Of a DNA stretch of 28,560 bases, positions 1-28,560 are shown piece by piece. Below the pieces are notes generated by a model that saw nothing but the letters and a program-made list of their open reading frames with translations, was not told the origin of the DNA and ran no database searches. The DNA lies in the IMG/VR virus record IMGVR_UViG_3300006846_000242, positions 1-28,560 of that record, one strand, 5' to 3'. The position numbers and the translations under genes are program-made. Position 1 is the stretch's first letter; the number at the start of each line of letters is the position of its first letter. Source of the stretch: a virus.

Positions 1-76
1 AGTACAGCTTCCCCGCGCGGGGGTTCGTCGTCGTGTTGCGCTTCACCGGGCCCTGCGGCTGCCAACCCTTGGGCAT
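1..76 (-). CDS. Start of a tail-region protein (cut by window edge)
   Basis: Only the first 25 codons are present. The ATG at 76 directly follows the TAG of the upstream minus-strand gene (TAGATG), so the two are co-transcribed and probably coupled. The visible N-terminus is polar and basic, rich in Pro, Thr and Asn, and matches nothing I can name. Its position after a fibre-tip-like gene suggests another virion appendage or a lysis protein, but this is inference from context only. Confidence 0.6.
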   Translation of the reverse strand, partial: MPKGWQPQGPVKRNTTTNPRAGKLY

Positions 77-316
77 CTACTTGCCGACCCACCCGGTGTT
101 CGTGTTCACGCCGCTCTCCTTGACATACAGGGTTGTTCCCGCGCCGCCCGCGCGATTGAGATACAGGGCGCCGGGGGACCCCATGACGACGCCGTTGGGG
201 TCACCCGATCCGCGCGCCAGGACACCACGGAGATCCAGCGATGCTGCGGCGATCGTCTCAAGCGCGTGGCGTGTCGCGTTGTCGGCTACGGACGCGGTCT
301 CTAGCGGAAGCGGCAC
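77..316 (-). CDS. Small phage tail-fibre-tip-like protein
   Basis: This 79-residue protein starts with GTG at 316, chosen because AAAGGGG sits about 5 nt upstream. Residues 1-35 look helical. The C-terminal half carries the repetitive GSPGALYLNR / GGAGTTLYVKESG / TGWVGK pattern. This pattern is common at the ends of phage tail fibres and baseplate appendages, where a short beta-rich tip trimerises. Here it stands nearly alone rather than at the end of a long fibre. It is the first minus-strand gene after the plus-strand metallopeptidase, so it may need its own promoter in the shared 317-439 intergenic segment. Coding status is well supported by the motif; the exact role is inferred. Confidence 0.75.
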   Translation of the reverse strand: MPLPLETASVADNATRHALETIAAASLDLRGVLARGSGDPNGVVMGSPGALYLNRAGGAGTTLYVKESGVNTNTGWVGK

Positions 317-340
317 ACCAAGCCCCTTTACGTCATTCGT

Positions 341-368
341 TTGCTTTGGCGAATCGCAGCGCTATAGT
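341..368 (+). promoter_or_regulatory. Sigma70-like promoter for the metallopeptidase gene
   Basis: TTGCTT at 341-346, a 16-nt spacer, and TATAGT at 363-368 form a good housekeeping-type promoter. It points at the plus-strand gene starting at 440. The predicted leader is about 65 nt and ends with a GGAGA ribosome-binding site before the ATG. It is the clearest promoter seen in the window and gives the lone plus-strand gene independent expression. It is a sequence match only. Confidence 0.6.
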
Positions 369-439
369 CCCGGCACTAAAGCGCCCCCGCACCGCAATCA
401 AACGGCCGGGGGCATGGCACCAGGGAACGGAGATCCCCG

Positions 440-1018
440 ATGCACCCCAAGCGTATCGCCATCCTCATCGCGCTAGCCACGGGCATCTTCGCCCCGTCAG
501 CTCACGCGCTGACCTTCACCGAGCAACAGAAGCTCTCCCACGCACTGCCCACCGCCCGGGCGGCATGGCCAACCAGCCCATGCGCCGGCCGCGAAGTCAT
601 TCATCTCGCCGTCGACCCGCAGGTGATCCGCGAGAAGTCCCCCGACGGCCGTCACTACGAAGGGCTGTCGCTTGCAGCTACCTGCGAGGTATGGCTGATC
701 GCCGGCATGCTCGACGAGACGTTCTGCGGCGTCCTTGTCCACGAGCTCGGGCACCTCGCGGGCTATGACCATGCGGCCCCGTTCGCGATCATGACCGACG
801 CGTTCGGACACTACCCGCCATGCGACCTTGCGATGAGACCCACCATCGACGAGCAGCTGCGCGACGCGCTACCCCACAACGGGGAAGGCTGGCGAATTGG
901 CTGCCACCGGCCGCGCGACGTGTACCTGCGATGCTCGGCGACACGCAAGGGATTTCGCAAGCGCATCCTGTGGTTTCACAGCCGCCACGGCGGCGTGAGC
1001 TACAAGATCCTGCGCTAG
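440..1018 (+). CDS. Secreted zinc metallopeptidase, metzincin-like
   Basis: This is the only convincing plus-strand gene (192 aa). Residues 1-23 form a signal peptide: a basic start (MHPKR), a hydrophobic core, and an SAHA cleavage motif, so the product should be exported. Residues 101-111 read HELGHLAGYDH, the extended HExxHxxGxxH zinc site of metzincins, with ligands H101, H105 and H111 and catalytic E102. M118 follows at a spacing suitable for a Met-turn. Several cysteines (48, 82, 96 and later) suggest disulfides. GGAGA precedes the ATG. Its stop overlaps the stop of the opposing tail gene within the palindrome CTAG. It interrupts the minus-strand tail operon and has its own promoter, so it may be a cargo (moron) gene. 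The substrate is unknown; cell-envelope or host-protein cleavage is possible. Confidence 0.85.
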   Translation: MHPKRIAILIALATGIFAPSAHALTFTEQQKLSHALPTARAAWPTSPCAGREVIHLAVDPQVIREKSPDGRHYEGLSLAATCEVWLIAGMLDETFCGVLVHELGHLAGYDHAAPFAIMTDAFGHYPPCDLAMRPTIDEQLRDALPHNGEGWRIGCHRPRDVYLRCSATRKGFRKRILWFHSRHGGVSYKILR

Positions 1019-1719
1019 AACGCGCGGGTCCACACCCACAGATGGCGGTCCTTGACGGTCACCGTCCCCGACGACGCCTTGAACTGCACGCTGACGTTGT
1101 AGCTACCAGCGGCTGCCACCAGCACCGCGACACCACCACCCGCATCGGTGATGTTCAGCCCTCCGCCGACCATCATCCCGGTCGTCACATCCCCGCTATA
1201 GGCGCCCAGTGCCGTCGTGCCGGTTCCCATTCCCTTGGCGAGGTTCGGGGCCGTGAACAGCGGCACGTAGCGGTCCGCGTTGCCTCCACCCAGCGTCGTT
1301 TCGACGGTCGTCGTCGCTGTCTGCGACTGACGCACGACCTGCGACCCGCCGAGAAACAGGCCGGCCGTCGCAGCACCGTTGACCGATTCCTTCCACGTCG
1401 CCTGATAGACGACCAGGATCAAGCCGCTTGTGGGCAGATCGACGCTTGCGACCTGATCGGGGCCGTTTGTAAGAGAACCGTAGGTGGTGTCGGTTCGCGT
1501 CCCCGCGACCGCCTCTTCGAAGACACCACCGCCGACCTGCGCGCCCTGCGTCAACCCAAGCTTCTGTAGCAACGCGACCGTGAGATTGGCCTCGTCGATG
1601 CTCGCCGAGCTCAGGAACACCTCGAGGTCATCGAAGGGGCCCTTGATGTCGGCCATGTTCGCCGAGGCGCCGCCGGTGAGGTTCGCTGGGTCCCCCGTCG
1701 TGTACGCAAACGCGGTCAT
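1015..1719 (-). CDS. Putative tail structural protein
   Basis: This 234-residue protein is Gly/Ala/Thr/Val-rich and appears mostly beta-stranded, with no signal peptide or membrane segment. It follows the nozzle-like gene with an ATGA overlap (start 1719, upstream stop 1716), so it belongs to the same late transcript. The C-terminal portion alternates Val with small residues and ends in an aromatic stretch (HLWVWTRAF), a style seen in phage tail knobs and appendages. It is the last gene of the uninterrupted late minus-strand series before the inverted metallopeptidase gene. I do not recognise a named family; the assignment rests on position and composition. Confidence 0.7.
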   Translation of the reverse strand: MTAFAYTTGDPANLTGGASANMADIKGPFDDLEVFLSSASIDEANLTVALLQKLGLTQGAQVGGGVFEEAVAGTRTDTTYGSLTNGPDQVASVDLPTSGLILVVYQATWKESVNGAATAGLFLGGSQVVRQSQTATTTVETTLGGGNADRYVPLFTAPNLAKGMGTGTTALGAYSGDVTTGMMVGGGLNITDAGGGVAVLVAAAGSYNVSVQFKASSGTVTVKDRHLWVWTRAF

Positions 1720-3371
1720 GTGTGCTCCACTGACTCCACTCGCTTCTCACGCAGGTGCTTTGCGACGCGATGAATGCCCCACGAGGAGGACGCCGCGTTG
1801 TTCGCGAACTCCGTCGAGAACGCGGTTGCCCTGACCGCCTTGCGCGACAGCACGCTGTTGATCTGCCCGACTCCAGGCCACACACCGTTGTTCAGGGCGA
1901 TCCAGTCCGCCCAGGTGCCCGACGTCGGCCACGTCGCCGAACCGGCGAAGATGACGGTGTCGACCTCCGTCGGGGTGGTCTCGAAGTCCTTGCTGTAACG
2001 GACCGTCGCCGCACCAGATCCCCACAGCTTGCTCTCCCGAACCGTCTTCACTGCCGGGTCGCCGTAGTCGCCCCACCCCGACCGCCAACGGCTCGTGATC
2101 GCCACGGCGCTGTCGTCATCGGCGCTCGTGGACAGCCGCCCAACCTTGTTCGCCCCGGTGCTGTAGCCGAAGTGAAGCTCAGGAAGGTCGCCGCGGCGAA
2201 ACGCGACCAGGGCGCTGGCGGGAATGTCGAACAGGCTCCACCACCCATGCTCGGTATCGAACACCAGAACCCTGTCGTTCGCGGATGCCACACCGGTCGG
2301 GAGCGCGAGATACAGCAGCTCGTCGGCCTCGTTCCAGGCCATCCGCGCCAACGCGATCTGGGCGGCGTTGAGGACCTCTGATTGGAAGTACACCTCGACG
2401 TCCCCGGTCCAGATCGGGCCGATCTTGCCGGAGATCAACTTCGGCTCCCCGCCAGTCGTGACGTACACCCCACCGCGGTCCATGAAGTACACGCCGTCGC
2501 GTGCCGGCGCAACAGCGAGCTTCGCTGCCAACCCAACTCCGGTGTTGACCTCTCGGTAGTTGAAGACCGGTAGGCCGGCGGCGTCCGTGGATTCCCCGTA
2601 GATCACGAAGAACTTCGTCTGCTTGAACACGAACACAAGCTCGCGCCAGCGGACGGCGTTGAGGATCTGCTCGCCGTCTCCGGGGGTCAGGTCGATGAAG
2701 TTGCGGCCCCTGCCAGACGACCCGTCGGTCTCCCACGTCTCGGGCAGCCCAGGGTTTGAGAAGTGCACTCTGCTGGGGTTGCTGGTCGTACCGCCCGGTC
2801 CGTTCGTCGTCGCGGTGCCGTAGGCGGTCGCGACGAGGCGGTTCGCGGCGTTCGTGGAGCTCGAGAGACCGGGGGCGGCTGCGGTGACCGTGACCGCGCC
2901 GGCCTTGGGCATCGCCGCGCTGCCGGCCCCGTTGACCGTCGCCGAGCTCGCCCCCGATGACCAAGCCGACCCGCTCCAGCGTTGCAGCGTGTCCGTCCCG
3001 TTGGCCGCATAGGCGAACTCCGATCCCGGCGCGGCCGTCCTAGCAAACACGTACGGGCCACCCGCAAGCCCCGTCTGCGATGCCACGACAGCCCCAGCCG
3101 TGCTCAGCGCCTCAAGCCTCGTCCCGCACCCCGCGAGGAGCTGCCTGGTTCCGCTGGCGGTGTAGAACACGCCGAGGCTATCCACACGGTTGGTTAGGGC
3201 TGCGGTGAGATCGACGTAGCCGTCGCGTTGCTGGATCGCGCCGCGCTTGGTGAACGTCACGTTGAGCAGGTCGATCGCTTCCGCGTCGCTGACGACGTCG
3301 GCCTTGTCGCGAAGATTCAGGCCCCCGGCGAAGCTCTGGAACTGATACGGCGTGTAGCCCTCTCTGGCCAT
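1716..3371 (-). CDS. Tail nozzle/stabilisation-like beta-propeller protein
   Basis: This is a 551-residue protein; the ATG at 3371 overlaps the connector stop (TGATG). The N-terminus (YQFQSFAGGLNLRDK, then a segment on replaced and looped residues ending QRDGY) is typical of short-tailed-phage proteins that close the tail tube. These proteins begin with a statement-like GGLN...D motif followed by repeated beta-blades. Later segments such as FKQTKFFVIYGES, DGVYFMDRGGVYV and DTEHGWWSLFDIP look like repeated blades of a propeller. Together with the connector genes just upstream and the absence of a tape measure, this supports a podovirus-type tail. The family call is by pattern, without alignment. 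Confidence 0.72.
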   Translation of the reverse strand: MAREGYTPYQFQSFAGGLNLRDKADVVSDAEAIDLLNVTFTKRGAIQQRDGYVDLTAALTNRVDSLGVFYTASGTRQLLAGCGTRLEALSTAGAVVASQTGLAGGPYVFARTAAPGSEFAYAANGTDTLQRWSGSAWSSGASSATVNGAGSAAMPKAGAVTVTAAAPGLSSSTNAANRLVATAYGTATTNGPGGTTSNPSRVHFSNPGLPETWETDGSSGRGRNFIDLTPGDGEQILNAVRWRELVFVFKQTKFFVIYGESTDAAGLPVFNYREVNTGVGLAAKLAVAPARDGVYFMDRGGVYVTTGGEPKLISGKIGPIWTGDVEVYFQSEVLNAAQIALARMAWNEADELLYLALPTGVASANDRVLVFDTEHGWWSLFDIPASALVAFRRGDLPELHFGYSTGANKVGRLSTSADDDSAVAITSRWRSGWGDYGDPAVKTVRESKLWGSGAATVRYSKDFETTPTEVDTVIFAGSATWPTSGTWADWIALNNGVWPGVGQINSVLSRKAVRATAFSTEFANNAASSSWGIHRVAKHLREKRVESVEHT

Positions 3372-3970
3372 CACCAGTCCTCGCTGGCGAACGTGAGGAC
3401 CTGCAACGACTGGTTTTGGCGGTTGCGCGCCGCGTAGATCTCCATCATCCGGCCGACGCGCGCGTTGACGTCGCTCTGAAGCGCCGCTGCGGCCTGGTAG
3501 TTGTCGGAGTCCTTGTACGCCTGGATCACCGCGAGGTCGATCCACACCGGGTGATAGCGCTCGGGGATCAGCGGCGTGTCCGAGCCAGCGGTCAGCTGGG
3601 GGCTGAACCGGACGTAGCGCACCAACAGGCTCGCCGAGGACACGGGGTAGGTACGCAGGGTTGTCGTGCCGTCAAGCCACCACGAGTCGGCCGTCCCAGC
3701 GGTCGCCACGCCTGCGTCTCGGTCGACGACATCCCTCGCGTCGACCCCGGCAAGGATCTGGTCGGCGTCTTGATCTACGACGTAGAGCACGGACTTCAGG
3801 TCGCTGATCGTCAGTGGCGCCGATCCGGTCGTGGTGGTCTCTAGCCACGGCCATGGGTACTCATCCTCGAGCTGATTGCGGGCGTTGTTGAGCATGATGT
3901 CCATGCGCGGGGCCGACAGGTAATCGAAGCCCCTGTCGCCGAGCTCAGCGCGGGCGGCTGCGAGGTCCAC
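3371..3970 (-). CDS. Head-tail connector (adaptor-like) protein
   Basis: This 199-residue protein starts with GTG at 3970, preceded by AGGAGG, and overlaps the upstream gene by 26 nt. It opens with a helical segment containing the pattern RMDIMLNNARNQLEDEYPWPWLE, typical of adaptor proteins that dock under the portal. A central beta-rich part follows (LKSVLYVVDQ, TTLRTYP, LLVRYVRFSP). A C-terminal helix rich in Ala/Gln ends it. Size, layout and place between capsid genes and the nozzle-like gene fit a head-tail adaptor or gatekeeper. No catalytic motif is present. Confidence 0.72.
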   Translation of the reverse strand: MDLAAARAELGDRGFDYLSAPRMDIMLNNARNQLEDEYPWPWLETTTTGSAPLTISDLKSVLYVVDQDADQILAGVDARDVVDRDAGVATAGTADSWWLDGTTTLRTYPVSSASLLVRYVRFSPQLTAGSDTPLIPERYHPVWIDLAVIQAYKDSDNYQAAAALQSDVNARVGRMMEIYAARNRQNQSLQVLTFASEDW

Positions 3971-4487
3971 GACCCCTCCTACCGGCGACGTTCTGGTGCC
4001 ACGCCGAATCGCGGTTCATGCTGATGCTGGCCGATGTCACCTTGCGGTAGTGATCGACGATCTGCTCCTGACGATCCCGACGCTCGGTGACCTTGCGACG
4101 CTCAAGCTCCTCCTGGGCCTTGCGTTGCATCTGCTCACGCAACCTCGGGACGCTCGCGTTCCACATGTCCATCGCCTTCAGACGATCCAACAGCCCACTG
4201 GGTGGGTAGACGAACTCCCCTTCGGGTCCGCGAACGGGGAACACGCTCCACGGCGCGTTCTCGTTGCACCTCACGACGTGGTAGTAGCCCGGCTCCAACG
4301 GGGTGCCGATCACCACATGCTCAGGGGCCCGGACCATCTTCAGCAGCGGATCGAGACGCTTCAGCTCCCTCGTCCACTGCTCGCACACGCGGTCGGAGTA
4401 GCACGCCCTCGTGAGCTCGGCGTTGTGTTGCTGGCGCTCCGCCACCAGCCTCTCGTGAACCTGCGGTGGGACGAACAGCCGTGGCAT
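3945..4487 (-). CDS. Conserved-type phage structural-region protein, unknown role
   Basis: This 180-residue protein begins at ATG 4487 immediately after the TAG of the previous gene. The N-terminal third is helical and charged and has a short LKRLDPLLKMVRAPE segment. A small globular beta part with GYYHVVRCNENAPWSVFPV follows, then a long basic helix rich in Arg, Gln and Glu (about residues 115-150). The final residues are an Arg/Gly-rich tail (GRRGRGPRSRPR), which could bind nucleic acid. It lies between a small beta-rich protein and the connector, so a role in head completion or as an internal protein is possible. I do not recognise the family with certainty. Confidence 0.65.
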   Translation of the reverse strand: MPRLFVPPQVHERLVAERQQHNAELTRACYSDRVCEQWTRELKRLDPLLKMVRAPEHVVIGTPLEPGYYHVVRCNENAPWSVFPVRGPEGEFVYPPSGLLDRLKAMDMWNASVPRLREQMQRKAQEELERRKVTERRDRQEQIVDHYRKVTSASISMNRDSAWHQNVAGRRGRGPRSRPR

Positions 4488-4832
4488 CTACAGCGAGCCG
4501 ACGGCCGTCACGTCGATAAAGCACCCGGTCGGGAACGCTTCGCTGTTCGTCTTCTCCGACAGGGCGGTACCAGCCGCCGAGCCCTCGAAGAACACCAGCT
4601 TGCCGTTGGCCTGATCCCAGCTCACCGGGCACCCGGTCGACAGGGCCGAAGCCATCGCAACAGCCCCGTGAAAGATGATCTGCTCGACCTTCTTCAGGCC
4701 GAAGTTGCTGGCCGCGATCGTCTCCCCGCCGGTCGCGTAGTTGCCGCTGAACGTCAAGCGGCGGGGGCGGACCTTCTTGTTGCCCCATACCGTGTCCTGC
4801 GCCCCCGTGATCTTCGCTGCTGCTACAGCCAT
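4488..4832 (-). CDS. Small beta-rich head protein (decoration-like)
   Basis: This 114-residue protein has ATG 4832 preceded by TAGGAGACC. The sequence is built of short beta strands with conserved-looking motifs SGNYATGGETI and FGLKKVEQIIF, then LVFFEGSAAGTAL. Proteins of this size and style sit next to capsid genes in many phages and are usually annotated as virion or decoration proteins. It is the first gene after the strong terminator behind the capsid gene, so its expression depends on read-through or on an unseen promoter in 4833-4915. Confidence 0.7.
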   Translation of the reverse strand: MAVAAAKITGAQDTVWGNKKVRPRRLTFSGNYATGGETIAASNFGLKKVEQIIFHGAVAMASALSTGCPVSWDQANGKLVFFEGSAAGTALSEKTNSEAFPTGCFIDVTAVGSL

Positions 4833-4860
4833 GCTGGTCTCCTATTCGACTCTGGTTGAG

Positions 4861-4909
4861 TGCCCCTTCAGGGGCAGACAAAAGGGGCCGGGAACTGCTC
4901 CCGGCCCCT
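4861..4909 (-). terminator. Intrinsic terminator behind the capsid gene
   Basis: On the minus strand, an 11-bp perfect stem (4899-4909 with 4883-4893) encloses a 5-nt loop (4894-4898). It is followed at once by TTTT, a textbook Rho-independent terminator seven bases after the capsid stop. A second 6-bp hairpin with a 4-nt loop (4861-4866 with 4871-4876) follows. It would limit read-through into the downstream connector and tail genes and keep capsid mRNA in excess. Confidence 0.85.
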
Positions 4910-4915
4910 GTGCGT

Positions 4916-6172
4916 CTAGGCGGTCAGGGCGGTCGCCCCGGCCAGGCCGTTGCGTCGCTGCGCACCGATCTGAAGCGGGAACACGACCGCGTCCTTACCG
5001 GTCGTGGTGCCCGCAGCCCACTGCGTCTGGCCGTTGCCGCCGAACACGTCGGTCGCCCACTTCGGGCCATCCCACGCCCCGGTGATCCGGCACAGATCGC
5101 TGAGCGTCAGCGCCCACCAGTCGCTGTCCAGCACATCCGGGAACGCGTCGACGACCATCCCGTTCCAGCGCAGGCGGCTGACCGACCCAGCCGCGAGCTC
5201 ACGGTCACCGGAGAAACGCACCTGGTTTTGCAGCAGGCTGTAGAAGTTGGCCTCCTGCTTGAGGCCCGTCCACACCTGCGTCTCTGACTGCCCCGTACGC
5301 TGACGCACCTGACGGGACAGGTTCAGCGCCAGATCCAGGCTGAAGACGCTGGTTGACGTGTCCCTCGCCGCAGCGGCCCAGAACTCCTCCCCCGCGTTGG
5401 CGGGGTTCAGGCCACCAAGCGCACCCGACGTGTTGACGATGTTCCTGAGCCCGTTCATCTCCGGGTTCGCGGCAGTCGCCGAGTTCGGGTTGGCGATGTA
5501 CACGAAATGCGTACCAGACGTGGTGGAGATCGACGTCCCGATCGTGATGTCCGGATCGGTCGGGTCGTCCTTGATCGCGGTGACCTCCGCAGCTGTCACT
5601 AGCGCATCGGTGTCCGCCGTCGTGCCGATATCCACCACCGACCCGACACCCAGCCAGCCGCGGACGATCGCGTCATAGCCATACGCCGTGCCCGAAGGGC
5701 TTGGCAGCAGCTCGACCGTCGTCGAAGCACCACCCGTATCGCACTGAGCGACGATCCCGTCGCCGTTGGTCATCAGCTGCCTGACGGCCTGATGGCGAAC
5801 GTTCTCAACCGCGTTCTCGATCTCCAGATCCTTCGCCGACACCACCGACTGCAGCGTCGCGCCACCCGCCTGCGCGAGCGCGCTGGCATCAAGCTCGACC
5901 TGCAACCAGTGGTAGACCAGCGTGTACGTCGCCTGGTCGACCAGCTGCTTTCCGGCGGCGTTCAGCGTGCCGCCGCCCGCCCCGACTGACGTGTAGCCGC
6001 CGAGGTTGCGTCCCTTGTGGATCGGCACCTGCGCCTGCTTGCCGATCATCGTTGCCTTGACCTTCTCCAGACGCGTCAGTGGGCCGTTGTCGGCCTCGAA
6101 CTGCTTGACGATCGTCTGGGAGGTCCAGTTCTCCTTGAGCACGTCAAGGAGCGTCGTGGCTGTCTGAGCCAT
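4916..6172 (-). CDS. Major capsid protein
   Basis: This 418-residue protein has ATG 6172 behind AGAGGA. It begins with a helical arm (ATTLLDVLKENWTSQTIVKQF). A loop region with repeated Gly follows (RNLGGYTSVGAGGGTL), then YHWLQVELDASALAQ and a long helix (LEIENAVENVRHQAVRQLM). This layout is the HK97-like N-arm, E-loop and spine helix. A central beta/alpha part contains NPEMNGLRNIV, a motif common in major capsid proteins of Actinobacteria-type phages. It lies between the scaffold-like gene and a terminator, with the portal upstream, the standard head-gene order. The call is strong from order, size and pattern. Confidence 0.88.
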   Translation of the reverse strand: MAQTATTLLDVLKENWTSQTIVKQFEADNGPLTRLEKVKATMIGKQAQVPIHKGRNLGGYTSVGAGGGTLNAAGKQLVDQATYTLVYHWLQVELDASALAQAGGATLQSVVSAKDLEIENAVENVRHQAVRQLMTNGDGIVAQCDTGGASTTVELLPSPSGTAYGYDAIVRGWLGVGSVVDIGTTADTDALVTAAEVTAIKDDPTDPDITIGTSISTTSGTHFVYIANPNSATAANPEMNGLRNIVNTSGALGGLNPANAGEEFWAAAARDTSTSVFSLDLALNLSRQVRQRTGQSETQVWTGLKQEANFYSLLQNQVRFSGDRELAAGSVSRLRWNGMVVDAFPDVLDSDWWALTLSDLCRITGAWDGPKWATDVFGGNGQTQWAAGTTTGKDAVVFPLQIGAQRRNGLAGATALTA

Positions 6173-6212
6173 TCGGTTTTCCTCTTTCGTTTGTTGGCCC
6201 AGACAGCCGGTG

Positions 6213-6866
6213 CTACTGGTCTGCCTGCAGGCGACTCATCGCGTAAGCGACGCGGCCCTCGCGGGTAGACCTGTCGACCGTCTGGACGCCCTCTTGCCCA
6301 TTCGCTGGAACATGCGGGGCGCGCTTGGATGACGCCCAACGCTTCTGGCGGGCCTGCTCCCACTCCCGAAACTGCTCATGGGCGCCCTGGATGTCCAAGT
6401 TGCCCTCGCTGGTTCTCGGGAGCACGATCGCCGACCGGAAGATCCAGTCCTTGTCTTGCTCATCGAGGTCGGGAAGGGCGTCCAGCTCACGCTCAGCGGT
6501 GGCGGTCATCTGCTCGACGAGCTGCTGCTGACGCGCCTGCTGGTTTTGGGACTCCATCTGAGCCTTGATCGCCGCTACCTCCGCGGCGAGCTGCTCGGTC
6601 GGGTCCTCGAACCCCTCCTCCTCCTCTTCCTCAACGAACTGCAGCCCCAGCGCCTGCGCCGCCTGCGTTCTCGCGTCGGCGTCGTCGGACTTCAGGGCCT
6701 CGATGAGGCGTTCGCGCTGCGCGAGCTCCTGCGTGGCCCTCGTGTAAGCGGGCTGCAGGTCGTCGTAGCGCTTCTTCCAGTCTTCGACTGGGGCGTCGGT
6801 CCCTTGCGGGGTGTCGACAGGGGCAGGCGTATCCTCAACGGGGGCCTGCGGCGCGTCCTCGGCCAT
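6213..6866 (-). CDS. Capsid scaffolding-like protein
   Basis: This 217-residue, very acidic protein lies directly upstream of the capsid gene, with a GAAAGGAG site before ATG 6866. Residues 1-30 are Pro/Asp/Ala-rich and disordered. They are followed by coiled coils (RYDDLQPAYTRATQELAQRERLIEAL), a run of Glu at about 77-82, and further Gln/Ala/Glu-rich helices. The C-terminal third is basic. Acidic coiled coil plus a basic capsid-binding C-terminus, placed between portal and capsid genes, is the usual architecture of phage scaffolding proteins. No protease motif is visible, so the scaffold is probably removed without self-cleavage. Confidence 0.8.
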   Translation of the reverse strand: MAEDAPQAPVEDTPAPVDTPQGTDAPVEDWKKRYDDLQPAYTRATQELAQRERLIEALKSDDADARTQAAQALGLQFVEEEEEEGFEDPTEQLAAEVAAIKAQMESQNQQARQQQLVEQMTATAERELDALPDLDEQDKDWIFRSAIVLPRTSEGNLDIQGAHEQFREWEQARQKRWASSKRAPHVPANGQEGVQTVDRSTREGRVAYAMSRLQADQ

Positions 6867-6891
6867 GACCGGGACTCCTTTCTATGGGGCG

Positions 6892-6948
6892 GGTGCCTGA
6901 CGGCGTGTCCGCGTGATGAAGGCCAGGTGCCCTGCGGCGTGTCTGGCC
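6892..6948. repeat. Imperfect 19-bp direct repeat with hairpin, 90-bp gap
   Basis: The gap between the membrane protein (stop 6957) and the scaffold gene (start 6866) holds two copies of a 19-bp unit at 6892-6910 and 6926-6944. They match at 15 of 19 positions with a 34-bp period. The second copy lies within a hairpin (6921-6926 pairs with 6943-6948, with a further GCC/GGC inside). There is no T-run, so it is a weak terminator candidate at best; a regulatory or RNA-processing element is possible. Confidence 0.45.
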
Positions 6949-6956
6949 CTAGACGA

Positions 6957-7148
6957 TCAGGTGCGGCCTGCTCGCTCTGCTCTGGCGGCCTGCCACCTTG
7001 AAAGATCGGTACCGACGTTCGCGTAGACGCTGTACACCAGCACCACCCACACGGCGTCTTGCAGATCAAAGACGAACACCGCAACCCCGGCGAGCAGCCA
7101 GAACGCTGCGCCCGCGAGCGCCAGGTGCTCCCAGAAGCGCTCAGCCAT
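6957..7148 (-). CDS. Small two-helix membrane protein
   Basis: This 63-residue protein overlaps the portal gene by 8 nt (ATGGCTGA). Two hydrophobic segments, about residues 10-27 (ALAGAAFWLLAGVAVFVF) and 31-45 (VWVVLVYSVYANV), flank a short FDLQDA turn. A basic tail rich in Arg and Ala follows. Short two-helix proteins of this shape include holins, but this one sits inside the head-gene block, so other roles such as virion membrane protein are equally possible. Confidence 0.7.
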   Translation of the reverse strand: MAERFWEHLALAGAAFWLLAGVAVFVFDLQDAVWVVLVYSVYANVGTDLSRWQAARAERAGRT

Positions 7149-9105
7149 CTGGCTGGCGCTGATCAGGCAACGGCTTCTCGCGCACAGGTCTGGCGGCGTT
7201 CTCCATCCCTTGCTCTGCGGCCTGGGCGTTCTGGGCCTCGAGCATCCGCATCTGCTGCTGAGCTTCGAGGAACTGGATGCCGCGCCAGATCTGCTTGGCG
7301 ACCTCCTGCAACCCTGGGTCAAGCTCGTCGTACTCGTGGGTCTTCATCCAGTCACCCAGGACGTTGCGCCACACCTCGAGGTTGTCGACCTCCGAAGGCA
7401 TGTAGGACGGGACCTGCATCGGCTCGCCCGTCATGGGATCAGGCTCTTCGCGGGCGGGCATATCCAGCACCGTCTGGTCGCGGATCTTCTGGATCACCCG
7501 GTTGATCCTTGCGATGTCAAGCTCGTAGGACTCGATCAGCTTCTCGGCGGTCCCACCGTTGATCGCGGCCATCGCCTGCATCGGCGTCACCCAGCCACGA
7601 TCGGCGAACGCAAGAACCTGGTTGGTGATCTGCTGCTTGGTGCGAACCTCCAGGGACTGCGGGAACACCCTGACGTCGACCTGGTCGAGCAGCTGGGCGC
7701 CCTGGAAGTCGGGGATCAGGTAGGGGCCGCTGGTGCCCTGGATCGCCAGGAGCCTGGGTTCCTGGTAGTGGCGCTGGACGAGCATCAGGCAGTGGCGGGC
7801 AAGACGGCTGTGGAACTCGGCGAGGTCCCCCAGGAACTCCTGCCAGCGCAGGTTGGATTGCTCGATGACCGCCTGGATCGTCTTCGCAGCGACGTCCGCT
7901 TGGGCTTCGATCTGCTCGTCCGCGGCGACGTCTCGCGCGAACTGCTGGATCTCGCGAAGGATCTGAAAGAGCTCTGCGGGGATCTGCGGGGGCTTCTCCC
8001 ACTCCGGCGGCGCGAACCCAGCCTTGTAGTACGTCACGGCCCCCGGCACGTCGGTGGGACGGTTGAGCAGCGACTGCGCGACGGCTTTCATCTGCGGGTG
8101 AAGGCAGCGGTTCTTCCATTCCAGGATCTTGTTCCAGCAGTCCTGGTAGGTGCGCTGCGCGTCGATCAGCTGCCACGTCAGCCCGAAGTCACGGTCGGTC
8201 TCGGGGTCGGCGTCCCAGCAGAGGCGGTGAAGGACCGGCTCATCTAGGACACGGTTCTGGGGGTCGATGAGGGGGTAGGTGTCCTCGGGGGCCACGACCT
8301 GCCCGTTGGCGATGTACAGATGCCTTCCCTGGGGATACTCGGGGCATGGGCGCTCCATGTACCGGGTGAGCATCGCAAGGTTGTCTTTGTCCTTGTCGGT
8401 CGGGATGTCCGACGTGCCGGCGTCCGCCTTCAGCTCGATCCCCGTGAACCCCGGGATCTCGCGGATGTCATCCAGGGGGGTCGCTCGCTCGATGACGTAC
8501 CAGCGGGAGTCCATGAAGTCGACGCCGGGCTCCCAGTAGCACTCGTTGCCGTTGAGGATCAGGACCCTGATCTCGCCGTAGCCAACCTGCTTGGGGCCAT
8601 CCTCGGTGTCGATCTGCACGTACGGCCCGACGTTGGGCTCGAAGTAGGGCATCGCGAACCCGTCCCCACCGCCACCGGCGGCGAGCTTGACGACCTTCTT
8701 GGAGACACGCCGAAGGCCCCACTTGTCATAGCCGTACAGCGCCACCTTCTCCGAGAGGCGGGCGGCGGCGATGTCCTGCGGGTCGGTGGTGGACGGCGTG
8801 ACCTCGTAGGACGGGATGCGCTGGGTCGCCGCCGACACCTTCGCGCGGATGATCGGCCCGATCAGGTTGTAGGTGTTGCGGATGCGATGCGGAGGCTTGC
8901 CGCCCCCCGTGACGTGCGTGACGGTCGACTGGAAGTTGAGGTTGTTGCGCTCGGTGATGTACCAGTACGTGTCGCCCTTGGTGAAGCGCATGCACAGCCG
9001 GCGCTTCGGTGCGTCTTTGAGCATCGCCTTGCGGCCCCGGTCGATGCGCTCCTTGACTTTGCGCGGAACGACCGGATCAGGGCGGCTGAATTCAAGCAGC
9101 GCCAC
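7141..9105 (-). CDS. Portal protein
   Basis: This is the largest protein (654 aa). It starts at GTG 9105 with CAGGAG upstream and overlaps the preceding gene by 14 nt. It begins with a helical, charged segment, then GDTYWYITERNNLNF and NTYNLIGPIIRAKVSAATQRIPSYEV. This is typical of podovirus-type portals, which recite the region on surface residues, then the wing and stem. A central part has GYGEIRVLILNGNECYWEP and RHLYIANGQVVAPED; the C-terminal part is long and helical (AAKTIQAVIEQSNLRWQEFLG), and a Gln/Met-rich tail ends it (LEAQQQMRMLEAQNAQAAEQ). Portals form the dodecameric DNA gate. The position upstream of scaffold and capsid genes agrees. Confidence 0.85.
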   Translation of the reverse strand: MALLEFSRPDPVVPRKVKERIDRGRKAMLKDAPKRRLCMRFTKGDTYWYITERNNLNFQSTVTHVTGGGKPPHRIRNTYNLIGPIIRAKVSAATQRIPSYEVTPSTTDPQDIAAARLSEKVALYGYDKWGLRRVSKKVVKLAAGGGGDGFAMPYFEPNVGPYVQIDTEDGPKQVGYGEIRVLILNGNECYWEPGVDFMDSRWYVIERATPLDDIREIPGFTGIELKADAGTSDIPTDKDKDNLAMLTRYMERPCPEYPQGRHLYIANGQVVAPEDTYPLIDPQNRVLDEPVLHRLCWDADPETDRDFGLTWQLIDAQRTYQDCWNKILEWKNRCLHPQMKAVAQSLLNRPTDVPGAVTYYKAGFAPPEWEKPPQIPAELFQILREIQQFARDVAADEQIEAQADVAAKTIQAVIEQSNLRWQEFLGDLAEFHSRLARHCLMLVQRHYQEPRLLAIQGTSGPYLIPDFQGAQLLDQVDVRVFPQSLEVRTKQQITNQVLAFADRGWVTPMQAMAAINGGTAEKLIESYELDIARINRVIQKIRDQTVLDMPAREEPDPMTGEPMQVPSYMPSEVDNLEVWRNVLGDWMKTHEYDELDPGLQEVAKQIWRGIQFLEAQQQMRMLEAQNAQAAEQGMENAARPVREKPLPDQRQPDG

Positions 9106-9403
9106 TGGTCTCCTGAGCCATCAGACGCTCGGCGAGCTGGTCGCGGTCCTCCCAGTAGTCCCCGTCGTCGTTGGGGTCCACGGCGGGCGGACTGGGCTCG
9201 ATCTGGGGCTGATGTTGCATCACCGCGACTTCCGGGGCCTGCAGGCGCTGACAGAGACGGTCGGTCAGCGCGATCATGCTCTCCAGGTCGGGATTCTTGG
9301 CCGCAAGTAGCTGGGTGATGTGCTGCTCGTGGCGGCGGTTGGCGAATTGCCGTTCGGCGGTGGAGAACACCACGACAGCCACCAACACCACGAGCTCAAT
9401 CAC
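9092..9403 (-). CDS. Membrane-anchored small protein, unknown
   Basis: This 103-residue protein has GTG 9403 in a GTGA overlap with the tail-spike stop. Residues 2-14 are a hydrophobic stretch (IELVVLVAVVVFS), a probable N-terminal membrane anchor. They are followed by a charged helix (ERQFANRRHEQHITQLLAAKN) and an acidic, Pro-rich C-terminus (DPNDDGDYWEDRDQ). This topology resembles an Rz/spanin-like or membrane-tethered virion protein, but no defining motif is present. It lies between the tail-spike and portal genes. Confidence 0.68.
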   Translation of the reverse strand: MIELVVLVAVVVFSTAERQFANRRHEQHITQLLAAKNPDLESMIALTDRLCQRLQAPEVAVMQHQPQIEPSPPAVDPNDDGDYWEDRDQLAERLMAQETSGAA

Positions 9404-10842
9404 AGCTGTGCCCGCCAGTTGAGCACGACATTGTTGGTTCCTGACGCTGGCGCTGTGGCATACGTGACGGTGATGTTCGTGGCGTCCACCGTGACATGGA
9501 AGTCGCCCTTTGCGTCAGCGTGACCGGGAGTGACCGTTACGGTTCCCGGAGCAGCAGCAAGGCCATGAGCGATCGTGAACGCTGTCGCCGAGCCGTTGCC
9601 GTTCTGCGTGGACCGCCCATAGTTGTCCGAGCGCAGAATGTCGGTCGTGGACCCGTTGAAGTACCTGGTGCTATTCCCGTAAAAGACGTCTGGGGTGAAT
9701 CCATTGGCGAGAAGCCTTGCTCCGGCCCCCTGATTGCCGATCACCGCAATCTGCTCCATCGTGTTGGACCCAGATCGGGTGATGAATGCCCGGTAGTTGG
9801 AGTTCGCTGGACCGTTGAATGTACTGCCCATGACCGTCATTTGCCGCAGCGCGGACGACGCGGCCGTGACGTCTACGAACACGCAGTCGTACGTGTCGTT
9901 CGGAGCACCTGTTACCTGATAGAAGGTGTTGCCGACGATCGTGAAACGCCCGATCGTGGTGGATACGCCAACGAGGATGCGGATGTGATGTCCGGCGGTC
10001 GCCTCGATGATGTTGTCAACGATGTGGATTCCGCCGCCGCCAGTGCTGATGTTGACGATGTCAATGTCGTGGCGATTTGTGCCCGTTGCGCTGATCCCGT
10101 AGATGTGATTGCCGGAAATCTCGACGGCTTGCGCGGCATCGAGGCGAATTTGTGCTCCCCCGCCTTCGCGGATCTGGTTTCGGCGGATCTTGTTGTCGGT
10201 GTTCCCCACCTTGATGGTGTAGCCGGTGCTGTCCTGGCCGATGACGGAGTCAAGGACGTGGCCATTCTGTCCCGCCATGTCGAGCGCCTGACTTGAGCCA
10301 CGCCAAATCTGGCAGCGTTGAATGACGTTACGTCGCGCGTTGGTGCGAACGGCGCTCGTTGCCTGCCCAGACCCGTCAATGATCAGATGATCCAGCGAGG
10401 CGCCCGTCTCTCCGGAGTCGGTAGAGGTCAGGTCGTCGCCGAGTTGCACGACGGCCCCACTGATCGCTCCCGACGCCTTGATAATGGAGCCCCTCGCCGG
10501 GGTGGCCGTAACAACCGAGAAGTCAAGGCTTGTGCCGACGAGTCTGACGCCGCCAGGCACGACGATCGTGCTCGCGACGCGATAGATGCCGGGGGGAAAG
10601 AACACATCGCCGCCAGCAGTTCCGGTCGCCGCGATCGCGGCCTCGACGGCTGCCGTGTCATTGGCGACGTTATCGCCAACCGCCCCGTACTCGGGGTCCT
10701 TGACATTGATCGGCGCCTCGCGAATCACCGCGATCGCGGCGGTGTCCGCGCTGACGCTCTGAAGATCGGGGCCTTCGAAGTATCCCGTTTGGTTGTTGCC
10801 GTTGGCATCGGTCGCCATTGCGGCGTATTTGTAGGTGGTCAT
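9400..10842 (-). CDS. Pectate-lyase-fold tail spike (beta-helix)
   Basis: This 480-residue protein has ATG 10842 in an ATGA overlap with the esterase gene. Residues 1-25 carry a module shared with that neighbour (TTYKYA..TD..G...TGY.EGP). Residues 45-110 match the entry to a Pectate_lyase_3 right-handed beta-helix: PEYGAVGDNVANDTAAVEAA, then FFPPGIYRV and VPGGVRLVG. The remainder has regular short turns such as IQRCQIWRG, IRRNQIREG and VEISGNHIYG, as expected for stacked coils. The C-terminus is a small beta domain. Phage proteins of this fold are trimeric receptor-binding spikes or polysaccharide depolymerases. No catalytic residues can be assigned. Confidence 0.87.
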   Translation of the reverse strand: MTTYKYAAMATDANGNNQTGYFEGPDLQSVSADTAAIAVIREAPINVKDPEYGAVGDNVANDTAAVEAAIAATGTAGGDVFFPPGIYRVASTIVVPGGVRLVGTSLDFSVVTATPARGSIIKASGAISGAVVQLGDDLTSTDSGETGASLDHLIIDGSGQATSAVRTNARRNVIQRCQIWRGSSQALDMAGQNGHVLDSVIGQDSTGYTIKVGNTDNKIRRNQIREGGGAQIRLDAAQAVEISGNHIYGISATGTNRHDIDIVNISTGGGGIHIVDNIIEATAGHHIRILVGVSTTIGRFTIVGNTFYQVTGAPNDTYDCVFVDVTAASSALRQMTVMGSTFNGPANSNYRAFITRSGSNTMEQIAVIGNQGAGARLLANGFTPDVFYGNSTRYFNGSTTDILRSDNYGRSTQNGNGSATAFTIAHGLAAAPGTVTVTPGHADAKGDFHVTVDATNITVTYATAPASGTNNVVLNWRAQL

Positions 10843-12155
10843 CTGAGATCCCTAGGTAGAAGGCCCCGCGCCACCACAACGCGGTCCCACGACACATCAC
10901 CGGTCCCGGTCGCGCCGTTCTCCGCGAACAACCGGATCGTCAACGTCCCGGCGGTTCGGTCTACACGGATGCTCGCCGTCGCCCACCGCCAGTCTCCTTG
11001 GCCCTGCGTGGTGGCGGTGCTTGTCTGCGACGCCGTGTTCGAGCCGCCGGTCGTGAAGATCGAGATGCGCCCAGCGTTGGCCGGGGAGCCTGCAACGACC
11101 CGCTCCCGCGCGCACAGCGTGGCCCAGCTGCCGAGGTAGGAGCGGATGTTCGCGCCCGTAGCCGAGTTCTGTAGGTAGGCGATCGCTGCGGTCGTCGGGA
11201 CCGTCCGGATCGAGTGTCCGTGCGGTGCCTCGTATTCGGTGGTGTTCTGCGTGACGGTGACGTTGGAGCCCGTCCACCCCGTTGGTGGGGCCGCGTAGGA
11301 CGCGAAGTCCATGTTCGTGAACCCCGGGCTGCTCGTCGGCAGCAGCAGCGTGGAGACCTGTTGGCCGTTGGGGGGCGACCCAGGCACATAGCGCAGATGC
11401 GACTTGATCTCGTTGAAGATCGCTCGCTGCCCCGCGGGGTTGGGGTGAATCTGGTCGGCGAGCAGGCTCGTGTCGGTCGTGTTGTCGGCAAGCACGAACA
11501 GCCGGAACGTGTCGATCAGGCCGTAGCCACGCTGGCGGGCGAGGCGCATCGTGACGTGCCTTCTGGCGGCCTGCACGGCCGCGTTGCCGTCGGTCCTGGG
11601 GTTCTGCGTGAGCAGCACCAGCTCGGTCTGCGGGCACGCCGCGGTCACCGTCTCGGTCAGCGCCGAAAGGTTGTCGCGCCAGAACGGCTCGGCGGCCGCA
11701 GACCCCTCGTTATGTCCGAGGCTGACGAACGTGAGGTCCGGGCTCTTGATGGCGAGCATCTGATCGAAGTACGGCGCCAGGAAGAACTGGCTGGCCTGGC
11801 TCGCCACGCTGCAGTTCCAGACACTTAGGGTTCCGCTGGCGCCGTCACCGGCCTGCAGGACAGTGACCGCCGGATAGTCCGTGGACGCCCATGTCGCGGT
11901 CTCGACACGCAACCCGGCGTACAGGCCAGCGAAGTACTGGCCGAGCAAATCCGCCCATTCCCCTGCCGCGTCGGCGGTGCTGTCGGACAGAATCACGATC
12001 GTCGCGTTCTGCTTGGCGGCCAGCTTGAGATGAAGGCCCTGCCCGACGAGGTTGTTGGACCCAAGGTTCGTGGGCTCCGGGCCCTCGGAGTACCCGGTGC
12101 TGATCGACCCGTCGTCGTCTGTGACGACGGTCGCGTACTTGTAGGTCGTTGCCAT
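10839..12155 (-). CDS. SGNH/GDSL-family esterase with virion-module N-terminus
   Basis: This 438-residue protein has ATG 12155, sharing TGATG with the upstream stop. Residues 1-28 hold the module shared with the neighbouring tail spike. Residues about 50-255 form an SGNH hydrolase: block I ILSDST with catalytic Ser59, block III GHNE with Asn149, and block V DQIHPNPAG with Asp234 and His237. All four expected residues are present, so the enzyme is probably active as a deacetylase or esterase. The C-terminal 170 residues look like a beta-sandwich carbohydrate-binding-type domain (GWTGSNVTVTQNT ... TAGTLTIRLFAENGATG). It likely removes ester groups from surface glycans during adsorption. Confidence 0.87.
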   Translation of the reverse strand: MATTYKYATVVTDDDGSISTGYSEGPEPTNLGSNNLVGQGLHLKLAAKQNATIVILSDSTADAAGEWADLLGQYFAGLYAGLRVETATWASTDYPAVTVLQAGDGASGTLSVWNCSVASQASQFFLAPYFDQMLAIKSPDLTFVSLGHNEGSAAAEPFWRDNLSALTETVTAACPQTELVLLTQNPRTDGNAAVQAARRHVTMRLARQRGYGLIDTFRLFVLADNTTDTSLLADQIHPNPAGQRAIFNEIKSHLRYVPGSPPNGQQVSTLLLPTSSPGFTNMDFASYAAPPTGWTGSNVTVTQNTTEYEAPHGHSIRTVPTTAAIAYLQNSATGANIRSYLGSWATLCARERVVAGSPANAGRISIFTTGGSNTASQTSTATTQGQGDWRWATASIRVDRTAGTLTIRLFAENGATGTGDVSWDRVVVARGLLPRDLR

Positions 12156-12508
12156 CAGGCGGCGACGAGGGTGTACGTGACGAGGATCGCGACGGCCGTC
12201 GCCGCACCAGCACCGGTCGTGACCGTCAGGCCCTCACCACGATTGGTCTGAAACCACCCGCCGCCCTCGGGCAGCACAAGCACGCCGTTGGCGGCGGTCT
12301 TGAACGTCGCGGACTTCGCTGTCCCCGCCCCCGTGGGCTTGCTGTTGAGCACCACCGTCGACCCTGCCGTGTCGCCGTTGACGATCGCCAACGCAAGGAC
12401 CCGATACGCCCTGCCTGGAACGGCGGTGAGGGCGGGGGTGAACGCGGCGTCCGTTTGGCTGGCGGCGACGTTCGCGAACGCCATCCCGATGCTGCGGTCA
12501 AGCGGCAC
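12155..12508 (-). CDS. Small beta-sandwich virion protein
   Basis: This 117-residue protein probably starts at GTG 12508, because AGGAGGA lies about 6 nt upstream and the gene overlaps its predecessor by 11 nt; ATG 12484 is the alternative. It is made almost entirely of beta strands: AYRVLALAIVNGD, STVVLNSKP, SATFKTAANGVLVLPEGG, EGLTVTTGAG, AVAILVTYTLV. This pattern is common in small phage fibre, decoration or tail-tip proteins with a jelly-roll-like fold. It is followed by the SGNH esterase gene and probably contributes to the same virion appendage. Confidence 0.7.
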   Translation of the reverse strand: MPLDRSIGMAFANVAASQTDAAFTPALTAVPGRAYRVLALAIVNGDTAGSTVVLNSKPTGAGTAKSATFKTAANGVLVLPEGGGWFQTNRGEGLTVTTGAGAATAVAILVTYTLVAA

Positions 12509-12860
12509 GCGCTTCCTCCTCCCTCTTCGGGCGACCAGGCTTCTTACGGGCCGTGAACCCGGCACTGGCGAGCACGTCGATCGCGACGAGGTGACGCTCC
12601 TGCTCGGCCAGCTTGACCTGGGCGACCTGGAGCTCTTCGCGCGTCTCGCGCAGCTCACGCTCGAGCTGGGCGACATCAGCGGGGTGCTGATAGCCGATCA
12701 TCCTGGCCATCTCCCTGATGGCCGTGACGGACACGTACACGTGGTTGTCATAGCCATCGAGCTCTGAGCCCGTGTCGATGAACCCCTCCGGGTCATTGGT
12801 GACGAACGGGATGGCGGCGCAGTGATTCGGGCGGACTGCTGGGGTCTCAACCCACCGCAT
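12498..12860 (-). CDS. Coiled-coil protein, unknown
   Basis: This 120-residue protein has ATG 12860 behind GAGGA and overlaps its upstream gene by 14 nt. Residues 1-60 are a small globular part with aromatic and acidic residues (FVTNDPEGFIDTGSELDGYDNHVYV, shown in part). Residues 64-95 form a clear coiled coil (QLERELRETREELQVAQVKL). The C-terminus is basic (TARKKPGRPKREEEARAA), containing an AT-hook-like GRP core. It could be a DNA-associated or chaperone-like accessory protein of the packaging/virion region. No family recognised. Confidence 0.68.
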   Translation of the reverse strand: MRWVETPAVRPNHCAAIPFVTNDPEGFIDTGSELDGYDNHVYVSVTAIREMARMIGYQHPADVAQLERELRETREELQVAQVKLAEQERHLVAIDVLASAGFTARKKPGRPKREEEARAA

Positions 12861-13155
12861 GCTTGATCCTCAACAGTCCGTCCTGGGCGTGACCGGTTAG
12901 CGGCGGGATCACCCGGCGCTTCTGAAGCGAAGCCTCCCGGGGCCGCTCGCACGTCGGGCACGGACCGTCCTTGGGGTCGACGAGGGCGACGTACTCCACC
13001 GACCGCTCGACACCGGGCATGTCGCCGCCAAGGTCGGTGTAGAGGATCTCCTTGACGGTGTGGCGGACCTTCGCTTCCTGCTGGCGATACCCATCGCAGC
13101 GAGGGTCGGGGCAATGCACCCAACCATCGACCTCGGACTCGTGGACGCGAGGCAT
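12847..13155 (-). CDS. Zinc-ribbon-like small protein
   Basis: This 102-residue protein has ATG 13155, sharing TGATG with the upstream stop. Two cysteine pairs are visible: C15/C20 in HCPDPRCDGY and C66/C69 in GPCPTCERP. Together they fit a zinc ribbon. The C-terminus is basic (LQKRRVIPPL). It lies three genes after the large terminase. Function unknown; a structural-zinc or nucleic-acid-binding role is likely from the cysteines. Confidence 0.7.
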   Translation of the reverse strand: MPRVHESEVDGWVHCPDPRCDGYRQQEAKVRHTVKEILYTDLGGDMPGVERSVEYVALVDPKDGPCPTCERPREASLQKRRVIPPLTGHAQDGLLRIKHAVG

Positions 13156-13340
13156 CAGTGCAGCTCCACGAACGCCGCGTTGAGCTGCCTGCGCAGCCTA
13201 TGAACCTTGTCGGGGGTCAGGACGAACTCCTCCCCGTCGACCGTGAGGATCGCGACGTTGTCGCTGGTCGCCTCCACACTGGTCTCCTGGACCTCCACCG
13301 GCTTCTTCTTTGTGGTCATCCTCGTCCTCTCTGTCGTCAC
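13155..13340 (-). CDS. Small protein after large terminase
   Basis: This 61-residue protein begins at ATG 13340 in an ATGA overlap with the terminase stop. A second ATG seven codons later (13319) has a better GAGG site, so the true start is uncertain. The C-terminal half resembles a short beta-hairpin and helix (AILTVDGEEFVLTPDKVHRLRRQL). The N-terminus is Lys/Thr/Glu-rich and probably unstructured. Unknown function; short proteins with this VDGEEF...LT.....L pattern occur in many phage genomes. Confidence 0.65.
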   Translation of the reverse strand: MTTERTRMTTKKKPVEVQETSVEATSDNVAILTVDGEEFVLTPDKVHRLRRQLNAAFVELH

Positions 13341-14929
13341 GACATAAAGCCCATCGGCACCATCTCAGGCGCCGGGACCAGCCAATCGGCCTTGGGGGCC
13401 TCACCCGGCGTCCACAACCGCTTCTCGGACGCAGGCAGCGGGTCGTTGGTCCACGCCCGCGCCATCGCCACATACCTCGTCGGGTCCATCAAGTGATCCG
13501 GGCCGATCGTCGCGAAGGAATGCCCCTTCGCCGTGCTCCTGGGCCGCGACTCGTTGGTGTCCTCGTCCGCGGCGACAAGCCAGCGATCCGCCTCACGCAA
13601 CCAGCTCGTACACGCCCGACTGACCCTGAGACGATCCTTCTGCAAACGGCCCTTCAGCTGCAGAACACCAGCCAACCGGTCGTTCTCGCCCGCTACCGCC
13701 GCGACCCCAAGGCGATGAAGCTCGGTCTGCACGCTCTCCTGCGCCGTCGCCATCGACCTGATCCGCTGCGACGGGTCGACGACCCACACCGGGTCATCCA
13801 AACCCCAAAGCCTGTTCTTGACCCGTGCCTGCTTGACGATGTCCTCCACACCAAGGTTCTGCGGATACAGCTCGTCGAAGACCAGCATGTCGTTGGCCTG
13901 ATCAAACGCGCACCACACCACCCCACCCCGCGTGAGGCCAGGGTCATAGCCAATGACGACATCCATCCCCTCGATGTCTGCTCGTGAGACAGCATCAACG
14001 AGGTGGCGCTCCGCGAGCTCCTCGAGCACCCGGCCACGAAAGCTGACGAAGTCCCCATCAACACGAGCCCTGCGCTCCGCCTCCGTCAAACACCTGGCGA
14101 CCTCCTGCTCAATCGCCGCTTTCGGCAGATACGGATTGTCACGCATCGACCACTGACCCACATACACGTCAGGGTCATTGCGCCGCAGCCAAACCTCGTC
14201 ATACGTCCACGTCAACCCGCCACCCAACAACGACGGGGTCATGTTGAACGCGATCTCACCCCGATGCTTCAGCACACGCATCCGGGACTCCCTGTAGATC
14301 CCCCACCCATTCGGGGCCGGGGGCTCCTCATCAAACCTAACCCGGTGAAGCGTCGCGCCCTGATGCTTCTCCCGCGGCTGCTCCGCGCTCATGAACTGCA
14401 CCTGCGACCCGCCCTGAAACCGCAGGACCCGCAGCGTCTTATCGAACGCCGACTCCCAACTACCCCCAAGAAGATGCTCCCTCGGGGCTAGCCGCTGCCA
14501 CTTCGGGATCAACACGTCATACAACGACGCCCCAAGATCCTGCGTCACCACCCTGCACCGAAACGGCGGATCCCACACCTTGAACGGCCTGAGCCGCGAA
14601 GGAACGGCATCGAGGGGAAGACACTGAATCAGATCATCAACGACCCCGATCTCCGTCTTGCCCGCCTGATTCCCCGCCACCCCCATCTTCAAGGTGACCC
14701 CGTCATGAGCCACCTTCAGCTCCCCGGTGGCCGCGAGGTAGCCGATCTGGCCCCCCGACCCATCACGCCTATGAAACGGGTTGAAGCCCTCCAACGGGTT
14801 GCGCTCAACAAGCGCATCCCACTGCCGCAGAAACCCATCGACCTCCACCCGCTCCTCAGGCTTCAGCCGGTCATAGTCAATCCGATGCCACTCCCCAGCC
14901 CGATTCCCAGGCAGCCTGACAACACGCAT
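13337..14929 (-). CDS. terL: Terminase large subunit
   Basis: This 530-residue protein uses the ATG at 14929, which shares TGATG with the upstream stop; the upstream in-frame extension runs antisense through another gene and is rejected. The ATPase has a Walker A GNQAGKTE at 86-93 (Lys91) and Walker B VRFDEE at about 197-202. The nuclease half has VVIGYDPGLT (Asp329), VWVVDPSQ (Asp385) and a final DHLMD at about 478-482, giving the acidic metal-binding set. It powers genome packaging and cuts the concatemer. The small subunit lies about 1.2 kb upstream, separated by four small genes and a non-coding region, which is unusual. Confidence 0.92.
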   Translation of the reverse strand: MRVVRLPGNRAGEWHRIDYDRLKPEERVEVDGFLRQWDALVERNPLEGFNPFHRRDGSGGQIGYLAATGELKVAHDGVTLKMGVAGNQAGKTEIGVVDDLIQCLPLDAVPSRLRPFKVWDPPFRCRVVTQDLGASLYDVLIPKWQRLAPREHLLGGSWESAFDKTLRVLRFQGGSQVQFMSAEQPREKHQGATLHRVRFDEEPPAPNGWGIYRESRMRVLKHRGEIAFNMTPSLLGGGLTWTYDEVWLRRNDPDVYVGQWSMRDNPYLPKAAIEQEVARCLTEAERRARVDGDFVSFRGRVLEELAERHLVDAVSRADIEGMDVVIGYDPGLTRGGVVWCAFDQANDMLVFDELYPQNLGVEDIVKQARVKNRLWGLDDPVWVVDPSQRIRSMATAQESVQTELHRLGVAAVAGENDRLAGVLQLKGRLQKDRLRVSRACTSWLREADRWLVAADEDTNESRPRSTAKGHSFATIGPDHLMDPTRYVAMARAWTNDPLPASEKRLWTPGEAPKADWLVPAPEMVPMGFMS

Positions 14930-15075
14930 CAACCCACACGATCGCCCAACACCAACAACGCGATGAGAAGCACAAGCACCACAAACGCAACCAACCCCGC
15001 CTGCTGCCCAAGCATCAAACTCACCAACCACGCCACAAGCGCAGCCAACACAACGAAGACCAAAAGCTCAACCAC
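14929..15075 (-). CDS. 48-residue two-helix membrane protein
   Basis: This gene is short and was found by reading the gap before terL. It starts at GTG 15075, eight bases after a GGGAGGGG site, and its TGA shares TGATG with terL. The product is almost wholly hydrophobic: segment 1 about residues 3-21 (ELLVFVVLAALVAWLVSLM), a GQQ turn, then segment 2 about residues 27-44. The C-terminus ends GDRVG. Size, two helices and a polar turn resemble small class II holin or holin-like proteins, but location beside terL rather than an endolysin leaves the role open. Confidence 0.75.
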   Translation of the reverse strand: MVELLVFVVLAALVAWLVSLMLGQQAGLVAFVVLVLLIALLVLGDRVG

Positions 15076-15102
15076 GACGCCCCTCCCAGGGCGCCACGCG
15101 CC

Positions 15103-15264
15103 CTACTCCATGATGTAACCCCGAACGACGCAGAGCTTGCGACGCCAAAACTGATCGAGAACCCGCGCAGACGCGGTCGTTAGCTCACCGACGGCATACA
15201 GCCGCTTGATCTCCTCAAGCTCGGCGACTGCCTCCGCCTCCTCGGACGCGTCTACGGTCCTCAC
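15103..15264 (-). CDS. 53-residue helical protein, unknown
   Basis: This short gene lies between the ribbon-helix-helix gene and the membrane protein. GTG 15264 forms a GTGA overlap with the upstream stop, and TAG ends it at 15103. The protein is two predicted helices: an acidic one rich in Glu and Ala (ASEEAEAVAELEEIKRLYA) and a basic one (ARVLDQFWRRKLCVV). The helix-turn-helix-length hairpin with a basic second helix could be a DNA-binding or adaptor domain. No family recognised. Confidence 0.65.
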   Translation of the reverse strand: MRTVDASEEAEAVAELEEIKRLYAVGELTTASARVLDQFWRRKLCVVRGYIME

Positions 15265-15617
15265 TGCGCCCACCGCCTCGGAGCGATCTTCGGCAACGGC
15301 GTCCCCTCAACAGGCTTCTCGTAGACCTGTCGCTCAGGACCCATCCCCGGCTCACGCCCGGGCGGCGGCACAGTCGACGGCTGCAACTCATCGATCCAAT
15401 GAGGATCGGACGCTCGAGCAGGCGCAGAGTCTCCAGCAACAGGTCCACGCGATGTCGGAAGCGCTCGCGAGACGCCGTCCGCTTTTGCACCGCTCTCTGC
15501 ACCACGTGTCTCTAGCGCCTGCTCCAACACCCGCCGCACCCAACGCTCACGCGGAACCAACCCACGCACATCATCAATCCGCGCCTTCAACTCATCAGAA
15601 AGCCTCACAGTAACCAT
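15261..15617 (-). CDS. Ribbon-helix-helix (CopG/Arc-type) DNA-binding protein
   Basis: This 118-residue protein is counted from ATG 15617 (a GTG two codons earlier is possible). Residues 1-36 show the RHH fold: a beta strand MVTVRLSD, helix ELKARIDDVRGL, and helix ERWVRRVLEQAL. RHH proteins bind DNA as dimers through the N-terminal strand. The remaining 80 residues are Pro/Ala/Arg-rich and likely disordered, ending in a WAQ. It is the first gene after the non-coding region, whose 10-bp-phased repeats lie only about 20 bp from its start, so it may be an autoregulator of the packaging/virion genes. No toxin partner is adjacent. Confidence 0.78.
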   Translation of the reverse strand: MVTVRLSDELKARIDDVRGLVPRERWVRRVLEQALETRGAESGAKADGVSRALPTSRGPVAGDSAPARASDPHWIDELQPSTVPPPGREPGMGPERQVYEKPVEGTPLPKIAPRRWAQ

Positions 15618-15637
15618 GCACACAACCTACCGCACAC

Positions 15638-15663
15638 GCAGACGGAAGCAGACAAACGCATAC
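15638..15663. repeat. Three 10-bp-phased GCAKAC repeats (possible operator or iterons)
   Basis: GCAGAC at 15638 and 15648 and GCATAC at 15658 recur at exactly one helical turn, so protein dimers would bind one face of the DNA. They lie 21 bp upstream of the ribbon-helix-helix gene start. RHH regulators typically bind such short phased sites. Three units are few, so chance is not excluded. Confidence 0.4.
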
Positions 15664-15721
15664 AAGACCGTTTGGAGGAAGAACTAGCGAAGGACCATGA
15701 AATATCTAAAGCTCATCTCGT

Positions 15722-15747
15722 GGGGTTGACCCCTCCCCCCTCCCCCC
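15722..15747 (-). other. G-quadruplex-type run with abutting hairpin
   Basis: The minus strand has runs of six, six and four G separated by single A residues (complement of 15730-15747), enough for a G-quadruplex. Its last four G also pair with 15722-15725 to form a GGGG/CCCC hairpin with a TTGA loop. Such structures occur at replication and packaging sites. Only sequence potential is shown. Confidence 0.5.
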
Positions 15748-15767
15748 GATTTGGCTTGGGAACAGGC

Positions 15768-15838
15768 GTATACGGGTCTCGGGAACCGGGAACGGACTGT
15801 CATACATGCGATGCTGGCTGGTGCGAACCCCCGTATAC
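15768..15838. repeat. 9-bp inverted repeat GTATACGGG / CCCGTATAC
   Basis: Perfect 9-bp arms at 15768-15776 and 15830-15838 are separated by 53 bp; the GTATAC half of each arm is itself palindromic, so a dimeric protein could bind each arm. It lies in the non-coding region on the terS side. Confidence 0.4.
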
Positions 15839-15932
15839 ATCGGGGTTTACGCGGGGTTTGCTACCCAAACAGCACCACAACAGGCGCGTTTCGATTGGCG
15901 CGCTGCGGCAGAAACAGGAACACCTTCGGTTG

Positions 15933-16121
15933 CTATGCGTTGTCTGTGCCTAGTTGGCTTGCTAGGCCGAGGTATTCGCGTTCGTCCTTGTATTGGCGCC
16001 ATATGTGCATGTCGACGGGGTGGCCTTGGGCGTCGTGGATGAGGTCTACTTCGAAGGTGGCTTGGGCGACGAGTTCGTGGGGGTTGCTTCCAGCTTGGAT
16101 GTCGTCGGCGAATCTGCTCAT
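15933..16121 (-). CDS. 62-residue protein after small terminase
   Basis: ATG 16121 forms an ATGA overlap with the small terminase stop. The product has a short helical start (SRFADDIQAGS), a beta segment (ATFEVDLIHDAQGHPVDMHIW) and a helix (YKDEREYLGLASQL). No known family. It is the last gene before the 315-bp non-coding region. Confidence 0.68.
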   Translation of the reverse strand: MSRFADDIQAGSNPHELVAQATFEVDLIHDAQGHPVDMHIWRQYKDEREYLGLASQLGTDNA

Positions 16122-16597
16122 TCTTCTTCTGCTGTTCCGTTGATGTAGCCGCGGTGTTGGAGGCTGTTGAGGACGTCTTCGCTGGTGAGGTGCAGCGTGG
16201 TTTTGGTGGGTCGTCCTTCGAGTTGGAGGACTTTGTCGATCTGGAGGGCCTTTGAGGTGGTGATGTTTCTGAGGGCGCTGGCTGGGTCTTTGATGGTGCC
16301 GTTGCGGGTGGCTTCGAGGGTGGCTTGGAGGAGTTCGCGTTCTGCTTGTCCTGCGGTGATCGCGAAGGCTCTGGCTTCTTGGACGATCTGTTGCTCGATT
16401 TGGGGGGCGAGCTCGAGTCTGATTTCGTCGTAGCGGTCGCGGTACTTTTGGCGCCAGTCGCGGAGGGTGCGGTCGGGGATACCGATGGTTGCGCTGGCTC
16501 TGACGGCGTTGTCGCCTGCGAGGGCGAGCGCGGTAAGGGCGCGTTCGACGTGGATGGTGCTTCCCGGGCTGTTGCGCGTGGCGATGAGGGTCGTCAT
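16118..16597 (-). CDS. terS: Terminase small subunit (putative)
   Basis: This 159-residue protein has ATG 16597 in an ATGA overlap with its upstream gene. Residues about 17-60 form a homeodomain-like helix-turn-helix: VERALTALALAGDNAVRASATIGIPDRTLRDWRQKYRDRYDEI (in part), with the recognition helix in RTLRDWRQKY. A long central helix (EIRLELAPQIEQQIVQEARAF) and an oligomerisation helix follow (LLQATLEATRNGTIKDPASALRNI, in part). This is the organisation of small terminases, which recognise the packaging site. The adjacent non-coding region 15618-15932 is therefore the natural place for such a site. The call rests on fold pattern, size and proximity to terL. Confidence 0.75.
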   Translation of the reverse strand: MTTLIATRNSPGSTIHVERALTALALAGDNAVRASATIGIPDRTLRDWRQKYRDRYDEIRLELAPQIEQQIVQEARAFAITAGQAERELLQATLEATRNGTIKDPASALRNITTSKALQIDKVLQLEGRPTKTTLHLTSEDVLNSLQHRGYINGTAEEE

Positions 16598-16815
16598 GCG
16601 GCCTTCGCGATGATGTCCATCGTGCCGATGTATTCGCGGGTGCCTGCGAGGATGCGCCAGACGTCCATGTATTCGCCTGATGCTCGCTCGTCGTCGCTTG
16701 GGCAGGTGCAGGGGTTCAGCTCGCCGCCGGCGGCGTCTCTCCATGTCCTGGTTGCGCAGCGGCGGCACTGATACTCGTAGGTCGCGTGCGCCAGCATGTC
16801 TTTTGGATGCGTCAT
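16594..16815 (-). CDS. Zinc-ribbon-like small protein
   Basis: This 73-residue protein has ATG 16815 (ATGA overlap with the beta-helix gene) and ends in an ATGA overlap with terS. Cysteines 17 and 20 in YQCRRCATRTW pair with 36 and 38 in NPCTCPSDDERASG, a compact zinc ribbon. A helix-rich C-terminus follows (MDVWRILAGTREYIG). Its tight coupling to terS suggests a role in DNA binding or packaging, but this is an inference. Confidence 0.72.
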   Translation of the reverse strand: MTHPKDMLAHATYEYQCRRCATRTWRDAAGGELNPCTCPSDDERASGEYMDVWRILAGTREYIGTMDIIAKAA

Positions 16816-17642
16816 ACAACGATCGGGTCGATGTCTTTGCAGCCCCTGTTCTTGGCTGCTTGGTCGATGCTGATGCCCTGGTCCCTTGGGCGTTTGCAGC
16901 GTAGGAAGATGACGTTGGTGGGGATCTTGCCGCCTGTGTTGGCTTCGTCGTCGCCGGCTACGCGGGCTGCGTAGACGCCTCGGCTGGTTGGGGTGACGTC
17001 GTGTGTGGGACCGAAGTCGCAGTCTTCGAACGTGATGTTCTGGATGCCGCGGTTGTCCCAGCATCGGAGGAAGGTGTTGAAGACGGCGTTGTTGTAGAAG
17101 CGGGTTCTGCGGATCGTTGCGCCGTCGCACGCCCCGAATTGCAGGCCTTCGGTGTGCTCGTCGCTGTTGGTGCGGCGGACGTCGTGGATGACGCAGTCCT
17201 CGATCAACAGGTTGCGGGTGATGCCGGGGCCGGCTATCGCTGGGTGGACGTCGGTGAGGTTGCCGATCTCGACGTTCTTGAAGACGAGGTTGGTGCCGCA
17301 GAGATCGAAGCCGCCGACTTTGCCGCCTTCGATGCGGATGTTTTGGGCGGTGGCTGGGGGGTTGATCCACCCGATGCTGCAGTTGCGGTAGGTCGTGTTG
17401 TTGGTGGGGACGAGCGTCCCGAAGGTCTTGGACTCCACGATCGTGCCTGTCGGTGGGGGAGGGGTCGGCGTTGGCGCTGCGAGCGCCTTGACCTGGGTTG
17501 GGCTGTAGGACCGCAGCCCGTCGGAGGTGGAGATCCCGTCGATGCTGACGAGCAGGCGGCCGTCGTGGCGAACGAACCAGACCTGGCCGGTTTTGCCGGT
17601 GTTTGTGCCGTAGACGACTTGGACGCGGTCACCTGCATTCAT
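16812..17642 (-). CDS. KOW-like plus right-handed beta-helix protein
   Basis: This 276-residue protein has ATG 17642 (ATGA overlap). Residues 1-45 look like a small beta-barrel (GDRVQVVYGTNTGKTGQVWFV), reminiscent of a KOW/SH3-type domain. A Pro/Thr linker of about residues 56-66 (PTPTPPPPTG) follows. The rest is a parallel beta-helix with regular units such as TYRNCSIGW, RIEGGKVGG, LVFKNVEIGN, NLLIEDCVIHDV, ATIRRTRFYNN and NITFEDCDFG. Such folds are found in phage tail spikes and glycan-active enzymes. It lies among terminase and Cys-rich genes, far from the tail module, which is unexpected. No catalytic residues can be assigned. Confidence 0.78.
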   Translation of the reverse strand: MNAGDRVQVVYGTNTGKTGQVWFVRHDGRLLVSIDGISTSDGLRSYSPTQVKALAAPTPTPPPPTGTIVESKTFGTLVPTNNTTYRNCSIGWINPPATAQNIRIEGGKVGGFDLCGTNLVFKNVEIGNLTDVHPAIAGPGITRNLLIEDCVIHDVRRTNSDEHTEGLQFGACDGATIRRTRFYNNAVFNTFLRCWDNRGIQNITFEDCDFGPTHDVTPTSRGVYAARVAGDDEANTGGKIPTNVIFLRCKRPRDQGISIDQAAKNRGCKDIDPIVV

Positions 17643-17896
17643 GCGGCTCTCCCGATATCCCAGGGCTGCTTGATGCGCTTGGGGCCCTGGCGAAGGCGCT
17701 GAGCTCGCTCCTTGCTGCATGCCCGGCAGATGCAGGTCAGCGTGCCGTTACACGCCGTCTCGAGGCTTAGCGTGGCCGTGGGTGGCATCGTGACGACCTC
17801 GAGGCGGGCGAGGGAGCGGTCGAAGGCGTGCTTGTCGGGGGCGTAGTAGCGCAGGCACTTGTACGGCCCGCATCCGCAGTCCGAGCAGTCAGCCAA
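17639..17896 (-). CDS. Cysteine-rich zinc-binding-like protein
   Basis: This 85-residue protein starts at TTG 17896, supported by the strong AAGGAGGA site 8-9 nt upstream. Cysteines cluster at residues 4, 7, 9 and 14 (DCSDCGCGPYKC) and again at 49, 55, 57 and 60 (CNGTLTCICRAC), two potential zinc sites. A basic C-terminus follows (RLRQGPKRIKQ). This pattern fits a nucleic-acid-binding zinc protein. It is the first gene of the 17.9-15.9 kb group, following a gap with two hairpins. Confidence 0.75.
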   Translation of the reverse strand: MADCSDCGCGPYKCLRYYAPDKHAFDRSLARLEVVTMPPTATLSLETACNGTLTCICRACSKERAQRLRQGPKRIKQPWDIGRAA

Positions 17897-17919
17897 AACG
17901 GGGTCCTCCTTAACGGGCT

Positions 17920-17961
17920 GCGGCCCCGTTCGGGGGCCGCTGTTGTGGCGCCTCGCGCCAC
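17920..17961 (-). other. Two hairpins in the gap upstream of 17896
   Basis: In the 98-bp gap, 7-bp arms 17945-17951 and 17955-17961 (3-nt loop) and 8-bp arms 17920-17927 and 17933-17940 (5-nt loop) form two strong consecutive hairpins on either strand. Neither is followed by a T-run, so they are poor intrinsic terminators. They lie 10-50 nt ahead of the SD site of the TTG-started gene and could mark an mRNA processing or attenuation site. A TTGACA at 17993-17998 on the minus strand lacks a well-spaced -10. Confidence 0.5.
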
Positions 17962-17994
17962 GCTATGCAAGGGTGGCAAAACATGCTTGCGCTG

Positions 17995-18423
17995 TCAAGT
18001 ACCAGCGTACAACCGCTTGACTTTGTGGATCATCGCCCTTGAGCAGCCATGCTTACGGGAAAGCTCGTCGTCTGACTCGGTGCTGTTAGCGATCATGCGC
18101 TTCCAATGCACGCTGCCGTACTCAGGGTCCTTGCCAGGGACCGCGGGAGAACGCTTGAACGCCTGCAACGCCCGACGTGCGTCGACCAAGACGAGCTCAA
18201 GGTCGCGTGAGGTGCGGCAGCCGGCCATGCGGATCTGGAAGTGCTCGGCGCTCTTGACCCAGATGTCGGGGTCGCGGTCGTCGCTGTGGTTGGTGCCGCC
18301 GGGGGGTTTGCGGCCGCCGATGTCTTCCTCGGTTGAGAGGTGCGGTTCGAGGTTGACGGCTGGGACGTGGCTGATCATCGAGAGTTCGGCGATGACCTGC
18401 GCGAGCTGGGCGGCTACCGGCAT
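17995..18423 (-). CDS. Helix-turn-helix-like protein, unknown
   Basis: This 142-residue protein has ATG 18423, with GGAGGA seven nucleotides upstream. The N-terminal half is helical (VAAQLAQVIAELSMI) followed by a flexible part. Residues about 75-95 form another helix (LVDARRALQAF). The C-terminus (SDDELSRKHGCSRAMIHKVKRLY) reads as a helix-turn-helix, like a sigma- or resolvase-type recognition segment. It ends the array of early genes and precedes a gap with hairpins, so a late-gene regulator is conceivable. This is inference; no family was recognised. Confidence 0.72.
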   Translation of the reverse strand: MPVAAQLAQVIAELSMISHVPAVNLEPHLSTEEDIGGRKPPGGTNHSDDRDPDIWVKSAEHFQIRMAGCRTSRDLELVLVDARRALQAFKRSPAVPGKDPEYGSVHWKRMIANSTESDDELSRKHGCSRAMIHKVKRLYAGT

Positions 18424-18522
18424 TTTGCTGTCCTCCGCTGGTTCTAGGCTTCACGGTCCACACTCGTGAGGCGGGTCGTGCGGAGGGATAGGGGTGTTCT
18501 CTTCGTGCGGCCCGTCTGGCGC

Positions 18523-18816
18523 TTAGGCGGCCCTCGTGGTTCGCCTACGGGCCTCCTCGATCCCGACGAGCCCAGCGACATAGCCTTGCTCGCGGAACGA
18601 AAGCAACGGGAGGAGCTCAAGCTTCCCGTCGTGCTGGAGGGCATGACAATGCGCGCAGAGAGGCACGATGTTCAGCGGGTGTTCGGCGCCAAGCCCGGCG
18701 TTTACGCGCGACCGCGGGACGACATGGGCGGCCTGTAGCCCATGGGTCGTATGACACGCTCGGCAGCGCCCTTCCTCATGGACTTTGGCTCTTGCCTCAG
18801 TCCAGTTGCGGCGCAT
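18523..18816 (-). CDS. HNH endonuclease
   Basis: This 97-residue protein is taken from ATG 18816; it overlaps the previous gene by 20 nt. The HNH core is plain: CRAC (18-21), AAHVVPRSR with His31, then a PLNIVPLC segment with Asn49, and CAHCH (54-58) as the second zinc knuckle. Small HNH proteins in phages nick DNA and in some HK97-like phages assist the terminase during packaging. Here it is about 2.2 kb from terS, so a packaging role is plausible but unproven. A basic tail (RRRTTRAA) ends it. Confidence 0.85.
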   Translation of the reverse strand: MRRNWTEARAKVHEEGRCRACHTTHGLQAAHVVPRSRVNAGLGAEHPLNIVPLCAHCHALQHDGKLELLPLLSFREQGYVAGLVGIEEARRRTTRAA

Positions 18817-18985
18817 CAACCCACTCGACCTTCAGGTTCTCCGGCGGCTCGCTGAAGAGCTGCATCCCCGGCCCAGGGCAGTCCCCATGGGGGAAGATCG
18901 TGCCGGGGTGCTGCTCGCATTGCATGACGCCGTCCATGAACAGCTCTTCGGGTGTCTTGCGGTCGCTAGGGCCTAGATGCGTCAT
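18797..18985 (-). CDS. Small Cys/His protein of a common phage type
   Basis: This 62-residue protein has ATG 18985 (ATGA overlap). The centre shows CEQHPGTIFPHGDCPGPG, a Cys-His-rich turn motif with His and Gly that I associate with many actinophage hypothetical proteins. The C-terminus is acidic (VEWVDAPQ). Metal binding is possible through C23, H26, H33 and C36. Function unknown. Confidence 0.72.
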   Translation of the reverse strand: MTHLGPSDRKTPEELFMDGVMQCEQHPGTIFPHGDCPGPGMQLFSEPPENLKVEWVDAPQLD

Positions 18986-19260
18986 CGAAGGCTCTCGACG
19001 GCATCAATGACGGCCCGCGCTTCGAGCAGGTACAGCTCGCGCTCCGCGCCCTCAGCATCGCTAGGCCACGTTCGCCACATGCCCGTGCGAGCGGGCAGCG
19101 TAGCCAGATGGCGGCGCTGCTCCAGATAGAACAGCTCGCGGGCTACTTCACGGACAAGCTCGCCTCCGGGGCGCGGCCGCTTAGCAACACGAGCCCTTAC
19201 CGTGGCGGGGCTCCGACGCGATTCCCCGGAGGCAGCTTCGATCCTACGTCTTGGGTTCAT
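18982..19260 (-). CDS. Small basic-helical protein, unknown
   Basis: This 92-residue protein is taken from ATG 19260, which forms an ATGA overlap with its upstream gene; a start four codons earlier is less consistent. Its N-terminus is Arg/Ser/Pro-rich and probably unstructured. The rest is helical (GELVREVARELFYLEQRRHLATL, in part; AEGAERELYLLEARAVIDAVESL, in part). Two helices with Leu/Glu/Arg heptads suggest self-association. No family recognised. Confidence 0.68.
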   Translation of the reverse strand: MNPRRRIEAASGESRRSPATVRARVAKRPRPGGELVREVARELFYLEQRRHLATLPARTGMWRTWPSDAEGAERELYLLEARAVIDAVESLR

Positions 19261-19454
19261 CGTTGTTCGCACCAGTTTGGGATCTTCGCCCCCACACGGC
19301 GTGCGAGGCTGACCAGGGAACGATTGCTGGGCCGTTCCTGGTCTAGGTCGTCCGAAGCCAGGCCCTGAGCGAGCGCATATGTCAAGGCGAGACGCAGGGC
19401 TCGCTGCTCGTCTTCGGACACGAACTGAACCGCAGGCTCGTCTTGAGATGGCAT
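19257..19454 (-). CDS. Small helical protein, unknown
   Basis: This 65-residue protein begins at ATG 19454, sharing TGATG with the upstream stop. A helical stretch (EDEQRALRLALTYALAQGL) and a second helix (NRSLVSLARRVGAKI) resemble a small helix-turn-helix without a clear recognition motif. Function unknown. Confidence 0.65.
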   Translation of the reverse strand: MPSQDEPAVQFVSEDEQRALRLALTYALAQGLASDDLDQERPSNRSLVSLARRVGAKIPNWCEQR

Positions 19455-20089
19455 CAGTCGCCTTTCGGGAGCTGCTCGTCGATCCTGTCGATCAGCTCGT
19501 CATACTCAGCCGACGACTCGCCGTCGGTCGCGAACTCCTGCTCGGCCGAATGGATGCAGCCAAGTACGTCGTCCCATTCCTCCATCGTCAGGCTCACCGA
19601 GAACACCGGCTCCCCTCGAGATGGGCCGGTCATCGCTGGATCCGCCAGACGGTACTCCCACGCTGGTTTCTTCGGCCACGCCTCAGCCGACACCGTCTCC
19701 TTACGGCGTTCGATGATCCCGACCTGGGACAGGCGATGAACGATCTTGGCGACGCTTGCGTAGCTAACGCCGGTCGCATCGACGAGCTCGGATGCCCTCA
19801 TCCAGCGGCGATCAGTCGCCAAGACATCAAGGATCTTCTGCTCCGCATGGGGGCTCATCATGTGCTCGTGCCCATCATCTCGTTCACGCTCCACGAATAC
19901 GACCCAGACCAGCCCTGGATCATCACCAACAGCACCCGCAAAACGATAGACCTCCCATCCGTCCTCGGATTCTGGACGTGGGTCAACGAGACGTACCCGC
20001 GGCCGCGGTGGGAGGTCGTGCCTGATCCGTGGCAGCTCGAGCCAGCCCGAGACGACTGAGTCATTCCCAACGAGCCACGTGGTCGGCAT
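19454..20089 (-). CDS. Winged-helix DNA-binding protein
   Basis: This 211-residue protein is read from ATG 20089; it overlaps the upstream gene by 29 nt. A start at MMSPH (19861) would leave only the DNA-binding part, but the N-terminal segment (GWEVYRFAGA, LVWVVFVERERD) looks protein-like. Residues about 79-135 form a winged helix: EQKILDVLATDRRWMRASELVDATGVSYASVAKIVHRLSQVGIIERR (in part), with a recognition helix in SVAKIVHRL. The C-terminal part is a small alpha/beta region with acidic ends (EYDELIDRIDEQL). It is probably a regulator of phage genes; ligand and operator unknown. Confidence 0.75.
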   Translation of the reverse strand: MPTTWLVGNDSVVSGWLELPRIRHDLPPRPRVRLVDPRPESEDGWEVYRFAGAVGDDPGLVWVVFVERERDDGHEHMMSPHAEQKILDVLATDRRWMRASELVDATGVSYASVAKIVHRLSQVGIIERRKETVSAEAWPKKPAWEYRLADPAMTGPSRGEPVFSVSLTMEEWDDVLGCIHSAEQEFATDGESSAEYDELIDRIDEQLPKGD

Positions 20090-20405
20090 GGGCCTTGGAA
20101 TCGCGCAGCGTCACCAGCATGTCGATCAGGTCGTCTAGCTCGCAAACATGGACCGACTCCGCTTCCTGCTCCTCCGGATAGAAGTCGATGTTCCAGCATG
20201 CGCCGGTGCCGCCGGTGGAGCAAGTCGCCACAACGTGGTCGTATTCGTCGTGGATCTCGTAGCCCCACTGGCGGCCCTCGTGGGACTCCCCCTCGACCGG
20301 CACGATTCTGAATTGCTTCGCTACCATGGCCGCGTTGACCTCCTCCACGGTCGGCTTGCCGTGTCCGCTGACCGACCCGCGCTTGCTGGGAAGCCTCGAA
20401 GCCAT
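20061..20405 (-). CDS. Hypothetical phage protein
   Basis: This 114-residue protein is taken from ATG 20405, which shares TGATG with the upstream stop. A basic, Gly/Ser-rich start is followed by a helix (VEEVNAAMVAKQFRI) and an alpha/beta part (QWGYEIHDEYDHVVATCSTG, GACWNIDFYPEEQEAE). Acidic residues dominate the C-terminal helix (ELDDLIDMLVTLRD). No family recognised. Confidence 0.7.
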   Translation of the reverse strand: MASRLPSKRGSVSGHGKPTVEEVNAAMVAKQFRIVPVEGESHEGRQWGYEIHDEYDHVVATCSTGGTGACWNIDFYPEEQEAESVHVCELDDLIDMLVTLRDSKAHADHVARWE

Positions 20406-20593
20406 CACGTCTCCTGCGGCTCGTGGATCTGAGCGAGTAGCCAATCCTGGCAGAGCACGAGGTCCACGGCCGGGTCGTGATAGGTGTCCTCGCAAAGCCC
20501 ATCGACATCGCCGCAGACCTCGCAGACCGTCAGCCGGATGCGCTCCGTGTCCGCGTCGTGAGCACGAAGGTGGATCTCTCGACGAGAACTCAT
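20405..20593 (-). CDS. Small zinc-finger-like protein
   Basis: This 62-residue protein has ATG 20593, with GGAGGA upstream. Cysteines at 24, 27, 34 and 48 (TVCEVCGDVDGLCED and LCQDW) could bind one zinc. A short C-terminal helix follows (LVLCQDWLLAQI). Function unknown; small zinc proteins like this recur across the array. Confidence 0.7.
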   Translation of the reverse strand: MSSRREIHLRAHDADTERIRLTVCEVCGDVDGLCEDTYHDPAVDLVLCQDWLLAQIHEPQET

Positions 20594-20595
20594 CG

Positions 20596-20811
20596 CTAGA
20601 TCCTCCGTGGCCTGTCGTCCAAGTACTCCGCAGGCACCGGCTGTCCGGCCTGCTCGTAGATGCCACGCATGATCGCGTTGACGTTGCTGGGGTCCCAGGT
20701 CGCCTCCGTGAGGCGACGAGTCACGACCTCATCAGGCCAGCGCCCAAACACCTTGCGATAGACCCGGTTCTTGAGCTTGCTCTCGCCGAAGTCGCTGCGC
20801 GACGAAGTCAT
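20596..20811 (-). CDS. Small protein, unknown
   Basis: This 71-residue protein begins at ATG 20811 (ATGA overlap with the metallopeptidase-like gene). It has a basic helix (SKLKNRVYRKVFGRWPDEVVTRRL, in part) then a segment with NAIMRGIYEQAGQPVPAEYLDD. Overall charge is mixed. No known family. Confidence 0.68.
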   Translation of the reverse strand: MTSSRSDFGESKLKNRVYRKVFGRWPDEVVTRRLTEATWDPSNVNAIMRGIYEQAGQPVPAEYLDDRPRRI

Positions 20812-21245
20812 GCGTCCTCGCCCTCGAGCTGGTCGTAGACGCCGCGATCGTGCAGCCAATTGACCGTCCGACGCACCAGCTCGCCGAGCACCCAGGCGTA
20901 GGGCTCGTCGTTGGAATCCGTCAGACGCTCGTCGGGATGGTCGAGCATCCAGACCTGGAGCGCGGCATGTGCCATCTCGTGGCTGATCATGCCGACGCCG
21001 AGGTGCGGCTTGGCGAGCCTCACGATTGCGCACAGCGGGAGCTGCTCGCCGTGGGCCTCCAGCTCGAAGCGGTGGCAGATTCCGAGTGTGTCGGCGTGAA
21101 GCCCGCGTTGGCGGCGCTTTCGGCTGGCCGTCAGGTTGTCGTACCGCGTGGCCGCTGCACGCAGCGCCTTGACGTTGTCGTAGACGACGACCTGGACCTC
21201 ACGCCGCGGCTCGCTCTCGATGCCGATGGTCAGCGGGCCGATCAC
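20808..21245 (-). CDS. HExxH metallopeptidase-like protein
   Basis: This 145-residue protein starts at GTG 21245 in a GTGA overlap with the upstream stop. A beta/alpha N-terminus (REVQVVVYDNVKALRAAATRYD, in part) leads to ICHRFELEAHGEQLPLCAIVRLAK and the zinc motif ISHEMAHAALQVW, where HEMAH (89-93) provides H89, E90 and H93. A third ligand is not obvious. Such small HExxH proteins occur in phages, with unknown targets; some SprT-like or toxin-like proteins have this layout. Cytosolic, because no signal peptide is seen. It is the second HExxH protein in the window and differs clearly from the secreted one. Confidence 0.75.
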   Translation of the reverse strand: MIGPLTIGIESEPRREVQVVVYDNVKALRAAATRYDNLTASRKRRQRGLHADTLGICHRFELEAHGEQLPLCAIVRLAKPHLGVGMISHEMAHAALQVWMLDHPDERLTDSNDEPYAWVLGELVRRTVNWLHDRGVYDQLEGEDA

Positions 21246-21670
21246 AGTCGCTCTCGGCTCTTGGCATCACGAGACGCCGCTTGCGCGCGCAGGTAGCCGT
21301 CCTCCTCAGGGCAACACCCAGCTCCAGTGAACTCGTCCGTCTCGTCCTCGTCGCACAGCACGCACCCATCGCAGAGAACGGCCGTCCAGCCGGGCATCGC
21401 GGTCTCCGTGACGAGCCGATCAACCGGCGCACTGCCATTCGCCCACCAGCCCGTGTAGCCAGACTCCTCCTCGAACTCCCGCTTCGACTCGTATGTCTCG
21501 CGGTCCCAACCGACGTCGTGCATCCATCCCGCGAACTCCACGTCGAGGACGTGATCGAACGAGTGGTAGTCGCGGGCCTCGACGAGAGCAACACCCTTGG
21601 TAGCGGCGAGCAGGATCGGTCCGTCCCAGTCGCTCGTCAGCCACCGCGGTGTAGGCACGCCGCTGGACAT
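21242..21670 (-). CDS. Hypothetical Trp/Cys-rich protein
   Basis: This 142-residue protein begins at ATG 21670, directly after the TAG of the preceding gene. It has a Trp-rich first half (WLTSDWDGPILLAATKG, MHDVGWDRE, TGWWANG) and a C-terminal part with LCDGCVLCDEDE, giving C99/C102/C105, plus GCCPEEDGY. A metal site is likely. No family recognised. Confidence 0.7.
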   Translation of the reverse strand: MSSGVPTPRWLTSDWDGPILLAATKGVALVEARDYHSFDHVLDVEFAGWMHDVGWDRETYESKREFEEESGYTGWWANGSAPVDRLVTETAMPGWTAVLCDGCVLCDEDETDEFTGAGCCPEEDGYLRAQAASRDAKSRERL

Positions 21671-21847
21671 CTACGCCTCCGTCCCATTCAAGGCGTCACG
21701 AGCGACCTGCGCGGCGAGAGGCCACGAGCCGGTCTGCTCCTCGTCAGCAACAGCGAGCAGTGCCCCCCGCAGCCGCTCGTTCTCGGCATCCTGCTCGCGT
21801 AGCAAGCGCCCAAGGCGCTCGACGGTGGACTCTCGCTCGACCCTCAC
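21671..21847 (-). CDS. 58-residue coiled-coil protein (duplicated family)
   Basis: This short gene was found by reading the gap between neighbours. GTG 21847 forms a GTGA overlap with the upstream stop; TAG at 21671-21673 adjoins the next ATG. The helical ESTVERLGRLLREQDAENERLRGALLAV (in part) and DALNGTEA end resemble the products at 25628-25825 and 25822-26052, which share the same charged helix then small helix order. Function unknown. Confidence 0.68.
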   Translation of the reverse strand: MRVERESTVERLGRLLREQDAENERLRGALLAVADEEQTGSWPLAAQVARDALNGTEA

Positions 21848-22092
21848 GGCCGCTCCCCGGTCGAAGCGGCCTTGATCGCAGCGACCATCCTGCGATGGTG
21901 CACGGCCACACTGCGATTCGGGATGGCACGCATCGCGTCAAGCGCCGCGTCGCGCAGCAGCGCGTCCTCGATGATCGCTAGGGCCAAGTCTGCGGCCTCC
22001 CGCGCGCTATCCCCAATCCCATGCAGCGTGCCGTGGTGGTTCTCCATCAACGCAGCGATGTCGTGCGCGATCTTCTCTCGAAGTTCAGCCAT
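21844..22092 (-). CDS. Helical protein, duplicated family (copy 1)
   Basis: This 82-residue protein is taken from ATG 22092, overlapping the next gene by 8 nt. It has a helix (LREKIAHDIAALMENHH), a segment ADLALAIIEDALLRDAALDAM and a final AAIKAAS. The last two parts are close to those of its upstream neighbour (22085-22390), so the genes are tandem duplicates. Function unknown. Confidence 0.72.
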   Translation of the reverse strand: MAELREKIAHDIAALMENHHGTLHGIGDSAREAADLALAIIEDALLRDAALDAMRAIPNRSVAVHHRRMVAAIKAASTGERP

Positions 22093-22390
22093 CGGTGGGC
22101 TCCCAGGTCGAAGCAGCCTCAATCGCCGCCCGCATCTGCTTGCGCGAGGCGTTCATCTCGCCTTCAAGACGGGCCTCCGTGCGTTGCTCGGCGGGCAACC
22201 AGCCGACTCGCTTACGCACCATCGCTCGGAGTGCCTCGTCGCTCAGCAGTGCGTCCTGCATCAACCCCAAGATCGCGTCGGCCGCTCGCTCGCACTCCAT
22301 AGCGTCGAAGTGCCCCTCGATCGACCGATCGCCAGCCTCGTCGAGCACGTCCATGATCGCCAGGCGGAGAGTGCCGCCACTGTCAGACAC
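22085..22390 (-). CDS. Helical protein, duplicated family (copy 2)
   Basis: This 101-residue protein starts at GTG 22390 behind GAGGAG. Shared elements with the following gene include ADAILGLMQDALLSDEALRAM and the C-terminal AAIEAAS. An extra stretch with basic and acidic residues lies between them (RKRVGWLPAEQRTEARLEGEM, in part). Function unknown. Confidence 0.72.
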   Translation of the reverse strand: MSDSGGTLRLAIMDVLDEAGDRSIEGHFDAMECERAADAILGLMQDALLSDEALRAMVRKRVGWLPAEQRTEARLEGEMNASRKQMRAAIEAASTWEPTDG

Positions 22391-22649
22391 CGGGCGTCTC
22401 CTCCACGTAGAGCACATCATCGGCGTTCGCTCGCGGCATGGCCTGCTGCAGCGCCTCGATGAGCTTGGGGATGTTCTCCGGGTCGACCGGAACCTGCTGG
22501 TAGTCGCCGTGCCACATGCGCTCGATGAACACCATGTACTGCGGGGCCGCGTAGACCTTGATCCCGTCGGGACTCACCGTCTGGACGTTGACGTTCTCGA
22601 TGCCCTCAAGGGGTGGTCGCCGGCCGTTCGTTCTATCGGGGAGCGGCAC
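22383..22649 (-). CDS. Hypothetical alpha/beta protein
   Basis: This 88-residue protein is taken from GTG 22649, with GAGG upstream and a 17-nt overlap with the MGDRGN gene. Its basic N-terminus is followed by a beta part (VNVQTVSPDGIKVYAAPQYMVFI) and a helix (IPKLIEALQQAM), then a DDVLYVEETPGV end. No family recognised. Confidence 0.7.
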   Translation of the reverse strand: MPLPDRTNGRRPPLEGIENVNVQTVSPDGIKVYAAPQYMVFIERMWHGDYQQVPVDPENIPKLIEALQQAMPRANADDVLYVEETPGV

Positions 22650-23076
22650 TCTCTGCCTCCGTGAGGTTGTCCCAGGTGCGCTCGGACGCGGCGGTGTAGT
22701 CCTCGAACGAGATTGTCGGGGCGTCGTCGAGCGCGGCAAATCCATGCTCGGCGTACGCCTTCTCCGTGATCCGCGCAAGAGCCTGGGCGCCCGGCAGGAG
22801 CACGAGCAAGTCGTACTCGTTGTCGTGCAAGCGTGAAGCGATCCCGAAGCCGGTCGCCCCGCCGCGCGCGGAGCCGACCAGCTCCTCGAACATGATCCGC
22901 GCGAGGTACTGACCGTCAGTCCAACGCTCACGGCCCCGCGTCAGGCCAGTGCGGACGATCTCGGGCAGGTCGTGGCCAGACCAGTGCCCGTAGAGGAAGA
23001 CTGCCTCGTGTGAGCCGATCTCCGGCTTGAGCCAGGACGGTTCCTCGCGGATGACGATGTTGCCTCGGTCGCCCAT
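22633..23076 (-). CDS. Conserved phage protein (MGDRGN type)
   Basis: This 147-residue protein begins at ATG 23076 (shares TGATG). It opens with MGDRGNIVIRE and then AVFLYGHWSGHDLPEIVR, a signature I know from a widespread phage hypothetical family that begins M-G-x-R-(G/A)-N and has a YxHWxG motif. The middle is helical (YLARIMFEELVGS), and the C-terminus acidic. Its function is unknown to me; it is a useful marker for a phage-type accessory region. Confidence 0.78.
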   Translation of the reverse strand: MGDRGNIVIREEPSWLKPEIGSHEAVFLYGHWSGHDLPEIVRTGLTRGRERWTDGQYLARIMFEELVGSARGGATGFGIASRLHDNEYDLLVLLPGAQALARITEKAYAEHGFAALDDAPTISFEDYTAASERTWDNLTEAESAAPR

Positions 23077-23186
23077 CAGCTCCTCCGTTCGGTTCTCGAA
23101 ATCTCACTTTGCATTGCTACCTCCTGGATCAGTTCGTCGACCAGCCCGCCCGCCCGGATGTGCAGGTTGCCGCTGAGCCCGATCAT
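23076..23186 (-). CDS. 36-residue protein, unknown
   Basis: This short gene is supported by coupling on both sides: ATG 23186 overlaps the upstream stop as ATGA, and its TGA shares TGATG with the next gene. The product has the helix GGLVDELIQEVAM and a basic, Arg-rich end. No domain recognised. GGAGC lies before the following start, inside this gene. Confidence 0.55.
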   Translation of the reverse strand: MIGLSGNLHIRAGGLVDELIQEVAMQSEISRTERRS

Positions 23187-23392
23187 TCGCTCTCCATGTA
23201 GTCGCGCAACTCCTGGACGTTGCGGTCCTCGATTGCCTCGCGCCCGTCGAGCGAGTGGTGCACGACGATCCACCCGTCCCCATCCTCGGACGTGACAAGC
23301 TCCGTGTCGGGGCCGCAGACGCAGTCCCCTTCGGTGTCGTGCGCCACTAGGTCGCTGGTCGGCACAACGTGAACGCTGCGGTCCCGACTCAT
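23183..23392 (-). CDS. Small protein with CVCG motif
   Basis: This 69-residue protein has ATG 23392 (ATGA overlap). It has beta-like segments (SVHVVPTSDLVAHDTE, WIVVHHSLDG), one CVCG pair (28 and 30) and an acidic helix at the end (VQELRDYMESE). Function unknown. Confidence 0.68.
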   Translation of the reverse strand: MSRDRSVHVVPTSDLVAHDTEGDCVCGPDTELVTSEDGDGWIVVHHSLDGREAIEDRNVQELRDYMESE

Positions 23393-23631
23393 CGCAGGTC
23401 GCCCTTGCGGCCCCAAGAACGGTGCAGCCCGCACCACTCGCAGCGTTCGAGGTAGCCACCATCGGGCTCTAGCGGCCCGTATGTCCGCGTGTGGTGGAGG
23501 CTGAAGCGGTGCAGCAGCCGCGACCACACCCGATAGCGGAACCCCCTCCACCACCAGCGCAGCGCGATCAGCCGCTCTCGAAGGTCGCTCGGTCTTGGGA
23601 TCTGGGACTCGCTACGGCTCAGATGGGTCAT
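23389..23631 (-). CDS. Basic protein with C-terminal CxxC
   Basis: This 80-residue protein is counted from ATG 23631 (ATGA overlap). It is strongly basic, with Arg/Trp-rich helices (RERLIALRWWWRGFRYRVWSR) and a CEWCG pair (C64 and C67) near the end. The amphipathic, aromatic-basic helix could interact with membranes or nucleic acid. Function unknown. Confidence 0.68.
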   Translation of the reverse strand: MTHLSRSESQIPRPSDLRERLIALRWWWRGFRYRVWSRLLHRFSLHHTRTYGPLEPDGGYLERCEWCGLHRSWGRKGDLR

Positions 23632-23813
23632 CCGATGCGCTTCCAGTCCTCGACGGCATCGCAGATCTCCAGCGCGTACTCGACCGCCTGCTGCGGCGTG
23701 TCGTGCTCGTCGCACTCGACTTGCTGCACCGTCTTGTATTCGCCCAAGTCCTCCTGAGTCATTGCGTCGATGACGCGAGCGATAAGCACGATGTTGCGTC
23801 GATGCAGGCTCAT
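23628..23813 (-). CDS. Small alpha/beta protein, unknown
   Basis: This 61-residue protein is taken from ATG 23813 (ATGA overlap). Its pattern is beta (RNIVLIARVIDAM), then EYKTVQQVECDEHDTPQQAVEYALEI (in part) with a helix at the end. Function unknown. Confidence 0.66.
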   Translation of the reverse strand: MSLHRRNIVLIARVIDAMTQEDLGEYKTVQQVECDEHDTPQQAVEYALEICDAVEDWKRIG

Positions 23814-23998
23814 TCGCCCTCGATTCGCAGCCCACGGCGCCGACATTCCTCATAGGCCGCCTCGCGGTCGATGGCTTCTAGGGGCGTCTTGTCGCGGACA
23901 CTGACCGTGCACCAGCCCGTTGAGTGGGGGCGTAGGTGCTGGGCGCAGTAGACCCACTCGCCCATGCTGCGGTCGTCGGTTTGCTGGGGCTGGGTCAT
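23810..23998 (-). CDS. Small protein, unknown
   Basis: This 62-residue protein is read from ATG 23998, which gives an ATGA overlap; the longer in-frame extension is antisense to nothing but lies wholly inside the upstream gene. It has a WVYCAQHLRPHSTGWCTV segment (C19 and C30, H22) and a charged C-terminal helix (EAIDREAAYEECRRRG). Function unknown. Confidence 0.66.
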   Translation of the reverse strand: MTQPQQTDDRSMGEWVYCAQHLRPHSTGWCTVSVRDKTPLEAIDREAAYEECRRRGLRIEGE

Positions 23999-24243
23999 CG
24001 GTTCTCCCACGCAATCGAGTCGACTGCTGCTGCAGGAATCGACGTCGGCTCGTACAACGGCTCCCACTCGTGCGTACCGGCGTCCTCGTCAATCGCGAGG
24101 AACTCGCAGTCCAAGCCCATGTGAATCCACGCACCGTCAAGCTCGATCTCGCCTCGGTATCCGGGATGGCCCCAGCCACGCTCAGGCACCGGCCCAACGT
24201 ACACCCGGGCACGTCCGGTTCTGGGCTCGATGGAAGGCGTCAC
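23995..24243 (-). CDS. Small beta-rich protein, unknown
   Basis: This 82-residue protein starts at GTG 24243, which overlaps the upstream TGA as GTGA and has GGAGCAGGAA upstream. It is beta-rich (ARVYVGPVPERGW, GEIELDGAWIHMGLDCEFLAI) with an acidic mid-part. Function unknown. Confidence 0.68.
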   Translation of the reverse strand: MTPSIEPRTGRARVYVGPVPERGWGHPGYRGEIELDGAWIHMGLDCEFLAIDEDAGTHEWEPLYEPTSIPAAAVDSIAWENR

Positions 24244-24422
24244 AGGTTCCTGCTCCAATGGTCGCGAGGGGCGTACGACAGACGCCAACGACCGAGCTGC
24301 ACCACTCGCAAACCACGACTGCGCAGGAGGTCGATGCTCGCCACGTCCAAGTCAGGGTGGATACGAAACAGCTCCAGCCCGCCCATGCGCCAACAGCCGT
24401 GTCTGGGCTTGGTGGAACTCAT
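24240..24422 (-). CDS. Small protein, unknown
   Basis: This 60-residue protein has ATG 24422 (ATGA overlap). It is basic with alternating beta and helical segments (GLELFRIHPDLDVASIDLL, RVVQLGRWRLSYAP). Function unknown. Confidence 0.62.
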   Translation of the reverse strand: MSSTKPRHGCWRMGGLELFRIHPDLDVASIDLLRSRGLRVVQLGRWRLSYAPRDHWSRNL

Positions 24423-24601
24423 CGCCCGTCACGCTCCTCGACGTGGAAGGCGTCCTCGGTCGTGTCGATCACCTCAGCGATGTCGCGAGAACCACCCTCT
24501 CGAACATGCTGGACGGCCTCACGCATCGAGGTCGCTTCGACAGGGACCTTCCACCCGATCGTCTCACGCCAGTAGACGAGGTAGGTCTTGGTGAAGGCCA
24601 T
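24419..24601 (-). CDS. Small protein, unknown
   Basis: This 60-residue protein has ATG 24601 (TGATG). It opens with a beta strand (KTYLVYWRETIGWKVPVEA), then a helix (MREAVQHVREGG) and a beta end (AEVIDTTEDAFHVEE). This resembles a small ferredoxin-like or PII-like half-fold, but no family is recognised. Confidence 0.66.
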   Translation of the reverse strand: MAFTKTYLVYWRETIGWKVPVEATSMREAVQHVREGGSRDIAEVIDTTEDAFHVEERDGR

Positions 24602-24792
24602 CAGTCTCCACCTTCCATCGCGACCACGACCTCGGCGTAGGCGACCTTCCCGCGCGGACTGGTTGGGTCAGGCCCAAGTCCGTTCATCCACCGAACGACC
24701 GCAAGCACCCTTCCCGCCTCGTCGTTCGGAACACTGTCTCCGTTCGCGAGACGCTCGTGAATCTCGAGGATCTCGCTTGTCGTTGGCTGCAT
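24601..24792 (-). CDS. Small helical protein, unknown
   Basis: This 63-residue protein begins at ATG 24792 (TGATG). It carries two helices (SEILEIHERLANGDSV and GRVLAVVRWMNGLG) and a hydrophobic end (VAYAEVVVAMEGGD). Function unknown. Confidence 0.65.
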   Translation of the reverse strand: MQPTTSEILEIHERLANGDSVPNDEAGRVLAVVRWMNGLGPDPTSPRGKVAYAEVVVAMEGGD

Positions 24793-25070
24793 CAGTCGTC
24801 GTCCTCTGTGTCCGTGGTGGACTCGCGAAGCTGCTCCTCCGCGACCTGGCAGCTCGCACGCATCATCCCCAAGGCGGTCCAGATCATCGGAGAGTTCGTC
24901 CCGTCATGGCCACCACCAGCCCTATGCGCCAAGTACCGCGTGTCGTCAGGCCCAGCGACGTCGATCGTGAGGCACCAGCCAACCGCGAGCTCGTCATCGC
25001 CGAGGTACAGCCGCAGCGCCTCATGGACCGCCTGCTGCGCATCAGAGCCGTCTCGTTCAGGAAGCGGCAT
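24792..25070 (-). CDS. Hypothetical protein, unknown
   Basis: This 92-residue protein has ATG 25070, overlapping the upstream gene by 14 nt. A helix (DAQQAVHEALRLYLGDDELAVGW) precedes a beta part (CLTIDVAGPDDTRYLAHR); the C-terminus is helical then very acidic (TTDTEDDD). Function unknown. Confidence 0.68.
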   Translation of the reverse strand: MPLPERDGSDAQQAVHEALRLYLGDDELAVGWCLTIDVAGPDDTRYLAHRAGGGHDGTNSPMIWTALGMMRASCQVAEEQLRESTTDTEDDD

Positions 25071-25452
25071 CGATCGCCTCTATCCCGTGGTCGGTGGCGT
25101 AGATGTAGAACCAGCCGAGCAGATCGCACGCTCGTCCGTCGTCATCCCAGCTCATGCGGTAGGGGATGCTCGAAGGGTTGCCGTCACGCTGGCGCTCGAT
25201 GCGGCTGACGTGGCCTGTCAGCTCAGGGTGACGGCGGTGACGCACGCGGGTGCCCGGCTGCAGCAGCGCGCTTGATCCGTCACTGTGAACCACCCACGAG
25301 GCCAGGCACGTCGGGCCCTCAGGGTGAGGCTCGATTGCGCAGACTTCCCAGCGGTCCTCTCCGGGGAGTTGCATGATGCGTGGCGTACCGCCGCGCTTCT
25401 CGACTAATGCTGCGGCCAGCTCGTGGAGCTTGTCGGCTTGCGCTGAAGACAT
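25057..25452 (-). CDS. Hypothetical protein with SH3/KOW-like centre
   Basis: This 131-residue protein shares TGATG at its start (25452). The N-terminus is helical (KLHELAAALVEKRGG). The centre (QPGTRVRHRRHPELTGHVSRIE, in part) is a G-x-R-V-x-H pattern typical of small SH3-like barrels. A WYI/GWFYIYATDHG segment ends it. Function unknown. Confidence 0.7.
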   Translation of the reverse strand: MSSAQADKLHELAAALVEKRGGTPRIMQLPGEDRWEVCAIEPHPEGPTCLASWVVHSDGSSALLQPGTRVRHRRHPELTGHVSRIERQRDGNPSSIPYRMSWDDDGRACDLLGWFYIYATDHGIEAIDAAS

Positions 25453-25628
25453 CAGCCGTTCACCACCTTGCGCTGTAGATCGACCTCGAAGACTGTGTCG
25501 GGCTCGCCGTCCTCGATGTAGCCCGTCGTCTCAAGGATGTGCTCCAAGCCGTCCTCGAACGCCGCCTCCCAGCACTCGTCCTCGTGGTTGAGCTTGAGCA
25601 CGAATGTGTAGTGGATCTCGCGAGACAT
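25452..25628 (-). CDS. 58-residue acidic protein, unknown
   Basis: This short gene begins at ATG 25628, whose first base is the last base of the upstream TGA (TGATG), and ends with TGATG to the next. The product has alternating beta and helix (EIHYTFVLKLNHEDECWEAAFEDGL, in part; TVFEVDLQRKVV) and many acidic residues. It looks like a compact beta-alpha-beta domain. Function unknown. Confidence 0.68.
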   Translation of the reverse strand: MSREIHYTFVLKLNHEDECWEAAFEDGLEHILETTGYIEDGEPDTVFEVDLQRKVVNG

Positions 25629-25825
25629 CAGTCAGCCTTCCTTGAGAGGGCGGCACTCGCTGTCTCGCGCATCACGTCCGCGCAGTCACCTGCGAAGACC
25701 GCGTGGCAAGGCAGCTCAGGCGTCTCGCCGTGGTCACGGATACTCTCCAGCGCCTCGCGGTAGCGATCACGCTCGGCCTCGACCTCGTGAAGGCGACGGA
25801 GCGTTCCTACGCCGTAATCGATCAC
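25628..25825 (-). CDS. Small coiled-coil protein (duplicated family)
   Basis: This 65-residue protein begins at ATG 25825. A charged helix (RRLHEVEAERDRYREALESI) is followed by a C-terminal segment with an ADVMRETASAALS helix. Two further array products (21671-21847 and 25822-26052) share this order, marking a duplicated family. Function unknown. Confidence 0.68.
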   Translation of the reverse strand: MIDYGVGTLRRLHEVEAERDRYREALESIRDHGETPELPCHAVFAGDCADVMRETASAALSRKAD

Positions 25826-26052
25826 GGCCGCTCCTCCGAGAGAGCCGCCCGAGCGAGGTTTCCCGCGATCTCTAGCGGTCCGGGAAACGTGTCAGAGATC
25901 TCCTCCAGCGTCTCGCGGTAGCGGGCACACTCGGCGGCGATGTCCTCCGCCGCCACAGACCCGTACGTGCGGCCACACGGACAGGTCGCGAAGTCGAAGG
26001 GGCTGAACCATGTCGCGCACTTCTCGCACTGGATGTCGTGAGAGCGCCCCAC
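25822..26052 (-). CDS. Zinc-ribbon plus coiled-coil protein (duplicated family)
   Basis: This 76-residue protein is taken from GTG 26052, which has GAGGAG seven nucleotides upstream and fits the genes on both sides; a longer in-frame reading runs into the upstream gene. Residues 9-25 hold a zinc-ribbon-like CEKCATWF...CPCG set (C9, C12, C23, C25). The remainder (ARYRETLEEISDTFPG, LEIAGNLARAALSEE) matches the family of 25628-25825. It appears to be a fusion of a zinc ribbon to that helical unit. Confidence 0.7.
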   Translation of the reverse strand: MGRSHDIQCEKCATWFSPFDFATCPCGRTYGSVAAEDIAAECARYRETLEEISDTFPGPLEIAGNLARAALSEERP

Positions 26053-26053
26053 G

Positions 26054-26326
26054 TCAATGCTCCTCACTCGTGTTCGAGAGCCCGGTCCTGAGCGTGTCAG
26101 CGACACCACAGAGATGCGCCGCCACCTCGCTAGGACTCCCAGCCGTCAGGCGGCCAGCTGTCGCCTGCAGCTCATCGATCGTCCTGAGAAGCAACTCGCG
26201 GTAACGATTCGCTCGAGCATCCGCCTTGCGCTTGAGCTCGACCTGCTGGTCGTGGTTGGCCTTCCACTGCTTGACCTCTCCGGCCAGCCTCGAGCGCTTC
26301 TCCATGTAGTGGTCGATCTCGCTCAC
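26054..26326 (-). CDS. Coiled-coil protein, unknown
   Basis: This 90-residue protein starts at GTG 26326 with GAGGAG six nucleotides upstream. A long charged helix is evident (MEKRSRLAGEVKQWKANHDQ and KRKADARANRYRELLLRTIDEL). The end has a short helix (EVAAHLCGVADTL). Parts of it (NRYRELLLRTIDEL) resemble the duplicated family nearby. Function unknown. Confidence 0.68.
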   Translation of the reverse strand: MSEIDHYMEKRSRLAGEVKQWKANHDQQVELKRKADARANRYRELLLRTIDELQATAGRLTAGSPSEVAAHLCGVADTLRTGLSNTSEEH

Positions 26327-26351
26327 GGTCGCTCCTCACTCTCAGCGACAG

Positions 26352-26930
26352 TCATGCCGCGACCTCCATCGCGTCCTGCGGCATCGTCGAGCACCACGAC
26401 TCCCACGCCCTCGTGACCGCCCCGGTGCCCGGGTACATGTCGACCAACTGGTCCTCCGGGCGACATCCGGCCATCTCGAACGCCCACCAGCAGACCTTCT
26501 CGGGCTTCGCTCCGGCAAGCCCGCGCTTGAGCGTGATCGGCTCCATGATGAAGTCGCGCAGAGGCTTCACGAGCCCGCCGACACGGGGCTTGCGTGCAGC
26601 CCTGACGATCACCGGCTCCCAAGCGTAGGCGACCGGGACGTTGCGCTTGAACGCGGCGAACGGCTTGCACCACGCCGCGATCCGCACATCCTCGGGAAGC
26701 CAGCCCTCGCGCTCCATGAGTCGCAGGCCAGGGACGTGGGTGTGCAGCACCCACCCGTCGCACATGTGCTCTAGCGCCTGGATCAGCGAGTGGTGATTGA
26801 CCTCGCCCGCATAGTCCGGGTGGTCCTTGTAGTGCTTCTCGGACTGGCCGGGGTACGGCGGGTCGGCGTAACCGATCCGCAAAGCATCGACCGCCGTCTG
26901 ACGAGCAGACACGGAATCCTCAAGAGGCAT
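26352..26930 (-). CDS. DPPY-type DNA methyltransferase (putative adenine)
   Basis: This 192-residue protein starts at ATG 26930, six bases after the stop of the ParB-like gene. It contains DPPY at residues 23-26 (catalytic motif IV of amino-methyltransferases) near the N-terminus and DMYPGTGAVTRAW at about 164-176, an FxGxG-like cofactor-binding motif I near the C-terminus. That motif order is typical of a permuted N6-adenine or N4-cytosine methyltransferase. A segment KPEKVCWWAFEMAG precedes motif I, as in phage methylases. It may protect phage DNA from host restriction. Neighbours are a DGQHR-like protein and no restriction nuclease. Confidence 0.82.
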   Translation of the reverse strand: MPLEDSVSARQTAVDALRIGYADPPYPGQSEKHYKDHPDYAGEVNHHSLIQALEHMCDGWVLHTHVPGLRLMEREGWLPEDVRIAAWCKPFAAFKRNVPVAYAWEPVIVRAARKPRVGGLVKPLRDFIMEPITLKRGLAGAKPEKVCWWAFEMAGCRPEDQLVDMYPGTGAVTRAWESWCSTMPQDAMEVAA

Positions 26931-26936
26931 GTCGCT

Positions 26937-27911
26937 TCAGCCCCGCCGGACTCGCCGCGATGGACCTAGGTTCTTGTTCCAATGGTTGAGCAGGTCGTCG
27001 GTCTTGTCCTGCTGCGTGGTGTGATGCAGGTACCGCTGGAACTGGAAGGTCGGCATGTGCGAGATCCACCGGTCGCGATCGGCCGGCTGCAGGCGTGCGT
27101 TGCGTCGGAACACCCACATCGCAGTCGCACCGATCGCCTGGATCGCTCCAGGCTTGAATGCCAGCGGGTTTGACTGCTTGTCACCAAAGCACTGGATTAG
27201 GGGTGCTAGCTCGTCTGCGCGACCGCGATCCCAGAGCGCTTCCATGTTCTTCTTATAGGACGCGGCCTGGCCCTCAACGTTGAAGACATAGCGCAGCAGG
27301 AGTTGATACGCAGAGTACGGGCTTATTCTTGTCTTCGATGTTCGATTCGCTGAGACGATGGGCGCCCAAGGGTTAGCGTTGTCGATAACCGCTTCCTGGA
27401 CGTAGCGCGCGACCGGATCAGTACCTGCGAGCGTCAGAATGTCGGGGGCAACGCGGCGCGCGGCGCGCTGCGAAAGGAACATGCTGCGGCGCTGGTTCTT
27501 GTCGAGCCGTTGAACGGTCGCCCACAGCGGAATCCGCGCAAGGATTGCGCCGCCCATGCGATGCTGCCCGTCCACGCCCCATAGGTTGTTGTGCCCATCG
27601 AGGGCCAGCGACACAGGCGGGAGAATCTCGCCCTTCAGCAGGCTGTCGCGGACCGCACGAGCGTTCTTAACGTTGAAATCGCGCTGGTAGCCTACGATCT
27701 GTCCGTTGACGCTGACGACGTCGATCTTGACGGTCAGCAGCTCCTCGGGACTCATCAGCACGAGCCCTTCGGTAACCGCTGGCTTGCGCGGCTTCATGCC
27801 CTCAAGTGCATGGGGAAGCTCAACGCCGTTGAGGTGGCGCGCCTTGTCAGCGGCGGTGGTGTAGATCCGCTCGTCCTTAAGCAGGTCGTACATGGTGACG
27901 ACGTTGCTCAT
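26937..27911 (-). CDS. DGQHR/ParB-like domain protein
   Basis: This 324-residue protein uses ATG 27911, with AGGGGGA upstream and an ATGA overlap; an earlier in-frame start extends into the upstream gene. Residues about 60-120 show the ParB/DndB-type core: YQRDFNVKNARAVRDSLLKGEILPPVSLAL (in part) and the hallmark VDGQHRMGG at 113-121. The C-terminal 200 residues are helical, with no second nuclease. DGQHR proteins act in phosphorothioation (DndB) and in phage/plasmid loci. Beside a methyltransferase, it may recognise or regulate modified DNA. Function is inferred. Confidence 0.78.
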   Translation of the reverse strand: MSNVVTMYDLLKDERIYTTAADKARHLNGVELPHALEGMKPRKPAVTEGLVLMSPEELLTVKIDVVSVNGQIVGYQRDFNVKNARAVRDSLLKGEILPPVSLALDGHNNLWGVDGQHRMGGAILARIPLWATVQRLDKNQRRSMFLSQRAARRVAPDILTLAGTDPVARYVQEAVIDNANPWAPIVSANRTSKTRISPYSAYQLLLRYVFNVEGQAASYKKNMEALWDRGRADELAPLIQCFGDKQSNPLAFKPGAIQAIGATAMWVFRRNARLQPADRDRWISHMPTFQFQRYLHHTTQQDKTDDLLNHWNKNLGPSRRVRRG

Positions 27912-28435
27912 CGAAAATCCCCCTTCAAGGGCTTGTCGGCGCGTACGCGCTGGCCACATGCTGGGCAGCTGGTGTATGGCGGGTCAGGTTTTGCTTCGGG
28001 CTCGCGGTACTGCTGGACGATCTGCTGGACCGCTTTCGCCGTCGGCTTGCCATCATGATTGTCAACGGCTTCCTGCCAGGCGGCACGGAGCTTGTCGGGC
28101 TCCTCACGTAATGGAGCCAGCTCACGAGCTACCGCCTCCGATTCCGGTGTTACATCTGTAACACTCGCAAGAGAAACGACCTCTGCGGCGGCGATCAGTT
28201 GTCGTGCACGACTCGCCACGAACCCCCAGCGCTCCTGGCAGTAGTCCTCAAAGCGGTCATGTGCATCGCGGTAAAGCCGCGCATCGCGGATCTCAGCCAA
28301 CGCGTGACCAACCTCGACGAAAGTGCGCATCCCGCGGTCGATCGTCGCCTCCAGCGCGCTGAGACGCTCAGCCTCGGTCGTGGTGAGCTCCAACACAACA
28401 GTCTCCGTTTGGTCGGTCATTTCAGGCCCACTCAT
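27908..28435 (-). CDS. Zinc-ribbon protein of phage replication/regulation type
   Basis: This 175-residue protein is taken from ATG 28435 (MSGPEMTDQ), with GGGAG seven nucleotides upstream; it overlaps the integrase by 14 nt. The centre (FVEVGHALAEIRDARLYRDAHDRFEDYCQERWGFVASRARQLI, in part) is a pattern common in phage and plasmid proteins, where a YxxF-x-DYCxxxWGF motif is followed by a helix-turn-helix-like part. The C-terminus ends in a CPACG zinc-ribbon half-site. I infer DNA binding; the function is unknown. Confidence 0.72.
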   Translation of the reverse strand: MSGPEMTDQTETVVLELTTTEAERLSALEATIDRGMRTFVEVGHALAEIRDARLYRDAHDRFEDYCQERWGFVASRARQLIAAAEVVSLASVTDVTPESEAVARELAPLREEPDKLRAAWQEAVDNHDGKPTAKAVQQIVQQYREPEAKPDPPYTSCPACGQRVRADKPLKGDFR

Positions 28436-28560
28436 CAGACGCTCCCGGACGCGGTCTAGCGACAACTGTGTCGACCAGCATCGACGGGTCTACATGGCTC
28501 AGATACGTCGACGTGGTACCGACGTTGGAGTGCCCAAGCGCCTTGCTGATGACCGGCACC
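28422..28560 (-). CDS. int: Tyrosine recombinase (phage integrase), C-terminal fragment
   Basis: The last 45 codons run off the right edge. They contain the end of the catalytic domain: SKALGHSNVGTTSTYLSHV, the LGH motif with the second catalytic His, and the nucleophilic Tyr 10 residues later. The protein ends in a Pro/Arg-rich tail, TGA at 28422. It is the phage integrase and indicates a temperate life style. The attachment site is not within the window, as far as can be seen. Confidence 0.9.
   Translation of the reverse strand, partial: VPVISKALGHSNVGTTSTYLSHVDPSMLVDTVVARPRPGASDEWA

Follow-up and report, generated by a model that had tools for sequence, protein, structure and literature searches.

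In Listeria monocytogenes the mtz-tim locus encodes Mtz (LMRG_00713), a secreted metzincin derived from a phage or mobile element (PMC8235301). The phage protein described here resembles Mtz by its features: a small size, a Sec signal peptide, the zinc motif HExxHxxGxxH/D, an AIM-type Met-turn and a phage or mobile-element origin (PMC8235301). Mtz is paired with a TIMP-like gene beside a CI/Cro switch in Firmicutes, whereas the present gene stands alone and inverted in a virion operon; no TIMP-like gene adjoins it, and the genes on either side are virion genes with homologues in relatives. With the matrixins (MEROPS M10A; MMPs, karilysin) the protein and its family share HExxHxxGxxH, the Met-turn and a predicted fold for which MMPs are the leading matches. 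The matrixin core comprises ~160 residues compared to ~110 in the family, which has four conserved cysteines. Similar folds are predicted for the phage and virus M10 proteins in BFVD (uncultured Caudovirales A0A6J5P205, Maribacter phage Colly_1), at 14-17% identity to the modelled family member. Concerning gene position, an orientation antisense to the lytic genes, together with a promoter of its own, is described as typical of a gene at a moron locus (PMC7067206). Prophage morons such as lambda lom and bor, or STMMW_20121 of ST64B that lies antisense to the lytic genes (PMC7067206), are accessory genes with their own promoter, placed antisense to or within late genes. Unlike these, the cargo here is a predicted exported protease, and its slot is common to several exported proteins in related phages.

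The window is the whole stretch of 28,560 nucleotides that was analysed (IMG/VR record IMGVR_UViG_3300006846_000242, positions 1 to 28,560). Gene calling gave 440-1018 as the sole plus-strand gene in these 28.5 kb, all remaining called genes being on the minus strand, and the inversion inside the tail operon proposed in an earlier note was thereby borne out. The overlapping contig L002 has the same gene (protein-level identity) and extends the minus-strand operon leftward, where the genes further left are also on the minus strand. The 192-residue product is read from an ATG start with a Shine-Dalgarno sequence GGAG (429-432, plus strand) 7 nt away. On its left the gene stands head to head with gene2 (77-316, minus strand, 79 residues) across a divergent intergenic region of 123 nt (317-439); on its right it stands tail to tail with gene1 (1015-1719, minus strand, 234 residues), the stop codons sharing 4 nt. 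Both flanking genes are homologous in relatives. Beyond gene1, all on the minus strand, follow a tail or virion structural protein (1716-3371; PHROG 3287 virion structural protein, E 5.7e-26), an SU10-type adaptor (3371-3970; Pfam PF24175), the major head protein (4916-6172; PHROG 14242), a P22-like portal (7141-9105; Pfam PF16510) and the terminase large subunit (13337-14929; tblastn to actinophage terminases). The inverted gene has the same GC3 as the remaining phage genes (0.82), and by composition it is therefore no recent foreign arrival.

The protein begins with a predicted signal peptide, MHPKRIAILIALATGIFAPSAHA (440-508, plus strand; heuristic score 3.87), with the predicted cleavage after A23, and a signal peptide was also present in the other family members examined. 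The zinc site HELGHLAGYDH occupies residues 101-111 (740-772, plus strand), where H101, E102, G104, H105 and G108 are invariant in 21 members and the third His is found in 20 of 21. The Met-turn methionine M118 (791-793, plus strand) falls in an invariant alignment column. The signal peptide, zinc motif and Met-turn claimed earlier for this gene are thus all present, the first by a heuristic, and conserved in the family alignment. The protein ends in a basic C-terminal tail (839-1015, plus strand) of net charge +8 with the Cys pair C155/C165, and tails of the same kind occur in L013, L016, L025, L038, L039, L042 and L043. Basic tails were found mostly in members from structural or late regions, with the Cys pair in 8 cases, the window included; members from early regions end shortly after the core, without a basic tail. 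From these sequences we infer that the basic, Cys-paired tail may retain the protease at the surface.

When the single window protein was searched against IMG/VR, the same phage alone matched. The family was reached from a distant phage protein (L003), whose motif led to 16 IMG/VR contigs, and a scan with a better anchor brought the family to a minimum of 21 members. Across the 16 aligned rows of the first set, A39, W43, P47, the cysteines at 48, 82, 96 and 128, H101, E102, G104, H105, G108, H111, P114 and M118 were invariant. The four cysteines and the zinc site were near-invariant across the family, whose minimal matrixin-type core comprises ~110 residues with two probable disulfides. A leave-window-out HMM built from 20 relatives matched the window protein with 48.7 bits (E 1.7e-14) and its mature part alone with E 2.9e-10; none of 300 shuffled copies matched. 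The hhalign probability between the window protein and the family was 97.9%. The dN/dS of the mature part was 0.16-0.35 in six pairs of relatives, a set without the window gene itself, which points to purifying selection and a function maintained in relatives.

Against Pfam, the window protein scored 15.6 bits with PF00413, below the curated cut-off of 24, and all 16 members of set A2 matched Pfam M10 at E <= 1 (best E 5.3e-9). Neither an MMP-type pro-domain, nor a cysteine switch, nor structural Zn/Ca sites were found in the alignment or the model; the mature core starts directly after the signal peptide and is too short. We therefore describe the family solely as matrixin-like, not as MMP-type. 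A tblastn search of the members against 50,697 phage records gave no match, PHROGs gave no usable match, two scans of GTDB genomes with narrow probes found no chromosomal relative, and searches of the literature available to us found no description of an exported mini-matrixin family of this kind. On the sequences we define the predicted exported mini-matrixins of phages as a new, previously unnamed family. The remark that exported metzincins are unusual in phages holds for catalogued phages, where they are rare, but they recur in uncultivated ones and a phage-derived one is known in Listeria (PMC8235301).

For the fold, the AF2 model of the window protein reached a pLDDT of 45, and the window is for this reason covered by homology only. 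The mature form of relative L020, modelled from 21 aligned rows with the window included, gave pLDDT 91.8 and pTM 0.85. With this model the top PDB matches in Foldseek were matrix metalloproteinases, at modest E-values (best 6.7e-3), and VIA-align, which covered Foldseek's own candidates only, gave Z up to 8.8 and 2.9 Å over 97 residues. Together with the zinc site and the Met-turn, these matches lend good support to a predicted matrixin-like fold in the family and, through homology, in the window protein too. A metzincin core as expected in the earlier note is hence predicted for a family member, whereas the window's own model did not resolve one.

To see what else occupies this position, relatives were recruited by the neighbouring virion protein (1716-3371), independently of the protease, which gave 49 loci. 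After merging near-copies ~34 phages had a visible slot, and in 10 of these (window included) it held a lone inverted gene for a small exported protein: three matrixins (window, L039 and L042), one other HExxH zincin and six proteins of no assigned function. The occupants sit between, or adjoin, homologues of the flanking genes, and each is a single ORF that is inverted and encodes a signal peptide. In many of the loci (L060, L061, L062, L065) the homologues of gene1 and gene2 abut, and in the window the matrixin gene separates them; it is thus an insertion between genes that are adjacent in relatives, as in a moron. A recurrent slot for exported cargo inside the virion operon is a new finding here.

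The HExxH protein (HELGHVGIARWF...DHELAAEAYS) is non-metzincin by motif and is encoded on three near-identical contigs (L088 12212-12745, L089 and L090, minus strand), inverted near the same tail protein. The L081 (7678-8145) and L082 (2266-2766, minus strand) occupants encode exported proteins that are related to each other (41% identity) and contain a coiled-coil-like stretch; both genes are inverted and lie between gene1 and the tail protein gene. L076, L077, L078 and L087 hold small proteins of no assigned function, some weakly related. The small non-matrixin cargo genes are putative, being assigned by their position, their signal peptide and, in some cases, their similarity to one another. 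In a first, loose scan for signal peptides the antisense background was high (139 in 483 kb), and the stricter reading of the same scan list (high score, normal-length signal peptide) was made post hoc. In L043, recruited via its matrixin, the matrixin lies at the same slot position. The head and tail proteins of L039, L042 and L043 are ~25-39% identical to those of the window, so the slot arrangement is old or has been acquired repeatedly; in the family tree the window protein was on a long branch, with no support for its placement. The matrixin genes of L038, L040/L041 and L013/L016 are inverted as well, amid apparent structural genes of other phages, and many family members lie in early-type regions, outside the tail slot. 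The L039 slot member (4259-4879; the same as L099 12024-12644) has Arg as third zinc ligand (HEVGHLLGYGR) and is possibly inactive or altered.

A promoter of its own had been claimed to free the gene from the late transcript. The candidate, TTGCTT-16-TATAGT (341-368, plus strand; boxes 341-346 and 363-368), exists and was the only site of its class in the window with both strands searched. It matches at 8/12, under the tool's threshold, and when the 123-nt intergenic region was dinucleotide-shuffled, 12% of the shuffled copies scored as well (local p ~0.12). The promoter of this copy appears weak and is only suggestive. In 6/16 inverted genes a TANNNT box stood 5-8 nt ahead of the start codon, as in leaderless transcripts, compared to 1/471 control genes (Markov expectation 0.3, P 2.3e-7); this P is optimistic, because the idea came from viewing these same sequences. 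The effect is large, and the start codons were picked by signal peptide, independently of the box. The window matrixin gene is without such a box, and a sigma-70 scan of the regions preceding the other inverted genes gave no consistent -35/-10 pair. A putative promoter signature of their own is thus supported for the inverted cargo genes as a class; for this copy the earlier claim was too strong.

Of the first 16 contigs with a family member, 10 encode a tyrosine integrase, and so do the contigs of the later members L039, L041 and L043, of which L039 and L043 share the slot; the phage of L003 has a serine recombinase. No integrase was found in the window's 28.5 kb, which is an incomplete phage, nor in L002 or L006, and lysogeny is therefore inferred from the relatives. 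The suggestion of a prophage moron accordingly holds for the moron-like insertion and for the integrases of relatives, but has no integrase behind it in the incomplete sequence of this phage. The terminase and portal show weak similarity to actinophages, and the host is probably, on weak grounds, an actinobacterium; WhiB, a marker of actinobacterial hosts, was absent from the 26 records searched. From the company of related contigs we guess that the phage came from soil.

The gene, its family, the conserved active site, the action of purifying selection on relatives and the recurrence of the inverted slot are read directly from sequence, and export, like the fold of the relative, is predicted. 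On this basis we propose, with somewhat better than even confidence, that the gene is a moron which exports a surface-acting matrixin-type protease from an inverted cargo slot, for the benefit of the prophage-carrying cell. A minimal zinc protease with a core of ~110 residues and two probable disulfides would be made and exported by the Sec pathway, and its basic, Cys-paired tail would probably hold it at the cell surface. Inversion in the slot would free its transcription from that of the late operon, and the lysogen is the likeliest setting for it. The protease may be active on one or more envelope or extracellular proteins, and their cleavage would be the gain of the cell. That related phages put other exported proteins in the same spot suggests that the slot carries cargo which modifies the exterior of infected cells. 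Against the moron reading count the weak promoter, the missing leaderless box and the lack of an integrase in the 28.5 kb or L002/L006, and further the low pLDDT of the window protein's own model, the same-strand placement in L025/L044, the members in early regions and the loss of the third zinc ligand in L039.

A nutritional or general fitness role, in which a secreted protease serves protein feeding or resistance to antimicrobial peptides in soil and has no phage-directed role, is possible but rather unlikely in our judgement. It overlaps with the moron reading, as one possible benefit. The occurrence of the family in unrelated temperate phages and at varied genome positions, not bound to one phage type, would fit it, whereas so small a domain, with its basic and Cys-paired tail, suits a local target better than bulk digestion, and the slot also accepts exported proteins that are not proteases.

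More tentatively, and in our opinion unlikely to hold in full, the slot could be dedicated to swapping exported genes, two of them unrelated zinc proteases, with the matrixin shaving the receptor of rival phages and so causing superinfection exclusion. If true, the lysogen would have proteolytic superinfection exclusion, and a large group of uncultivated phages would swap single inverted cargo genes. The new family and its recurrent slot in themselves make it testable whether prophages of environmental bacteria reshape the surface of their hosts with secreted proteases, and to what end. Matrixins of this kind, small, disulfide-bonded and with no visible pro-domain, could also be useful as model proteases.

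The main phage-directed rival is a lysis helper; a nutritional or fitness role is as hard to dismiss. As a lysis helper the exported protease would weaken the wall during lytic growth, perhaps through cleavage of a wall-active lipoprotein, and so aid the phage lysins as Mtz-Tim does. The secreted metzincin of Listeria mtz-tim, which comes from a phage, makes cells more sensitive to lysins (PMC8235301), and in L025/L044 (L044 6352-8495) an amidase-like gene and small membrane-protein genes, recognised by reading and not by HMM, directly precede the matrixin gene on its own strand. In eight or more phages, that of the window included, however, the gene is inverted relative to the late operon, so that its mRNA would oppose late transcription, and no TIMP-like partner gene was seen adjoining the matrixin. 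We regard this role as quite improbable for the window gene.

It is very doubtful that the protease is packaged in the virion or acts at entry with no export by the host; the gene is located among virion genes, but it is inverted to their operon, Sec-type signal peptides recur in the family and the four conserved cysteines suit an oxidising compartment. The sub-threshold Pfam M10 score could be cited for a spurious ORF, or for a host gene that the phage picked up and that has since decayed, but this reading is in the main refuted by the HMM match, the dN/dS of relatives, the conserved slot and the phage-like GC3, and its probability is negligible.

Further genes of the window were noted in passing. 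The 438-residue product of 10839-12155 (minus strand) has by eye a GDSL/SGNH-hydrolase-like stretch, VILSDSTADAAGEW, and is possibly a tail-fibre esterase; the 480-residue protein beside it (9400-10842) looks like a beta-helix, also by eye. A 145-residue protein (20808-21245, minus strand) contains HEMAH without a signal peptide and could be a cytoplasmic zincin. At 19454-19861 (minus strand) a winged-helix protein with an IclR-type HTH (E 3e-6) is a candidate phage regulator.
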